Source of the DNA: Apilactobacillus kunkeei
Lineage (GTDB): Bacteria; Bacillota; Bacilli; Lactobacillales; Lactobacillaceae
DNA length: 58,919 bases
Reading direction: 5' to 3'
Assembly: GCF_001308195.1 (NCBI RefSeq)
Contig: NZ_JXDF01000019.1
Span: forward strand, 1 to 58,919
The notes under the pieces were generated by a model that was given only the letters and a program-made list of their open reading frames with translations, was not told the DNA's origin and searched no databases. A program made the position numbers and the translations under genes. Of this stretch, positions 1 to 58,919 are shown in pieces (positions within the stretch are counted from its first letter, which is position 1; each line of letters starts with the position of its first letter).

Positions 1-43
1 AATAATCTTTAATGGCAGCTAATTTTAATTCTTTAGAAAACAT
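1..43 (-). CDS. IS3-family transposase, N-terminal fragment (cut by window edge)
   Basis: Reading the minus strand from 43 to the window edge gives an open frame starting MFSKELKLAAIKDY. This is the usual beginning of the small helix-turn-helix OrfA of IS3-family elements of the IS150 type. The rest lies outside the window to the left. The family call rests on 14 residues plus the matching fragment at the other end of the window. Confidence 0.6.
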   Translation of the reverse strand, partial: MFSKELKLAAIKDY

Positions 44-91
44 AAAAGAACCCCTTAAGTTAGATTTCTCCAACTCAAGGGGTTCAGTTCA
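44..91 (-). mobile_element. 5' terminal segment of the IS3-type element
   Basis: Upstream of the transposase start the minus strand carries an imperfect hairpin: arms 49-59 and 76-86, GAACCCCTTGAG against CTTAAGGGGTTC. The outer end reads TGAACTGAACCCC from position 91. The other element end at 58828 reads GGAACTGCAAC, sharing GAACTG and several more positions, as imperfect terminal repeats would. Position 91 is therefore my estimate of the element boundary. Confidence 0.45.
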
Positions 92-117
92 CGTTGCCAA
101 ATTGGCAACGTCTTTTT
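92..117 (+). terminator. Rho-independent terminator
   Basis: A 7-bp perfect stem (CGTTGCC / GGCAACG, 92-98 and 104-110) is followed by TCTTTTTATTT. It points rightward, so it would end a plus-strand transcript from the left of the window. It directly abuts the inferred IS end. Confidence 0.65.
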
Positions 118-126
118 ATTTTTATA

Positions 127-456
127 TTATAGTCGAGCAATTCGTTGAGCTTCATCTTCTAGTCTAAAACACAAATCTAATGCGTCCTTTTTGAAGTCCT
201 CAATAAAACTTTCTCCATTTGATTTAAATTCAGCAATTTGACGACCGCTAATACCGGTAACTGTAAATGTTACTCCATCATCAGCAAGCTTAGAAGTGTC
301 GTAGTGACCTTCTTCAGCTTCTTCAAGATAATCTTGGAATAGATCAGCAACCGCTTGGAAGATTACTTCTTCTTCGGTTACCTTGTGTCCATCGATTAGC
401 ATACGAGCCATCTTTAATTTTACTTCGTCCATGTTTTCTGGAATTAATTCACTCAT
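127..456 (-). CDS. Hypothetical protein, about 109 aa, acidic
   Basis: I do not recognise a named family. The product is a small, charged, soluble protein without membrane segments or signal peptide, rich in Glu/Asp in its first half (MSELIPENMDEVKLKMARML and onward) and ending in a likely helix. I chose the start at 456 because AAGGATGG sits at a normal distance from it. A longer in-frame ATG at 468 overlaps that ribosome site. It is monocistronic and divergent from the flavoprotein gene at 579. Regular codon use and a good ribosome site support it as real, but the function is unknown. Confidence 0.7.
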   Translation of the reverse strand: MSELIPENMDEVKLKMARMLIDGHKVTEEEVIFQAVADLFQDYLEEAEEGHYDTSKLADDGVTFTVTGISGRQIAEFKSNGESFIEDFKKDALDLCFRLEDEAQRIARL

Positions 457-578
457 TATTAACACCATCCTTAACTGTTATTTTATCATAATCCATATTC
501 ATTTTTAGAAAATAATGCGTTAAAAATGAAATCACTTTTTCAATCATGTTATTATCTTATTATAAAGGAGTGTTCGAA

Positions 579-2435
579 ATGAAAATCGGAATTATCGGTG
601 CAGGCCCTCGTGGTCTGTTAATGCTTAACAATTTGATTCAGAACTTTGAATCATCTGATCATGACAACTTAACAATTCATCTTTTCGACCGTGCCGTTGC
701 AGGTGGCCGTGTCTGGAAAGTCAAACAACCAATTAGTCTAATTATGAATACCCCTGCGAATGAACTTTCATTATTTGATGATGGACAAAAAAATGCACTA
801 AGTATTGCGCAATGGTGCCAATCAGATATTTCAAAGAAGTTTATCAACAATCTAGATGTTGATAACAAAGACGAGTTACTAACAGCTGTTGATAAGATTA
901 ACGACAGAAGTTATGTCCCTCGTGCCATTTGCGGTGCTTACTGTCAATGGTTCTTCCAACAATTAGTTGAGCAAATTAAGGACAATGACAGCATCAACTT
1001 GGCTGTTCACTTCAACCAAAATGTGGACAACGTCGAAAAGGTCAAGGGTGATTCTTTCGTCGTATCTGTGGGTGATGTGGATTACCCTGTTGATAAGCTA
1101 GTATTCAGTCTAGGTCAACAAGAAAACAAGTTAACCAAAGACCAAGAATCACTTCAAAAATACGCTAAGGACTGTGGGCTAACCTACATTTTACCTGGTG
1201 AAGCTGATGAAGCAGACTTATCAACAATTACCAGTGATCAAAATGTGATTATCCGTGGAATGGGTCTTAGTTTTAATGACTTCGTATCCCGTCTAACCGA
1301 AGGCCGTGGTGGATACTTTACCGACAACGGTGACAACACTTTAACCTACCACGCATCAGGTGATGAACCTACTATCTACGCTGGTTCAAGACGTGGGGTG
1401 CCTTACTATCCTAAGGCAATTAGTCAAAAGGCATTCAACGAAAACTATCCAGCTGTCTTTTTAACCAACGAAAATGTGGATAAACATCTCAAAGATGGTC
1501 ACATTTCCTTTGAAGTTTTCCACATGTTATTAAGATTGGACATCGAATATCGTTACTACAGCTTCTTATTCAGTCTAAAACATCCAGAAATCGATGTTGA
1601 AGACTTCCAAAAGAAGTTCAGAGAAACCGATAACCACAACGCTTTAATCGGTAGTTACCATCTACCAATCGAAGAAGTTTTTGATTGGGATAAGATTTTG
1701 AACCCGGTAGCCGGTGTAAAGATATCAACATTGGATAACTATCAAGAACACATCAAAACTTGGTTAAAAGAAATGATCGACGATGCACTTCTAGGCTCTA
1801 AGACCGGTCCTGTCATCGGTTCACTAGAAATGCTACGTGATCTTCGTGACAACATTCGTTACGTGTTATCCAATCACTTATTCACAAACGACGATTTGGT
1901 GCATAAGTACCTAGGTCGTTTCTCTTCTGACATGAAATTCCTATCCCAAGGTGCTCCAGCGGTTCGAAGCCAAGAAATCTTAGCATTGATGGATGCAGGT
2001 ATCGTTAAGATTATCGGCCCTCAAATGCAAGTAATCGGTGCCAACCACAAGTTTATTACTCGTTCAGCATTCTACGGTGAAGAAATCATTCATGGTGATG
2101 CTTTGATTGAAGCACGTACCAATGCTCCTGTTACCAAGGTTTCTGCAAACCCGGTTATCACCAGCATGATGGATAAAGGGTTAATCAAGCCGCTCCCAAT
2201 CACTTTATCTGATGGTGAAGTTGTGGAGAACTCATCTGTGGATATCGATATTAAGACTGATCAAGTGGTCGGCCAACCAAACTTATACACATGGGGATTA
2301 AATACCGAAGGTTTATACTTCGTTACCTCAGCCATTCCTCGTCCAGGTGTAAATGATTCAATCTTACGTGCCGGGGACGATATCGCAAAAGGGTTATTAG
2401 ACATCCCTGTTGAAAACCCAACTATTTACATGTAA
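579..2435 (+). CDS. FAD/NAD(P)-binding protein (NAD_binding_9 type)
   Basis: The roughly 618-residue protein opens with an N-terminal dinucleotide-binding motif, GIIGAGPRG (residues 4-12), followed by FDRAVAGGRVW, typical of large FAD-NAD(P)-binding proteins of the PF13454 type found in lactobacilli. The in-frame codons from 546 are ignored because AAAGGAG lies just before ATG 579. No signal peptide or membrane helix is seen, so it is probably a cytoplasmic flavoprotein. The substrate is unknown. Some relatives are annotated as hydroxyacylglutathione-hydrolase-like or ornithine-monooxygenase-like, but nothing here supports a specific reaction. It stands alone and ends at a strong hairpin shared with the convergent LysR gene. 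Confidence 0.8.
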   Translation: MKIGIIGAGPRGLLMLNNLIQNFESSDHDNLTIHLFDRAVAGGRVWKVKQPISLIMNTPANELSLFDDGQKNALSIAQWCQSDISKKFINNLDVDNKDELLTAVDKINDRSYVPRAICGAYCQWFFQQLVEQIKDNDSINLAVHFNQNVDNVEKVKGDSFVVSVGDVDYPVDKLVFSLGQQENKLTKDQESLQKYAKDCGLTYILPGEADEADLSTITSDQNVIIRGMGLSFNDFVSRLTEGRGGYFTDNGDNTLTYHASGDEPTIYAGSRRGVPYYPKAISQKAFNENYPAVFLTNENVDKHLKDGHISFEVFHMLLRLDIEYRYYSFLFSLKHPEIDVEDFQKKFRETDNHNALIGSYHLPIEEVFDWDKILNPVAGVKISTLDNYQEHIKTWLKEMIDDALLGSKTGPVIGSLEMLRDLRDNIRYVLSNHLFTNDDLVHKYLGRFSSDMKFLSQGAPAVRSQEILALMDAGIVKIIGPQMQVIGANHKFITRSAFYGEEIIHGDALIEARTNAPVTKVSANPVITSMMDKGLIKPLPITLSDGEVVENSSVDIDIKTDQVVGQPNLYTWGLNTEGLYFVTSAIPRPGVNDSILRAGDDIAKGLLDIPVENPTIYM

Positions 2436-2437
2436 CT

Positions 2438-2468
2438 AAAAAGCCATTCTTTTCGAATGGCTTTTTTT
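2438..2468. terminator. Bidirectional terminator
   Basis: An AAAGCCATTC / GAATGGCTTT stem has an A-run before and a T-run after it. It serves both the flavoprotein gene (plus) and the LysR gene (minus). Confidence 0.85.
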
Positions 2469-3336
2469 ATTTGAGTTCTTCTTTTCTATCGATAATAAAC
2501 TTTGCAAAATGCTGACTGGCTATTGGTAGTTCGTCCTTACTCTTATACACAATTGCGACCGGTCTCGTTACGTTTGGTTCTACCGGCTTACTTACGATAT
2601 TGAAATCAGTGCGACGGTAAACAAGTTCGGATAGGATACTTACCCCTAGTCCTGCTTCGACCATTGCCATGATCGTGTAGTCATCTTGAATCTTGTAGCG
2701 AACGTTTGGTGTCACACCTGAACGTTTAAATGCTTCAAGTGGTTCACTGTATCCACCACCCTCAACTAGGATGAATGGGTCATCGGCAAGTGCTTCAATT
2801 GGCACAGCATCGGCGTTGGCGTATGGATGGTCAACGGGAATGAATGCATTCATGTTGGTGTTGTGGACAATCGTCTTATTAAAACCTTCTCCGTATTCAG
2901 CAGTCATGATGGCAAAATCAATTTGGTCGGTTTTCAACCAATCGATGATGGTTCCATAGTCACCCTGATTTAAAACGAAATTAATCTGTGGATAAAGCGC
3001 CTTAAACTCTTTGAAGAGGTCTGGCAACCAGTAACAACTAACACTGGTAATTGCCCCAATTCTGACCGTTCCTGATTGAAGACCATTAATAGCGTTAGCG
3101 GTGTCGATTAATCCACGATATTGACGAAGTGCTTGTCTGATGTGTGGATAAAGTTTTTCACCATCAGGTGTCAATTCGACTCCTGATCTGGAACGCTTTA
3201 GGATGTGCATATTGAATTCTTTTTCCAGATTGGACATCATTTGACTCACGGAAGATTGGGTATACCCCAGTTGTTCAGCAGCTTTGGTGAAACTCTTATT
3301 CCTTAATACTGCTTCTAGTACAATAAATCGATTCAT
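2467..3336 (-). CDS. LysR-family transcriptional regulator
   Basis: The 289-aa length is typical of the family. Residues 3-60 form the winged helix-turn-helix (FTKAAEQLGYTQSSVSQMMSNLEKEF), and residues from about 90 form the periplasmic-binding-like effector domain with the AITSVSCYWLP opening seen in LysR proteins. It is divergent from the APC permease gene at 3444 with about 107 bases between them, the classic arrangement of a LysR regulator and its target. The effector is unknown; an amino acid imported by the permease is a reasonable inference. Confidence 0.9.
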   Translation of the reverse strand: MNRFIVLEAVLRNKSFTKAAEQLGYTQSSVSQMMSNLEKEFNMHILKRSRSGVELTPDGEKLYPHIRQALRQYRGLIDTANAINGLQSGTVRIGAITSVSCYWLPDLFKEFKALYPQINFVLNQGDYGTIIDWLKTDQIDFAIMTAEYGEGFNKTIVHNTNMNAFIPVDHPYANADAVPIEALADDPFILVEGGGYSEPLEAFKRSGVTPNVRYKIQDDYTIMAMVEAGLGVSILSELVYRRTDFNIVSKPVEPNVTRPVAIVYKSKDELPIASQHFAKFIIDRKEELK

Positions 3337-3352
3337 CTTATATCATCTTTTC

Positions 3353-3386
3353 TTATGTAAATATTGAATTTATTAATTTTACTTAT
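3353..3386. promoter_or_regulatory. Candidate LysR operator in divergent intergenic region
   Basis: Imperfect inverted arms TTATGTAAATA (3353-3363) and ATTTTACTTAT (3376-3386) lie between the two divergent start codons. The T-rich/A-rich arms with short spacing resemble a LysR binding site. Only about 7 of 11 positions pair, so this is tentative. Confidence 0.3.
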
Positions 3387-3443
3387 GTTGGTACTCATTA
3401 TATAGTTAATAGTACAAATAAACAAGAAAAGGTGTTGATATCT

Positions 3444-4844
3444 ATGCAAATATTTAAAAAAGAATCGGTTAGCAATTATTTAGAGGCCGATTCACGATTA
3501 TCCAAGTCCTTAACCACCAAGGACTTAATCGGTCTGGGTATCGGTGCCGTTATTGGTACCGGGATTTTTATCCTTCCCGGTCATGAAGCAGCTAGTCATG
3601 CTGGACCAGCCGTCGCAATTGCTTTTTTAATGGCAGCTATCGTTTCCGGATTAGTTGGTATGGCTTATGCTGAATTCTCGTCTGCGATGCCAATTGCTGG
3701 ATCAGCTTATTCATTTGGTTCCGTTGTCTATGGTGAGATTGTTGGTTGGATTTTAGGATGGGCCTTAATCCTTGAATACTTCCTAGCAGTATCTGCAGAA
3801 GCAACAGGTTTTGCGGCTTACTTCAATAACAATATTTTAGATGCTATCGGAATTCATTTACCTACAGCATTGCAAGCTAGTCCCATGGAAGGTGGAGTAA
3901 TTAATATTTCAGCTGTATTGATTGTTGTAATCATTGCAGGTATTCTTCTAATGGGTTCTGAAATGTCTAAACGAGTTGAAAACTTTGCTGTGATTGTGAA
4001 AGTCGCAATCATCATTATCTTCATTATTATAGGTGCTTTCTACATTAAGACAAGTAACTATGTTCCTTTCTACCCTGCACAATTCCACTCAACTCCATTT
4101 GGTATGGGTGGTATCTTCACAGCTGCTGCAACTGTATTCTTTGCCTTTATTGGATTTGACGCACTAGCATCAAACTCTGCTGAAACAATTGATCCTGGTA
4201 AAAACGTTATTAAAGGAATCATTGGAACAGTTGTATTTGCGGTAGTTTTATATGTTGCCTTTTCAATGGTTCTTACTGGAATTGTTAATTACAAAGAACT
4301 AAACGTGGATGATCCAGCAGCTTATGCACTTCAAATCATTCATCTATCAGCATTCAATAAATTAATTACTATCGGTGCTTTGTTCGGAATATTTACCGCT
4401 ATGGTAACCATGTTTATCGGTGGTTCACGTCTTGTATACGCACTTGGTCGAGACGGTCTACTACCAAAATTCATCGGTCGAGTTCATTCCAAGCATTCTG
4501 TACCCAAAAATGCAATTATCATTGCAACAATTGTTCAAGCTATCTTTGCTGGTTTGGTTCCATTGACTCAACTTGCATCACTAATTAATGCTGGAACATT
4601 GATTGCATTTGCATTTATTTCATTTGGTATAATCAAACTTCGTCGTAGAAAAGATATTAAAAACACAGGATTTAAGATGCCATGGTATCCATTCCTACCA
4701 ATCGCAGCTGGTGTATTCAGCATCTTCTTCATCATCATGCTTCCAGACGTTACCAAGATCTCAGTTGGTATCTGGATTGTGATTGGATTTATCTTCTACT
4801 TTGTGTACGGAGTTCACCACTCGAAACTACAAAAACAAGACTAA
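3444..4844 (+). CDS. APC-family amino acid permease (cationic amino acid transporter-like)
   Basis: The 466-aa integral membrane protein has about 12 hydrophobic segments. The first helix carries the APC substrate-binding signature GLGIGAVIGTGIFILPG, and the second region GPAVAIAFLMAAIVSGLVGMAYAE resembles YfnA/CAT-type permeases. The ATG at 3444 is preferred over the upstream GTG at 3432 because AAGGTG lies about 9 bases before it. Substrate specificity cannot be read from the sequence. Control by the divergent LysR protein is likely. Confidence 0.9.
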   Translation: MQIFKKESVSNYLEADSRLSKSLTTKDLIGLGIGAVIGTGIFILPGHEAASHAGPAVAIAFLMAAIVSGLVGMAYAEFSSAMPIAGSAYSFGSVVYGEIVGWILGWALILEYFLAVSAEATGFAAYFNNNILDAIGIHLPTALQASPMEGGVINISAVLIVVIIAGILLMGSEMSKRVENFAVIVKVAIIIIFIIIGAFYIKTSNYVPFYPAQFHSTPFGMGGIFTAAATVFFAFIGFDALASNSAETIDPGKNVIKGIIGTVVFAVVLYVAFSMVLTGIVNYKELNVDDPAAYALQIIHLSAFNKLITIGALFGIFTAMVTMFIGGSRLVYALGRDGLLPKFIGRVHSKHSVPKNAIIIATIVQAIFAGLVPLTQLASLINAGTLIAFAFISFGIIKLRRRKDIKNTGFKMPWYPFLPIAAGVFSIFFIIMLPDVTKISVGIWIVIGFIFYFVYGVHHSKLQKQD

Positions 4845-4847
4845 ACG

Positions 4848-4880
4848 AAAAAAGCCCTGGATTAAATCCAGCGGCTTTTT
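4848..4880. terminator. Terminator between convergent genes
   Basis: A hairpin of AAGCCCTGGATT with AATCCAGCGGCTT is followed by a T-run. It lies just after the permease stop and at the end of the convergent membrane-protein gene. Confidence 0.8.
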
Positions 4881-5499
4881 ATTTTTCGTTATAAATAAAT
4901 GAATTATCCGGAATACGGATTAGAGTATAACTCTTGAACTGACGTCTTGCATGTAATCCGATTCCATTCCAAAAACTGTCTTTATACGTAACGGTTACGT
5001 CGGCAACCCACGCTCTTTGGTATTTCTTGTCTAGCATCTTAGCTTCATTATCATTCCATCTAACCGCTGACTTTTGAACATTAATTTCGCTATTAGTACC
5101 AACTAGCACACTTGATGCTGAGCTTGATACTGATAAACGCTGTCCATTAACCAAATATGAGTAAGACTGATTCAAAGATGAATTATTCCCACTTTTGACC
5201 TTCACATAGTAAGAGCTGTTCCCATTGGTATCCAAAATTAATGGTTTGAAGTCACGAGAAGTGACAACATTTGATCCATTAATGTTTGGATAGAATGTCT
5301 CAAAAGACATAAATCCAATCCCAGCAAATAACACGACGATTTGTGCAATCGTCTTTAAATGGTGAGTTAATGAAAAGTCGTAGTGCCCATTTATGATTAG
5401 CCTACTTCTTCTTACCCCGATGTTATGAATAATAAAAATTGCATAAATAAACAAAATTATCCAAAGAAGTAGGCCAACTATATTCCAGGCCGATTCCAT
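4879..5499 (-). CDS. Hypothetical membrane-anchored protein (LVIS_2131-like)
   Basis: The 206-aa protein has a first membrane helix at about residues 7-28 (VGLLLWIILFIYAIFII), a second at about 50-68, and a polar, Ser/Asn-rich extracellular domain of about 140 residues. From memory it resembles the Lactobacillus LVIS_2131 family of unknown function, but I cannot check this. It is transcribed alone, with an AGGAG site before the ATG. A cell-surface role is the most that can be inferred. Confidence 0.75.
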   Translation of the reverse strand: MESAWNIVGLLLWIILFIYAIFIIHNIGVRRSRLIINGHYDFSLTHHLKTIAQIVVLFAGIGFMSFETFYPNINGSNVVTSRDFKPLILDTNGNSSYYVKVKSGNNSSLNQSYSYLVNGQRLSVSSSASSVLVGTNSEINVQKSAVRWNDNEAKMLDKKYQRAWVADVTVTYKDSFWNGIGLHARRQFKSYTLIRIPDNSFIYNEK

Positions 5500-5587
5500 A
5501 AATCTTCTCCTTTATACTAGTAATCAAAGATACTTTACCATTTTACACTATTTTAATAAAAATACAAAATTCTTATGCTAACTATTA

Positions 5588-6598
5588 TTATTTCAATGAT
5601 GAATCGTGATTATTCACTAGTTTTATTAACTTCGCAGTGTCAGAAAATTCAGCATAATCATTAACAACAACTGTAATCACTCGATCTTTTCCTGGTTGTT
5701 GAGCTGTCGCAACTAGACATAATCCAGCGGCAACAGTATATCCCGTTTTTAATCCATCAACATGCAAACTTTCATCGTAGAATGGTCTACCAGGTAGTAA
5801 ACTATTTTCATTAAATAATGTTTGACCATCAACTTTTTCATATACTTGTTTGGCATCATCAATTGCCTTTGGATAAATTGATAGGACGTGATCGGCAATG
5901 ATTGCGATACTCTTGGCTGAGATCATGTTGGCATCGTCTTTGCCACCGACTTGAGCGTAACCAAACTTAGCTAAGTCACTATTTTCTAGTCCTGATGATG
6001 ACACAAAGGTAGCGTCTAAATGCCATGCCTTGGCTTGTTCGTTCATCATCTTGACGAACTTAACATTAGAACCTGCTACCCATTGACCCAACGCGATTGC
6101 CGCATTGTTGGATGATTGGACTAAAGCGGCCTTAAATAAATCACTAACGGTGTACTTGTGGCCATCCTTGAACTTAAAGCCACCTAGTTCAACGTCGTCA
6201 CCTAGTTTCTTTAGTCCCTTGTTACTGGTGTCGACTACTTGATTCCAGCCGTTGGTCTTTTCGGCCTTTTGAATCGCTAGATATAAGGTCATTAGTTTAG
6301 CTAATGATGCGACCTTAATCTTCTTGTCTCCGTTTTGTGAATAAATTACCTTATTCTTGGTAGAGTCTAGTGCCACAGCAGCACTCGCGTTCTTTACTTT
6401 GTCCTGTGACACCTTAATTAAGTCGGTCTTATAGGTTTGTGAATCTTGTTGGTAGTCAGGTTGATAACCTTGTTTTGAGTTTGTTATTTTGGTGTATTCT
6501 TGGCGAATAAATGAGAATGGATTATTAAATTGTTCGTATGCCCCTAATCCAATCGCCGCGACGAATATTATTGTTAGTCTTTTCACTGATTTCTTCAT
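5588..6598 (-). CDS. dacA: D-alanyl-D-alanine carboxypeptidase (peptidase S11, low-molecular-weight PBP)
   Basis: The enzyme removes the terminal D-Ala from peptidoglycan pentapeptides outside the cell. The 336-aa protein has an N-terminal hydrophobic signal/anchor at residues 8-20 and all three penicillin-binding motifs: SLAK at 98-101 (nucleophile S98), SSN at 162-164 and KTG at 284-286. It lacks the long C-terminal amphipathic domain of large DacA proteins, so it is a short S11 enzyme probably anchored at the N-terminus. It is monocistronic and divergent from the TPP-regulated operon. The symbol is by family and may not reflect orthology. Confidence 0.88.
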   Translation of the reverse strand: MKKSVKRLTIIFVAAIGLGAYEQFNNPFSFIRQEYTKITNSKQGYQPDYQQDSQTYKTDLIKVSQDKVKNASAAVALDSTKNKVIYSQNGDKKIKVASLAKLMTLYLAIQKAEKTNGWNQVVDTSNKGLKKLGDDVELGGFKFKDGHKYTVSDLFKAALVQSSNNAAIALGQWVAGSNVKFVKMMNEQAKAWHLDATFVSSSGLENSDLAKFGYAQVGGKDDANMISAKSIAIIADHVLSIYPKAIDDAKQVYEKVDGQTLFNENSLLPGRPFYDESLHVDGLKTGYTVAAGLCLVATAQQPGKDRVITVVVNDYAEFSDTAKLIKLVNNHDSSLK

Positions 6599-6704
6599 TC
6601 ATTTTTACTTCCATTTATCATAATTTCACTATCTAAAGTTACCACGAAATCGCTGTTACGACAAGGTATCTAGCGCTTTAAAATTATTAATAAAAATATA
6701 AGTA

Positions 6705-6733
6705 TTGCATTTAATTTTAATAAATAGTATAGT
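6705..6733 (+). promoter_or_regulatory. Promoter of the ykoEDC operon
   Basis: A -35 TTGCAT (6705-6710) and -10 TATAGT (6728-6733) are separated by 17 bases, placing transcription start just upstream of the TPP aptamer. Confidence 0.65.
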
Positions 6734-6753
6734 TGATTTAAATTGATAATTAA

Positions 6754-6829
6754 TGTTTGGGGTGCCGGCATTCGGCTGAGATTCATACCCATAGTACCTG
6801 ATTCAGGATAATCCCTGCGAAGGAAAACA
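6754..6829 (+). promoter_or_regulatory. TPP riboswitch (THI element)
   Basis: The conserved aptamer blocks appear in order: GGGGTGCC, GGCTGAGA, ATACCC, ACCTGATTCAGGATAATCC and GCGAAGGAAA. P1 closes TGTTT with AAACA. It precedes a terminator and the ykoEDC thiamine-precursor transporter, so binding of thiamine pyrophosphate should reduce transcription into the operon. Confidence 0.95.
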
Positions 6830-6872
6830 ACCCTTTTATTTTTAATGCTTTACTAATTTATAAAAATAAATT

Positions 6873-6908
6873 GGACTCCGAACACATATTGTTTGGGGTC
6901 CTTTTTTT
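6873..6908 (+). terminator. Expression-platform terminator of the TPP riboswitch
   Basis: An 11-bp stem (6873-6883 with 6891-6901, two G-U pairs) is followed by seven T, directly before the ribosome site of ykoE. Its left arm can alternatively pair with the 5' strand of aptamer P1 (6755-6763), giving an antiterminator. Confidence 0.85.
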
Positions 6909-6920
6909 CTGGAGGAAACT

Positions 6921-7475
6921 ATGAAAAACACATGGTCACTTAGAAACATCATTTTACTTACATTAATCTCAATTATCTGTGGAATTATCTTTTTTGCCAC
7001 AGGATTCTTATACAACGCAGTAAGTCTTGCACTTACTCCTTATGGTCTAGCACCTCTTGCTAACGATCTACTACTTGGACTTTGGATAATGGCAGCCCCA
7101 CTTGCTGGTTTTATTTTCAAACGTCCTGGTGCTCCATTCTTAGCTGAAGTGATTGGTGCCATCGTTGAAATGTTCTTAGGTGGACAATGGGGAGTTGAAA
7201 CAGTTGTCACTGGTATCGAACAAGGTATTGCAACTGAATTAGGTTTCGTTGCCACTAAATACAAACACTTTGATTGGTTAGGTGTAATTGCAACTACAAT
7301 CTCAACTACTGTTATTACATTTATCTATGACTGGTTCAAGAATGGTTACAATGCTTATGCTATTCACCTACTTATCATTATGTTTATTGTCAGATTCATT
7401 TCTATTTTCATCTTTGGTGGTGTGTTATCCAAACTTATCGCCAACATGTTGGAAAAGAGTCACGTTATCAAATAA
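6921..7475 (+). CDS. ykoE: ECF transporter substrate-binding component YkoE
   Basis: This is the S component of an energy-coupling-factor transporter for thiamine or its pyrimidine precursor hydroxymethylpyrimidine. The 184-aa membrane protein has about five to six hydrophobic helices and the YkoE-like stretches PLANDLLLGLWIMAAPLAG and EVIGAIVEMFLGGQWG. GGAGG lies 7 bases before the ATG. It is the first gene after the TPP riboswitch, followed 15 bases later by its ATPase. Order E-D-C matches Bacillus ykoFEDC without ykoF. Confidence 0.92.
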   Translation: MKNTWSLRNIILLTLISIICGIIFFATGFLYNAVSLALTPYGLAPLANDLLLGLWIMAAPLAGFIFKRPGAPFLAEVIGAIVEMFLGGQWGVETVVTGIEQGIATELGFVATKYKHFDWLGVIATTISTTVITFIYDWFKNGYNAYAIHLLIIMFIVRFISIFIFGGVLSKLIANMLEKSHVIK

Positions 7476-7490
7476 TAGGAGTGTCATTTT

Positions 7491-8903
7491 TTGAATAACT
7501 TATCGATTAACAATTTGACATACCAATACACTGGTACTTCGAAGCCGACTTTTAAAAGGGTTAGCCTGGACTTCGAATCTAATCAAATGTCGTTGATATA
7601 CAGTCCTTCTGGATCTGGTAAATCAACGCTTTTGAAGACAATCGCAGGATTTTATCCACAATACAACGACGGTACAATCAACGGCGTTATCAATTTTAAT
7701 AATCAAAACATCTCAGAATTTTCAGAATGGCAATTACGTCAGACTATTTCCATGATGTTTCAAGATCCAATGCAACAATTCTGTATGACTACCGTGGAAG
7801 ACGAATTCATCTTCACACTTGAAAATCTTCAGATTCAACCTGATAAAATGAATCAAATTATTGAAGATGCTCTTTCTTTTACTCATACTAATGATTTAAG
7901 AAAACGTGATTTCAAGACTCTTTCCGGTGGAGAAAAGCAAAAAGTTGCGCTAAGTATTATCGTAGCAATTAACGCTCCTGTGATTCTATTGGACGAACCA
8001 TTCGCTAATGTCGATATCAAATCTCGTCTGGAACTCATTAGTCTATTGAGCCAGCTAAAAGAATCAGGCAAGATTGTCATCGGTATCGATCACGATCTTA
8101 TGGGATACGAAAATCAAATCGATCAGTTAATTGGTTTTGATGAAGACGACACAACGTTTAAACCATTAGATGATGCGGCAGTTTTTAAATTATTCAATCA
8201 ATTTAACGACTCCACAAATCGTCCACTAACAAGCGAAGTTGTTGGAGAAACCATAATTAACTGTTCAGATTTATCAATTGCCAACTATGACATGAATTTA
8301 ATAAATCATTTAGATTTAGACTTAATTAGAGCAAAGACAACCTTAATTACCGGTCCAAACGGATGTGGTAAATCAAGTTTGTTCAAAACATTTATCAAAC
8401 AGCACGATTTTGATGGTGAAATTAATTTTAACCACAAATCAATTCGCAAAATCCGTTTAAATAAATACTTACAAAACGTTGGGATGATTTTCCAAGAATC
8501 AACCAAGCAATTCATTAAAATCACTGTTGAAGACGAATTAGAACTATCCAAGAAGAATGCATTCAACAACTGGTTTAACGACAAACAAATCGCAGAATTC
8601 ACTCACCGTCTTGGCCTAGACGAGTTGTCCGATCGTGTCATTTACTCTTTAAGTGATGGCCAAAAAAAGCGACTACAAATCCTAAGCATGGTTATGATGG
8701 GACACTCACTTCTTCTTTTAGACGAACCTTTTAATGGTATCAACATTGAATATATTGCCGTGGTTGTTGATTTATTGAATCAAGCAAAGCAAAATGGTCA
8801 AACTCAATTACTTATATCTCACCAAACACATGGTCTAGAAAACTTAATTGATTACCATTTAGCCTTTGATAATCACAAACTATCTTATCAGGAGGCCTTT
8901 TAA
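7491..8903 (+). CDS. ykoD: ECF transporter duplicated ATPase YkoD
   Basis: The 470-aa cytoplasmic ATPase contains two ABC nucleotide-binding domains fused in one chain. The N-terminal half has Walker A SPSGSGKST, signature LSGGEKQK and Walker B VILLDEPF. The C-terminal half has GPNGCGKSS, a degenerate signature LSDGQKKR and LLLLDEPF. It powers the YkoE/YkoC transporter. The start is TTG, 10 bases after AGGAG. The stop TAA overlaps the ATG of ykoC by one base, indicating translational coupling. Confidence 0.92.
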   Translation: MNNLSINNLTYQYTGTSKPTFKRVSLDFESNQMSLIYSPSGSGKSTLLKTIAGFYPQYNDGTINGVINFNNQNISEFSEWQLRQTISMMFQDPMQQFCMTTVEDEFIFTLENLQIQPDKMNQIIEDALSFTHTNDLRKRDFKTLSGGEKQKVALSIIVAINAPVILLDEPFANVDIKSRLELISLLSQLKESGKIVIGIDHDLMGYENQIDQLIGFDEDDTTFKPLDDAAVFKLFNQFNDSTNRPLTSEVVGETIINCSDLSIANYDMNLINHLDLDLIRAKTTLITGPNGCGKSSLFKTFIKQHDFDGEINFNHKSIRKIRLNKYLQNVGMIFQESTKQFIKITVEDELELSKKNAFNNWFNDKQIAEFTHRLGLDELSDRVIYSLSDGQKKRLQILSMVMMGHSLLLLDEPFNGINIEYIAVVVDLLNQAKQNGQTQLLISHQTHGLENLIDYHLAFDNHKLSYQEAF

Positions 8904-9538
8904 TGAATCCCGTATTAAAACTACTGATGATGTTAGTGATTGCACTGGAAATCTCATTTACAACATCAGTTAGACTAAATCTAGTTATTTTTATCGTTAG
9001 TCTAATTTATCTAATCTTTTTCGCTTCTTTCAAGCGAATTATATACTTATTATTTGTTACATTAATTCCTGCGATTGGAATTTATTTCGCTCAAAAGATT
9101 AATGGTAATTATCAATATGGTATCTTATTGGTGACACGTCTATATGCGTTTGTCACCCTTGGTGGCACGTACACTTGTAAAACATCCATGGAGGATTTGG
9201 CTGGAAGTCTAGAACAAAACTTTCGCGTACCCAGCAAGTTTGCCTACGGAGTCATGGGAGCCTTTAACTTGATTGAAACTATCAAACAAGAAATTATTGA
9301 TATCAAGTTAGCTGCTAAAATGAGAAACGTACACTTATCGTATGTTTCACCTACCCTTTACTTCAAGTCAATCCTGGCTGCGATGAACTGGTCCACCCTA
9401 CTAGCCCAAGGAATGAATTCACATTTATTTGTTGAAGGAAGTAGCAGAACCCATTTTAAAAAAATTACAATTAAAACCACTGACTACCTAATTTTTATAG
9501 TCGTACTTATTGCTATCCAAATTATCCTGATTTTTTAG
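8903..9538 (+). CDS. ykoC: ECF transporter transmembrane (T) component YkoC
   Basis: The 211-aa T component couples the ATPase to YkoE. Hydrophobic segments lie near both ends, and the cytoplasmic coupling helices contain the Ala-Arg-like motifs seen here as KLAAKMRNVHLSY (compare the CbiQ/EcfT Ala-Arg-Gly motif). It is the last gene of the TPP-controlled operon and overlaps ykoD by one base. No clear terminator follows before the next small gene, which has its own -10-like TATAAT near 9570. Confidence 0.9.
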   Translation: MNPVLKLLMMLVIALEISFTTSVRLNLVIFIVSLIYLIFFASFKRIIYLLFVTLIPAIGIYFAQKINGNYQYGILLVTRLYAFVTLGGTYTCKTSMEDLAGSLEQNFRVPSKFAYGVMGAFNLIETIKQEIIDIKLAAKMRNVHLSYVSPTLYFKSILAAMNWSTLLAQGMNSHLFVEGSSRTHFKKITIKTTDYLIFIVVLIAIQIILIF

Positions 9539-9610
9539 ATTTTATTTTTCTGCTTATACTAAAATAAGTTATAATGTAATTGTCGGATGGATTTTGTTAG
9601 GAGGGTTCTT

Positions 9611-9793
9611 ATGAATCGTAAATTGAATAAGATTGCTGAAGAAATTGTTACTTATCAGAAAAATAATGATATCCCAGATACATTATTGGCTTATAACCTA
9701 CATTTTAGTGTAGAAGAGTTGCATGATATTAAAAGCATGCGTAGATCTCCAAATCAGGATGAAGTAAATATAATCAAACAAAAATTAGGCTAA
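9611..9793 (+). CDS. Small protein of about 60 aa (LBP_cg2779-like)
   Basis: The product, MNRKLNKIAEEIVTYQ and onward, looks all-helical, with a helix-turn-helix-like arrangement (AYNLHFSVEELHDIKSM). From memory it matches the small Lactobacillus LBP_cg2779 family of unknown function. The ATG at 9611 is chosen because AGGAGG sits 7 bases before it; the longer frame from 9587 runs through that site. It is monocistronic and ends at a strong hairpin whose near-copy lies at 12046. DNA binding is possible but unproven. Confidence 0.75.
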   Translation: MNRKLNKIAEEIVTYQKNNDIPDTLLAYNLHFSVEELHDIKSMRRSPNQDEVNIIKQKLG

Positions 9794-9795
9794 GC

Positions 9796-9830
9796 AAAAA
9801 GGAACCCGAAAAATCGGGTTCCTTTTTTAT
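9796..9830. terminator. Terminator, left copy of a duplicated hairpin
   Basis: GGAACCCG-loop-CGGGTTCC is flanked by an A-run and a T-run. Over the 22-base hairpin it differs at one loop base from the hairpin at 12046-12080, on the other side of the ABC cassette. It is usable in both directions. Confidence 0.85.
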
Positions 9831-10561
9831 TTAAAGCTCATTTTAAAAAGTTTTCTAACAATCACAAAAACAACAATTGTGATTATAACTGCCGATATAT
9901 ACAAGCTAATATATTCTACAAACTGATTTTTGTTACTTACAATGTTAACTTTAAACAAACCAATAGTTCTAATTTGCCATGCCCATGGTAAAATTATCCA
10001 ACTTTTATCAAAAATAACTGTCTCAGACAGAGCAGATAATATAAATCCCATAAATCCAAAAATTAGAACCCCTGTCGTATTAAACATTTTAGCAATAATA
10101 AATGACATGAAATATTGTATGATTGATAAACTAGAAAAAAATATACAAAAAAGAATACAATAGTAAAAGGGTAAAAACATGACATTAAAAAACAACCGTA
10201 AAATTATCCAGTAAATAACAAAAGATAATGTTATTTCACAAAAATACAATATTATATAAAACAAAATTTGAATCTGAATGACATTTACAGGATGATATGG
10301 AGTACTTAATTCATTTTTATATTCTCCTGCCTTTACCTCTCTATCATTAAACATTGCGGCTAAAATAGAAATCATAACGGGACTGGCAATTGATATAATA
10401 ATAAAAAAATCTACCATGATAGTTTGTTGTGTTTTCATATATCTATTAAGGCCTAATAAAACAGATAATAAGACTGGATAAATTATCATAGTCGCTATGT
10501 GAATATATCCAATATAGCTCCTCTTTAATTTAATAATTTCCGACATGAATATATTAAACAT
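9827..10561 (-). CDS. Lantibiotic-immunity-type ABC permease (LanG/MutG-like)
   Basis: The 244-aa protein has six predicted membrane helices and an N-terminal cytoplasmic MSEIIKLKRSYIGY segment, as in ABC-2 immunity permeases of the MutG/NisG type. It is the third gene of a compact lanF-lanE-lanG-type operon and overlaps the preceding gene by 8 bases. AGGAGG lies 7 bases before the ATG. Base composition is much more AT-rich than the neighbours, with many ATA codons, suggesting transfer. No lantibiotic precursor or modification gene is nearby. The family call is moderate, since permeases of this class are weakly conserved. Confidence 0.75.
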   Translation of the reverse strand: MFNIFMSEIIKLKRSYIGYIHIATMIIYPVLLSVLLGLNRYMKTQQTIMVDFFIIISIASPVMISILAAMFNDREVKAGEYKNELSTPYHPVNVIQIQILFYIILYFCEITLSFVIYWIILRLFFNVMFLPFYYCILFCIFFSSLSIIQYFMSFIIAKMFNTTGVLIFGFMGFILSALSETVIFDKSWIILPWAWQIRTIGLFKVNIVSNKNQFVEYISLYISAVIITIVVFVIVRKLFKMSFK

Positions 10562-11282
10562 TGCTTACCTCCTGTTTGGTAAACAGGTAACTTTCAATAA
10601 TAATCATTAATATGAAAAACAATAATGAAAACAAAATGCTTTCGATTGGAAATGATGTGATTTTATTGGTATCCATGGGAACACCGTTTACATTCATTTT
10701 TGTAATAGAAGAAACTGTTATAGAAGACCAGCTAAAAGGTATAAAACCGGCATAACTACTACCCGCACAAATGACTCCTACAATCATTCCAAAAAAAGCG
10801 ATCAATATGCTAAAGAACATATTCAGTAATCTACTAATCATTAAGAAGAATGGTATCATCCACATACTGCTTATATACATAACAATAATAGCGAGAACTA
10901 AATGAGACAAGCTAACAGTACTTTGTAAAAAAGTTGATGTTAAAAAAACTAAAATTAATAATATTAAATTACCAATTAGAAACATGATATCAAGTGATAT
11001 TATTCTACAAAATTCGTACTTAAATAAGTTATTGGATGAGCTTAATATCATTTTATATTGAGTAGATACATTTTCCCTATGATGTGAAAGTCCCGATATT
11101 AATGAAGATAACAAAATAATCCATAAGATACTCCATTGATTTAACAAACTTTGCAAGGCAAATGTATTATTACTGAATAAAAATGATACTAAAATGACTG
11201 ACAAAACAGGTACAAATATTAATGTCCAAATAATTGAAGAACGCTTGATTTTTAAAATTTCCATATCAATTAGTCTTATCAT
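10554..11282 (-). CDS. Lantibiotic-immunity-type ABC permease (LanE/MutE-like)
   Basis: The 242-aa, six-helix permease starts MIRLIDMEILKIKRSSIIW, the usual cytoplasmic lead-in of these subunits. Near residues 180-205 it has a WSSITVSSITKMNVNGVP extracellular stretch like that of MutE/EpiE proteins. It lies 2 bases after the ATPase gene and overlaps the next permease gene by 8, so the three are co-transcribed. It would form the membrane half of an exporter that removes antimicrobial peptides from the membrane. Unlike its neighbours it is strongly AT-rich. Confidence 0.75.
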   Translation of the reverse strand: MIRLIDMEILKIKRSSIIWTLIFVPVLSVILVSFLFSNNTFALQSLLNQWSILWIILLSSLISGLSHHRENVSTQYKMILSSSNNLFKYEFCRIISLDIMFLIGNLILLILVFLTSTFLQSTVSLSHLVLAIIVMYISSMWMIPFFLMISRLLNMFFSILIAFFGMIVGVICAGSSYAGFIPFSWSSITVSSITKMNVNGVPMDTNKITSFPIESILFSLLFFILMIIIESYLFTKQEVSNV

Positions 11283-11284
11283 TT

Positions 11285-11971
11285 TTACACCTCGCTAATC
11301 GTTTTTAGAAATAAATCTTCCAAATCTTCATCGCTATCATATTTTTTCTCAAGTCTAAGTTTTCCCTTAACAATGATTCCAATTTCATCAGCCAAATGAC
11401 TCATTTCTGAGAGAGCATGACTAGAAATTAAGACAGTAATATCCTGCTGAGTGAGTTTCTTTATTAATTCTCTTAATTCTTGAATTCCAACAGGATCCAA
11501 CCCGTTAGTTGGTTCATCCAAAATTAATAACTTAGGATTAGATATAAGAGCTAATCCGATTCCTAGTCTTTGTTTCATTCCTAAAGAAAAATCTCTGGAT
11601 TTCTTTTTATTATTGTCTAATCCTACTTGTTTTAATACCTTATCAATTCTACTTTTAGGGACATCTCTAAGTTTGGCTACTACTTCCAAATTTTCGTATG
11701 AAGTCAAATTTCCGTAAATAGGTGCATTTTCAATTAATGATCCTATATCATTTAGAACCTCTCTATTCCAATCTTTTCCATTAAAGTAAACTTTTCCCGA
11801 TGACGACTGCATCATTCCGGTTATTATTTTCATTAATGTCGTTTTTCCTGCTCCATTTGGTCCTAGCAAGCAATAAACTTTTCCCTCAGGAATATGTATA
11901 GATACATTATCTAGAGCAATTTGATTATGAAATTTTTTGGTTAAACCATTTGTTTCCAATATATTTGACAT
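11285..11971 (-). CDS. Lantibiotic-protection-type ABC ATPase (LanF/MutF-like)
   Basis: The 228-aa ATP-binding subunit has Walker A GPNGAGKTT (37-45), the segment IGSLIENAPIYGNLTSYENL typical of bacitracin/lantibiotic protection ATPases, signature FSLGMKQRLGIG and Walker B LLILDEPTNGLDP. It is the first gene of the minus-strand operon with the two permeases. The ribosome site is AAAGGGGGA. Role inferred: energising expulsion of cationic or lantibiotic peptides. No two-component regulator lies next to it, unlike many bacitracin-type systems. Confidence 0.82.
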   Translation of the reverse strand: MSNILETNGLTKKFHNQIALDNVSIHIPEGKVYCLLGPNGAGKTTLMKIITGMMQSSSGKVYFNGKDWNREVLNDIGSLIENAPIYGNLTSYENLEVVAKLRDVPKSRIDKVLKQVGLDNNKKKSRDFSLGMKQRLGIGLALISNPKLLILDEPTNGLDPVGIQELRELIKKLTQQDITVLISSHALSEMSHLADEIGIIVKGKLRLEKKYDSDEDLEDLFLKTISEV

Positions 11972-12045
11972 AATAATATCCCCCTTTTCTGGGTCATTAT
12001 AGCATCACTTTTTCATATATTTTTATAAATTTTCCTTAATAATAT

Positions 12046-12080
12046 AAAAAAGGAACCCGAAATATCGGGTTCCTTTTTTT
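12046..12080. terminator. Terminator, right copy of the duplicated hairpin
   Basis: The 22-base GGAACCCG-loop-CGGGTTCC hairpin matches that at 9801-9822 except for one loop base, and has A- and T-runs on either side. It ends the Sm-repeat gene on the minus strand. Confidence 0.85.
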
Positions 12081-12081
12081 A

Positions 12082-13242
12082 TTACATATCGCCTTTTCTT
12101 CTTAGACGTTGTTCGTCTAGATAAGCATAGATGTATTCAAAACCAACTTCAACGATGTCATTTAACGGAATCTTTTGTCCGTAAATGAAGAAGTTAACTG
12201 TTTCATCCAATAGACTGAACTTCATTGATTCAGGGCCAATCTTTTCCGGGTAACCCAAGAAGTTACTGCCGGACTTTAATTGCAAGCGAATCAATTGATG
12301 CTTGTTCATGGATTGCGTCAAGATGGCGTTTAAATTATCTTCGGTACTGTCGAATTCACGAGAATCGTTTAATACCGGTTGTGATGCATTATGATCTGCG
12401 ATGTTTTGATCCTTCATTAGTTGAACCAATTCAAGATAATCGTTGCCAACGGTGACTCTTTGAATGCCATTCATTCGAATGAAGACATATCCACCGAATT
12501 GTCCTGACATGTCGACCACCTTCAGGATGGCACCACTGTCGTTTAACATGATGACCTCACCGACATAGAAGAAGTGGTCATTGTATCGACAACGAACTTC
12601 GACTAGGTTGTGATGATGGAATGAATCGTTCAATAAATCGATGATGTTGTTGATTGATTCGGCGGTCTTGGCAATGTTTTGTTCCTTAACCTTTCCCATT
12701 ACCTTACTCATGACACTTAGTTCACGACCTTGGAATTCAATGATCATGCTTTGGTTAAAGCCCATGGTGACCAACTCGTTTTGCATGAAGTCAAACTTGT
12801 TAATGCGTAAGAACTTAAAGGAATCATTGCTGATTTTCTTAACCATCCCTGTGTAGAAACGTTCCGCTTCATTGTCGTGAATTAGGATAACCTCTTGGTT
12901 TAAGTATGCTTGAATTAGAATTTGTGGGAACAAGTTGTTGTTGGAATCAAAGTGTAATTCGCTGGGTTTGGATTCCATTAATCCCTCGTCCTTTGCGATT
13001 AACATCTTTTCTTTGATGCTGTCTAGGTCTTCACTTTGGCGTTCCACACTCTCGATGATGGAAGTCTTCATTGCGACGTATCCATCGGCCAGACCACTGG
13101 ATTCGTATGTGGCAATGATGACCTCGTCATCGTTATAAGTTTCAATATAGCCGGTGTAAAAAATATCACCAGTGTTTAAGTAGATATTCACCAGTTGTTT
13201 CTTGCTCATTGCTGCATTTAAATCTGCAATGATAGAGTTCAT
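12082..13242 (-). CDS. Protein with four tandem Sm/Hfq-like repeats, function unknown
   Basis: I do not recognise a named family. The 386-aa soluble protein contains four copies of a roughly 80-residue unit at about 3-80, 102-182, 198-277 and 304-381. Each opens with a short helix and then follows the strand pattern of an Sm barrel, for example QLVNIYLNTGDIFYTGYIET, a loop, then GYVAMKTSIIESVE. This order resembles Hfq (VTIFL-NG-G-IESFD then Y-HAISTV). Repeats 1 and 3 are the most alike. The ATG at 13242 fits GAGGG spacing better than the one at 13248. It starts 14 bases after the asparaginase stop and is probably co-transcribed. RNA or protein binding is inferred only. Confidence 0.7.
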   Translation of the reverse strand: MNSIIADLNAAMSKKQLVNIYLNTGDIFYTGYIETYNDDEVIIATYESSGLADGYVAMKTSIIESVERQSEDLDSIKEKMLIAKDEGLMESKPSELHFDSNNNLFPQILIQAYLNQEVILIHDNEAERFYTGMVKKISNDSFKFLRINKFDFMQNELVTMGFNQSMIIEFQGRELSVMSKVMGKVKEQNIAKTAESINNIIDLLNDSFHHHNLVEVRCRYNDHFFYVGEVIMLNDSGAILKVVDMSGQFGGYVFIRMNGIQRVTVGNDYLELVQLMKDQNIADHNASQPVLNDSREFDSTEDNLNAILTQSMNKHQLIRLQLKSGSNFLGYPEKIGPESMKFSLLDETVNFFIYGQKIPLNDIVEVGFEYIYAYLDEQRLRRKGDM

Positions 13243-13256
13243 AAACATCCCTCACT

Positions 13257-14234
13257 CTATGATATTGCGTTACTCATAAATCTAGCTAACTCTTCACCAG
13301 ACTTGTGCGCACTTAACGCAATGATTAATTTAATACGTGCTTTTTGTCCGTTTAGACCGTGACAGAATTCTAAGCCCATTTCTTCCAGTTGAATTCCTCC
13401 ACCTTCGTAGGCGTAGATGTCTTGGGCAACCCCACTTAGACATCTGGAAACCAAAATGACTGGGATGTTTCTGTCGACTAAACGTTTTACTGAATCTAAT
13501 GTTTCAGGAGGTAGGTTACCAGCACCTAGTCCTTCGATTACTAGACCGTTGGTTTGATCATTATCTAAAGCGTCAAACAAGGTGCCGTCCATGCCGGCAA
13601 AAGCCTTGATTAGATAAACGTGGTCCACTAGTGAATTAACGTTGACGACTTCACTTTGGATTAGTTCTTGGTAAAATGTTGGTTCATGTTTGGAAATAAT
13701 TCCGATTGGACCAAATGTTGGTGTTCTAAAAGTCGCCACGTTGGTAGTGTGGGTCTTAGTAACGTATCTGGCGGTGTGAATTTCATCGTTCATCGCCACC
13801 AAGACACCCTTGTTCTTAGCTTGTGGGCTAGCAGCAGTTGCTGCAGCATTCAATAAGTTGTATAGACCATCTGAACCAATTTCGTTTGATGAACGCATGG
13901 CACCAGTTACGACAACTGGAAAATCATTGGCCAAAGTTAAGTCCAAGAAGTAGGCAGTTTCTTCTAGGGTATCGGTACCGTGGGTAACTACGACACCGTC
14001 GTATCCTTGCTTTCTTGCTTCCTTAATTCGATTAGCGATTTCAAGCATTCTATCAGGGGTCATATGTGGAGATGGTAAGTTAAAAATCTCCTCATTAGTA
14101 ATATCGATTCCTTGATCTAATAAATTATCTTGTTGATTGGCGATTGGATTTTGTTCGTTTTGAACAACTTCCCCGCTTTCGTCTTGAGACATTGAAATAG
14201 TTCCACCGGTGTGAATTGCTAAAATATGCTTCAA
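13257..14234 (-). CDS. ansA: L-asparaginase
   Basis: The enzyme hydrolyses asparagine to aspartate and ammonia. The 325-aa protein has both catalytic threonine motifs, HTGGTIS at 8-14 and THGTDT at 84-89, followed by the family-typical EETAYFLDLT and TGAMRSSNEIGSDG. No signal peptide is present, so it is cytoplasmic. The start is TTG after GAGGGGGG. It is the first gene of a two-gene unit with the Sm-repeat protein. The aspartate it yields could feed the lysine pathway encoded further right. Confidence 0.9.
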   Translation of the reverse strand: MKHILAIHTGGTISMSQDESGEVVQNEQNPIANQQDNLLDQGIDITNEEIFNLPSPHMTPDRMLEIANRIKEARKQGYDGVVVTHGTDTLEETAYFLDLTLANDFPVVVTGAMRSSNEIGSDGLYNLLNAAATAASPQAKNKGVLVAMNDEIHTARYVTKTHTTNVATFRTPTFGPIGIISKHEPTFYQELIQSEVVNVNSLVDHVYLIKAFAGMDGTLFDALDNDQTNGLVIEGLGAGNLPPETLDSVKRLVDRNIPVILVSRCLSGVAQDIYAYEGGGIQLEEMGLEFCHGLNGQKARIKLIIALSAHKSGEELARFMSNAIS

Positions 14235-14319
14235 GATTATCCCCCCTCGTTTGTATCAAATAGTACTTTCCATTGTACATTATATTTGTGAAAGTGAACA
14301 ATTATATTCATTATAAGGA

Positions 14320-14348
14320 TTGCTTTTTTTTAGAAATTCGTCTAATAT
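14320..14348 (+). promoter_or_regulatory. Promoter of pbuX
   Basis: TTGCTT (14320-14325) and TAATAT (14343-14348) are spaced 17 bases apart, just upstream of the purine aptamer. Confidence 0.55.
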
Positions 14349-14372
14349 TGAATTACAAAATTAAATCAGTTA

Positions 14373-14443
14373 TTGCCTATATATTTACCATAATAAGGTT
14401 GGTAAGTTTCTACCCGGAACCGTAAAGTTCGGACTATAAGCAA
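14373..14443 (+). promoter_or_regulatory. Guanine-class purine riboswitch
   Basis: P1 pairs TTGCCTAT with ATAAGCAA (one mismatch). P2 is TTACCA/TGGTAA. The core joining segment GTTTCTACC and P3 CCGGAA/TTCGG are present. The specificity base in GGACTATA is C (14434), which pairs with guanine or hypoxanthine; adenine aptamers have U there. It precedes a purine permease gene. Confidence 0.9.
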
Positions 14444-14472
14444 AAAGATGAAGGTCTCTTTGCTTTTTCTAG
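14439..14472 (+). terminator. Expression-platform terminator of the guanine riboswitch
   Basis: AGCAAAAAGA pairs with TCTCTTTGCT (with a bulge), followed by TTTTCT. Its left arm overlaps the 3' strand of aptamer P1, so ligand binding and this terminator must be linked. A further T-rich stretch follows at 14481-14492. Confidence 0.6.
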
Positions 14473-14527
14473 CATTGAGGCTTTTTTATTTTTCAGGGTA
14501 ATAATTAAATATTAGGAGGAATTTTGT

Positions 14528-15835
14528 TTGGATAATCATGAAAGCAATTTGCAACAGGTATCCCAATTTAAGGCTGCCATTTTAGGTTTCCAACACTTGT
14601 TAGCAATGTATTCAGGTGACGTTATCGTCCCATTGCTAATTGGTGCTTTCTTACACTTCAATGCAGCTCAAATGACTTACCTGGTTTCTGCAGATATTTT
14701 TATGTGTGGGATTGCCACACTATTACAACTTAAGAAGACCCCACTTACGGGGATTGGTCTTCCTGTTGTATTGGGATGTGCGGTACAAGTTATCACACCA
14801 CTTGAAACTATTGGTGGTACTTTAGGTGTCGCATATATTTATGGAGCTATTATTTGTTCAGGTTTATTCGTATTTTTAATCTCAGGACTTTTCGCGAAAC
14901 TACGTAAGTTCTTCCCACCAGTAGTTACTGGTTCACTAATTACCATCATTGGTTTCTCATTAGTACCAGTTGCCGTTCAAAACTTGGGTGGTGGAAACGC
15001 TTCAGCTAAGAACTTCGCCGACCCTCACGATTTAATCGTCGGTCTAATTACTATGGCCGTTATTATCTTGATTAACATCTTTGGAAAAGGTTTCTTCAGA
15101 TCAATCTCTGTATTGGTTGGGATGGTAGTCGGAACTGTGATTGCTTATGCACTTGGCATGATTTCATTTGCTTCAGTCGCTCAAGCTAGCTGGTTCCACT
15201 TCCCACAACCTTTCTACTTTGGTACACCACACTTCAGTTGGTCAGCTATTCTAACCATGATTTTAGTATCACTAACTACCATGGTGGAATCAACCGGTGT
15301 CTTCTTGGCACTTGCTGATTTAACTGGTCGTAAGCTAAGTGAAAAGGACCTAGCTAACGGTTACCGTGCTGAAGGTATCGCCGCTATGCTTGGTGGTGTC
15401 TTCAACACCTTCCCATACTCAACTTTCTCAGAAAACGTTGGTGTGGTTCAACTATCAGGTATTAAGACTAAACGCCCAATCTACTACGCCGGATTATTCC
15501 TATTAATCTTAGGTCTACTTCCTAAGGCTGGTGCTGTGGCAACTGTCATTCCAAGTTCAGTACTTGGTGGTGCCATGGTTGTAATGTTTGGTATGGTTGG
15601 GGTTCAAGGTATCCGTATTTTACAAAACGTTGACTTCAACAAGAATGCGAACCTATTAATCGTTGCCCTATCAGTTGGTACTGGTATTGGTGTAACAGTT
15701 TACCCACAAATCTTCAGATCACTTCCACAAGCTGCTCAAATCATCCTAGACAATGGTATCGTTGTTGGTGGTTTCCTAGCTGTCCTATTAAGTTTCTTAT
15801 TCAGCTTAACTGGTCAAATTGAATTGGAAGACTAA
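14528..15835 (+). CDS. pbuX: Xanthine/purine permease (NCS2 nucleobase:cation symporter)
   Basis: The 435-aa, roughly 12-14-helix protein has NCS2 features: a GFQHLLAMYSGDVIVPLLIG opening, the GIGLPVVLGCAVQVITPLETIG segment and the GVFNTFPYSTFSENVGVVQL signature. The start is TTG, 7 bases after AGGAGGA. The guanine riboswitch upstream supports xanthine/guanine rather than uracil transport. It is followed by a hairpin and a small gene of unknown function. Confidence 0.92.
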   Translation: MDNHESNLQQVSQFKAAILGFQHLLAMYSGDVIVPLLIGAFLHFNAAQMTYLVSADIFMCGIATLLQLKKTPLTGIGLPVVLGCAVQVITPLETIGGTLGVAYIYGAIICSGLFVFLISGLFAKLRKFFPPVVTGSLITIIGFSLVPVAVQNLGGGNASAKNFADPHDLIVGLITMAVIILINIFGKGFFRSISVLVGMVVGTVIAYALGMISFASVAQASWFHFPQPFYFGTPHFSWSAILTMILVSLTTMVESTGVFLALADLTGRKLSEKDLANGYRAEGIAAMLGGVFNTFPYSTFSENVGVVQLSGIKTKRPIYYAGLFLLILGLLPKAGAVATVIPSSVLGGAMVVMFGMVGVQGIRILQNVDFNKNANLLIVALSVGTGIGVTVYPQIFRSLPQAAQIILDNGIVVGGFLAVLLSFLFSLTGQIELED

Positions 15836-15850
15836 TCAATGTAAAATGAT

Positions 15851-15887
15851 AACCATCATGTATAATATGCATGATGGTTATTTTTTT
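15851..15887 (+). terminator. Terminator after pbuX with a TATAAT in its loop
   Basis: A perfect 10-bp stem, AACCATCATG / CATGATGGTT, is followed by ATTTTTTT. The loop contains TATAAT, a possible -10 element for the small gene whose ribosome site starts right after the T-run. Confidence 0.75.
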
Positions 15888-15897
15888 GGAGGCAATT

Positions 15898-16269
15898 ATG
15901 GATAATAACGAAAGATTTTACGAACCCAAAAACTCAAAAGACGCAATGCGTTTTATCGAACGCCTATTCAACTCATACAAGGACTCTCCTTTGACCCAAT
16001 CACTATTGGTCTACCACCAAAAGTTGATCAATCAATTGAGAGATAATATCGAACCAGCTGCTAAGACCGAAGGCATTGAAAGCCGCGTGAAAGCAGCGCA
16101 AAACATGCAACGCATCATGGCTGACTGGGTACAAATAAAGATGGCTGGCAAACCTTACAACGGTCGTATGCATCACTTTGATTTCCAACCAGATTCAGCT
16201 CAACAAAAGTTCAAACGAAACAACATTAAACTTTCAAATAACGGTGGTCACCAATCCAGTCGCCACTAA
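15898..16269 (+). CDS. Hypothetical protein, 123 aa
   Basis: No family is recognised. The product begins MDNNERFYEPKNSKDAMRF, is basic and mainly helical, and has a polar, probably disordered tail rich in Asn, Gln and His. No signal peptide or membrane helix is seen. GGAGG lies 5 bases before ATG 15898; the longer frame from 15871 would start inside the preceding terminator stem and is rejected. It ends at its own hairpin. The only context is its place after pbuX. Confidence 0.7.
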   Translation: MDNNERFYEPKNSKDAMRFIERLFNSYKDSPLTQSLLVYHQKLINQLRDNIEPAAKTEGIESRVKAAQNMQRIMADWVQIKMAGKPYNGRMHHFDFQPDSAQQKFKRNNIKLSNNGGHQSSRH

Positions 16270-16299
16270 AAAAAGCCGCTTTTAAAAGCGACTTTTTTA
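16268..16299. terminator. Terminator between convergent genes
   Basis: AAGCCGCTTTT pairs with AAAAGCGACTT (one mismatch), with flanking A- and T-runs. It is shared by the hypothetical gene and the convergent efflux pump. Confidence 0.75.
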
Positions 16300-17796
16300 T
16301 TTACTCTTTTTGTTTCTTACACATAACAAGATGTAGCAAAGAATTCCGGCAACGATAAAGATGAAACCATCTGTAACCGCCACGCTATCAATTCCTCGAT
16401 AAAAGGCATTGTGGACAATCGATAACAATGATGAGTTATGCATCTTTTCAGCGATTTCACTTCCAGCAAATGGTCCAGCGTTTTGGAACACGTGCATCAA
16501 TGAATCACCCATCTTAGATGTAACTAAGTGATCGTTATAAGTGTCGGTTAAGGCTAATCCTAATACGACTAGTCCTAGACTGGTTCCGAATTGCTTCCCA
16601 ACGTTTAGTAATCCAGATGTCATCCCAATTTCCTTTGGTTCAACGGAACTAACGGCAATGTTAGATGATAGCGGATTAACGAACGCATTGGCCAAACCTA
16701 GTGTTACGAATGTAGGAATCAAACCGTACCAATGGTTTTGGTTACCCAAGAAGATTGGTAGGACAAACATCCCGACACCGGCTAAAATTAATACAAAACT
16801 GATGATTAGTCCCGGATTAATCTTAGTGGAAATCTTGCCTGAAATGGGGCCAATCACAAGTGAAAACGCACTAATCAACATTAGTTGCGCCCCACTTTGT
16901 AGTGCGGAATAGCCCATGTAGTTTTGTGATAGCACGATGATGTAGCTAAATGCTGCATAGATGGCAATTCCCAATGTTAAATTGGAAATGGCACTTCCAA
17001 CTACCTGTCTGTTTTTTAGCAAACTTAGATCTAGCATTGGACTGGAAAAGTGCTTTTCCCAAACGGCAAAAATGGCGATTAGAATAACCCCAGCTGCCAA
17101 CAAGGCAAATACGTGCATATCGAACCAAGAGTATCCATAGTGGGTTTCTTTTTGAATTAAGCCTAAAATAATGCAGAACATAAAGGCAAATGATAATAGC
17201 ATTCCAATAAAATCGATTTTGCCACTATTGAATGTCTTGGAGGTTGGAATGTATCTGGCACTCATAAATAGTGCAATCACTCCGATTGGGATATTCATCC
17301 AAAAGATGGATTCCCAACTAAAAAAGCTAAGTAGAATTCCCCCGAACAATGGGCCAAGTGCGGTGGATAGCCCAGCGACACTTCCCCAGATTCCAAGAGC
17401 TAGTCCTCTTGATGGGCCTTCAAAGATGTCGGCAATGATACTCATGGAAAGGCTAAGCATTCCGGCACCACCGATTCCTTGAATACCACGGAAGATGATT
17501 AACCAAGTAATACTTGGTGCGACACTACATGCTAGTGAGAAAGCAGAGAACAATACCAAACTAATGATAAAAATGCGTTTTCTCCCTATTAAGTCCCCTA
17601 ACTTAGAAATTAGGAACAACACGGCCGCAAACATTAATGTGTAAGCATTAATGACCCATTGCAATTGACTAAAACTACTGTTAAAGCTAGTTTGAATGGT
17701 TGGTAGAGCAACGTTTACAACGGTCACGTCCAAAAGACCCATGAAGAATCCTAGACAGACTGCGACCAATGCAAACCATTTATTTCGACTTTGCAT
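16297..17796 (-). CDS. MFS drug efflux pump, DHA2 family (EmrB/QacA-like, 14 helices)
   Basis: The 499-aa protein has the DHA2 opening FMGLLDVTVVNVALPTIQ (motif D1), motif A GDLIGRKRIFI after helix 2, and the helix-5 antiporter motif C as GSVAGLSTALGPLFGG. The length and hydrophobicity profile fit 14 membrane segments. It is likely a proton-driven exporter; the substrate is unknown. Its 5' leader (17797 to about 17900) folds into a compact three-way junction, suggesting RNA-level control. It is one of two DHA2 pumps in the window. Confidence 0.9.
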   Translation of the reverse strand: MQSRNKWFALVAVCLGFFMGLLDVTVVNVALPTIQTSFNSSFSQLQWVINAYTLMFAAVLFLISKLGDLIGRKRIFIISLVLFSAFSLACSVAPSITWLIIFRGIQGIGGAGMLSLSMSIIADIFEGPSRGLALGIWGSVAGLSTALGPLFGGILLSFFSWESIFWMNIPIGVIALFMSARYIPTSKTFNSGKIDFIGMLLSFAFMFCIILGLIQKETHYGYSWFDMHVFALLAAGVILIAIFAVWEKHFSSPMLDLSLLKNRQVVGSAISNLTLGIAIYAAFSYIIVLSQNYMGYSALQSGAQLMLISAFSLVIGPISGKISTKINPGLIISFVLILAGVGMFVLPIFLGNQNHWYGLIPTFVTLGLANAFVNPLSSNIAVSSVEPKEIGMTSGLLNVGKQFGTSLGLVVLGLALTDTYNDHLVTSKMGDSLMHVFQNAGPFAGSEIAEKMHNSSLLSIVHNAFYRGIDSVAVTDGFIFIVAGILCYILLCVRNKKSK

Positions 17797-17810
17797 AACA
17801 AGTCTCCTTC

Positions 17811-17893
17811 GTATAGTATTTCCTTCGCGCCTATCTAACGCGAGCCCACCTGTCGATATGCCTATCGATTGTTCCCGCCGAGGAATACCATAC
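17811..17893 (-). promoter_or_regulatory. Structured 5' leader (three-way junction) of the DHA2 efflux gene
   Basis: On the minus strand, GTATGGTATT-CCT (17881-17893) pairs with AGG-AATACTATAC (17811-17823), making a stem of about 13 bp. Inside are two hairpins: TCGAT/ATCGA (17853-17868) and TCGCG/CGCGA (17825-17843). Single-stranded GGCGGGAAC and AGGTGGGC segments join them. Both hairpins contain GATAGGC. The basal stem ends right beside the AAGGAG ribosome site. It does not match any riboswitch class I can recall. Confidence 0.5.
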
Positions 17894-18015
17894 TAATTTA
17901 ACTAATATAATATATTACCGTATTATTATATTTTCGACTAGTAAAAGCTATTTGCTAGCAAGTTTTCCCACCTATTTGTATAATAATCTTCTATTAAAGA
18001 TTAGGTGGTGGATTG

Positions 18016-18276
18016 ATGAATTACGACAAATACTTGGATGATTTAAATTACGAGGACGCCGATACTGTCTTGGGCAGTGTCATGAGTGCGGCTGGTTTTC
18101 CAGCAATTGAAAACATCGAGGATGCCTGTGACGTCGCCTATCTATCGGGAAACGTTTCCGATCGTAAAATCATCGAACAACATCAACCCATGTTTTATAA
18201 CACCTTAGAACACCGTCTCGTGAACAAACAAGACGTTATCAACATCATTAACCAACTAAACGCAAACAAAAAGTGA
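18016..18276 (+). CDS. Hypothetical protein, 86 aa, acidic
   Basis: The small soluble acidic protein begins MNYDKYLDDLNYEDADTVLG and has predicted helices throughout; no family is recognised. AGGTGG is 7 bases before ATG 18016, which I prefer over the TTG three bases earlier. The stop codon lies within the stem of its own terminator. It is divergent from the efflux pump gene. Confidence 0.7.
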   Translation: MNYDKYLDDLNYEDADTVLGSVMSAAGFPAIENIEDACDVAYLSGNVSDRKIIEQHQPMFYNTLEHRLVNKQDVINIINQLNANKK

Positions 18277-18300
18277 AACCAAGAAATGATTTCACTTTTT
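18268..18300 (+). terminator. Terminator
   Basis: A perfect AAAAGTGAAA / TTTCACTTTT stem with a T-run overlaps the stop codon of the 86-aa gene. Confidence 0.8.
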
Positions 18301-18373
18301 ATCTGATATGGTTTTAATTTTATTAAGATTAGTGATAATGTATCAGTTGTAGACAGCTAAAGGAGGGATGGAA

Positions 18374-19084
18374 ATGAAACTATTATTAGGCGAATTTATC
18401 GGAACCTACATAATGTTATCCTTGGGATTAGTAACCAGTGTTATCATTAACTACTTCTTATTCCCCAAAGGACAAAACCGTTTTATTACCGGATTTTACT
18501 GGGGTATTAGTATCCTGCTTCCATCCCTTATAACGACTTTCTTCTTTGGGACCGCCGAATACAATCCGGTTGTATCTCTCACCCTAGCCGTTAACCACCA
18601 AATTCACTGGTGGCTAATGATCGGTGAAGTGCTTACCCAAATCCTCGGTGCCTGGCTAGCATCACTAACCGTTAAGGCCGTTTGGTCAAAATGGTTGGCT
18701 AGTCTTCCCTTGAACTTGAACTTCTATGCGACCGTCCCTCGCGACGTCAACAATTGGAAGCGTAACTTCAAGTGGGAAATCATCGGGACCTTCTTGATTA
18801 TCGTTAATACAGAAATGCAAAATGACATCAATGCTCAATGGTGGATCAAGACCTTATTCTCATCATTACTAATGATGATTATCATAAGTATCGTTGCTCC
18901 AATCACTGGGGCCGCATTTAATCCAACTCGTGATTTAGTTCCTCGTTTCTTCTTTTCCAGAACTTACGATAAACGCCTATCACAATGGAGATATGCAGTG
19001 GTCCCTTTCTTAGGACCTATCATTGGTGCCATTTTAGGAATTATCTTTTCAGTTATCTTTAGTCATCTTGTTTACAAGTCATGA
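18374..19084 (+). CDS. Aquaporin/glycerol-facilitator-like protein (MIP family) with altered NPA motifs
   Basis: The 236-aa membrane protein has about six helices and the MIP opening LGEFIGTYIMLSLGL. The two half-helix motifs are present but altered: the first is YNPVVSL instead of NPAVT, the second is FNPTRDLVPR instead of NPARDFGPR. The selectivity-filter arginine after the second motif is kept. ATG 18374 is chosen because AGGAGGG is 6 bases upstream; the ATG at 18368 touches that site. It may conduct water, glycerol or another small solute; the changes make this uncertain. The 3' end overlaps convergent degV by 26 bases. Confidence 0.82.
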   Translation: MKLLLGEFIGTYIMLSLGLVTSVIINYFLFPKGQNRFITGFYWGISILLPSLITTFFFGTAEYNPVVSLTLAVNHQIHWWLMIGEVLTQILGAWLASLTVKAVWSKWLASLPLNLNFYATVPRDVNNWKRNFKWEIIGTFLIIVNTEMQNDINAQWWIKTLFSSLLMMIIISIVAPITGAAFNPTRDLVPRFFFSRTYDKRLSQWRYAVVPFLGPIIGAILGIIFSVIFSHLVYKS

Positions 19085-19907
19085 TGGCAAATGCATTTTC
19101 ACCGGTATGAACTGAAACAATTGATGAAGTATATTGAACTAATACGTTGACGTTTGGGAATTGTTCTTCCAGACGTTTTTTTAATGCCATCGCAAATTCG
19201 TCACTACCAGTGTAGCTGATACCAATGAACTTGTAGTTGGTGTTAGCGTTAGTTTCAAAGAATTGGTCTAACCACTTGGTGATGGTCTTCTTACCGCGAC
19301 CCTTTAGTTGTAGCTTTAGGTCATCTGGTAGTAGTTTGAAGACAACGTGTAGGTTCATCATCTTTGAAATGATACCAGTTGCCTTACTGATACGACCACC
19401 CTTTACTAGATTTTCCAATGTACTTACACCGATGTATAGTTCGGAGTTTTCAATGTCGTGGTTCACGTGGTCGATGATTTGATCACGGGTGTAATCACCT
19501 GATTGAGCCATCTTAGCTGCTTGAACCACTAGAAAACCTAGACTTTGGTCGATGTAGTGAGTGTTAACCACTTTAACGTCGCCATCAGCAATTTCACTAG
19601 CTTGGCTGGCGGCGTGAACAGTTCCACTTAATAAATCGGTCATGTGTAGTGATAAGACAGTGTCGCCATCCTTGGTTAGTTCGTTGTATACTTCAACGAA
19701 TTGACCGATTGAAGGTTGACTGGTAGTTGGAAAGTCACCCTTGGGATTGTCTTTGATGTGTTGAATTAGTTTTTGACCATCCATATCAATGCCATCTTGG
19801 TAAGCTTGAGTACCAATGTTGACGTTCAATGGGATTACTTTAATGTCGTACTTATTAACAGTTTCTTCTGGAATTAGAGCTGTTGAATCCGTCACAATTT
19901 TAATCAT
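19059..19907 (-). CDS. DegV-family fatty-acid-binding protein
   Basis: The 282-aa protein has the family hallmarks: IVTDSTALIPEE at the N-terminus, TSQPSIGQF around residues 60-70 and SGTVHAASQA. DegV/FakB proteins bind a fatty acid and present it to FakA kinase for phosphorylation. No fakA gene is in the window. It is monocistronic on the minus strand, and the last 26 bases overlap the convergent channel gene. Confidence 0.9.
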   Translation of the reverse strand: MIKIVTDSTALIPEETVNKYDIKVIPLNVNIGTQAYQDGIDMDGQKLIQHIKDNPKGDFPTTSQPSIGQFVEVYNELTKDGDTVLSLHMTDLLSGTVHAASQASEIADGDVKVVNTHYIDQSLGFLVVQAAKMAQSGDYTRDQIIDHVNHDIENSELYIGVSTLENLVKGGRISKATGIISKMMNLHVVFKLLPDDLKLQLKGRGKKTITKWLDQFFETNANTNYKFIGISYTGSDEFAMALKKRLEEQFPNVNVLVQYTSSIVSVHTGENAFAIMTCKQDD

Positions 19908-20004
19908 GTTATATCTCCTCGAATTCTTATTCTACCTATATAATAACGGTATTTTGAATATTTTTCAGTAATTATTTATCTAAATTTAGATTTAATCAAG
20001 GAAA

Positions 20005-20036
20005 TAAAAAAAGCCACCGTATATCCGGTAGCTTTT
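20005..20036 (-). terminator. Terminator of the DUF2798-like gene
   Basis: On the minus strand AAGCTACCGG pairs imperfectly with CGGTGGCTT and is followed by TTTTTATTT. Confidence 0.7.
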
Positions 20037-20041
20037 CATGA

Positions 20042-20515
20042 TTATTTTTCATCAATTGCGGCTTGAATCTTACCTAATAGTAAGCGACAGATTGGTCCAA
20101 CAATCACTAATTGTAGTGGTAATGCTAGGCATAGGTTTAAGATCCATGCACGACCATACATTGCCCATGTGATGTTTTCAAAACCAAAGGTAACGATGAT
20201 ACCAAATAGTGACATTAAGGTCACCATGCCAAGTACCATCATGGTTGAAATGCATAGCGCAATCTTAATTGGTGTTTGTTCCCATTCTGGTTTGAATATA
20301 TAATTGAAAAAGATAGCTTTAACGACTGGGCCAACTAACACTAAATCTAAGATGGCGGCAACTACTAATGCAAGTGGGTAGCCCACTAGTACTTCGACGA
20401 TAAAACCGGTGTGAATTCCGCTGGCCATCGCGATGTTATATGCTTCCATAACGATAACCATAAGTCCGGCCATCATCCCTGTAAACATTAATTCTTCTTT
20501 AAATCCTCTAGGCAT
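20042..20515 (-). CDS. DUF2798-like membrane protein
   Basis: The 157-aa protein has four hydrophobic helices arranged as a duplicated two-helix unit: MFTGMMAGLMVIVMEAYN with GYPLALVVAAILDLVLVGPV, and IALCISTMMVLGMVTLMSL with NLCLALPLQLVIVGPICR. Both units end in a VGP motif, as in DUF2798 proteins. Function unknown. It is monocistronic and divergent from the helicase gene. Confidence 0.8.
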   Translation of the reverse strand: MPRGFKEELMFTGMMAGLMVIVMEAYNIAMASGIHTGFIVEVLVGYPLALVVAAILDLVLVGPVVKAIFFNYIFKPEWEQTPIKIALCISTMMVLGMVTLMSLFGIIVTFGFENITWAMYGRAWILNLCLALPLQLVIVGPICRLLLGKIQAAIDEK

Positions 20516-20630
20516 AAATATACCCCTTTCTTTTATCTCTATAATTTAGCCTAGCACATCAAAAATTTTTTCATAAGTTACAATTCTGTTACAAATTACA
20601 TATCAATGCTAAACGAAAGGAGGAACCATC

Positions 20631-22991
20631 TTGAATCGAATCGGAATCAGAGACTTAGTCGAATTCACACTACGTAGTGGTGACCTAAACGCTCGTTTGA
20701 ATAGCTCCAATACTGCGCGAAAAGGCGCCCAAATTCACCGCAAACTCCAAAAGAGCAAGTACATGCACTTTGAGAGTGAATACTATTTGGATACCAAACT
20801 CAAAATTAACGACATCGACTTTCACATCGAAGGCCGTGCCGACGGTGTCTTAATCGACGGTAAGGATGCCGAAATCGTAGAGATTAAAACGTCCGACGTT
20901 GAATTTAAGGACTTACCGGAAAGCATCATGACGCTCTACTGGGGGCAAGTGAAGGTCTATGCTTATTTCTTGATGCAAAAATTCGACGAACTAGATGCGG
21001 TCAAGCTAACCCTTACCTACGTTCAAACGCCAGATGAAATCATCACTGATAACGAAATCACCATCAGTCGAGATGAGGCCCAAAAGTTCTTCGACAACCT
21101 TATCAGCGAATACGAAGAATGGTTGAAGTTAAGAACCGATATCATCAAGGAGAGAAACAAGACCGCCAATCAAATGGCCTTTCCGTTTAAAGAATTCAGA
21201 TACGGCCAACGCAACTTTTCCGCAGTCGTCTACAAAACAATCGCCAATCACAAGCACTTGTTTGCCCAAGCCCCTACTGGAACCGGGAAGACGATTTCGA
21301 CACTCTTTCCCGCCGTTAAGTCAATGGGCCAAGAACTAGCCAACCGCATTTTTTACCTGACCGCTAAACAAAGCACCCGTATCGTCGCCAAGGAAGCGAT
21401 GGACTTAATGATGGATAAAGGGCTAAAAGCCAAGACCATCACACTAACCGCCAAAGAAAAGATTACCTTTGAGGCCGAAAAGGATTTGAAACCAGAGGAT
21501 AATCCCTACATGATTGGTTACTACGACCGTTTGAAACCGGCCATCAAGGATGTCTTGGAACACGTTGATCAAATCGACTTTGACGTCATTCAACAATACG
21601 CCGAACAGTACAAGATTGACCCGTTCGAATTCTCCCTCGACCTCAGTCAATTCTGTGACGTCATCATTTGTGACTACAACTACCTATTTGATCCACAAGT
21701 GCACCTCCAACGTTTCTTCACGGTCGAAGACCCCAGCAACATCTTCTTAATCGATGAAGCCCATAACCTGGTCAATCGTTCCCGCGACATGTACTCAGCG
21801 GCAATCTCCAACAAGGTGTTGCCCGACTTAATCAAGGCCACCAAGGACCGAGAGGACAACGAAAGACTGCATAAGGCATTGAAATCATTCCGCCGTTCAT
21901 ACACATTAAACGTCAAGCCGCTAACCGAAAGTGACGAAGAATACGTCCACTTGGATAATCCACCCAGTGCGTTTGTCAAACAGCTCAATAAGCTTTGTGA
22001 TGTCATCTCAGATTGGCTGGGTAAGGACGAAAAAGATGAAGAATTAAACGACGCGATTGTCGATTACTACTTCACCTTGCTTAGTTTTCAACGAATCGCA
22101 GAACTATACGACGATACGTTTAAGACCAGAATGTTTTACGACCGTGACCAAAACGTTATCATCAAACTATTCTGCATGGATCCCAGCCCATTTATCGGTG
22201 AGTCACTCAAACTCGGTGGTAGTGCCGTCTTGTTCTCAGCCACCCTTTCACCAATGGACTACTATCAACGTGTCTTGGGGGATGAAGAGGACAGCCTCGT
22301 CTATGAAATCGATTCGCCGTTTAATCCAAACAACCAACAGGTGATTATTACCAACTACATTCAAACCACCTACGCCAAGCGAAAGAGCAGTATTCAACCA
22401 ATTGTTGATACTATCAACGCCATGATTAGCAGTAAGAGTGGTCACTACCTCATCTTCTTGCCATCTGGTAAGTATCTAAACGATGTCGTCGAAGCGTTTG
22501 AAAAACAGAATCCAACCGTCGACGTTTTAGTTCAGGAAAGTGAAATGAGTCAAGAAGAGCGCCAATCATTCATCGATACATTTAAACGTGATGACAATGA
22601 CACTTTGGTCGGCTTTGCCCTACTGGGTGGTATTTTCTGTGAAGGAATCGACCTTAAGGGTAGCCACCTCATTGGGGTCGGGATTGTCTCAGTTGGATTA
22701 CCTGGATTAAATCCAGAAAACGACCTCATCAAGTACTTCTTCGATGCCGAAAACGGTCATGGCTTTGACTTTGCATACCAACTACCGGGATTAAACAACG
22801 TTTTTCAGGCGGCCGGTCGATTGATTCGAACCAACCAGGATGTCGGAAACGTCATTTTAATGGATCAACGATTCAAACAAAATCGTTACCAAAAGTTATT
22901 CCCAAGAAATTGGCACCAGGGTCAACTATCGACTGCATTTAACATCAATCAAACCAAACAAAAATTGAATCACTTTTGGCAACAACACTAA
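20631..22991 (+). CDS. PD-(D/E)XK nuclease fused to XPD/DinG-like helicase, Fe-S ligands absent
   Basis: The 786-aa DNA repair-type enzyme combines two modules. Residues about 1-180 form a Cas4/RecB-like nuclease with the active-site signature GRADG (near 69) and VEIKTSD (near 83-88). The superfamily-2 helicase part has Walker A APTGTGKT (near 213), the DEAH box LIDEAHNL (near 373), SATLSP, and the C-terminal QAAGRLIRT. Between motifs I and II, where relatives carry four cysteines for a 4Fe-4S cluster, this protein has no cysteine (KEKITFEAEKDL to NPYMIGYYDR, about 275-299). The start is TTG after AAAGGAGG. Confidence 0.85.
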   Translation: MNRIGIRDLVEFTLRSGDLNARLNSSNTARKGAQIHRKLQKSKYMHFESEYYLDTKLKINDIDFHIEGRADGVLIDGKDAEIVEIKTSDVEFKDLPESIMTLYWGQVKVYAYFLMQKFDELDAVKLTLTYVQTPDEIITDNEITISRDEAQKFFDNLISEYEEWLKLRTDIIKERNKTANQMAFPFKEFRYGQRNFSAVVYKTIANHKHLFAQAPTGTGKTISTLFPAVKSMGQELANRIFYLTAKQSTRIVAKEAMDLMMDKGLKAKTITLTAKEKITFEAEKDLKPEDNPYMIGYYDRLKPAIKDVLEHVDQIDFDVIQQYAEQYKIDPFEFSLDLSQFCDVIICDYNYLFDPQVHLQRFFTVEDPSNIFLIDEAHNLVNRSRDMYSAAISNKVLPDLIKATKDREDNERLHKALKSFRRSYTLNVKPLTESDEEYVHLDNPPSAFVKQLNKLCDVISDWLGKDEKDEELNDAIVDYYFTLLSFQRIAELYDDTFKTRMFYDRDQNVIIKLFCMDPSPFIGESLKLGGSAVLFSATLSPMDYYQRVLGDEEDSLVYEIDSPFNPNNQQVIITNYIQTTYAKRKSSIQPIVDTINAMISSKSGHYLIFLPSGKYLNDVVEAFEKQNPTVDVLVQESEMSQEERQSFIDTFKRDDNDTLVGFALLGGIFCEGIDLKGSHLIGVGIVSVGLPGLNPENDLIKYFFDAENGHGFDFAYQLPGLNNVFQAAGRLIRTNQDVGNVILMDQRFKQNRYQKLFPRNWHQGQLSTAFNINQTKQKLNHFWQQH

Positions 22992-23023
22992 AAAAGACTT
23001 ACGGAAAATCCGTAAGTCTTTTT
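22990..23023. terminator. Bidirectional terminator
   Basis: An AAGACTTACGG / CCGTAAGTCTT stem with flanking A- and T-runs lies between the convergent helicase and lactonase genes. Confidence 0.85.
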
Positions 23024-23032
23024 ATTAATTCA

Positions 23033-24067
23033 TTATTTTTCGCGTGCGACACAGACACCTTCTGGAACATGAACGTCTTTTTGCACAACAGTTAACTTAC
23101 CGCTGTTAGCATCACGTTCGTATAAGGTAGCGTCGTTAGTGTTTTGGTTAACAACAACCATGAACTTTTCATCGCTACTGAAGTTAAAGTCACGTGGAAA
23201 GTCACCTTCAGTGCTTGCTAGTTGAATTAGTTCAACCTTGCCATCGTCTTTAACTTCAAAGACCGCAATACTGTTGTTACCACGGTTTGAAACGTAGACA
23301 AACTTACCATCACTTGATAGACGAATGGCAGCGGCACCGTTGTGTTCTGTCCAGTCATCAGGGATAGTTGCGACGATGTGGTCTAAGTGGAAGCTACCGT
23401 CATTTTGATCGTAGTTCACAACGGCTAGCTTACTGCTTAATTCACCAACGATGAATGCAACATGTTTTTGTTCATCGAAGACAACGTGACGAGGACCAAA
23501 ACCAGCTTCCATCTTCAATGTAGAAACTTCAGTTAATGCACCATCGTCTGCGATGTCGTATACGTAAACCATGTCTTGACCTAAGTCGACAACCACTAGA
23601 CGGCCATCTGGAGTTAGGTCAGCATAGTGGGGATGAGCACCACTTTGTTGTTCTGGACGTGGACCCACGTTTCCTTCATGAACAACCTTGTTTAAGTAAG
23701 TTAGTGATCCGTCTTCTTCAATCTTGTATACCATTACTTCACCGGTGTGGTAGTTGGCGGTGTAGACAAATTGACGACCTTCATCAACAGTGATGTATGC
23801 TGGGTTGGTATCTTCGTTTAAACAAACGTTGATTTCCTTAGCAGGACGAGTTGAGTTATCTAGTGCTAATGCACCACCCTTACCGTTTTCGCCCTTATCG
23901 ATGGCGTATAAACGGTTGGCCTTTGAAACAGCTACATAGGTTGGGTTACCGGCTTTGGCAACCAATTGTAGGTTTTGTAATTGCTTTTTGTTTTCATCTA
24001 ATTCGATTTCATAGATTCCTTCACTTGTATCTCTAGTGTAAGTACCAATTAAGAATTTTTCAGTCAT
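23033..24067 (-). CDS. Lactonase-family seven-bladed beta-propeller (6-phosphogluconolactonase-type)
   Basis: The 344-aa protein is built of repeated propeller blades, with FLIGTYTRDTSEGIYEIELD at the start and GPRHVVFDEQKHVAFIVGEL, AIRLSSDGKFVYVSNRGNNS and DFNFSSDEKFMVVVNQNT later. Relatives (YkgB/Pgl type) hydrolyse 6-phosphogluconolactone in the oxidative pentose-phosphate route, which heterofermentative lactobacilli use heavily. No signal peptide is seen. It is monocistronic. Confidence 0.88.
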   Translation of the reverse strand: MTEKFLIGTYTRDTSEGIYEIELDENKKQLQNLQLVAKAGNPTYVAVSKANRLYAIDKGENGKGGALALDNSTRPAKEINVCLNEDTNPAYITVDEGRQFVYTANYHTGEVMVYKIEEDGSLTYLNKVVHEGNVGPRPEQQSGAHPHYADLTPDGRLVVVDLGQDMVYVYDIADDGALTEVSTLKMEAGFGPRHVVFDEQKHVAFIVGELSSKLAVVNYDQNDGSFHLDHIVATIPDDWTEHNGAAAIRLSSDGKFVYVSNRGNNSIAVFEVKDDGKVELIQLASTEGDFPRDFNFSSDEKFMVVVNQNTNDATLYERDANSGKLTVVQKDVHVPEGVCVAREK

Positions 24068-24162
24068 AATTAAATCTCACTTTCGCTTAAAATTTAATAT
24101 CTCCCCTCTATTATTGCATATTTTGCCAATAATGCTAAACAGTTATTTCAAAAAATTTACCC

Positions 24163-24190
24163 TTGAAAAATTTTATAATGTATCTATAAT
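24163..24190 (+). promoter_or_regulatory. Promoter of the mmuPM T-box operon
   Basis: TTGAAA (24163-24168) and a perfect TATAAT (24185-24190) are separated by 16 bases. Confidence 0.7.
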
Positions 24191-24215
24191 TAAAAATACA
24201 TAATAATATATTAGG

Positions 24216-24437
24216 TTTTGATGAGAAAAGTACATAACGGATGATTGCCAAGAGAGTTCATGGTTGGTGGAAATGAACGTTTCAAAGTTATCGAAAATGG
24301 TCTCTGAACCTTCGGGGGTGAATTGTTTAGCTCTCGACATTTGTGTATGTTACAACACGAAGGAATCAACAGGTTCTAGATAAGATAGTTAATGATATTA
24401 ATGTATCATTTTAGCTATAAAACTAAGGTGGTACCGC
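24216..24437 (+). promoter_or_regulatory. T-box leader, probably methionine-specific
   Basis: Stem I has AGAGAG (24251-24256), a distal hairpin GTTCAT/ATGAAC enclosing GGTTGGTGGAA, and an unpaired ATG at 24297-24299 that I propose as the Met specifier. The T-box sequence AAGGTGGTACCGCG ends the leader (24425-24438). Its TGGT matches a tRNA with discriminator A, as tRNA-Met has. Downstream genes use S-methylmethionine, in agreement. The specifier is inferred; the T-box itself is certain. Confidence 0.9.
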
Positions 24438-24440
24438 GAA

Positions 24441-24478
24441 GCATTCGCCCTTTTTGTAAGGGCGGGTGCTTTTTTTAT
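24441..24478 (+). terminator. T-box terminator
   Basis: GCATTCGCCC pairs with GGGCGGGTGC and is followed by TTTTTTTATTT. It should form when charged tRNA-Met is abundant. Confidence 0.85.
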
Positions 24479-24496
24479 TTCTAAGGAGGTTTATTT

Positions 24497-25870
24497 ATGA
24501 GTTCGCATCAGTTTTCAAAAAATCTAAAAGCCAGAAATCTTATCACCATGTCACTAGGTGGTGTGATAGGAACTGGTATCTTCATGAGTACCGGATACTC
24601 AATCCAAACTGCAGGTCCAATTGGGACCATTTTCGCCTACGTGATTGGTTCAATTCTGGTCTGTATGGTAATGGCATGTCTGGGTGAATTATCCGTTCAC
24701 GATCCAAACACGGGAGCATTTCATACATACGCAAGTAAATACATAAATTCCGGTGTTGGTTTCATTACCGCCTGGATGTATTGGTTAACCTGGACAATTG
24801 CGCTGGGTTCTGAATTCATCGCCCTTTCAACGATTGGCCAACAATACTTCCCAAGCATCCCCGTTTGGGGCTTTAGCCTAATCTTCACCGTTATCATTTT
24901 GTTATTAAACATTATCAACATGAACCTATTTTCTTCCAGTGAATTCTGGATGTCATTGATTAAGGTACTTGCGTTAGTCGTATTTTTAGGCCTTGGGATT
25001 CTAATCATCTTTAAGATTATTCCAATTCACCACACCCATTTCAAACCATTCTTCGGACAACTAACCGCTAATGGGATTTTTCCAAATGGTTTAATCCCCG
25101 TTATCTCAATCGTGCTATCAGCCAACTTCGCCTTCTCAGGGGCGGAAATGATTGCCGTCGGTGCCGGTGAAAGTCAAAACCCAGAAAAGACAGTGCCACA
25201 ATCCATCAAGCACACCCTAATCATCTTGGTAATTTTGTTCATCGGAACCATCGTGGCGTTGGGTTCCATCTTGCCACAAAGTGATTCATCACTCGCACAA
25301 AGTCCATTTGTAACTATCTTATCCAATATCAACATTCCATACGCGTCAGACATCATGAACCTAATCCTCTTTATCACCATCTTTTCCGGTGCTAACTCGG
25401 GAGTCTACGCTGCTTCTAGAATGCTTTGGTCACTAGCCGACAAGAACACCCTACCAAAGGGATTGGCAAAATTATCCAAAAACGGGATTCCGGTCTATGG
25501 ATTAATTCTAACCATTGCCGGTGGATTATTAGCATTGTTCTCAAGCATCTACGCACCAAACACTGTTTATCTTGCATTAACCGCGATTTCAGCGTTTGCC
25601 GTTGTCTTCGTCTGGTTGGTGATTGGTTGGGCCCACTTCAACTTCAGACGCCAATTTATTAAGGCTGGTCACTCCACTAGCGAGTTGAAATACAAAGCAC
25701 CACTATTCCCACTCCTACCAATTTTAGTCATCATCATCTGTTTGCTTTCATTGGTCGGAATCGCGTTTGACCCCAACCAACGTATCGCCATCATTATCGG
25801 AGTGCCATTCGCCATCATCTGCTACATCTGGCACGCATTAGTATATAGAAAGAAGGATCATCATGAATAA
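24497..25870 (+). CDS. mmuP: S-methylmethionine/amino acid permease
   Basis: The 457-aa APC-superfamily permease has about 12 helices. It starts with the amino-acid-permease block LITMSLGGVIGTGIFMSTGYSIQTAGPIG (split over helix 1) and carries GAEMIAVGAGESQNPEKTVP after helix 6. It overlaps mmuM by 8 bases and stands behind a Met T-box, so S-methylmethionine, a methionine source from plants, is the likely substrate. AAGGAGG lies 8 bases before the ATG. Confidence 0.87.
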   Translation: MSSHQFSKNLKARNLITMSLGGVIGTGIFMSTGYSIQTAGPIGTIFAYVIGSILVCMVMACLGELSVHDPNTGAFHTYASKYINSGVGFITAWMYWLTWTIALGSEFIALSTIGQQYFPSIPVWGFSLIFTVIILLLNIINMNLFSSSEFWMSLIKVLALVVFLGLGILIIFKIIPIHHTHFKPFFGQLTANGIFPNGLIPVISIVLSANFAFSGAEMIAVGAGESQNPEKTVPQSIKHTLIILVILFIGTIVALGSILPQSDSSLAQSPFVTILSNINIPYASDIMNLILFITIFSGANSGVYAASRMLWSLADKNTLPKGLAKLSKNGIPVYGLILTIAGGLLALFSSIYAPNTVYLALTAISAFAVVFVWLVIGWAHFNFRRQFIKAGHSTSELKYKAPLFPLLPILVIIICLLSLVGIAFDPNQRIAIIIGVPFAIICYIWHALVYRKKDHHE

Positions 25871-26783
25871 AGTAACTAATTGGATTAATCAACAAGACCA
25901 CATCTTAATCGACAGCTCCATGTCAACCGGTTTGGAAGAACGTGGCTTAAAACTAAACTCAGACCTATGGACCGCAGCTGCCTTAGAATCACACGAAGAC
26001 CTAATTGTCGACGTTCACAAAAAGTACTTTGACGCCGGGTCATCAATGACTACGACTAACACATACCAAGCCAGTGTGCCTGGTTTGGTCAAGGCCGGAT
26101 ACAGTGAAGATCAAGCCATCGCATTAATTAAAAAAGCCGTCGAATTAGCCGACCGTGGCCGCAATGAATCAACTAATCCTAACCCCAAGTGGCTATTGGG
26201 CGGTGTCGGCCCTTACGGTGCCTTTCTGGCCAACGGTTCAGAATACACTGGTGACTACTCATTGACCGATGAAGAATACATCGCCTTTCACGAGGGTCGT
26301 ATCAAGGCCATGGTAGAAGCTGGCATCGATGTGTTAATCTTGGAAACATTCCCTAACATCAACGAACTAAAGTCAATCACCGAATACACCAAGCAATTCG
26401 ATATTCCGGTGATTGTGGCGGCGTCATTGAGGGATGAATCACATCTAGCAGATGGTAGCTCACTAACCGATGTTGCGTCATTCTTGGAATCACAAGAACA
26501 CGTGATTGCTTATGGTTTGAACTGTACCAAACCACAACTAGTGACCCCTGCTCTAAAGGTGTTGAAACAAAGTCACCCTGCGCACAAACCTTTCATCGCC
26601 TTTCCTAACTCTGGTGCGACCTACAATCCAGAAATTAAGGAATGGAATCACGACGATTTATCATTTGAAGAATTCGACGAACTAATTGCTCAATGGTTCG
26701 ACTTAGATCTTAAGTTTGTCGGTGGCTGTTGTTGCATGACAGAAGCCCAAGAACAACACATCTACGAGAAGTTTTTCAAGTAG
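25863..26783 (+). CDS. mmuM: Homocysteine S-methyltransferase
   Basis: The enzyme transfers the methyl group of S-methylmethionine to homocysteine, giving two methionines. The 306-aa protein has the zinc-binding cysteines in GLNCTKP and the C-terminal GGCCCMTE, and the DSSMSTGLEERG opening of this family. It is the second gene of the mmuPM operon, overlapping mmuP by 8 bases. Confidence 0.93.
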   Translation: MNKVTNWINQQDHILIDSSMSTGLEERGLKLNSDLWTAAALESHEDLIVDVHKKYFDAGSSMTTTNTYQASVPGLVKAGYSEDQAIALIKKAVELADRGRNESTNPNPKWLLGGVGPYGAFLANGSEYTGDYSLTDEEYIAFHEGRIKAMVEAGIDVLILETFPNINELKSITEYTKQFDIPVIVAASLRDESHLADGSSLTDVASFLESQEHVIAYGLNCTKPQLVTPALKVLKQSHPAHKPFIAFPNSGATYNPEIKEWNHDDLSFEEFDELIAQWFDLDLKFVGGCCCMTEAQEQHIYEKFFK

Positions 26784-26858
26784 TTTTCTCGGCTGATTTC
26801 TTTGAAATTTAGTTTTTCTCTACTATAATAAAGGCTAGTAAATTTAAGGAGACTTATT

Positions 26859-27278
26859 ATGCGTAGTTTTGAAGGATTAAGACCAATCATCACTGAACAC
26901 TTTTATATGGATTGGTTAACAGAATTTAAGCTTCAATCAGTAATTGATTTTCAAAAGCAACAAGATGAAAAAGCAGATATCATGAGCACTTCCAACTTTA
27001 TCAATGCCATCATGAACGACATCATGAGTCAAAAGGGCTTGCTATGGGGTGTCATGGATAAGGAAACTAAACATTTCGTCGGTGTCGCTGGTATCTCAAA
27101 CCTACCAAGCGATGCTCCAATCGTCTACGTGAATGTTTTAAACATTTCTACTGATGCCGAATTAGAATTAATTAGACGAATTGTCCAATTCAAGCATCAA
27201 TACTGGCCTGACAAGACTTCTCAATTCAACATTTCACCATTAAATGATGAAATTAAGGCCGCAATTGACGCTTTATAG
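26859..27278 (+). CDS. Hypothetical protein, weakly GNAT-like, 139 aa
   Basis: A start like RimJ/RimL acetyltransferases (FEGLRPIITEHFYMDWL), then a central WGVMDKETKHFVGVAGISNL that fits the beta-hairpin of a GNAT fold. The usual acetyl-CoA loop (Q/R-x-x-G-x-G/A) is not visible and the protein is short, so it is either a divergent or a degenerate acetyltransferase, or something else. AAGGAG lies before the ATG. It is followed by perR with its own ribosome site. Confidence 0.5.
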   Translation: MRSFEGLRPIITEHFYMDWLTEFKLQSVIDFQKQQDEKADIMSTSNFINAIMNDIMSQKGLLWGVMDKETKHFVGVAGISNLPSDAPIVYVNVLNISTDAELELIRRIVQFKHQYWPDKTSQFNISPLNDEIKAAIDAL

Positions 27279-27362
27279 TTGATTTTATTTGCTTTATTTA
27301 CTTTTTAATCTTATTATTAGGATAGAATAGTTATAAAGTAATAATCAAAGGAGGTAGAGTGT

Positions 27363-27821
27363 TTGTCTAACGAAATGTACGAAAAGGCCTTAGAAGCCTT
27401 ACGCAATAATAATGTAAGAATTACACCTCAAAGACAGATTATCCTAAAGTATTTAATTAATCATGATAATCACCCTTCCGTAGACACTATCTACGAAGCT
27501 TTGAAGCAAGAATTTTCTAACCTAAGTATTGCAACCATTTACAACACGTTACAATTATTTGAAAAGTTAGATATTATCATTGCACTACCTGCTGAAGATG
27601 GTGGAATTAGATATGATTTCTTCGGTTCTCCTCACTTCCACGCTATTTGTGATAATTGCGGTGAAATCGAAGATATCGACTTCCCTAACTATAAGCAATT
27701 AAAACAAGAACTAGCCAAGGAAGCGATGGATCAAGCCGGTTTCCAAACCAACAAGATTCATATTGAAGTCTTTGGTCTTTGCAAGAATTGCAGAGAAGAA
27801 TTAACTAAAAAAGATAATTAA
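27363..27821 (+). CDS. perR: Peroxide-responsive repressor PerR (Fur family)
   Basis: The 152-aa regulator has an N-terminal winged helix (ATIYNTLQLFEKL), a regulatory metal site at H37, D85, H91, H93 and D104, and structural-zinc cysteines C96, C99, C140, C143. These numbers, counted from the TTG start, coincide with the known PerR metal ligands of Bacillus subtilis and favour PerR over Fur or Zur. They also support the TTG start, which has AAAGGAGG upstream. It represses peroxide-defence and metal genes when iron or manganese is bound. Confidence 0.88.
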   Translation: MSNEMYEKALEALRNNNVRITPQRQIILKYLINHDNHPSVDTIYEALKQEFSNLSIATIYNTLQLFEKLDIIIALPAEDGGIRYDFFGSPHFHAICDNCGEIEDIDFPNYKQLKQELAKEAMDQAGFQTNKIHIEVFGLCKNCREELTKKDN

Positions 27822-27829
27822 TAACAACA

Positions 27830-27866
27830 AAAAAGAGTCACATTCAATCGAATGTGACTCTTTTTA
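27830..27866. terminator. Bidirectional terminator
   Basis: A perfect AAGAGTCACATTC / GAATGTGACTCTT stem with A- and T-runs lies between perR and convergent asd. Confidence 0.9.
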
Positions 27867-27877
27867 TTTTTCCTTTT

Positions 27878-28954
27878 TTAACCACGGTAGTAGTCTTCTG
27901 GGACGCGAACTAAATCACGCTTTACTAATTCTTCAGCGTTTTGAACAGTGTTCCAAGCGGCACCCTTTAACAAGTTATCCGCTACCACCCACATGTTAAA
28001 GCATCCAGGATTTTCTTGGTCTGCACGAATGCGACCAACGAAAGTTGAACGCTTGCCTTCTGCGGTAATTGGTTGTGGATATACTTGATGATCTGGATCG
28101 TCTTGTAGGACTGCACCATCGAATTGATCGATAACGCGTTGAATATCTTCCTTAGTAGCTGACTTGTCTTCTACTTCGAAGTATACTGATTCACCGTGAG
28201 AAATGGCAACCGGTACACGAACACAGGTAGCGTTAACCTTGATGCCAGTAGCATCCATGTCGTTTAACATAATCTTCTTAGTTTCGTGAACCATCTTCCA
28301 TTCTTCATGAGTAGAACCGTCTTCTTCAAAGACGTCAATTTGTGGTAATAAGTTAAATGCTAGTGGATAGTGCTTCTTATCACCCTTGGTAGGTAAGATG
28401 TCTGCGCTCATTTCCTTACCATCTAGGTAGTCTTGAGCTTGGCCGTAAAATTCATTTAATGCTGATTGTCCAGCACCTGAAGCGGCTTGGTAAGTGGATA
28501 CAACGATTTGGCTTAAACCAAACTTTTCAAAGACAGGTTGTAAGGCAACCACCATTTGAATGGTTGAACAGTTAGGGTTGGCAATAATTCCGCGATGGTT
28601 AGCTAATTGATCAACGTTTACTTCTGGAACAACTAGTGGGACATCTGGGTCCATACGGTATGCACTGGTGTTATCGATACATACAGCACCGCGCTTTACA
28701 GCTTCTGGTAGGAACTTCTTGGAAGTACTACCACCGGCTGAAGCTAGCACAATGTCGACTCCTTCAAATGAATCTGGAGTAGTTTCTTCAACTTCGATTT
28801 CTTCACCCTTGAATTCAATCTTAGTTCCAGCTGAACGGCTTGAAGCAAGTAACTTCAAGTTCTTAACTGGGACGGTGGAGTCCTCTAGTTGTCTGACCAT
28901 TCTCATACCTACTGCACCTGTTGCTCCTAAAATTGCTACGTTATACTCTCTCAT
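27878..28954 (-). CDS. asd: Aspartate-semialdehyde dehydrogenase
   Basis: The enzyme reduces aspartyl phosphate to aspartate semialdehyde with NADPH, the branch point to lysine, threonine and methionine. The 358-aa protein has the NADP motif [10 protein letters not shown] (10-19) and the catalytic cysteine in [10 protein letters not shown]. It lies downstream of the lysine operon on the same strand but has its own promoter at 29025-29052, so it need not follow the lysine riboswitch. Confidence 0.95.
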
Positions 28955-29024
28955 TTTTTACAAACCTCACTTTTTATCTATTTTGAATAGACATCTGTCT
29001 TTTATATGCATACACTTTATTATT

Positions 29025-29052
29025 AATATACTTTATTTTTCAGATTTGTCAA
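29025..29052 (-). promoter_or_regulatory. Promoter of asd
   Basis: On the minus strand a perfect TTGACA (29047-29052) is followed after 16 bases by TATATT (29025-29030). It begins right at the 3' end of the upstream aminotransferase gene. Confidence 0.7.
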
Positions 29053-29053
29053 T

Positions 29054-30235
29054 TCATTTTCCTAATAATTGAATAAATTTATTTAGTCGATCAAGACCGG
29101 CTGTTAGTTTTTCTTCACTAGCGGCGAAGGAAATTCTGATGTAGCCTTCACCACTCTTGCCAAACATGCGACCGGGAATTACCCCTAGGCCAACCTTTTC
29201 GGCTAGATCTAAACCAAATTGATAGTCATCTTTACCATAACTATCATCGATTTTGATGAAACAATAGAATGTTGATGTTGGCATCACGTATTCAACACCC
29301 ATTTCGTCTAACCTATTTGAGACTAAGTCACGACGTTTTTGATAAATTGCCTTAGCTTCATAGGCGTCTTCTTGACCGTTTGTCATTGCTTCTAGCGCTG
29401 CGTCTTGCACGTTGTCGGCAACACAGGTCACCATGTAGGCGTTAATCATTTTAACTCGTTGCATAATTTCGCTTGGACCACATATGTATCCAAAACGCCA
29501 TCCTGTCATCGCATGTGATTTTGATAAACCATTGATGTATAGCACTTGGTCTGGAATTTCGCGTGCTAATGAGTAATGGTCGTGATCAAAGGTTAATTCA
29601 CCGTAAATTTCATCTGAAAGTACCCAGATTGGTGATTTTGCGATAACTTGTCCTAACTGTTTAACTTCGTCTGCGGTGTAAGATACACCGGTTGGATTAT
29701 TAGGGTCGTTAATTACTAATGCAACGACACCTGGATGTTGTTTTAGGGCATCTTCTAGCAATGCTGGTGTCAATTTAAAACCAGTGTTACTGGTATCAAC
29801 ATCAACCGCGTGACCACCCAAGATTTCAATGATTGGTTCGTACAATGAAAAGATTGGGGTTGGAATGATAACTTCATCCCCTGGGTTCACGATTGCTTGT
29901 AGCGCTGAATAAATTGATTGAGTCGCACCGTTGGTAACCACGACTTCTTCAGCATCGTATTCTAGGTTCCAGCGGGTAGATAAGTAATTGGTAATTGCTT
30001 GTCTTAATTCGACCTTCCCAGCTTGGGCTGAGTAATGTGAGTCATTGTCGTTAATTCCTTGAATCGCAGCTTGTTTGATATGTTCAGGGGTATCTAAATC
30101 AGGTTCCCCTAAAGTTAACTTGATTAAGTCTTCGTTTTTTGAAATCGTGTCATCGAAATGACGAATTCCAGATGGTGCGATTCCGTTTAAACGGTGGTTA
30201 TAAGTTCTCAAAAGCTGTGGATTGGTTCTTGGCAT
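29054..30235 (-). CDS. patA: Aminotransferase, probable N-acetyl-L,L-diaminopimelate aminotransferase
   Basis: The class I/II PLP aminotransferase of 393 aa contains IPTPIFSLYEPI, NDPNNPTGV, and the PLP lysine in GLSKSHAMTGWRFGY. The start at 30235 is set by AGGAAG upstream; the longer frame from 30313 reads back through dapB and is rejected. As last gene of the lysA-dapH-dapL-dapA-dapB operon it should aminate N-acetyl-2-amino-6-oxopimelate. It is clearly paralogous to the aminotransferase at 41972-43147. The acceptor is inferred from the operon. Confidence 0.85.
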   Translation of the reverse strand: MPRTNPQLLRTYNHRLNGIAPSGIRHFDDTISKNEDLIKLTLGEPDLDTPEHIKQAAIQGINDNDSHYSAQAGKVELRQAITNYLSTRWNLEYDAEEVVVTNGATQSIYSALQAIVNPGDEVIIPTPIFSLYEPIIEILGGHAVDVDTSNTGFKLTPALLEDALKQHPGVVALVINDPNNPTGVSYTADEVKQLGQVIAKSPIWVLSDEIYGELTFDHDHYSLAREIPDQVLYINGLSKSHAMTGWRFGYICGPSEIMQRVKMINAYMVTCVADNVQDAALEAMTNGQEDAYEAKAIYQKRRDLVSNRLDEMGVEYVMPTSTFYCFIKIDDSYGKDDYQFGLDLAEKVGLGVIPGRMFGKSGEGYIRISFAASEEKLTAGLDRLNKFIQLLGK

Positions 30236-30246
30236 ACAATCACTTC

Positions 30247-31005
30247 CTACAAAATATTTTCTAAACCATCGACTAAGCCGTGTAGTTCTGGAAGCTTTTC
30301 TAGTGCTACCCATACCCCTTGCATGAATGATTCACGATCAAATGAATCTTGTCGAATGGTTAATGCTTCACCGGGACCACCGAATAATACTTGTTCGTGG
30401 GCCACGTAACCAGGTAGTCGAACAGCATGAACGGGAACACCCTTGTAGTACATCCCTCTAGCTGGTTCATCTTCTTGGTTGATGTTGTCACCTTGTTTGG
30501 TTTCACTCATCATGTCGACTGTGTGAATGGCAGTCCCTGATGGTGAGTCAGTCTTGTCTTCGTGGTGCATCTCAATTACTTCTACATCTGAGAAGTATTT
30601 AGCAGCTTGTTGAGCAAATTGCATTAATAGGACTGCTGATAAACCGAAGTTAGCGGCGATTAGACCGTTGACGTTTTCACCGTCAGCTAGACTGATTAGT
30701 TCTTGTTTTTGGTCTTCTGATAATCCACTGGTCCCAACGATTGGTGAGATTTGATGTTCAATTGCGTATTTGATGTTATCGAAGACAACGTTTGGTTGAG
30801 TGAAATCAATCCAGACATCGTAGTCACCTTCGATTGCATCTAAACTGTTAAAGACTTTAACATCGTCAGATAGGTTGTAGTCACTTGGGTTCACGTCAGT
30901 TTTAGTGGTTAGAATCCCTGTGATGTCGTATCCTGGTTTATCCGCTAGTAAATGAACCACCTTTTGGCCCATTGATCCGGTTGCTCCTGCTAGAAAAATA
31001 TTCAT
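30247..31005 (-). CDS. dapB: 4-Hydroxy-tetrahydrodipicolinate reductase
   Basis: The 252-aa NAD(P)H-dependent enzyme has nucleotide motif GATGSMGQK (7-15) and the catalytic/substrate block EMHHEDKTDSPSGTA, matching the DapB signature E-x-H-H-x-x-K-x-D-x-PSGT. It makes tetrahydrodipicolinate from the DapA product. Its ATG overlaps the stop of dapA by one base and it ends 11 bases before the aminotransferase gene, so all are co-transcribed. Confidence 0.95.
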   Translation of the reverse strand: MNIFLAGATGSMGQKVVHLLADKPGYDITGILTTKTDVNPSDYNLSDDVKVFNSLDAIEGDYDVWIDFTQPNVVFDNIKYAIEHQISPIVGTSGLSEDQKQELISLADGENVNGLIAANFGLSAVLLMQFAQQAAKYFSDVEVIEMHHEDKTDSPSGTAIHTVDMMSETKQGDNINQEDEPARGMYYKGVPVHAVRLPGYVAHEQVLFGGPGEALTIRQDSFDRESFMQGVWVALEKLPELHGLVDGLENIL

Positions 31006-31919
31006 TAGTTTCTCATCTCCAAACCTAAATCATGTAGTAATGCGTCTTCTGGTAGTTCCAAATGACGCGCTAAGTTTCTGCGTTCTTCGTCATCCAATGG
31101 CAAGATTGGTAGACGGCATCCACCAACTGCAAAACCTTGTGCGTTTAACACGGCCTTAACTGGTGATGGTGATGGATACATGAATAATGCATTCATACGT
31201 GGGGTTAACCATCTTTGTAGTTCACCGGCATGACGGTAATCTCCGTTTTCTAATGCTTCATACATTTCACGCATTTGAGCGCCATAGATGTGTGAAGCTA
31301 CGGAAATGATTCCATCTGCGCCGATAGCCTTGGCGAATAGTGATTGAGCATCTTCACCACTGTATACGTGGAAAACATCTTCGGTATGGTCAACCAAGTA
31401 TTCTAGGTCTTCCATTGATGTACATTGCTTTACACCGATGATGTTTTGGTGGTGTGATAGTTCAACGACTGTGTCGTTAGCCATGGTTACTCCGGTTCTG
31501 CCAGGGATGTTGTAGATGTAAATTGGTAGTGTTGCTTGATCAGCAACTGAGGTAAAGTGAGCAATCATTGAACGTTGGTCGGGCTTGTTGTAGTAAGGAA
31601 CAACTACTAACAAGGCGTCGATACCGTCGATGGTTTGCACTTGGCGGTTAAATTCGATGGTCGCTTCTGTGTTGTTACTACCGGTTCCGGCGATTACGTA
31701 TGCGCTATCGCCAACCATTTCACCGAATCGAGTGTATAGTTCAATCTTTTCTTCAGTGGTAAGTGTTGGTGTTTCACCTGTGGTTCCACCAATCACAAAT
31801 CCACGACTGCCATTTTCTAGACAGTGTTGAGTGACTCTTTCTAATGCAGCGTAATCAATGTTGCCATTGTCATCAAACGGTGTGATGATGGCGGTCATAA
31901 TATCAATATTTTGTGTCAT
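31005..31919 (-). CDS. dapA: 4-Hydroxy-tetrahydrodipicolinate synthase
   Basis: The 304-aa TIM-barrel aldolase-type lyase condenses pyruvate with aspartate semialdehyde. It shows GTTGETPTL near residue 45, the tyrosine of [10 protein letters not shown], and the Schiff-base lysine in IIGVKQCTS. It follows the deacetylase gene with one base between them and overlaps dapB by one base, within the lysine-riboswitch operon. Confidence 0.95.
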
Positions 31920-31920
31920 T

Positions 31921-33066
31921 TTAATCGTCTTCTCTCATTTCGAATTCTAAAAATGAACTAATTGCGTTAATGCCCTTTTCAATGCAGCTTTCATCAGGAT
32001 TGAAAGTGTCGGTGTGAAGTGCTGATGTGTTACCAACACCTAGCCAAAACATGGTTCCATCGAAGTGATGAAGAATGTAACCGAAGTCTTCTCCGGTCAT
32101 TGCTGGCATTGTGACTGTGAAATCCACATCTGGATTTGCTTGCATAAAGTTCATAAAACGGTCGGTCAACTTTTGGTTATTGTTAACTGGGTAGTAACCA
32201 CCTTGGTTGATATCAACCTTCACTTGGCAGTTGAACCCAACTTCAATTCCCTTACATATTTCAATAATTCTGGTCTTAACAGTTTGAATCATTTCTTGGT
32301 TCAAACCACGAATTGTTCCTTTAATATCTACCCTACCGGCAATTACGTTTCTGATGGTTCCACCGTTGATTTGGCCAAAGGTTAGTACTGCTCCTTGGAT
32401 TGGATCAACGTTTCTTGAAACGATGGTTTGTAGTTGGGTGATTAGCATTGCTGAAGCCACCACCATGTCGTTTGCTTGGTGTGGATAAGCAGCGTGCCCA
32501 CTCTTACCGATTAAGGTAATGTCGACTTCACTGGTTCCGGCAAACAAGGTTGGATAACAGCATCCAATGGTTCCGGCTGGTAGTTCTGGCGTGTCGTGTA
32601 ATCCGTAGAATTCATCGACATGCCAATCACCTGAAAATAGGTTACTGTCGACTGCTACCTTGGCGCCACTTTCACTTTCTTCAGCTGGTTGGAAGAAGAA
32701 AATCAAGTCGTCAACTGGTTGGTGTTGAGCAAAGTGTTCCAACAACCCGATTGCAACCGTCATGTGGATATCATGTCCACAGGCGTGCATCACATCATCG
32801 TGCTTTGATGAAAACTCTAACCCAGTTTTTTCACTAACCGGTAGGGCATCCATATCACAACGGTAACCAATGGTTTTACTTGAATTGCTTCCGTGAACCT
32901 TTACCAAAATCGCAGTTGGTAATTGTTCTGGAGTAAAAACTTCCATATTATCTGTAGCAAATTCGTTGATTAATTCTAATAGGTATTGATGGGTTTGACT
33001 TTCGTGCATCGCCAATTCTGGAATCTGATGCAAGTGGCGTCTCACCGCAATTAAATCTAAGGTCAT
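31921..33066 (-). CDS. dapL: N-acetyldiaminopimelate deacetylase (M20 family)
   Basis: The 381-aa M20 metallohydrolase has metal-binding HACGHDIHM and FFQPAEE motifs and the N-terminal [14 protein letters not shown] block of the amidohydrolase/YkuR group. It releases acetate from N-acetyl-L,L-diaminopimelate. Its place between dapH and dapA, 4 bases and one base away, marks the acetylase variant of lysine synthesis rather than the succinylase one. Confidence 0.92.
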
Positions 33067-33070
33067 ATCA

Positions 33071-33775
33071 TCACAACTTTCTTAGTGCGTCTTCTAATTG
33101 AGTCTTTCCCTTGGTTTGATCGTCAATATCTTTAATTTTTCGTGCTGGGTTTCCGGCAACTAATGTGTTTGGTTCAACGTCGTGTAAAACAATTGATCCG
33201 GCTGCAACAACGGCACCTTCACCAACGTGAACTCCTTCGATTACAACGGCGTTAGCACCGATTAATACATTGTCGTCAATGCGAACTGGAGTAGCTGAAG
33301 CTGGTTCGATTACACCTGCTAGGACTGCACCGGCACCGATGTGACTGTGCTTACCAACGATGGCACGTCCTCCCATGACAACTCCCATATCAATCATGGT
33401 GTCTTCACCGATTTCACAACCGATATTAATAACGGCACCCATCATGATAACGGCACGGTCACCAATCTTAACTTGGTCTCTGATAGTAGCACCGGGTTCG
33501 ATACGAGCGTTAACGTTTTTGATGTCTAATAATGGTACGGCTGAATTTCTAGCATCGTTTTCCAATTCGTATTCAGTCACTAAATCTGACTTCAAAATTG
33601 GTTCGATGTCTTTCCAGTCTCCGAAGACGGTTGCGCTTTGATCATTTCCGAATACCTTTACTGATTGTGGAAAATCAATTTGTGCAATTCTTCCATTAAT
33701 ATATGCCTTAACTGGTGTCTTCTTTTCTGCGTTTTGAATGTAGCTAATAATTTCTTGTGCGTTTAGTTCTGCCAT
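33071..33775 (-). CDS. dapH: Tetrahydrodipicolinate N-acetyltransferase
   Basis: The 234-aa protein has a left-handed beta-helix of hexapeptide repeats ([20 protein letters not shown] and onward to about residue 200) after a short N-terminal domain. It transfers acetyl from acetyl-CoA to tetrahydrodipicolinate. It is the second gene of the operon, 5 bases after lysA. Confidence 0.94.
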
Positions 33776-33780
33776 AATAA

Positions 33781-35097
33781 TTAATCTCCTAATTCTAAGT
33801 TATTATCTAGTTCGTATAAGTTTTCAAATGATTGACGCTTTGTTACTAATTGAGCCTTACCCTTTTCAACAAAGACAATCGCTGGCTTTAGGTTCAAGTT
33901 GTAGTTGGAAGCCATTGAGTATCCGTAAGCTCCGGTATCTAAGACAGCGACAACGTCACCGGCGTTTAGACTTGGCACGGATGCGTTCTTGATTAAGACG
34001 TCTCCTGATTCACAGTACTTACCAACTAAGCGAACCTCTTCAACTGGTTGTGCGCGTGGGTTGTTTGCTGAAACAACTTCGTATTCTGCATCGTATAACA
34101 TTGGTCTGATGTTATCGCCCATTCCTCCGTCGACTGCGACGTATGGCTTGATTCCGTCGACTCTCTTTTGTGATCCAACGGTGTAAAGGGTTAAACCGGC
34201 TGAACCGACAATGCTTCGACCTGGTTCAATCCAGATAGCTGGAATTTGTAGGTTATATTGACAGGCTTGTTCCTTAATGGTGTTGATGATACTTTCAACA
34301 AACTTTTCAGGAGCTAGATAGCCGTCGGTTGAAACATATTGAATTCCAAATCCGCCACCCAAGTCCAAGACTTCAGTAGTGAAGTCGTATTCTGTGTTGA
34401 ACTTGTTAGCTAGTTGCATCATCTTAACAGCTAATGCGTTGAAACCATCTGGTGATGAAATTTGTGAACCGATGTGAGCGTGAAAACCTAATACGTGAAC
34501 TCGTGGGTTCTTATGTAGTAGTTCAAACCCTTCTTCAACCTGGCCAGATGCAAGATCAAAACCAAACTTGCTATCGACCTGACCTGTTTGGATAAATTCA
34601 TGAGTATAAGCTGTAATTCCTGGAGTAATTCTCATGATGACGTTGGTGGTTTCATCCAACTCTTCAACGACTTGGTTGATTAGTTCGATTTCATGGAAGT
34701 TATCAACCATGATGACACCGACGTGATTTTGAATTGCTAGTCTTAATTCTTCTAAAGACTTGTTGTTACCGTGGAAACTCATCTTTGCTGCTGGGAAACC
34801 GGCATGCAAAGCAACTGCAATTTCACCTCCGGAAACAACATCGATATGTCCGCCCTCTTGGTTCACCAATTGATACATCGCTGTATTGGCGAATGCCTTA
34901 CTGGCGTATGAAATTTCGTAATCAATATCGTTTTGTTCAAAAATCTTATTGAATTGATGGAATTGATCACGGATAGCTGAAACGTTGTAAACCATCAATG
35001 GAGTACCAAATTGGTGAGCAAGTTCAACTGCATCGCAACCATCTATCTGCAAATGTCCATCTGCATTAATGTCATTATCTGTAATTTGATTTGTCAT
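33781..35097 (-). CDS. lysA: Diaminopimelate decarboxylase
   Basis: The 438-aa PLP enzyme of the alanine-racemase-like fold III has YASKAFAN with the PLP lysine near residue 68, [16 protein letters not shown] and the EPGRSIVG phosphate-binding block. It makes lysine from meso-diaminopimelate, the last step. It is the first gene after the lysine riboswitch, which means the last reaction is encoded first. AAAGG precedes the ATG at a normal distance. Confidence 0.96.
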
Positions 35098-35156
35098 AAT
35101 AAACAGCCTTTCTAATCGAATGATCTTTAGGTCGTTTTAAACTCGACAGATTGAAA

Positions 35157-35206
35157 ACAAAAAAGGTTCTTTTGGATGAGTGGGCACACTATCCAAAAGA
35201 ACCTTT
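35157..35206 (-). terminator. Expression-platform terminator of the lysine riboswitch
   Basis: A perfect 16-bp stem (35162-35177 with 35191-35206) is followed on the minus strand by a T-run. It lies between the aptamer and lysA. Confidence 0.9.
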
Positions 35207-35239
35207 AAAATTTTTATTAATCAATTTCTAATTTTAGGA

Positions 35240-35430
35240 TTCAATTGTCGAAAGCGCTCCACAAGACATATTTTCTTGTGACAGTCCGTGCATTCTTCAC
35301 ACACGTCCCAGAAAATGATCTCTGCAAAAAATCATTAACTTCGGCAAGTTCACCTTTCAATAAAGCTCGTAGTCATTGCAGTGACTGACTTTATCTACTA
35401 ATCTCGCTTGCGACCTCTTCGATTACTTTT
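35240..35430 (-). promoter_or_regulatory. Lysine riboswitch (L box)
   Basis: Read on the minus strand the conserved L-box pieces appear in order: AGAGGTCGCAAGCGAGATTAGTA, GAAAGGTGAACTTGCCGAAG, CTGGGACG, GGACTGTCAC and GGAGCGCTTTCGA. P1 pairs AATCGAAG with CTTTCGACAATT imperfectly. High lysine should favour the terminator and shut down the lysA-dap operon. Confidence 0.95.
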
Positions 35431-35431
35431 A

Positions 35432-35460
35432 ATAATATTCTAATAGTTGGATTACGTCAA
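35432..35460 (-). promoter_or_regulatory. Promoter of the lysA-dap operon
   Basis: On the minus strand TTGACG (35455-35460) and TATTAT (35432-35437) have exactly 17 bases between them, directly upstream of the L box. Confidence 0.75.
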
Positions 35461-35542
35461 GGAGTTTTTTAAATAAAATTTTTAAAGTTTTTTTTTACCA
35501 TATGAGCGACTTAAATTTCGTTAAAATTTCAAAAATGATAGC

Positions 35543-35570
35543 TTGTCTAATTATTTTTTAATGTTAAAAT
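35543..35570 (+). promoter_or_regulatory. Promoter of lysC-dapF
   Basis: TTGTCT (35543-35548) and TAAAAT (35565-35570) are separated by 16 bases. Only about 35 bases remain to the start codon, so there is no room for a riboswitch on this side. Confidence 0.6.
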
Positions 35571-35605
35571 ACAAATCAATAATTTAAGATTGCGAGTTGA
35601 TTTAC

Positions 35606-36973
35606 ATGTCCAAGTTAGTAAAATTTGGTGGAAGTTCACTAGCCAATAGCGAACAATACGCCAAGGTTATAAACATCATTTCAGAAGATGAGCAACGTAA
35701 AGTCGTTGTCGTTTCCGCTCCCGGAAAACGCTTTGATGATGATGTCAAAATCACAGATTTATTAATTCAATACGCAACCCAAGTAATCAACAAGGAAGAC
35801 TATCAAGCTACCCTAGATGAAATCATTAGCCGTTACGCTGAAATTGCGAACGCCTACGAAGTTGATGAAGGTGAATTTGCCGGCATCAAGGACACATTCA
35901 CCAACCTAGCAAAGAACGATTACAAAGACGACGAATACCTAATGGCCGCATTCAAGGCCAATGGTGAAAGAATGAACGCTAAGTTGATGGCAGCGGTATT
36001 AAACAGTCGTGGAATAAAGGCTCGTTTCGTCGATCCTAAGGAAGCTGGAATCGTTTTAGACGACATTAATCCAAACGCAGCTAACCTACTTGATGAGACC
36101 TATACCAATTTAGAAAACTTCGAATATTCTGACGATGAAAAATTAGTTTTCCCTGGTTTCTTTGGATACACCAAGGAAGGAAATATCGCTACATTCGCTC
36201 GTGGTGGTTCAGACATCACTGGTTCAATTGTCGCTACTGGTTTACATATTGATGTATACGAAAACTTCACCGACGTTAGTTCCATCTATGCGATTAACCC
36301 CCACCTAGTGGATAACCCATACCCAATTACTAAGATGAGTTATCGTGAAATGCGTGAATTGGCCTACGCAGGTTTTTCAGTCTTTAATGACGAAGCAATC
36401 ATTCCCGCCATCAAGGGTCACGTGACCATCAACGTTAAGAATACTAACCGTCCAAACGACAAAGGAACATTGATTGTCCCAGAAGACGAAGTAAAGCATT
36501 CACACGTCATCACCGGGATTTCAGCCGATGATCGTTTCTCAGCTTTATACCTTCACTCATACCTATTAAACAAGCAAATTGGTGCTACCTTAACCATCCT
36601 TTCCATTTTCAAGAAGTACGGGATTTCATATGAACACATGCCATCAGGGATCGATGACTTGACTATCATCTTCGATAGAAACCAAGCTTCCGATGACACT
36701 ATTCATGCCTTATGTAAGGAAATTTCAGAAGCCATCCATCCTGACAAACTAGAATGGATTCACAACTACGCACTAATCATGGTAGTTGGTGAAAACATGG
36801 CCGTATCAGTTGGTTCAATCAGCCAAATCATCAAGCCATTAGCCGAAAAGAAGATTCCAATTAACATGATTAACCAAGGTGCTTCCAAGATTGCGATTAT
36901 GATTGGAATCGACCAAGAATACACAGATGAGGCTGTTGTAAGCATCTACAACCAATTCTTCAAGGAGGATTAA
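35606..36973 (+). CDS. lysC: Aspartate kinase
   Basis: The enzyme phosphorylates aspartate, the committing step to diaminopimelate, lysine, threonine and methionine. The 455-aa protein has the kinase motif KLVKFGGSSLANSEQ at the N-terminus, FARGGSDITGS near 195, and two C-terminal ACT domains (from about residue 315) for amino-acid feedback. The ATG at 35606 is likely; an in-frame TTG nine bases earlier is possible since the ribosome site is weak. It is divergent from the lysine operon and 4 bases before dapF. Confidence 0.94.
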   Translation: MSKLVKFGGSSLANSEQYAKVINIISEDEQRKVVVVSAPGKRFDDDVKITDLLIQYATQVINKEDYQATLDEIISRYAEIANAYEVDEGEFAGIKDTFTNLAKNDYKDDEYLMAAFKANGERMNAKLMAAVLNSRGIKARFVDPKEAGIVLDDINPNAANLLDETYTNLENFEYSDDEKLVFPGFFGYTKEGNIATFARGGSDITGSIVATGLHIDVYENFTDVSSIYAINPHLVDNPYPITKMSYREMRELAYAGFSVFNDEAIIPAIKGHVTINVKNTNRPNDKGTLIVPEDEVKHSHVITGISADDRFSALYLHSYLLNKQIGATLTILSIFKKYGISYEHMPSGIDDLTIIFDRNQASDDTIHALCKEISEAIHPDKLEWIHNYALIMVVGENMAVSVGSISQIIKPLAEKKIPINMINQGASKIAIMIGIDQEYTDEAVVSIYNQFFKED

Positions 36974-36977
36974 TATT

Positions 36978-37949
36978 ATGACAAAGTTACATTATGTACA
37001 CGGTTCAGAGAACCATTTCTTCTTATTGGATGTCGATGAACTAAAAGATTCACTAGATGACACTCAATTAAGTCATCTAGCCCAAAAGCTAGCACAAAGC
37101 GACGTTTTACCATACTCAGATGGTTTGTTAGTCGTTGATCACTCAGACCATGCTGAATGCATCGGTCAAATGAAGGTCTTTAACTCTGACGGAAGCGTTG
37201 CTTCAATGTGTGGTAACGGTCTTCGTTGTGTTGGCCGTTACTTAGCCGAAAAATTCAACCAAACTGACTTTAAGGTCCAAACCATGCAAGCAGATTTAAA
37301 CGTCCACGTCTTTGACGACATCGCAAAGGGTGTTTCATGGGTCGGCGTTCAAATCGCTCCAGTTAAATTTGCACCCGCAGATTTACCCTATACCAATTTA
37401 GATTTTGACCAAATTATTAACGAAGAAATTCCAGTATTTAGTGACCATCTAAAGTTCACTTCAATGGCTGTTCCTAATCCACACCTAATTAGTTTTGTCG
37501 AAGATGATAACGATTTAGAAGAACCCCTATTCAATCTAGGAACTTATCTAAACCAACCAAACGACTACTATCCAGACGGCGTCAACGTTAACTTCGCCAA
37601 GATTTTAGGTAAGAACAAGATCTTCGTTAGAACTTTCGAACGTGGTGTTGGTTTCACCAACGCCTGTGGAACCGGAATGTCTGCCACTTCAATGGCATTT
37701 GCGATGAACTACCCCGAATTAGTCGACGTTAACGAACCAATCGACGTCTTCAATCCCGGTGGTAAGGTCCAAACTAGAGTCCACACCGAACCCGACAACC
37801 GTTGGATTCAACTAATGGGAAACGCGACATTCGTTGGTTACATTGAAGCAGACGAAGTCGACTTATTATCTCAACCAATTCAAAACAACTTAAAAGAATC
37901 CGGTGAAGAAGCTGATTACCTCGCTTTCATCGATACCATTAAGCAATAA
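36978..37949 (+). CDS. dapF: Diaminopimelate epimerase
   Basis: The 323-aa cofactor-independent racemase converts L,L- to meso-diaminopimelate, used both for lysine and, where present, the cell-wall peptide. The two catalytic cysteines are in SMCGNGLRCVGRY and NACGTGMSATS. It is co-transcribed with lysC and ends at a strong terminator. Confidence 0.95.
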   Translation: MTKLHYVHGSENHFFLLDVDELKDSLDDTQLSHLAQKLAQSDVLPYSDGLLVVDHSDHAECIGQMKVFNSDGSVASMCGNGLRCVGRYLAEKFNQTDFKVQTMQADLNVHVFDDIAKGVSWVGVQIAPVKFAPADLPYTNLDFDQIINEEIPVFSDHLKFTSMAVPNPHLISFVEDDNDLEEPLFNLGTYLNQPNDYYPDGVNVNFAKILGKNKIFVRTFERGVGFTNACGTGMSATSMAFAMNYPELVDVNEPIDVFNPGGKVQTRVHTEPDNRWIQLMGNATFVGYIEADEVDLLSQPIQNNLKESGEEADYLAFIDTIKQ

Positions 37950-37979
37950 AAAAAGACTAGCTGATGCTAGTCTTTTTTA
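37948..37979. terminator. Bidirectional terminator
   Basis: An AAGACTAGC / GCTAGTCTT stem with A- and T-runs lies between dapF and the convergent CHY zinc-finger gene. Confidence 0.85.
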
Positions 37980-38276
37980 GTCTTTAAAGTATAAATGTTC
38001 ATGTAGTTCGCATTTCGGATTAAACTGTGCAAAGCAATATGGACAGACCTTATCTTGGTATTGTTGAAAGGTTAGTTTGTGTTTACAACGGCCGCACATG
38101 ACCGGCTTAGTATCCTTGGTACTAATTGGCACAAAGTCGTGATCAACCACTAAATTATGGCATTGATAACACGCAAAGTATTGGTGACACTGACCACATT
38201 CCATGGCCGCAATGTCGTGAGGCTGATGGTAGTGAATGCAGCGACCATCACTATCTAATTGAATTCCGTAAATCAT
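37977..38276 (-). CDS. CHY-type zinc-finger protein
   Basis: The 99-aa protein is densely packed with metal ligands: C13, H15, H20, C27, C30, C36, C39, H40, C61, C64, C78, C81, C89, H92. The order C-x-HY, then CxxC-x5-CxxCH, then later CxxC pairs, is that of CHY zinc fingers, known from small bacterial proteins and from eukaryotic Hot13. It likely binds two to three zinc ions. Role unknown. It follows the Sm-like gene by 20 bases on the same strand and may be co-transcribed. Confidence 0.85.
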   Translation of the reverse strand: MIYGIQLDSDGRCIHYHQPHDIAAMECGQCHQYFACYQCHNLVVDHDFVPISTKDTKPVMCGRCKHKLTFQQYQDKVCPYCFAQFNPKCELHEHLYFKD

Positions 38277-38296
38277 CGAATCATCTCGATTTCTGT

Positions 38297-38893
38297 TTAT
38301 TTATTATTTGATTCTGGTTTTTTTAACAAATACTGCTCGTATAAATGATTGTTCTTACTCAAGAAGTTAATCTCGGTGGTCTTATTAATTCTAATTGTCG
38401 TATTACAGTTCTCGTGCTCATTTAAATCAGCAAGGTACTCGGATTCATTGAGCGTCATGACGTTGTCGGTTAATAGGACAATCTTGCCATGCTCGACGTA
38501 TTCGCCCTCTAATACGCAAACGCTTATCACCTTTTCGGCCTCAAAGCAGTTCAATAAGACCTGTTGGATTGTGTTGGCGTTAAATGTATCCCACTGGTTC
38601 ATTAAATGATAAGGATCGTATAAATCACTTTCCATATTCTGTTCAATATAGGAATTCAGCATGTCGGTATAAGCAGTTTCATACCTTATTTCTAAAATGT
38701 CACTTTTTAAAAATGCTGTCACTGTGTCTAACGCACCATTCAAATCGATGGTCTTCACAACAACAAAATCACCTAAGTCTTTTAAAAAATAACCTAATGA
38801 AAAGCTGTCTAATTCATATCCATCCCTGGATTTGAAGTACCATTCAGCTAATCGGCTATCTCCGATATATTCATCGTTTGTGACTATGTCCAT
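38297..38893 (-). CDS. Protein with at least one Sm-like module, related to the 12082-13242 product
   Basis: No named family is recognised. Residues about 107-190 repeat the plan of the four-repeat protein: NTIQQVLLNCFEAEKVISV, then LEGEYVEHGKIVLLTDNVMT, an acidic loop, and TTIRINKTTEINFLSKNN, matching the strand order of repeat 1 there. The first half (about 30-88) may be a second, more divergent copy (DFVVVKTIDLNG to LEIRYE). Soluble, 198 aa. GAAGGTG precedes the ATG. It is divergent from a DHA2 pump and followed by the CHY zinc-finger gene. Confidence 0.6.
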   Translation of the reverse strand: MDIVTNDEYIGDSRLAEWYFKSRDGYELDSFSLGYFLKDLGDFVVVKTIDLNGALDTVTAFLKSDILEIRYETAYTDMLNSYIEQNMESDLYDPYHLMNQWDTFNANTIQQVLLNCFEAEKVISVCVLEGEYVEHGKIVLLTDNVMTLNESEYLADLNEHENCNTTIRINKTTEINFLSKNNHLYEQYLLKKPESNNK

Positions 38894-38994
38894 GGCGACA
38901 CCTTCTTTTTATCATTTACGATACTATACTCCATAATTTTTCTTTTGTCGCTCATCTGATACAATTAATATTATCAATTAAAGGAAGTGTACAT

Positions 38995-40401
38995 ATGAAT
39001 CGCAAACAGTTTTTCATCATCCTGTCAGTGGCATTAGTTTCCTTTCTAGGAACCGTTGACATGAGTATCGTAAATACCGCTTTACCGCAGATATCTAAAG
39101 ACCTACATATTCCAATGAACCAAGCAGAATGGATATCTTCAGCCTACTTAATTCTTATCTGTATGTCGCTTATTTTATTCGGTAAACTAGGGGATCAAAT
39201 CAGCAAGGCGAAAATATTTCAACTTGGAACTTTAATCTTTACCATCAGTTCACTAATCTGTGGACTTTCGGAAAACTTAATTATCTTATTGATTGCTCGT
39301 TGTCTACAAGGGCTAGGTGCTTCCATGACCATGGCAACTAATTTGGGAATTATCACCGAATCGGTACCGTTTAACCTTCGTGGTCGTGCATTAGGAATCA
39401 ACACCACCATCGGTCAGCTAGGATACATTGCCGGTCCTGCCGTTGCCGGAATTATTCTTTCCATCGCTAATTGGAACTGGATTTTCCTATTCAACGTGCC
39501 AATCGGCATCTTTGCCTACGTCTTTGGTGAATTCGTCTATCAAAAGAAATCAATGAAGGAACGCCAAGTCATTCATATCGATTGGCCAGGCTTCATTATT
39601 TTGGCCGTCTTAATCGGTTTATTCTTTATTGGTATATTTACTGGTCAACAAATTGGCTTCGCTAATACCAGCGTTATTTTGGCATTTATCGCTAGCCTAG
39701 TTCTACTAATCGCATTTATCGTAGTAGAACGTCGTGTTGACGATCCAATTCTAGCATTGAGCCTATTTAAGAACCCCGGTTTTTCAATCAGTATCATCGC
39801 TTTGATGTTCATGTACATCATCATCTACTTCAATAACGTCTTGCTTCCTTTCTACATTCAAGACACCTTAAAGTTCTCACCATCACACACCGGACTACTA
39901 ATGAGTGTCCTACCGGTGGTAAACGTCTTTACCGCCTACTTAGGTGGTGTGCTATGTGATAAGTATGGTGCTGTCATTATGTCACTTCGTGCTTCACTTT
40001 TTTTTGTGGCTGCCGAAGTCATTTTTGCCATCATGCAACCTAACTGGACATTAATGGTCATGCTATTAGGATTCGTGGTCTTCTCCACTGCCAACGGTTT
40101 ATTCCAAAACAACCCAATGGTAATGGAAAACGCAACCAAGGATCAACAAGGCATTGCCGGTTCAATCTTAGCGTTAAGTCGAAACATTGGTTTCACCCTG
40201 GGATTATCAATCTCGACATCAATCCTATACGGTGCAATGAGCTTTAAGAACGGAAAAAAGATTACCACCTACCCATTTGGTAATGATTCCCTATTCGTTT
40301 ATGGAATGCACTTCACCTACTGGGTTGCAGCAGTAATCATGTTAATTGTTACTGTCATGTTAATCTGGCTATTAAAACACAATCAAAATAAATACGCATA
40401 A
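38995..40401 (+). CDS. MFS transporter, DHA2 family (14 helices)
   Basis: The 468-aa protein has the DHA2 motifs FLGTVDMSIVNTALPQIS in helix 1, GKLGDQISKAKIF after helix 2, and GQLGYIAGPAVAG in helix 5. It probably exports a drug or metabolite with protons; the substrate is unknown. It stands alone between the diaminopimelate genes and PEP carboxylase, with its own AAGGAAG site and terminator. The protein is not a close copy of the pump at 16297-17796. Confidence 0.88.
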   Translation: MNRKQFFIILSVALVSFLGTVDMSIVNTALPQISKDLHIPMNQAEWISSAYLILICMSLILFGKLGDQISKAKIFQLGTLIFTISSLICGLSENLIILLIARCLQGLGASMTMATNLGIITESVPFNLRGRALGINTTIGQLGYIAGPAVAGIILSIANWNWIFLFNVPIGIFAYVFGEFVYQKKSMKERQVIHIDWPGFIILAVLIGLFFIGIFTGQQIGFANTSVILAFIASLVLLIAFIVVERRVDDPILALSLFKNPGFSISIIALMFMYIIIYFNNVLLPFYIQDTLKFSPSHTGLLMSVLPVVNVFTAYLGGVLCDKYGAVIMSLRASLFFVAAEVIFAIMQPNWTLMVMLLGFVVFSTANGLFQNNPMVMENATKDQQGIAGSILALSRNIGFTLGLSISTSILYGAMSFKNGKKITTYPFGNDSLFVYGMHFTYWVAAVIMLIVTVMLIWLLKHNQNKYA

Positions 40402-40402
40402 T

Positions 40403-40439
40403 AAAAAAGCTAGTGAGTAAATTCTCACTAGCTTTTTTG
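40403..40439. terminator. Bidirectional terminator
   Basis: An AAAGCTAGTGAG / CTCACTAGCTTT stem with A- and T-runs lies between the MFS gene and convergent PEP carboxylase. Confidence 0.85.
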
Positions 40440-40446
40440 TTTGGAA

Positions 40447-41958
40447 TTAACCTAAGAAATGTCTTAGACGTCCCATCTTTTCAATTAAGATTTCACGAAC
40501 TTCTTGGTCATCAATACGAACTAAATCGTTTGCTAACTTAGCGTGTTCTTTTTCTTCTTCGTTAGTAGGGCCAGCCTTGATGTCGAATGCATCTTCGATG
40601 GCTTGGATATCTTCTTTAACACCCTTCCATGCAGCATTCTTTTCGATTAATGACTCTAGAGCATCAGCACTGTAGTACTTCAAGACATGAGCAAAGTCAT
40701 GCTTCATGTTTGGATAGTATTGCTTCAATGCTCTGATTTCATCATCAGTTAATTGGCTTAACACACGACCAGTACCTAATACTTCAGGTGGAACCCCAAC
40801 TGAGTATAGTGAACCAGTAAATGTGATGGCTCTTGGCATCTTGTATCCATCAACATCTCTAGAGTATCCGATGATACCAACGTGTTGGTGTCTATCACGA
40901 CGCTTAGGGAATGAATCAAAGACTGATTGTAAGTCGTTGATTAGTGGATCTAGAGTTTCATGGTATTGTTTTGCCGCCTTATCAGCAACTGATAACAATG
41001 TCTTTTGGTCATCGTCGTTGATGATTCTAAAGGCATTGTGTTGTAGACCATCACGTAACTTAGCTACAGCTGGTTTTACAACAGTTTCTAAGTCAAAGTC
41101 ATATCTGAATGCTGATTGGATGGTAGCAGTCTTTAGACCTGGGAATTCTTCTAGGTATCTGTCGACCATTAGTGGAGATAGTCCCCCTCTAAAGATGGCA
41201 CTACCAGTACCTGCGATTGGGTATACATCGATCCCTGTTTCGTTTTCGAATTCACCTAATTTAGTTAGGGCTAACTTGTTACCAATGATACTGTTTAAGA
41301 AACCATTTGATAAAGCTGAATCTGATCCGGCTAAGAACACACGTAGGTATGTTAAGTCTTCGCCAAATTCGTCTTTGTAAATTTCAACGTACTTCTTCAA
41401 AATGTCTGGAGCGTTAAATTGAGCTTCAAAACTTTCGAATAATGGAATCATTCTTAAGCGGTCGTTGTTTTCGTGACCATTTTCAAATTCCTTTGATTTG
41501 AAGTGAGCTAAGCTTGAGAATTTTTCTTCCATGTTAACCAATTGTTCAGCTGTTCTAGCCATTGGTAAGATTGCTTCGAACAATGGACGGTCTTTGAAAC
41601 CTAAGTCTTGAGCAAAATCTTCAGCTAATAAGATAGTAGTCATAGCTTGCATTAAGCTGTAACCAGTTTCTTCCCAGATGTTTGGTAAACGGAAAGTTAA
41701 GAACTTGTCGTTACCAAGTGGATGTTTACTGAAGTAATCGTAATGTTCAGAATACAAGCGATCAATTACGGAAGAGTCAGCATGTTTTCCTTCCCAATCC
41801 CACATATATTCATCTGCATCTAATGTGGAATAGTTTTGATACGCTTCGTTAATTTCATTGAATGCGGACACGAACTTGTCGTTATCGTTCTTAAAAAATG
41901 GAACGTTAGCGTTGTCCGGGTGTTGAGTCCCCATGATGTTTGGAATTCTTCTGTCCAT
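40447..41958 (-). CDS. ppcA: Phosphoenolpyruvate carboxylase, archaeal type
   Basis: The enzyme carboxylates phosphoenolpyruvate to oxaloacetate. At 503 aa it is about half the length of the common bacterial enzyme and fits the archaeal PpcA family, which also occurs in Leuconostoc, Oenococcus and some lactobacilli. Family stretches include IPNIMGTQHPDNANVPF at the start and AGTGSAIFRGGLSP. It lies 13 bases after the aminotransferase gene, so the pair would turn PEP into aspartate. Confidence 0.93.
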   Translation of the reverse strand: MDRRIPNIMGTQHPDNANVPFFKNDNDKFVSAFNEINEAYQNYSTLDADEYMWDWEGKHADSSVIDRLYSEHYDYFSKHPLGNDKFLTFRLPNIWEETGYSLMQAMTTILLAEDFAQDLGFKDRPLFEAILPMARTAEQLVNMEEKFSSLAHFKSKEFENGHENNDRLRMIPLFESFEAQFNAPDILKKYVEIYKDEFGEDLTYLRVFLAGSDSALSNGFLNSIIGNKLALTKLGEFENETGIDVYPIAGTGSAIFRGGLSPLMVDRYLEEFPGLKTATIQSAFRYDFDLETVVKPAVAKLRDGLQHNAFRIINDDDQKTLLSVADKAAKQYHETLDPLINDLQSVFDSFPKRRDRHQHVGIIGYSRDVDGYKMPRAITFTGSLYSVGVPPEVLGTGRVLSQLTDDEIRALKQYYPNMKHDFAHVLKYYSADALESLIEKNAAWKGVKEDIQAIEDAFDIKAGPTNEEEKEHAKLANDLVRIDDQEVREILIEKMGRLRHFLG

Positions 41959-41971
41959 GTTAATTACCCCT

Positions 41972-43147
41972 TTATTTCATAAAAATTTGTAATCGTTTTA
42001 GCGCTTCTAAAATAACTTCTTTAGATGAAGCATATGACAATCTAATGTAACCTTCTCCACCAGGTCCAAATGCACTACCTGGAATAACACCAATCTTAGC
42101 TTTCTTAGCTAATTCTAGTGCAAAGTTTTCATCGTCTTTACCGTATTGTGCTGGAATCTTGGCGAACATGTAGAATGCTCCCTTTGGTTCTGGCATTGAG
42201 AAACCTAATTCAGTTAAACCTTTGTATAAGATATCTCGTCTTTCTTGGTAAATCTTAGCCATTTCAACTGGATCATTTTCACCGTTGATCAATGCTTCAG
42301 CCGCCGCAACTTGGGCAGAATTTGTAACTGATGTAACTACGAACGCGTGAACCATTCCAACCTTCTTAATGAATTCTGCTGGTCCACAAATGTATCCAAC
42401 TCGGTAACCTGTCATCGCATGTGATTTTGATAAACCACTTAGATAAATTGTTTGTTCAGGTAACATGTTGGCAATTGAGTAGTGCTCTACTCCATATGTT
42501 AAGTCGCTATAGATTTCATCTGATAAAACATACATCGGATGTTGTTTAATTACTTCTGCAAGTCCGGCTAAGTCTTCTTTAGAATATTCAACTCCGGTCG
42601 GATTACTTGGATAGTTCAATAGTAAGGCCTTCACTGAGTCACCATGTTCATCTAGGATGGCCTTTAGTTTTTCTGGTTTTAAGATGAAGTCGTCTTCAGA
42701 TACATCGACCTTAATGACTTCTCCACCTAGGATTTCGATAATTGGGAAGTATAAAGCAAAAGTAGGTGTTGGAACGATTACCTTATCTCCCTTATTAATA
42801 ATTGTTTGAAATGTTGAGTATAAGGCTTCTGTGGCACCAACTGTCACAATCACTTCACTATCAGCATCATATTTTAAATCGTACTTATTTGATAAATGAT
42901 TGGAGATTGCATCTCGCAATTCTTTTTTACCAGTTTGATCAGCATAATGGGAATCGTTATTCTTAATGCTATCGATTCCTGCTTGTTTAACGTGTTCTGG
43001 AGTATCCAAGTCTGGTTCTCCAATTGTCAATTTAATTAAACCATCAATGGAAGAAATCTTTTTATCAAAGCTTCTAATTCCTGATGGAGCTAATGCATTC
43101 AATCGTTGGTTATGTCTACCAACAAGTGATGATGATAAGTTGGGCAT
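41972..43147 (-). CDS. Class I aminotransferase, probable aspartate aminotransferase
   Basis: The 391-aa PLP enzyme has NYPSNPTGV, LSDEIYSDL and the PLP lysine in LSGLSKSHAMTGYRVGYI. Because it is co-transcribed with PEP carboxylase, transamination of oxaloacetate to aspartate is the likely main reaction. The same fold is shared with the paralogue at 29054-30235. The transcript starts with a terminator-like hairpin just before the AGGAGG site, suggesting attenuation. Confidence 0.85.
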   Translation of the reverse strand: MPNLSSSLVGRHNQRLNALAPSGIRSFDKKISSIDGLIKLTIGEPDLDTPEHVKQAGIDSIKNNDSHYADQTGKKELRDAISNHLSNKYDLKYDADSEVIVTVGATEALYSTFQTIINKGDKVIVPTPTFALYFPIIEILGGEVIKVDVSEDDFILKPEKLKAILDEHGDSVKALLLNYPSNPTGVEYSKEDLAGLAEVIKQHPMYVLSDEIYSDLTYGVEHYSIANMLPEQTIYLSGLSKSHAMTGYRVGYICGPAEFIKKVGMVHAFVVTSVTNSAQVAAAEALINGENDPVEMAKIYQERRDILYKGLTELGFSMPEPKGAFYMFAKIPAQYGKDDENFALELAKKAKIGVIPGSAFGPGGEGYIRLSYASSKEVILEALKRLQIFMK

Positions 43148-43168
43148 TACAATTCCTCCTAAATATGC

Positions 43169-43206
43169 AAAAAAGGACCAATTGATTGTTTCTAATCAAT
43201 TAGTCC
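43169..43206 (-). terminator. Leader hairpin with T-run (possible attenuator) before the aminotransferase gene
   Basis: On the minus strand GGACTAATTGATT (43194-43206) pairs with AATCAATTGGTCC (43175-43187) and is followed by six T. It lies between the promoter and the ribosome site of the aminotransferase-ppcA operon, so it would act as an attenuator. The controlling signal is unknown. Confidence 0.65.
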
Positions 43207-43235
43207 AATTTTCAATGAGCATCATATTGTTAAAT

Positions 43236-43264
43236 ACTATAATATAACTTCATTAAAATTACAA
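43236..43264 (-). promoter_or_regulatory. Promoter of the aminotransferase-ppcA operon
   Basis: On the minus strand TTGTAA (43259-43264) and TATAGT (43236-43241) have 17 bases between them. Predicted start is near 43229, giving a leader of about 80 bases. Confidence 0.55.
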
Positions 43265-43303
43265 TATAATTTTTAATCATTTTCTAATTTTATCGATCAT
43301 ATA

Positions 43304-43325
43304 AGATATTGATATATCAATATCT
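43304..43325. promoter_or_regulatory. 22-bp perfect palindrome between divergent operons
   Basis: The 22 bases (AGATATTGATA and its exact reverse complement) form a perfect palindrome without a T-run, in the 314-base region between the aminotransferase and VIT genes. It is a candidate operator. A second perfect 14-bp palindrome, TTATTAATTAATAA, lies at 43419-43432 next to the VIT promoter -10 (TATAAT, 43412-43417). Confidence 0.45.
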
Positions 43326-43461
43326 CAGATAAATATTTTGTTAGTTATTGAAAAAATAATTGTTCGGTAGTACCTTAAAAATGAAGGGTTTACTTTATAA
43401 AAAAAGTGAATTATAATTATTATTAATTAATAACCATTCTAAACTAGAAAGGGCCTTCAAT

Positions 43462-44145
43462 ATGAAAAAACAAACTTTAGCACAACGTATTAATATCATT
43501 CGTGCCGGTGTGATGGGTTCTAACGACGGAATCCTATCGGTTGCCGGTATTGTTATCGGTGTTGCCGGTGCCACTAGCAACACCTTCTCAATTTTTATTT
43601 CAGGGATTGCCGGCATGATTGCCGGAACCGTTTCAATGGCCATGGGAGAATATGTCTCAGTTAATTCTGAAAGTGATTCTCAAAAGAACGCCGTTGAAAG
43701 ACAAAAGGTTGCCTTAAGAGACAACTATGACTCAGAATTCAAAATCGTCAAAGAAAAGTACATGAATAGTGGTATCTCAGACGAACTGGCTACTAAAGCC
43801 ACTACCGAAATGATGAACAAAGACGCTTTGGTGACAACCGTTCGTGAAAAATACGGTTTCAACGTCAACCAATTCACCAGTCCATACGCGGCTGCCATCG
43901 CGTCAATGATTTCATTTCCAACCGGATCAATCCTACCGCTAGTCGCTATCTCCCTTTTCCCTGCTAACATCAAGGTTGTAGCAACATTTATCGCGGTTCT
44001 AATCGCCCTATCGCTGACCGGGTACGCCGCCGCAATGTTGAGTAACGCCAACCGTTTGAAATCAACATTAAGAAACGTCGCATCCGGAATGTTAACCATG
44101 CTAGTAACCTATCTAATCGGTTTGCTAGTCGGAAGTCTAGCCTAG
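43462..44145 (+). CDS. VIT/CCC1-family metal transporter, first copy
   Basis: The 227-aa membrane protein of the vacuolar-iron-transporter family has an N-terminal RAGVMGSNDGILSVAGIVIG helix, conserved metal-path residues in SMAMGEYVSVNSESD, a long cytoplasmic helical insert (70-130) and three C-terminal helices. The family exports or sequesters Fe2+ or Mn2+. It is followed 12 bases later by a second VIT gene; they may work as a heterodimer. AGAAAGG precedes the ATG. Confidence 0.9.
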   Translation: MKKQTLAQRINIIRAGVMGSNDGILSVAGIVIGVAGATSNTFSIFISGIAGMIAGTVSMAMGEYVSVNSESDSQKNAVERQKVALRDNYDSEFKIVKEKYMNSGISDELATKATTEMMNKDALVTTVREKYGFNVNQFTSPYAAAIASMISFPTGSILPLVAISLFPANIKVVATFIAVLIALSLTGYAAAMLSNANRLKSTLRNVASGMLTMLVTYLIGLLVGSLA

Positions 44146-44157
44146 GGAGGAATAACA

Positions 44158-44850
44158 ATGGAAAAGAAAAAACAAACCGCCACAATGGACGAAAAGCTAA
44201 ACACCCTTAGAGCTGGGGTATTGGGATCTAACGATGGAATTCTTACCGTCGTTGGTGTCTTGTTCTCAGTTGCCGTGGCCACACCAAACATCTTCACAAT
44301 TTTTATCGCCGGGTTATCAGACCTATTAGCCTGCGCCTTCTCAATGGCATCCGGTGAATACGCATCCGTTAGTTCACAACGTGACGCCGAAAGCTCATCG
44401 GTAGAAAAGGAACGTTACCTATTAAAGAACGATCTAGCAGGTGAAAAGAAGATTGTTCAAGAATTCTACATGAGTCGTGGAATTACCGAGGAAACCGCCA
44501 AAGAAATCGCCGATGAATTGATTGCTAAAAAGCCATTGGAAACAATGGTTAGCATCAAGTACAACATCGAGTTAAACCACTACATGAATCCGTGGTCTGC
44601 AGCATTCTCATCCCTATTTTCAGCCGCACTAGGTGGATTATTCCCACTTCTTGCAATGAGTCTAACTACTGGAATTTACCGCTGGCCAGCGACGATTTTA
44701 GCAGTTATCGTCTCAGTTGGTCTAACTGGTTTTATGAGTGCCAAACTGGGTGACGGTAAGGTTAAGGTCGCAGTAATCAGAAACATTATCATTGGAATTC
44801 TAACCATGATCATTCACTATGCCATGGGGAAATTAATGAACGAATTCTAA
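44158..44850 (+). CDS. VIT/CCC1-family metal transporter, second copy
   Basis: The 230-aa paralogue of the preceding gene shares LRAGVLGSNDGILTVVGVLF and SMASGEYASVSSQRDAE, with a similar cytoplasmic insert and C-terminal helices. The tandem pair is common in lactobacilli. It likely moves iron or manganese out of the cytoplasm. It ends at a terminator shared with the convergent deacylase gene. Confidence 0.9.
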   Translation: MEKKKQTATMDEKLNTLRAGVLGSNDGILTVVGVLFSVAVATPNIFTIFIAGLSDLLACAFSMASGEYASVSSQRDAESSSVEKERYLLKNDLAGEKKIVQEFYMSRGITEETAKEIADELIAKKPLETMVSIKYNIELNHYMNPWSAAFSSLFSAALGGLFPLLAMSLTTGIYRWPATILAVIVSVGLTGFMSAKLGDGKVKVAVIRNIIIGILTMIIHYAMGKLMNEF

Positions 44851-44887
44851 AATAAAAAAGCCCAAGCATCTTCGCTTAGGCTTTTTT
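44851..44887. terminator. Bidirectional terminator
   Basis: AAGCCCAAGC pairs with GCTTAGGCTT (one mismatch), with A- and T-runs on the two sides. Confidence 0.75.
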
Positions 44888-44889
44888 AT

Positions 44890-46053
44890 TTACTTTAAAT
44901 AGTTAATTGCAATTTGTTTATATAGACGTATGAATGAATAAAATGATTCTAAATCAACGTATTCATCCGTTTGGTGCGCAGTGTCATTTCCGGGGCCTAG
45001 GATGATAACATCCAGGTCTTGATTACGTTCCTTAAATTGAGAAGCATCGGTTCCCATTGATAAAGTCTTCAAATCAAGTTTGTTGCCCAGGATTTCTTCA
45101 CTGGCAGCTTGAGCAGCGTTCACAATTGATGAATGTGCATCGTTTTTGACTGGATAACCACTGAAGTTTACTTCTAGTTCTAGGTTATAGCCATCCTTTT
45201 GGTTAAATGAATCAATCAATTCTTGCAAATCAGCAATGATTTGATCGTTATTTAATTGTGGAATGGTTCTAACCATGACCTTTTGATAGGCAAAGTCAGG
45301 AATTGAGTTAACCTGTTTACCACCCTCAAAGATATCAGGTGTGTAGATGGTCTTACCCAAAGTATCATCCTCACCGGTTTGTTTAACAAAGTATTGCTTT
45401 TCTGCCTGGCGATAGTTGATAAGGTTATCAATCGCATCGATTCCTAATTCTGGTGTAGAGCTGTGAGCTGCCTTTCCGACACTCTTAACGGTGTAAATAA
45501 GTGCTCCCTTGTGAGCATAGACAATATAATGGTGGTTTTGATTGCTTTGTCTTTGACCGGTTGGTTCACCAATCACGATTGCATCGACGTCATCAACATC
45601 CCCTCTCTTTGAAAGGAAGTTGGCACCACCCTGGGTTAATTCTTCAGAGATGGTTGCTAGAAATCTTAGTTGACCGGATAAGTCAGCATGTTCTTCTTTT
45701 AACTCGATTAAAGCAATGACCTGAGCTGCTAGACCAGACTTCATGTCAGTCACACCACGACCATAAATCTTGTCGTCTTCGACATATGGAATAAATGGAT
45801 CGTGGGTCCAATCGTCCAAGTTGTTTTCGTGAACGGTATCCTCATGACCAGCAAAGGCCAAAACCTTTTTCGAAGAACTACCAATGTGAGCAACTAGATT
45901 ACTTCTATTATCAAATTGGTCCACAATTTCACTTGCGATTCCGTGCTTTTTAAATAGTTGGCTTAAATAATCTGCGATGTCTCTTTCGTTGGCATCTACC
46001 GTATTAAAGGCGACTAGGTCCTTTAATACCTGTAATTGTTCTTCTTTTTCCAT
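44890..46053 (-). CDS. M20 metallopeptidase (ArgE/DapE-type deacylase)
   Basis: The 387-aa M20 hydrolase has the metal-binding LAFAGHEDTVHE block near residue 65, GRGVTDMKSG near 97 and the catalytic glutamate pair SEELTQGG near 133. Although similar in annotation to DapE, its place as the last gene of the metQ-metN-metI operon points to deacylation of an imported N-acyl amino acid or peptide, perhaps N-acetylmethionine. That substrate is only inferred. Confidence 0.85.
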   Translation of the reverse strand: MEKEEQLQVLKDLVAFNTVDANERDIADYLSQLFKKHGIASEIVDQFDNRSNLVAHIGSSSKKVLAFAGHEDTVHENNLDDWTHDPFIPYVEDDKIYGRGVTDMKSGLAAQVIALIELKEEHADLSGQLRFLATISEELTQGGANFLSKRGDVDDVDAIVIGEPTGQRQSNQNHHYIVYAHKGALIYTVKSVGKAAHSSTPELGIDAIDNLINYRQAEKQYFVKQTGEDDTLGKTIYTPDIFEGGKQVNSIPDFAYQKVMVRTIPQLNNDQIIADLQELIDSFNQKDGYNLELEVNFSGYPVKNDAHSSIVNAAQAASEEILGNKLDLKTLSMGTDASQFKERNQDLDVIILGPGNDTAHQTDEYVDLESFYSFIRLYKQIAINYLK

Positions 46054-46067
46054 TAGTATCTACCTTC

Positions 46068-46760
46068 TTATTTTGCGTTTTCGTGATCAGTTAATCTGGC
46101 TAAGATATCACCGATAATTTGAATGACGAATACCAAAATCAAAATTAAGATTAATGATACAAAGGTAACGTCATTTTCATATCTTTGGTAACCAACCATG
46201 ACGGCTAGGTTACCAAGTCCACCACCGGCAACGGTACCAGCCATTGCAGTTAAACTGATTAGACTAATTAATGTTACCACGGATGAACGAATAATTTTAG
46301 GTAATCCTTCCTTTAGATATACTCTAAAAACAATTCCCCATGTTGATGAACCCATGGCTTGGGCTGATTCAACGATTCCACTATCCACGTCTAGTAGTGC
46401 GTTTTGCACTTGTCGGGCGTAGAAAGGAATGACGGCGATTACCAATGGAACGATACAAGCGGTGGTACCGATTGCAGTTCCAACGATAATTCTGGTGAAT
46501 GGAGCAATCACAGCTAATAGAATAATGAAGGGAATGGCACGGAAGAAGTTCACAATCTTATCTAGAACAGTGTAGAAGGGAATATTTTCACTGATTCCTT
46601 CTGGTCCAGTTAAGACTAGTAAAACACCGATAAACAAACCGATTATTCCACCAATTAGTGCTGTTACGAATGTCATGTACAATGTTTCGATTGTGGCTTG
46701 TTCAAAGTCTGGAATCATTGTCATCACGTTTGGTAAGTAATGTGTTAAAAATGAACTCAT
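46068..46760 (-). CDS. metI: Methionine ABC transporter permease
   Basis: The 230-aa permease has five helices and the cytoplasmic ABC-coupling loop in ESAQAMGSSTWGIVFRVYLKEG. It is the MetI subunit, 3 bases after metN and 14 before the deacylase gene. It imports L- and D-methionine together with MetN and MetQ. Confidence 0.93.
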   Translation of the reverse strand: MSSFLTHYLPNVMTMIPDFEQATIETLYMTFVTALIGGIIGLFIGVLLVLTGPEGISENIPFYTVLDKIVNFFRAIPFIILLAVIAPFTRIIVGTAIGTTACIVPLVIAVIPFYARQVQNALLDVDSGIVESAQAMGSSTWGIVFRVYLKEGLPKIIRSSVVTLISLISLTAMAGTVAGGGLGNLAVMVGYQRYENDVTFVSLILILILVFVIQIIGDILARLTDHENAK

Positions 46761-46763
46761 CTG

Positions 46764-47834
46764 CTATCCCTCCTTACTATTTCTGATTTTTTCTTGATCC
46801 AAATTGATGTTGGTTAAATGAACATCCTTTGAAGCAAGGTATTCTTTGATTTCTTTGATAGTTGATTCTTCAGCATCGATTGCGATAATCAAGTTACCTA
46901 ATGGCACGTTTGAAATGAATTCAATGTTTCCATATACGATGTTAGCGACGGCACCAAACTTTTGATACAAATCAACGATGATTGGTGTTTCAGTAGAAGC
47001 ACCGATGTAATGCAATCTGAATAGTTGTTGATTACGTGATAATTCAACAAAATGTTCTTGAGCACTTAGTGTGTCTACTGCTTCTTTCACGTTGTTGGTG
47101 GTATCGATAAAGTCTTTGGTTAATTGTGTCTTAGGGTTACTGAAGACCTCTAAGATACTTCCTTTTTCGACCACTTTACCAGTGTCCATGACAGCTACCT
47201 TATTACATAGTGACTTAACTACGTCCATTTCATGGGTAATTAAGACAATCGTAACTCCTAGTTCTTTGTTAATCTTCTTTAGTAATTGCAAGATTGCTTG
47301 CGTGGTCTTTGGGTCCAACGCACTGGTTGCTTCATCACTAATTAGGATTTGTGGATTATTTGCCAAAGCTCTGGCAATGGCCACTCTTTGTTTTTGTCCA
47401 CCAGATAGTTGGGCTGGGTAGAACTTTTCCTTCCCATTTAGACCAACTAGATTGATCAAACGTTGAACACGTTTTCTTCTTTCTTCATTTGAAGTCTTAG
47501 TTCCAACCATTGGGTATAGAATGTTATCTTCAATTGTTCTTGCGTTCATTAAGTTAAAGTGTTGGAAAATAAATCCAATGTTCTTTCTTAATTGACGAAT
47601 TTGCGCATGGCTAAATTTATCAATATCTTTGTTATCGATAATCACTTTTCCGGCACTTGGTTTTTGCAGGTGGTTAATTACTCGTACTAGAGTACTCTTA
47701 CCAGCCCCTGAATAACCAACGATACCGTAAGCGTCACCCTTTTCAATTTGTAGCGATACGTCTTGTACCGCCTTTGAAACTTGGTGTTTTTGCTTAAAGG
47801 TGACATCGATGTGCTCTAGACTAATTTGTGCCAT
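46764..47834 (-). CDS. metN: Methionine ABC transporter ATPase
   Basis: The 356-aa ATPase has Walker A GYSGAGKST (39-47), signature LSGGQKQRVAIA, Walker B LISDEATSALDP, and a C-terminal NIL domain (about 265-345) that senses methionine and inhibits transport in MetN proteins. It is the second gene of the Met T-box operon. Confidence 0.95.
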   Translation of the reverse strand: MAQISLEHIDVTFKQKHQVSKAVQDVSLQIEKGDAYGIVGYSGAGKSTLVRVINHLQKPSAGKVIIDNKDIDKFSHAQIRQLRKNIGFIFQHFNLMNARTIEDNILYPMVGTKTSNEERRKRVQRLINLVGLNGKEKFYPAQLSGGQKQRVAIARALANNPQILISDEATSALDPKTTQAILQLLKKINKELGVTIVLITHEMDVVKSLCNKVAVMDTGKVVEKGSILEVFSNPKTQLTKDFIDTTNNVKEAVDTLSAQEHFVELSRNQQLFRLHYIGASTETPIIVDLYQKFGAVANIVYGNIEFISNVPLGNLIIAIDAEESTIKEIKEYLASKDVHLTNINLDQEKIRNSKEG

Positions 47835-47868
47835 AGTTTCACCTCTACCTCTATTTTGTTTCTAAACC

Positions 47869-48693
47869 TTACTTGTTGAAGTTGATGTCCCATGCAGGAA
47901 TGTCTTCACCCTTGTAAAGTTTCTTTAAAAGATCCTTAGTAGCTTGAGTTTGGTAAGCTTTTACAACCTTCTTGTAGTACTTGTTGTTAGCTTCACTCTT
48001 GTTAGCTGAGATGATGTTGATGTATGGGATTGAATCCTTGTTAGTTGGTTCCTTAAATAGAACATCCTTTGAACTTAGGTTTGAATCTAATGCAAAGTTA
48101 CCGTTAACAACAGCAGCGTCTTCGTCAGATAGAGCTCTTGGAGTTTGGGCAGCATCTAGAGGAACAATCTTTAGGTGCTTCTTGTTTTCACTAATGTCAC
48201 TTGGAGTTGGTAGTGAAGTGTTCTTTAGCTTGATTAGACCGGCACTAGCAAGTAGCTTTAATCCACGAGCTTCGTTAGTAACGTCGTTTGCAACAGCAAT
48301 TGATGCGCCATCTTTAAGATCCTTTAGGCTTGAAACCTTCTTGGAGTATAGAGTTAATGGAGTAAAGATAGTCTTACCAATAGCAACAATCTTAGTGTGG
48401 TGAGCAGTGTTCCAGTTGTCTTGGAATGCGTAGTTTTGGAATGCGTTAATGTCTACTTCTTTGTTAGTTAAAGCATTGTTTGGTTGTGAGTAATCAGTAA
48501 ATTGAACTAATTGTAAATCAACGCCTTCTTTTTTAACACGTTGTTGAACAGCTTTCCAAACACGTGTGTCTCCACCCATGATACCAATCTTAACTGTGTG
48601 TCCTGAATCCTTACCACAACTTGCTAAAAGGGTTAGTGGTAATACCAATAAAAATGTAAAAGCCAATAATAATTTCTTGTAATTCTTCTTCAT
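47869..48693 (-). CDS. metQ: Methionine-binding lipoprotein
   Basis: The 274-aa NlpA/MetQ-family receptor has a lipoprotein signal peptide with lipobox LASC (C26) and the family blocks VKIGIMGGDTRVWKAVQQRV and NAFQNYAFQDNWN. Anchored outside the membrane, it delivers methionine to MetI. It is the first gene after the T-box. Confidence 0.94.
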   Translation of the reverse strand: MKKNYKKLLLAFTFLLVLPLTLLASCGKDSGHTVKIGIMGGDTRVWKAVQQRVKKEGVDLQLVQFTDYSQPNNALTNKEVDINAFQNYAFQDNWNTAHHTKIVAIGKTIFTPLTLYSKKVSSLKDLKDGASIAVANDVTNEARGLKLLASAGLIKLKNTSLPTPSDISENKKHLKIVPLDAAQTPRALSDEDAAVVNGNFALDSNLSSKDVLFKEPTNKDSIPYINIISANKSEANNKYYKKVVKAYQTQATKDLLKKLYKGEDIPAWDINFNK

Positions 48694-48750
48694 AAGAATA
48701 ACCTCCTAAAAAATATAAATGTATGTAACGGAATTTTTAACTTAGCCAAC

Positions 48751-48790
48751 AAAAAAACTCCGCTTCTAGATTAAATCTAGAAACGGAGTT
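48751..48790 (-). terminator. T-box terminator of the metQ operon
   Basis: On the minus strand AACTCCGTTTCTAGA pairs with TCTAGAAGCGGAGTT (one mismatch) and is followed by seven T. Confidence 0.85.
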
Positions 48791-49034
48791 CCGTGGTACC
48801 ATTCTAATTCAGCGGAAGCTTGCACTCCCACCCTCAATAACGTCTATATAAACGCGTGCAATTAATAATGGTTGCCACCCCATCATCGCTTAATTATCAG
48901 CGATGCCAAATTACAGGCCATATTCATTATCTTCTGATTCATTCACTTTCAGCAAACGTGAACTCTCTGCGCAATCATTGGATAACTACTCTCCTGATCA
49001 TCTTGTTTTATTCGTATCGGTTAAGTTGTTTTAT
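48791..49034 (-). promoter_or_regulatory. T-box leader, probably methionine-specific
   Basis: On the minus strand the leader shows AGAGAG with a distal hairpin GTTCAC/GTGAAT around GTTTGCTGAAA, an unpaired ATG at 48921-48919 proposed as the specifier, and a T-box AGAATGGTACCACGG. The core TGGTACC is intact though the flanks differ from the usual GGGTGG-ACCGCG. TGGT suits a tRNA with discriminator A. The metQNI genes downstream support Met. Confidence 0.85.
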
Positions 49035-49062
49035 ATACTACACCCATTTTCTAATATTGCAA
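49035..49062 (-). promoter_or_regulatory. Promoter of the metQ operon
   Basis: On the minus strand TTGCAA (49057-49062) and TAGTAT (49035-49040) are spaced 16 bases, with an extended TG before the -10. Confidence 0.6.
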
Positions 49063-49107
49063 CATATTTTTATCATTATTTTCTAATTTAATATTTTCTT
49101 AATAAAT

Positions 49108-49133
49108 AAAAAGGAGCCTAATTGAGGCTCCTT
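49108..49133 (-). terminator. Terminator of the 163-aa membrane protein gene
   Basis: An AAGGAGCCT / AGGCTCCTT stem is followed on the minus strand by TTTATTTATT. Confidence 0.8.
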
Positions 49134-49140
49134 TAGTGTT

Positions 49141-49632
49141 TTATAGCAATCTTACATTCTGAGAAAATAGTAATTCAATGATTAAAATTAACACATCTAC
49201 GGCTACGAAGAAACCGATGAATGCGAAAAATGTTAGACGAATTGCTTGTAGACGTTTCTTTAAAACATCCCCGGTAAATTCACCATGTTTCTTTTCTAGG
49301 CTAGGTAGTTTTAACCCTAGGAAGATGTAAATTGCTTCTAGTACAAATAACACGATGATCAAGTAGTTGTTGGCCATTTCTGGGAAGATGATGCTTAACA
49401 CAAATGCTGTAGCGACGATTGCTAAGATTACGTATTGACCAGTAATGACGTTAAGCTTCTTTTCACCAGACTTAAATGCTTCGATTTGTTTCTTATCTCC
49501 GCCAAATGAATCAAGTGTCTTTTGGTTGATGGTTTTATTCAACTTGTGAATCTTTGGTAGTGTTTCGTAGGCACCGAATAGTAATAGTGCGATTACAACA
49601 AAAAATAAAATTAAATAAATAACAGTATCCAT
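49141..49632 (-). CDS. Hypothetical membrane protein, 163 aa, four helices
   Basis: Hydrophobic segments lie at about 4-24, 66-86, 90-108 and 134-158, with a polar basic loop between the first and second. No family is recognised. It is monocistronic with its own terminator. A short loop LKLPSLEKKHGEFTGDVL between helices 3 and 4 is charged and probably cytoplasmic. Confidence 0.75.
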   Translation of the reverse strand: MDTVIYLILFFVVIALLLFGAYETLPKIHKLNKTINQKTLDSFGGDKKQIEAFKSGEKKLNVITGQYVILAIVATAFVLSIIFPEMANNYLIIVLFVLEAIYIFLGLKLPSLEKKHGEFTGDVLKKRLQAIRLTFFAFIGFFVAVDVLILIIELLFSQNVRLL

Positions 49633-49685
49633 TATCAGTCCTGCTTTCTTTATGTAATGACTTTATTATGTCATTTTTTATTTAA

Positions 49686-49722
49686 TAAAAAAAGCTGAAT
49701 GTTTCCATAACAGCTTTTTTTA
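49686..49722. terminator. Terminator after the S9 peptidase gene
   Basis: A weak AAAGCTG / CAGCTTT stem with long A- and T-runs on both sides. Confidence 0.6.
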
Positions 49723-49725
49723 ATA

Positions 49726-51654
49726 CTATCTTAAATATTTATCAAACCATTCATAGATGTCTGATAGACGTTTGATTCGAAGGTTTGGTAATCCGTTTCT
49801 TGAGAATCCGTGGAATGATTGTGGATAACGAATGTAGTCCACAGGTGTTCCGGTTTGCTTGATCGCTGTGAATAGCGCTTCACTTTGGTTAACCGGACAA
49901 CGCATGTCGAATTCACCATGTTGAATTCTAGTGGGTGTCTTGACGTTGTGGGCGTACTTCAATGGTGAGCAATCCCAGTAGTATTCCAATCCGCCCTCAT
50001 CGTATAGATCCTTGCCAAGTTCTTTTCTAATGAAACGAACTCCGATGTCGGATGTTCCATATAATGAGTGCCAATCAGATACAGGTCGTTGCACAATCGC
50101 AGCGTTGAAACGGTCGGTGTGACCAATTGCCCAACTAGACATGAATCCACCGTATGATCCACCGGCAATGAAGGTGTTTTGTTCATCTAGGTCGGCGAAC
50201 TGACTCAAGGCAGCGTCTAGACCAGATTGAACATCGGCAAAGTCTTCCTTACCGTATCTACCGATGACGCCGGTTTCGAATTCTTGACCGTAACTGGTAG
50301 AACCACGAGGGTTGACGTAGACGATGGCATAACCACGACTAGCTAGGACTTGGAATTCATGGAAGAAACTTTCACCGTAGTTAGCTTGTGGACCACCGTG
50401 GACATATAGAATTACTGGAAGATGGTTAGAACTACCGGTGTACTTCAATACCCATCCTTCAACAGTAGTCTTACCGTCTTTGGATGGTGTTTCAAAAGGT
50501 GTCACGTCAGCGTAATCATGTTGGGCTGAGAAGTTGGCGTTAGGGTCAAACTTCACGTCTAGTTGTTGGTCAACTAGTTGGACTAATTGACTTGGTGTAT
50601 TTGGTGTTGAAAGGCTGAAGTAGATCTCACCATCGATGGCGGTTAGGTCAACGACATGACAGTGGCCTTCAAATAACTTGGTGATATCGTGACCGTTGTA
50701 TTCAAAGACAACGCTGTGGCCGTGAGTCACGCCACTAAAGACAAAGTTGGTGTCTGACATCCAAACTAAATGACTACCCTCATTTTGAATAAAGTCGGCG
50801 GTAATTGAACCGAATACTTCACCCTCGAAGTCCTCGGTAGCATCGGTTAACTTATCGCTTACTTCATCGTAGATGTATAACTCATTGACGGTTGCGTTTG
50901 GATACTTGGCATCATTTCCGACAACGGCGATTTTTTTACCGTCTGGTGAATAACTAGCGTAGCTAAATTCACCCTTGGCGATACTTGCTGTAACTTGTTT
51001 TTCCGTATCCTTGGTCAAGTCAACATCGTAGACCGCCCTAGTTTCATCTGATTCGGTTTCTAAGGTTGGATTAGTTGGTTTGATTACCAACAAGCGATTT
51101 TGTTTGGCATTGGCATCTTGCAAACTCAAGTCGTACTTGGAGCTGTAGACAGCGTTTCTTTGGTTCATCTTAATGTTGTAACGGTAGATGGTATCAGTAG
51201 CTTGATCATCGACCCACCCAATGCCGTCATGACGGTTATCAAAACGGTGGACCCTTCTAGTTTCTGGGAACTTGGCGGTTTCAAACTTAGCGGGCACCTT
51301 ACTATCTGATGATTGATAGAAAACGGTTTGGCCATCTTTTCCACTAACCAGTTTGGATATCTTAGCATCCTTGGTAAGTTGTTCGGCACTACCACCGGAT
51401 AGTGGCATTCTCATTAAATCACCATTATGTAGATAGACTAGGTAATCGCCCACTTGCACGGGGCTGACGTTCTTGCCACCATCGGTCCATTTCTTTACTT
51501 CATTCTTGTTGTTAATGCTGATAATATCAGCAAAATAGGTATTTTCTTGCTTGTCGACACGGTTTAAAACAGCGAAAATATTTCCATTAATAGCAGTAAC
51601 TTGGGTAATGGATTTCAATTCAAATAAGTCATTTGATTCTATTTTTTTATTCAT
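49726..51654 (-). CDS. S9-family serine peptidase (prolyl oligopeptidase / acylaminoacyl peptidase type)
   Basis: The roughly 642-aa enzyme has an N-terminal beta-propeller (to about 380) with a TolB-like ASYSPDGKKIAVVGND repeat, and a C-terminal alpha/beta-hydrolase domain. The catalytic serine is in GGSYGGFMSSW (near 500), the aspartate in HGEFDMRCPVNQSE and the histidine in SFHGFSR. No signal peptide is present, so it digests peptides in the cytoplasm. ATG 51654 is preferred to the TTG six bases upstream from GAGG spacing. Monocistronic. Confidence 0.93.
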   Translation of the reverse strand: MNKKIESNDLFELKSITQVTAINGNIFAVLNRVDKQENTYFADIISINNKNEVKKWTDGGKNVSPVQVGDYLVYLHNGDLMRMPLSGGSAEQLTKDAKISKLVSGKDGQTVFYQSSDSKVPAKFETAKFPETRRVHRFDNRHDGIGWVDDQATDTIYRYNIKMNQRNAVYSSKYDLSLQDANAKQNRLLVIKPTNPTLETESDETRAVYDVDLTKDTEKQVTASIAKGEFSYASYSPDGKKIAVVGNDAKYPNATVNELYIYDEVSDKLTDATEDFEGEVFGSITADFIQNEGSHLVWMSDTNFVFSGVTHGHSVVFEYNGHDITKLFEGHCHVVDLTAIDGEIYFSLSTPNTPSQLVQLVDQQLDVKFDPNANFSAQHDYADVTPFETPSKDGKTTVEGWVLKYTGSSNHLPVILYVHGGPQANYGESFFHEFQVLASRGYAIVYVNPRGSTSYGQEFETGVIGRYGKEDFADVQSGLDAALSQFADLDEQNTFIAGGSYGGFMSSWAIGHTDRFNAAIVQRPVSDWHSLYGTSDIGVRFIRKELGKDLYDEGGLEYYWDCSPLKYAHNVKTPTRIQHGEFDMRCPVNQSEALFTAIKQTGTPVDYIRYPQSFHGFSRNGLPNLRIKRLSDIYEWFDKYLR

Positions 51655-51711
51655 TAACAACGCCTCTTTTCAATTTAAGTCTAGTATTAATTTTTATCGG
51701 CATAAATGCAA

Positions 51712-51740
51712 TAAAAAAGCCCTAACAATGTTAGGACTTT
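51712..51740 (-). terminator. Terminator of the yibE/F pair
   Basis: On the minus strand GTCCTAACATTGTTAGGGC is followed by TTTTTTATT. It overlaps the last codons of the gene ending at 51731. Confidence 0.75.
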
Positions 51741-52495
51741 GTTTGTTTTTGATTTTTAAATTGCTCGGTAATGACAAACGATGTAATTGGAATCGTGATG
51801 ATAACACCGATTAGCGAGAATAAGATGATGATGAACTCGGCATCAAAGACCTTGTCGTTTAAGATGTCACCCAGTGAGTAGGATAATCCGTGGAACCAGA
51901 CAAATAATGATAATGATCCACCGAATAGTCCAAAGAATAAGGTATTCAATGTCGTTCCAATAATTTGTTTTCCTACATAGACCCCATCGAAGAACAAACG
52001 GTTAGGTTTGATTTCCGGATGTTGTTCCTTAATTTCATCCAAACCAGACGCAATCGCCATGGTTGCTTCGGCAATCGCACCCAGTGTACTTAGGATGGCT
52101 GTGGAAATCGCAATATCGATAAAGCTAATTCCGATTGGTAGAGATAGCCCTTCTAAGTCATCACTATCTTCTAGACCGAATCCTTGCACCTGTGCCCAGT
52201 GTTCGACTGGCACAATCAATAAGACAAGCGCTAGTAGCACCAATACGGAAGCGATAAAGGCTAGACGACTGGTTTCATCATTGGTCCCACTCAAGAAGAT
52301 GGTCAAGGCCAATAGAATCACTCCGGCAATCAAAGTGACGACGATTGGTGGGAAGTGAAATGCCATCAAGACAATCGCGAAGAATAAGAAGCCAAAGTTA
52401 AGCACCAAACTTAGAAATGATTGAAAACCCTGTTTACCCCCTACCAATACCATTAGTACTAATAGGACAAGGCCTAACGCGATAATTGCACTCAT
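51731..52495 (-). CDS. YibE/F-family membrane protein, shorter partner
   Basis: The 254-aa protein has about seven hydrophobic helices and the YibE/F block ISTAILSTLGAIAEATMAIASGLDEI, with a similar block in its longer partner. Its ATG overlaps the upstream stop by one base. Function of the family is unknown; a two-component transporter is often suggested. Confidence 0.88.
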   Translation of the reverse strand: MSAIIALGLVLLVLMVLVGGKQGFQSFLSLVLNFGFLFFAIVLMAFHFPPIVVTLIAGVILLALTIFLSGTNDETSRLAFIASVLVLLALVLLIVPVEHWAQVQGFGLEDSDDLEGLSLPIGISFIDIAISTAILSTLGAIAEATMAIASGLDEIKEQHPEIKPNRLFFDGVYVGKQIIGTTLNTLFFGLFGGSLSLFVWFHGLSYSLGDILNDKVFDAEFIIILFSLIGVIITIPITSFVITEQFKNQKQTKS

Positions 52496-53592
52496 TATTT
52501 ACGCCTCTTTTCTGCAAAAAAACTGGTTAATCCACTGGCAACCGGAACTGCTAGGACAATTCCAATCCCACTGATTAGACTTTGCACCATCCCCAACGAC
52601 ATATTCATTGAAAATGAGTATCCCCAACTATTGCCATTCTTTAAGAATAGAAGAGTCATCGACAAAGTTTCACCCATAAAGATGAAGAATAAGACGTTAA
52701 TTAGTGGTCCCATGATGGACTTACCGATGTTTCGACCTGACAAGAATAGTTGCTTTCTTGAGACGTCAGGACGTTCCATTTTCAACGCAAATAATGAAGA
52801 AATGATATCGGTTGATTCATCCATCACCGCTCCTAATGAACCAATAATGGTTTCAGCTAGGAACAATGGACGTGGTGGCTGAGTGACATATTGCATCGAT
52901 TCGTAGAAAATCCCCTTTTCATGCGTAAAATGAAAGACAATTAAACTGATTAGAATCGACAAAAAGGTACATGCGACCGTTGAGCCGAGTGTCACAAACA
53001 TTTGACGGTTCCACCCAATTACTAGCCAAAGAGTTATGGCAGAAAATAGCACCGCTAATATGGAGAAAATCCATAGGACGTTGGATCCGTTGTTAAAACC
53101 ATCAAAGTATAGTGCCACCATGAACAAGATGGTGTTAATGATGATACTTCCGATGGCCGTAATTCCCGCCATTTTAAGGAAGATAAACATCAGAGCGATT
53201 GCTAGATAAATTAAAAAGACGACCGGTGTGTCTCGTTTGGCATCTCTAATTGTGCTTTCACCCTGTCCGTGTAAGACCACAAAGGCTTTTTGGCCGACTT
53301 TGTATTTCTTATCCATCGCCTTAGAGTCTGTATATGTATTGTTTAACGTGATGTGTTCACCCTTGTGTTTACCGTTGGTGATTACCCCGCTTAGTTTTTG
53401 TACATAGCTGTGATCAACATTTTGAAAAGTATCGACCTCCTTAGTCTTGCTAAGTTCTTCGACTTTTTGAATCTGCATAATTGGTTGAGTATATAAAAAG
53501 TCATCGTGACTGACAAAAAACATTAAAATTACCCCAATTAATGCAAAAATCCCCACCATTTTGATGGGGAATTTTTTCAATAAATTACCCAA
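52495..53592 (-). CDS. YibE/F-family membrane protein, longer partner
   Basis: The 365-aa protein has an N-terminal membrane anchor, an extracellular beta-rich domain (about 35-115, containing GVITNGKHKGEHITLNNTY) and about seven helices carrying AETIIGSLGAVMDESTDIISSL, the YibE/F signature. It forms a two-gene unit with the shorter YibF-like protein. Role unknown. Confidence 0.88.
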   Translation of the reverse strand: MGNLLKKFPIKMVGIFALIGVILMFFVSHDDFLYTQPIMQIQKVEELSKTKEVDTFQNVDHSYVQKLSGVITNGKHKGEHITLNNTYTDSKAMDKKYKVGQKAFVVLHGQGESTIRDAKRDTPVVFLIYLAIALMFIFLKMAGITAIGSIIINTILFMVALYFDGFNNGSNVLWIFSILAVLFSAITLWLVIGWNRQMFVTLGSTVACTFLSILISLIVFHFTHEKGIFYESMQYVTQPPRPLFLAETIIGSLGAVMDESTDIISSLFALKMERPDVSRKQLFLSGRNIGKSIMGPLINVLFFIFMGETLSMTLLFLKNGNSWGYSFSMNMSLGMVQSLISGIGIVLAVPVASGLTSFFAEKRRK

Positions 53593-53698
53593 AATAATTC
53601 CTTCTTAATTATCAAATTTTGAACCTAAAAATTCCAGTTTAGGTCATTTTAACACACTTTAATTAAATAAATCTTAAATGGCTCCATCATGCAAGCTT

Positions 53699-53726
53699 AT
53701 GCCGTTTAAAGCCGGCAAATCGGCAT
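53699..53726. promoter_or_regulatory. GC-rich nested palindrome upstream of opuA
   Basis: Outer arms ATGCCG (53699-53704) and CGGCAT (53721-53726) flank an inner GCCGGC palindrome with AAA/TTT-like flanks. It stands out in AT-rich intergenic DNA 18 bases before the -35 box. No T-run follows. It is a likely operator. Confidence 0.5.
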
Positions 53727-53744
53727 TTTGCGAATGTAACTTAT

Positions 53745-53773
53745 TTGACACATAACATTTTTCTTTGTAATAA
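53745..53773 (+). promoter_or_regulatory. Promoter of the opuA operon
   Basis: A perfect TTGACA (53745-53750) and TAATAA (53768-53773, overlapping TAATAT) have a 17-base spacer. Confidence 0.75.
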
Positions 53774-53818
53774 TATTACCTATGCTTTAAACAAACTACA
53801 ATTTCAAGGAGGAAGATC

Positions 53819-55018
53819 ATGACCAAAAAAGTTGAAGTTAAACATCTAACCAAGATTTTCGGTCGTCATGTTGGTCGTGCCAAAGAAATGATCAACGAAG
53901 GAAAATCCAAAGATGAAATTTTAGCTAAAACTAACAGCGTGGTTGGTGTTCACGATGCCAACTTCGATGTTAACGAAAATGAAATCTTTGTTATCATGGG
54001 ACTTTCCGGTAGTGGTAAGTCTACTTTAATTAGAATGTTGAACCGTTTATACGAACCAACTGATGGTGAAATTCTATTAGACGGGGAAAGCATTACTAAA
54101 TTCGATAAGAAAGAATTACGTGAATTTAGACGTAAGAAGATGAGTATGGTATTCCAAAACTTTGCTCTATTCCCTAACAGAACCATTATCGAAAACACCG
54201 CTTACGGTTTAGAAATCCAAGGAGTCGATAAAGAAACTAGACATCAAAAAGCACATGAATGCTTAGAACTAGTTGGATTACAAGGATATGATGATAGATA
54301 CCCTAATGAATTATCTGGTGGACAACAACAACGTGTCGGATTAGCTCGTGGTTTAGCTAATGACCCAGAAATTCTATTGATGGATGAAGCATTCTCAGCA
54401 TTGGATCCACTTAACAGAAAAGAAATGCAAGACGAATTGCTAGATTTACAATCACACCTAAAGAAGACTATCATCTTCATCTCACATGACTTAAACGAAT
54501 CACTACGTATTGGTGACCGTATTATGATCATGCGTGATGGTGAAATTGTTCAAATCGGTTCACCAGAAGACATCTTACAACACCCTAAGAATGATTATGT
54601 TGAAAAATTCATCGAAGGTGTGGACAGAACTAAGATTCTTACTGCTAGCCGCGTTATGATTAGACCAGATGTTATCAACATCGAAAAAGACGGTCCAAGA
54701 ACCGCTCTAAGATTAATGAAAGACAACCACAACTCAAGTGTTTACGTTGTTGATTCAGAACACCACTTCAAGGGATTAATTGATGCTAAGGATGTTATCA
54801 AACAAATCGAAGATGACAAGCGTGACTTAGAATCAATTCTTAGAACCGACGTTCCAACAACTACACCTGATACACCTATCAAGTCACTATTAAACGACAT
54901 TTCCAAGACTTCAGTACCATTCGCGGTATTGGACGACAATGATCGACTACTAGGAATTATCATTAGAAGTTCCGTATTAGGCGCAATTTCTGGAAACGAG
55001 GTGCAAAATAATGGCTAA
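53819..55018 (+). CDS. opuAA: Glycine betaine/proline ABC transporter ATPase with CBS domains
   Basis: The 399-aa ATPase has the long ProV/OpuAA lead-in (VKHLTKIFGRHVGRAKEM), Walker A GLSGSGKST (60-68), signature LSGGQQQRVGLA, Walker B LLMDEAFSALDP and a C-terminal tandem CBS domain (about 270-392). CBS domains of this family sense ionic strength or cyclic di-AMP. It is the first gene of an osmoprotectant-uptake operon; AAGGAGG precedes the ATG. Confidence 0.94.
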   Translation: MTKKVEVKHLTKIFGRHVGRAKEMINEGKSKDEILAKTNSVVGVHDANFDVNENEIFVIMGLSGSGKSTLIRMLNRLYEPTDGEILLDGESITKFDKKELREFRRKKMSMVFQNFALFPNRTIIENTAYGLEIQGVDKETRHQKAHECLELVGLQGYDDRYPNELSGGQQQRVGLARGLANDPEILLMDEAFSALDPLNRKEMQDELLDLQSHLKKTIIFISHDLNESLRIGDRIMIMRDGEIVQIGSPEDILQHPKNDYVEKFIEGVDRTKILTASRVMIRPDVINIEKDGPRTALRLMKDNHNSSVYVVDSEHHFKGLIDAKDVIKQIEDDKRDLESILRTDVPTTTPDTPIKSLLNDISKTSVPFAVLDDNDRLLGIIIRSSVLGAISGNEVQNNG

Positions 55019-55871
55019 TTTATTTTCTTTAACTATGCAACCAATTCCATTTGCAGATTGGATTAACAGTTTTGTTAACTGGTTAACTCAATTCGTTGGT
55101 TTCTTCAACGGTATCACTGATTTCATTGGTGCAATCGTTAACTCATTCCAATGGGTATTTGATTTACTACCCGTTTGGTTATTCATCATCTTAGTTCTAG
55201 GTATTACTTACTGGGCATTACATGACAGCAAGCACTGGGGACTAATGATCTTCGAACTTATCGGTCTTGTATTAATTTACAACCAAGGTTACTGGAGAGA
55301 TATGACTCAAACATTAACACTAGTTCTTACTTCTAGTTTAATCATCGTTGTTATCGGTATTTCTTTGGGAATCTGGATGGCAAAGAGCCATACTGTTAAG
55401 GTAATCGTTAAACCAATCCTAGACTTTATGCAAACAATGCCTGCATTCGTTTACCTAATTCCTGCCGTTGCTTTATTCGGTATCGGAATGGTACCCGGGG
55501 TTATTGCTTCTGTTATCTTCTCACTACCTCCAGTAGTTAGAATGACTAACCTAGGAATTGAACAAGTTCCTACTGATTTAATTGAAGCTGCCGATTCATT
55601 CGGTTCAACTGGTTGGCAAAAGCTAATCAAGGTTGAATTACCAATTGCTAAGAACACATTAATGTCTGGTGTTAACCAAGGTATGATGCTTGCTCTATCA
55701 ATGGTAGTTATCGCTTCAATGATTGGTGCCGTTGGTCTTGGTTCAGAAGTTTACTTCGCCGTAGGTAGAAACAACGCTGGTTCTGGTTTCACTGCTGGTT
55801 TTGCAATCGTAATCCTAGCAATCATCCTAGACCGTGTTACTCAAGCCTTTAACAAGAACAAAAAACACTAA
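55011..55871 (+). CDS. opuAB: Glycine betaine ABC transporter permease
   Basis: The 286-aa permease has an N-terminal helical stretch and five to six further helices, with the coupling loop in LGIEQVPTDLIEAADSFGST. It overlaps opuAA by 8 bases. It is not fused to a substrate-binding domain, unlike the OpuABC of Lactococcus; the receptor is a separate lipoprotein 14 bases downstream. Confidence 0.94.
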   Translation: MANLFSLTMQPIPFADWINSFVNWLTQFVGFFNGITDFIGAIVNSFQWVFDLLPVWLFIILVLGITYWALHDSKHWGLMIFELIGLVLIYNQGYWRDMTQTLTLVLTSSLIIVVIGISLGIWMAKSHTVKVIVKPILDFMQTMPAFVYLIPAVALFGIGMVPGVIASVIFSLPPVVRMTNLGIEQVPTDLIEAADSFGSTGWQKLIKVELPIAKNTLMSGVNQGMMLALSMVVIASMIGAVGLGSEVYFAVGRNNAGSGFTAGFAIVILAIILDRVTQAFNKNKKH

Positions 55872-55885
55872 TTAGGAGGATTTAA

Positions 55886-56794
55886 ATGAGAAAGAAAACT
55901 AGATATGTTTTAGCAACATTAACCATGTTTCTTATGGCAACAGTTCTAACTGCTTGTAGTAGTTTAACTTCTCCATATAATCCTCATAAGAAGTTAGGTC
56001 CTCAAATCAACTACACCATCACTGGTATTGATGCTGGGGCCGGTATTATGGCTTCTACACAAAATGCGTTAAAGGAATATCCTTTAGCACAAAACAAGTG
56101 GCAACTACAAACTAGTTCAACTGCTGCAATGACTTCTACATTAGCTAAAGCAATTAAGTACAAACAACCAATCGTAGTTACCGGATGGCAACCACACTGG
56201 ATGTTCAAGAAGTTCCCTCTTAAGTTCCTAAAGGATCCTAAGAATGTTTACGGTTCTTCAGAACAAATCCACACAATTGCTAGAAAGGGTCTAGCCAAGG
56301 ATAATCCTGGTGCTTACAAGATTCTAAAGCAATTCCACTGGACTCCATCTCAAATGTCAGACGTAATGCTACAAACTAATGCTGGTGTTGATCCTAAGGT
56401 CGCTGCTGATAACTTCATCAAGAAGAACCCTAAGTTATACCAAGAATGGACTAAGGGTGCTCCTAGAGGTAATGGTAAAGCAGTTAAGTTAACTTACGTT
56501 GCTTGGGATTCAGAAATCGCATCAACTAATGTGATGGCTGAAGTTCTAAACAAGATGGGTTACAAGGCAACTATCCAAGCACTAGAAATGCAACCAATGT
56601 GGGCATCAATCGCAACTAACGCTGCCGATGCCTCACTATCAGCTTGGTTACCTAACACTGCCGGTTTATACATGAAACAATACAAGGATAAAATCGATGA
56701 TGTTGGTCCAAACTTGAATGGTGCTAAGGTTGGATTGGCTGTTCCTAAGTACATGAAGAACATCAACTCAATCGAAGATTTAATCAACAAATAA
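55886..56794 (+). CDS. opuAC: Glycine betaine-binding lipoprotein
   Basis: The 302-aa receptor has a lipobox LTAC (C24) and the OpuAC fold with tryptophans for the quaternary ammonium cage, for example in VVTGWQPHWMFKKF and LTYVAWDSEIAS. It delivers betaine or proline-type osmoprotectants to OpuAB. Last gene of the operon, ending at a terminator. Confidence 0.93.
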   Translation: MRKKTRYVLATLTMFLMATVLTACSSLTSPYNPHKKLGPQINYTITGIDAGAGIMASTQNALKEYPLAQNKWQLQTSSTAAMTSTLAKAIKYKQPIVVTGWQPHWMFKKFPLKFLKDPKNVYGSSEQIHTIARKGLAKDNPGAYKILKQFHWTPSQMSDVMLQTNAGVDPKVAADNFIKKNPKLYQEWTKGAPRGNGKAVKLTYVAWDSEIASTNVMAEVLNKMGYKATIQALEMQPMWASIATNAADASLSAWLPNTAGLYMKQYKDKIDDVGPNLNGAKVGLAVPKYMKNINSIEDLINK

Positions 56795-56802
56795 TAATAA
56801 AG

Positions 56803-56837
56803 AAAAGCTATTCTATTAACTTTAGAATAGCTTTTTT
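56803..56837 (+). terminator. Terminator of the opuA operon
   Basis: AAAGCTATTCTA pairs with TAGAATAGCTTT and is followed by a T-run. Confidence 0.85.
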
Positions 56838-56884
56838 ATATACTAGGGATATAGCAAAAAAATAAACGTAAATGAGGTGTCAAA

Positions 56885-58807
56885 ATGAGTAATGACAAGA
56901 TTAACGAATCACTAATCAAAGACGACTTCTATCAAGCCGTTAACGGTGAATGGGTTAAGAATGCAACCATTCCATCAGACCACTCTTCAACCGGTGGTTT
57001 CATGGACCTAGTCGATAACATCGACAAAACTTTAATGAATGACTTTGACGCCCTACTTGATGGATCAATGCAACCATCAAATGACGATATGCAAGAATTC
57101 AAGAAGTTATACGATTTAGCAATGGACTTTGATAAGCGTGAACAAGATGGTGCTAAACCACTAAAAGCCACCCTTCAAAGAATCGAAGACGTTAAATCAT
57201 TCGACGATTTAAATCAGCAACTATCTGATTGGACTCTATCTGGTTTGCCCCTACCATTTGGTTTCGGCATTGAAGCAGACATGAAGAACGCCAAGTACAA
57301 CGCATTGTACGCAAGCGGTGCTTCAACCTTCCTACCAGATAAGACCTACTATGATAAACAAAACCCGGCTGGTGCCAAACTAATGCCAGTGTTCCGTGAC
57401 ATGATGCAAAAGCTATTAACTATGGTTGGCTACGACGAACAACAAGCTAAAAACATCGTCGATGCCGCTGAAGACTTCGATAGAACCATCGCAACACACA
57501 TCAAGTCAGCCGAAGAAAATGCCGACTTCACTAAGATGTACAACCCAATGAGCTACAGTGATCTAGCTAGTCAAATTGAAAAGTTTGATATGGATGACTA
57601 CGTTACTGGTCTAATTGGCCAAGTGCCTGATCAAGTCATCGTGACTGAACCAGACTACTTCAAGGCATTCAATGAAATCGTCAACGACGATACATTCTCC
57701 AAGATGAAGAACTGGATGATTGTGAAGGTCGTTAAGGGGTCTGCTGGTCTACTATCAGAAGAATTACGTCAAATCGGTGGAACTTTCTCACGTACCCTTT
57801 CAGGTAAGAAGGAAGCTACTAAACCTAATAAGGCCGCATACTACCTAGCATCCGGATTATTCGACCAAGTCGTTGGTGACTACTACGGTCGTAAGTACTT
57901 CGGTGAAAAGGCCAAACAAGATGTCCACGACATGGTCGTTAAGATGATTAACGTTTACGAAAAGCGTCTATCACAAAACGACTGGTTGAGTGAAGACACT
58001 AAGAAGATGGCTATCACAAAGTTAAACGCTCTAGCTATTCACGTTGGTTACCCTGATGAAATCAACCCACTTTACCACCAATTCAAGGTAGTTGGTAAGG
58101 AAGATGGCGGTGATTTATACACCAACGTTGAAAACATCGACAAGATTATCACTAAGGATAAGTTCAGCAAGTGGAACCAACCAGTAGATAAGAGCATCTG
58201 GGACATGAGCGCTAACACGGTTAACGCTTACTACTCACCTCTGGAAAACGTGATTGTCTTCCCTGCTGCTATTTTACAAGCACCTTTCTATAGCCTAGAA
58301 CAATCATCAAGTCAAAACTTTGGTGGTATCGGTGCCGTTATCGCCCATGAAATTTCTCATGCGTTTGATAACAACGGTTGTCAATTCGACCAATACGGTA
58401 ACCTAAACAACTGGTGGACCGAAGATGATCATAAGCACTTCGATGCCCTAGCCGAAAACATGGTTAAGGAATTCGATGGTTTAGACTTCGCCGGACAAAA
58501 GGTTAACGGTAAGTTGACCGTTTCAGAAAATATCGCCGATGCTGGTGGTCTAAGCTGTGCCCTAGAAGCTGCCAAGGGAGAAGCAGACGTAAACCTACGT
58601 GACTTCTTCATCAACTGGGCAACCATCTGGCGTACCAAATCAACTGAACAATACAAACAATTACTACTATCAATCGATGTGCACGCTCCAACCGAACTAA
58701 GAGCACAAGTTCAAGTGAAGAACCTAGAAGACTTCTACAAGACCTTCGACGTTCAACCCGGGGACGGAATGTACTTACCTGAAGATAAGCGAGTAAATAT
58801 TTGGTAA
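56885..58807 (+). CDS. pepO: M13-family zinc endopeptidase (PepO, neprilysin-like)
   Basis: The 640-aa cytoplasmic oligopeptidase has zinc site HEISHAFD (His 488, 492) and ENIADAGG with the third ligand about 60 residues later, plus the NAYYSPLENVIVFPAAILQAPF substrate-binding block. It has no signal peptide or membrane anchor, as usual for PepO of lactic acid bacteria, and helps degrade imported casein-like peptides. Monocistronic; GAGGTG precedes the ATG. Confidence 0.95.
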   Translation: MSNDKINESLIKDDFYQAVNGEWVKNATIPSDHSSTGGFMDLVDNIDKTLMNDFDALLDGSMQPSNDDMQEFKKLYDLAMDFDKREQDGAKPLKATLQRIEDVKSFDDLNQQLSDWTLSGLPLPFGFGIEADMKNAKYNALYASGASTFLPDKTYYDKQNPAGAKLMPVFRDMMQKLLTMVGYDEQQAKNIVDAAEDFDRTIATHIKSAEENADFTKMYNPMSYSDLASQIEKFDMDDYVTGLIGQVPDQVIVTEPDYFKAFNEIVNDDTFSKMKNWMIVKVVKGSAGLLSEELRQIGGTFSRTLSGKKEATKPNKAAYYLASGLFDQVVGDYYGRKYFGEKAKQDVHDMVVKMINVYEKRLSQNDWLSEDTKKMAITKLNALAIHVGYPDEINPLYHQFKVVGKEDGGDLYTNVENIDKIITKDKFSKWNQPVDKSIWDMSANTVNAYYSPLENVIVFPAAILQAPFYSLEQSSSQNFGGIGAVIAHEISHAFDNNGCQFDQYGNLNNWWTEDDHKHFDALAENMVKEFDGLDFAGQKVNGKLTVSENIADAGGLSCALEAAKGEADVNLRDFFINWATIWRTKSTEQYKQLLLSIDVHAPTELRAQVQVKNLEDFYKTFDVQPGDGMYLPEDKRVNIW

Positions 58808-58827
58808 TAAAAAAAGACCTGACAAAA

Positions 58828-58871
58828 GGAACTGCAACTATTATTTTGAACAAATAAATAAAAGCAGCTTT
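58828..58871 (-). mobile_element. 3' terminal segment of the IS3-type element
   Basis: The bases after the transposase stop (58872) run to a likely element end GGAACTGCAAC at 58828, sharing GAACTG with the other end at 85-91. The preceding host bases AAAAAAAGACCTGAC (58810-58824) look like the left arm of the pepO terminator, with the right arm missing, as if an IS had entered the hairpin. Confidence 0.4.
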
Positions 58872-58919
58872 CTAACTCTTTAATTGGGCAACTGATTTTC
58901 TGTATTCTACAGGGGATTG
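58872..58919 (-). CDS. IS3-family transposase OrfB, C-terminal fragment
   Basis: The minus strand from the window edge to 58872 reads QSPVEYRKSVAQLKS then stop. The SPVEYR tail is a familiar ending of IS150-type OrfB integrase proteins. Only 15 residues are in the window. Confidence 0.55.
   Translation of the reverse strand, partial: QSPVEYRKSVAQLKS

Follow-up and report, generated by a model that had tools for sequence, protein, structure and literature searches.

Four predicted Sm-like barrels in one acidic protein chain of Apilactobacillus kunkeei and its relatives

In Hfq each chain carries one barrel and six chains form the ring, with YKH-A-I-S as the pore motif; RimP also has one barrel per chain, Rof is a single barrel, and the arginine of the Sm2 motif sits in the RNA pocket. 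A duplicated Hfq is said to occur in Novosphingobium, for which our literature search gave no confirmation. In the literature RimP is described as a factor for 30S maturation (PMC3716926), Rof (YaeO) as an Sm-like protein that blocks the transcription terminator Rho and is restricted to Pseudomonadota (PMC11018626), YolD as a predicted SH3 barrel that is related to Sm domains and expected to bind a polymerase tail (PMC6511836), and WYL domains as units for which ligand binding is predicted, frequently present as a pair in one chain and possibly ring-forming (PMC4012209). FlgV of Borrelia, a supposed Hfq, proved to be something else and has a fold that is not Sm-like (PMC11607428). The protein described here differs from Sm/LSm proteins in having four barrels in one chain and in not keeping the Sm2 arginine in its first repeat. 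A search of PMC titles and abstract starts, outside which most subscription papers fall, yielded no paper on this protein or on any four-barrel Sm-like chain, and the passages found on Hfq in lactic acid bacteria hold no statement of its absence there.

The gene lies on the minus strand of the window, i.e. the whole stretch of 58,919 nucleotides that was analysed, in an ORF listed at 12082-13248 with 388 residues. The ATG at 13242 appears the likelier start, because the run GAGGG at 13249-13253 on the minus strand, likely the ribosome-binding site, is situated 6 nt 5' of it and because the MNSI start common to several relatives matches it. This gives a gene at 12082-13242 encoding 386 aa (388 aa from the ATG at 13248, the numbering used for residues below), and 13242 is also the boundary that the earlier note had chosen. 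The asparaginase-like neighbour announced in that note is borne out by the ORF list: it is located upstream on the same strand at 13257-14234, and its product is presumably an asparaginase, the name used in the earlier note. The gap between the two genes is 14 nt with the ATG at 13242 and 8 nt with the ATG at 13248, and a hairpin resembling an intrinsic terminator (12046-12079, minus strand, 15-pair stem with T run) starts 2 bases past the end of the four-barrel gene; the two genes are probably co-transcribed here. Copies with 97-99% identity are found in Apilactobacillus kunkeei, waqarii, zhangqiuensis and nanyangensis, which assigns the window to this genus.

Comparison of the quarters of the chain confirmed that it consists of four related units. 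With an iterated HMM, which is partly circular as the model learns from its own matches, barrel R1 was located at 13033-13227 (residues 8-72, E 1.4e-21), R2 at 12727-12927 (residues 108-174, E 1.8e-16), R3 at 12442-12639 (residues 204-269, E 2.3e-20) and R4 at 12139-12327 (residues 308-370, E 8.6e-13), all on the minus strand, and four barrels were marked in 23/23 relatives, R4 of one of them (L025) only in part. Profile-profile comparison of the four quarters, on alignments of relatives without L008, L009 and L038, related R1 to R3 with E 6.7e-15 (prob 98), R1 to R2 with 2e-7 (prob 94), R2 to R4 with 3.6e-7 (prob 93), R3 to R4 with 2.2e-6 (prob 89), R2 to R3 with 1.6e-5 (prob 79) and R1 to R4 with 3.8e-4 (prob 36). 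R1 and R3 form type A; R2 and R4 may be regarded as sister barrels of type B, and R2 matches R1 just as well as it matches R4. An HMM made from R1 and R3 only found R2 of the window protein at E 0.00028 and R4 at E 0.04. Among the 23 relatives it reached R2 at E<0.1 in 18, at <0.01 in 14 and at <1e-3 in 9, and R4 in 5, 1 and 0, respectively, while 7 of 2,120 shuffled proteins scored at E<0.1 and none at <0.01. With 5/23 at E<0.1, R4 is thus the weakest unit, and its assignment draws mainly on its likeness to R2 and R3, plus the iterated HMM. The earlier note was right about four tandem units, and its unit of roughly 80 residues has to be replaced by barrels of 63-67 residues that recur with a period of about 100 residues (starts 8, 108, 204 and 308); the motif it proposed is readily recognised in R1 and R3 and has largely decayed in the other two barrels. 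Conserved spots of the four-barrel relatives are the β3-β4 loops of R1 (TYDDxGLxDGxV) and R3 (DMxGQFGGY) and the linker QPVLN before R4, and they differ from the Sm pore residues, with the exception of the R3 arginine. The alignment behind these counts (A3) was built from 23 of 38 relatives after removal of near-copies, of reads that start late and of L038 with its gaps; the domain scan covered 53 proteins (23 four-barrel proteins, 15 of the 17 in set A4 and 15 more, after fragments and near-copies had been removed), set A4 comprises 17 of 20 and set A7 87 of 94 non-redundant barrels, and one family profile still included L038 (with a run of X), L008 and L009.

An AlphaFold2 model of residues 1-92, i.e. 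repeat 1, has a pLDDT of 75.4 and a pTM of 0.63 and consists of a helix followed by five strands in a bent, Sm-like barrel, so that both the Sm fold and its N-terminal helix are predicted for this repeat. The features of the small-barrel superfamily were likewise found, the bent barrel of five strands in this model and the strand-2 glycine in 87/87 diverse barrels, where it is invariant; we take it to be the glycine of the Sm1 motif. An Sm-like fold is well supported by the model for repeat 1, as the earlier note had suggested for all units, whereas for R2, R3 and R4 it is sequence profiles that suggest the same fold. The full-length model is poor (pLDDT 46).

Regarding known families, the C-terminal barrel of RimP (PF17384) is the nearest of five by profile (prob 62, score 23.7, 60 of 70 columns collinear). 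This match comes mostly from the B-type barrels (prob 76) and is weak for the A-type (21; R1 10.5, R3 1.7). The Hfq profile gives 16.5 for the B-type and 0.3 for the A-type; the Hfq score of 16.7 was equalled by 1 of 100 shuffles and may be understated by an Hfq set of Neff 1.4. The WYL profile matched weakly and over 19 columns only. At the level of Pfam models PF17384 matched 3 of 23 relatives, all below the cut-off (best 18.7 vs 26.3 bits); RimP is a separate gene in the same genome (G000:C17), and its domains are basic whereas the four-barrel relatives are acidic. No Pfam model reaches its cut-off in the 23 four-barrel relatives. The MOV-10 beta-barrel comes close in four, always on R2, with 22.3 vs 23.6 bits at best (L012:1501-2664, residues 116-151), Cpn10 scores 18.9 vs 21.1 bits, and the sub-threshold matches also include plainly unrelated names. 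For the two-barrel kin the best Pfam E values are 0.00089 for DapB_N (in 2 of 17) and 0.002 for Phage_Hfq (in 6 of 17). Nothing firm was found with the window protein in Pfam, NCBIfam and PDB (best PDB match a designed protein, E 0.19), with family profiles in PDB (best E 0.66, 0.72 and 0.56), with ten members in NCBIfam, or in PHROGs (1 of 87 members, E 0.0073, an unnamed family). Plasmids and phages searched with the window protein, and viral contigs, gave nothing firm either; one plasmid record carries a two-barrel relative that is annotated as hypothetical. The Sm-like family lies beyond the Pfam cut-offs for the 23 relatives and beyond NCBIfam for the members scanned, and has no name there.

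All 23 four-barrel relatives are acidic, with a median charge of -7.7 per 100 aa (range -10.8 to -2.3) that is below all 91 soluble neighbour proteins, in a control that relied on simple ORF calling and a rough filter against membrane proteins. Hfq domains carry +3.1 and RimP domains a median of +4.3 per 100 aa, in a comparison that sets whole four-barrel proteins against single Hfq, RimP or WYL domains. In a mixed set from family f8 and other Bacilli 19/19 two-barrel proteins are acidic as well. Acidity is nevertheless not a trait of the whole family, since the two-barrel kin of Lactobacillaceae range from -7.5 to +5.9 per 100 aa. The acidic charge argues against general RNA binding; it speaks against non-specific contacts and not against a specific site.

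The four-barrel protein was found in 54 of 151 genomes of the family and was not detected in 97; a further 10 of the 151 gave two-barrel matches only. A Pfam model search did not find Hfq (PF17209) in the whole genome to which the window belongs. In a sample of the order 33 of 246 genomes have Hfq, every one of them belonging to family f8 and none to the own family f1, and in a sample of the class 92 of 101 have it; the order sample agrees with the earlier note that most lactobacilli are without Hfq. All nine four-barrel genomes of the order sample lack Hfq, as do many order genomes without the protein, and in f8 a two-barrel match and Hfq occur together in 17/17 genomes. Searching the 23 relatives with PF17209 gave one weak match (L005, 14.4 bits vs a cut-off of 27). 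YKH is absent from the window protein, where KTSII (R1) and RMNGI (R3) stand at that place, and from the relatives. In R3, 19 of 23 relatives have arginine or lysine where Sm2 has its arginine, in an Sm2-like I-R-x-x-x-I, and in R1 8 of 23 do; no such arginine was seen in R2 or R4 of the window protein. The residue in R3 would suit binding of RNA or a nucleotide.

Besides the 17 f8 genomes, two-barrel kin were detected in families f9, f17, f25 and f37, in 10 of 299 searched genomes, and twice in the own genome. One of these two is encoded in the window itself (38297-38893, minus strand, 198 aa; profile E 7.0e-16, barrels E 1.2e-7 and 1.5e-5). Its gene adjoins a small cysteine-rich ORF at 37977-38276 and lies near genes that presumably serve lysine biosynthesis. 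The other one (L142:6284-6862, G000:C30) follows at a short distance a regulator whose C-terminal helix-turn-helix is of the PucR type (E 8.1e-16) and is convergent with a gene that we take to be permease-like. Of 30 two-barrel proteins scanned, 27 gave both barrels at E<1e-3, in two the second barrel was weak (0.17 and 0.26) and in one a single barrel was seen. A tree was built on 104 barrels, taken from the two-barrel sets and from 13 of the 23 four-barrel proteins; it carries a warning that columns are scarce. It groups R1 and R3 with the first barrels of the two-barrel proteins (89/89, below the star threshold of the tool), R3 being nearer to them than R1 (93/85). R2, R4 and the second barrels of Lactobacillaceae form separate groups without a joint B group. 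The simplest and most likely reading is that the order A-B-A-B arose when an older two-barrel protein found in Bacilli was duplicated; support for this is good for the A half and weak for the B half.

We found that the asparaginase-like (ansA-like) gene is the immediate upstream neighbour on the same strand in 9 of 21 four-barrel loci, and that in 7 of the 21, in other genera, the gene follows dnaB; in 6 of these 7 purA is the next gene downstream (Pfam was used to check a single dnaB and a single purA as representatives). The four-barrel gene is therefore not bound to one enzyme, and its product looks like a free-standing accessory factor rather than a dedicated asparaginase subunit. Among eight fetched loci of f8, two have the two-barrel gene immediately after a gene of an RHS-like cluster and four have one gene in between; one such cluster gene was scanned and contains RHS repeats (E 3.4e-61). 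These six loci (L124, L127-L131) have an arrangement as an immunity gene might have. Near the four-barrel gene no RHS-cluster gene was noted in 21 loci, most neighbours being judged without a model scan.

The four related repeats, the predicted fold of repeat 1, the kinship of R1, R3 and the first barrels, the acidity and the gene context come directly from the computations, and the reading that we tentatively favour, at somewhat less than an even chance, takes the protein for a single-chain string of four Sm/SH3-like barrels in the order A-B-A-B that acts as an acidic protein-binding scaffold. After duplication of the older two-barrel protein, the conserved β3-β4 loops of R1 and R3 would grip a candidate protein partner, as Rof does with Rho or as is expected of YolD with a polymerase tail, and the chain would not serve as an sRNA chaperone. 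Such a scaffold is favoured because the conserved spots lie in loops and the linker and not at Sm pore residues, and by analogy an acidic, Rof- or YolD-like adaptor is the most likely role. Rof is alike in being an Sm-like protein with a protein partner (PMC11018626). The arginine or lysine of R3, the one relative with only -2.3 per 100 aa, the spread of charge among the two-barrel kin of Lactobacillaceae, and the RimP link, which stems mostly from B-type barrels and leads to an rRNA-related factor, count against the adaptor. That the protein shares the target of Rof and inhibits Rho is hardly credible: Rho is not found in the own genome (no Rho RNA-binding domain at an assembly completeness of 99.94), and this action was set aside on that ground, unless the model overlooked the domain or a gap in the assembly hides it. 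There is no link to Rho in the family either, since 11 of the 54 genomes that have the four-barrel protein and 16 of the 97 others contain Rho.

The earlier note had proposed a pseudo-ring of four barrels or a two-chain ring of eight that binds RNA in place of Hfq. The predicted fold of repeat 1, the missing Hfq in all f1 genomes of the order sample, the Sm2-like R3 and a nearest profile from a 30S maturation factor (PMC3716926) would fit; the acidity, the lack of YKH, Hfq scores of at most 14.4 bits, a patchy presence that leaves most sampled Hfq-less relatives without the protein, and two-barrel kin that coexist with Hfq make the proposal very unlikely, and replacement of Hfq is not supported. 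A narrower version, a one- or two-chain ring whose A and B positions differ in specificity and which binds a defined RNA or nucleic-acid-like ligand and takes over part of the Hfq role, is highly improbable. Rather unlikely is a ligand sensor whose barrels would bind a nucleotide or an amino acid in the manner of WYL domains, linking aspartate and purine metabolism. The best structural matches of the repeat 1 model include the WYL proteins PafBC, BrxR and DriD, the four-barrel gene stands beside the asparaginase-like gene or beside dnaB, mostly with purA, asparaginase makes aspartate and PurA consumes it, and in the own genome two-barrel genes lie near lysine-biosynthesis-like genes with a lysine riboswitch (35243-35427, minus strand, Rfam) and behind the PucR-type regulator beside the permease-like gene. 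On the other hand, the neighbours differ among genera, and PF13280 has no match in the own genome and none at E<=0.1 in the 23 relatives. WYL proteins moreover have conserved basic residues and in many cases a domain for DNA binding (PMC4012209), and such basic residues are at odds with an acidic protein. An aspartate-linked metabolic role is conjecture. Decidedly unlikely is an immunity-type protein with a toxin or nuclease as its target for neutralisation, of which the lactobacillar four-barrel form would be a domesticated orphan; the RHS-like clusters at or near six of eight f8 loci and the uniformly acidic two-barrel proteins of f8 and other Bacilli speak for it, and the 21 four-barrel loci with no RHS-cluster gene noted nearby and the gene between in four of the six RHS loci against it. 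A unit shaped like Hfq in a genome without Hfq is not necessarily its substitute, and the chain lends itself to testing how Sm barrels assemble when they are covalently linked. If four barrels did close into one ring, each position of an Sm-like ring would be separately changeable.

Two four-barrel copies in other genomes, both counted among the 54, are broken by stops (G094:C12:146749-147900 and G133:C2:154009-155179), through gene loss or sequencing error. One match of the A3 profile, a protein of 206 aa in G023 (L143), was rejected as false and reads like a TetR-type regulator. The window further contains a purine riboswitch (14357-14456, plus strand) that precedes a nucleobase-permease-like gene, a TPP riboswitch (6748-6842, plus strand) and T-boxes at 24209-24455 (plus strand) and 48776-49010 (minus strand). 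In five lactobacillar loci (L041, L043, L050, L057 and L058) the two-barrel gene follows a HAD-hydrolase gene and precedes clusters that include a LytTR response regulator, as checked on representatives.
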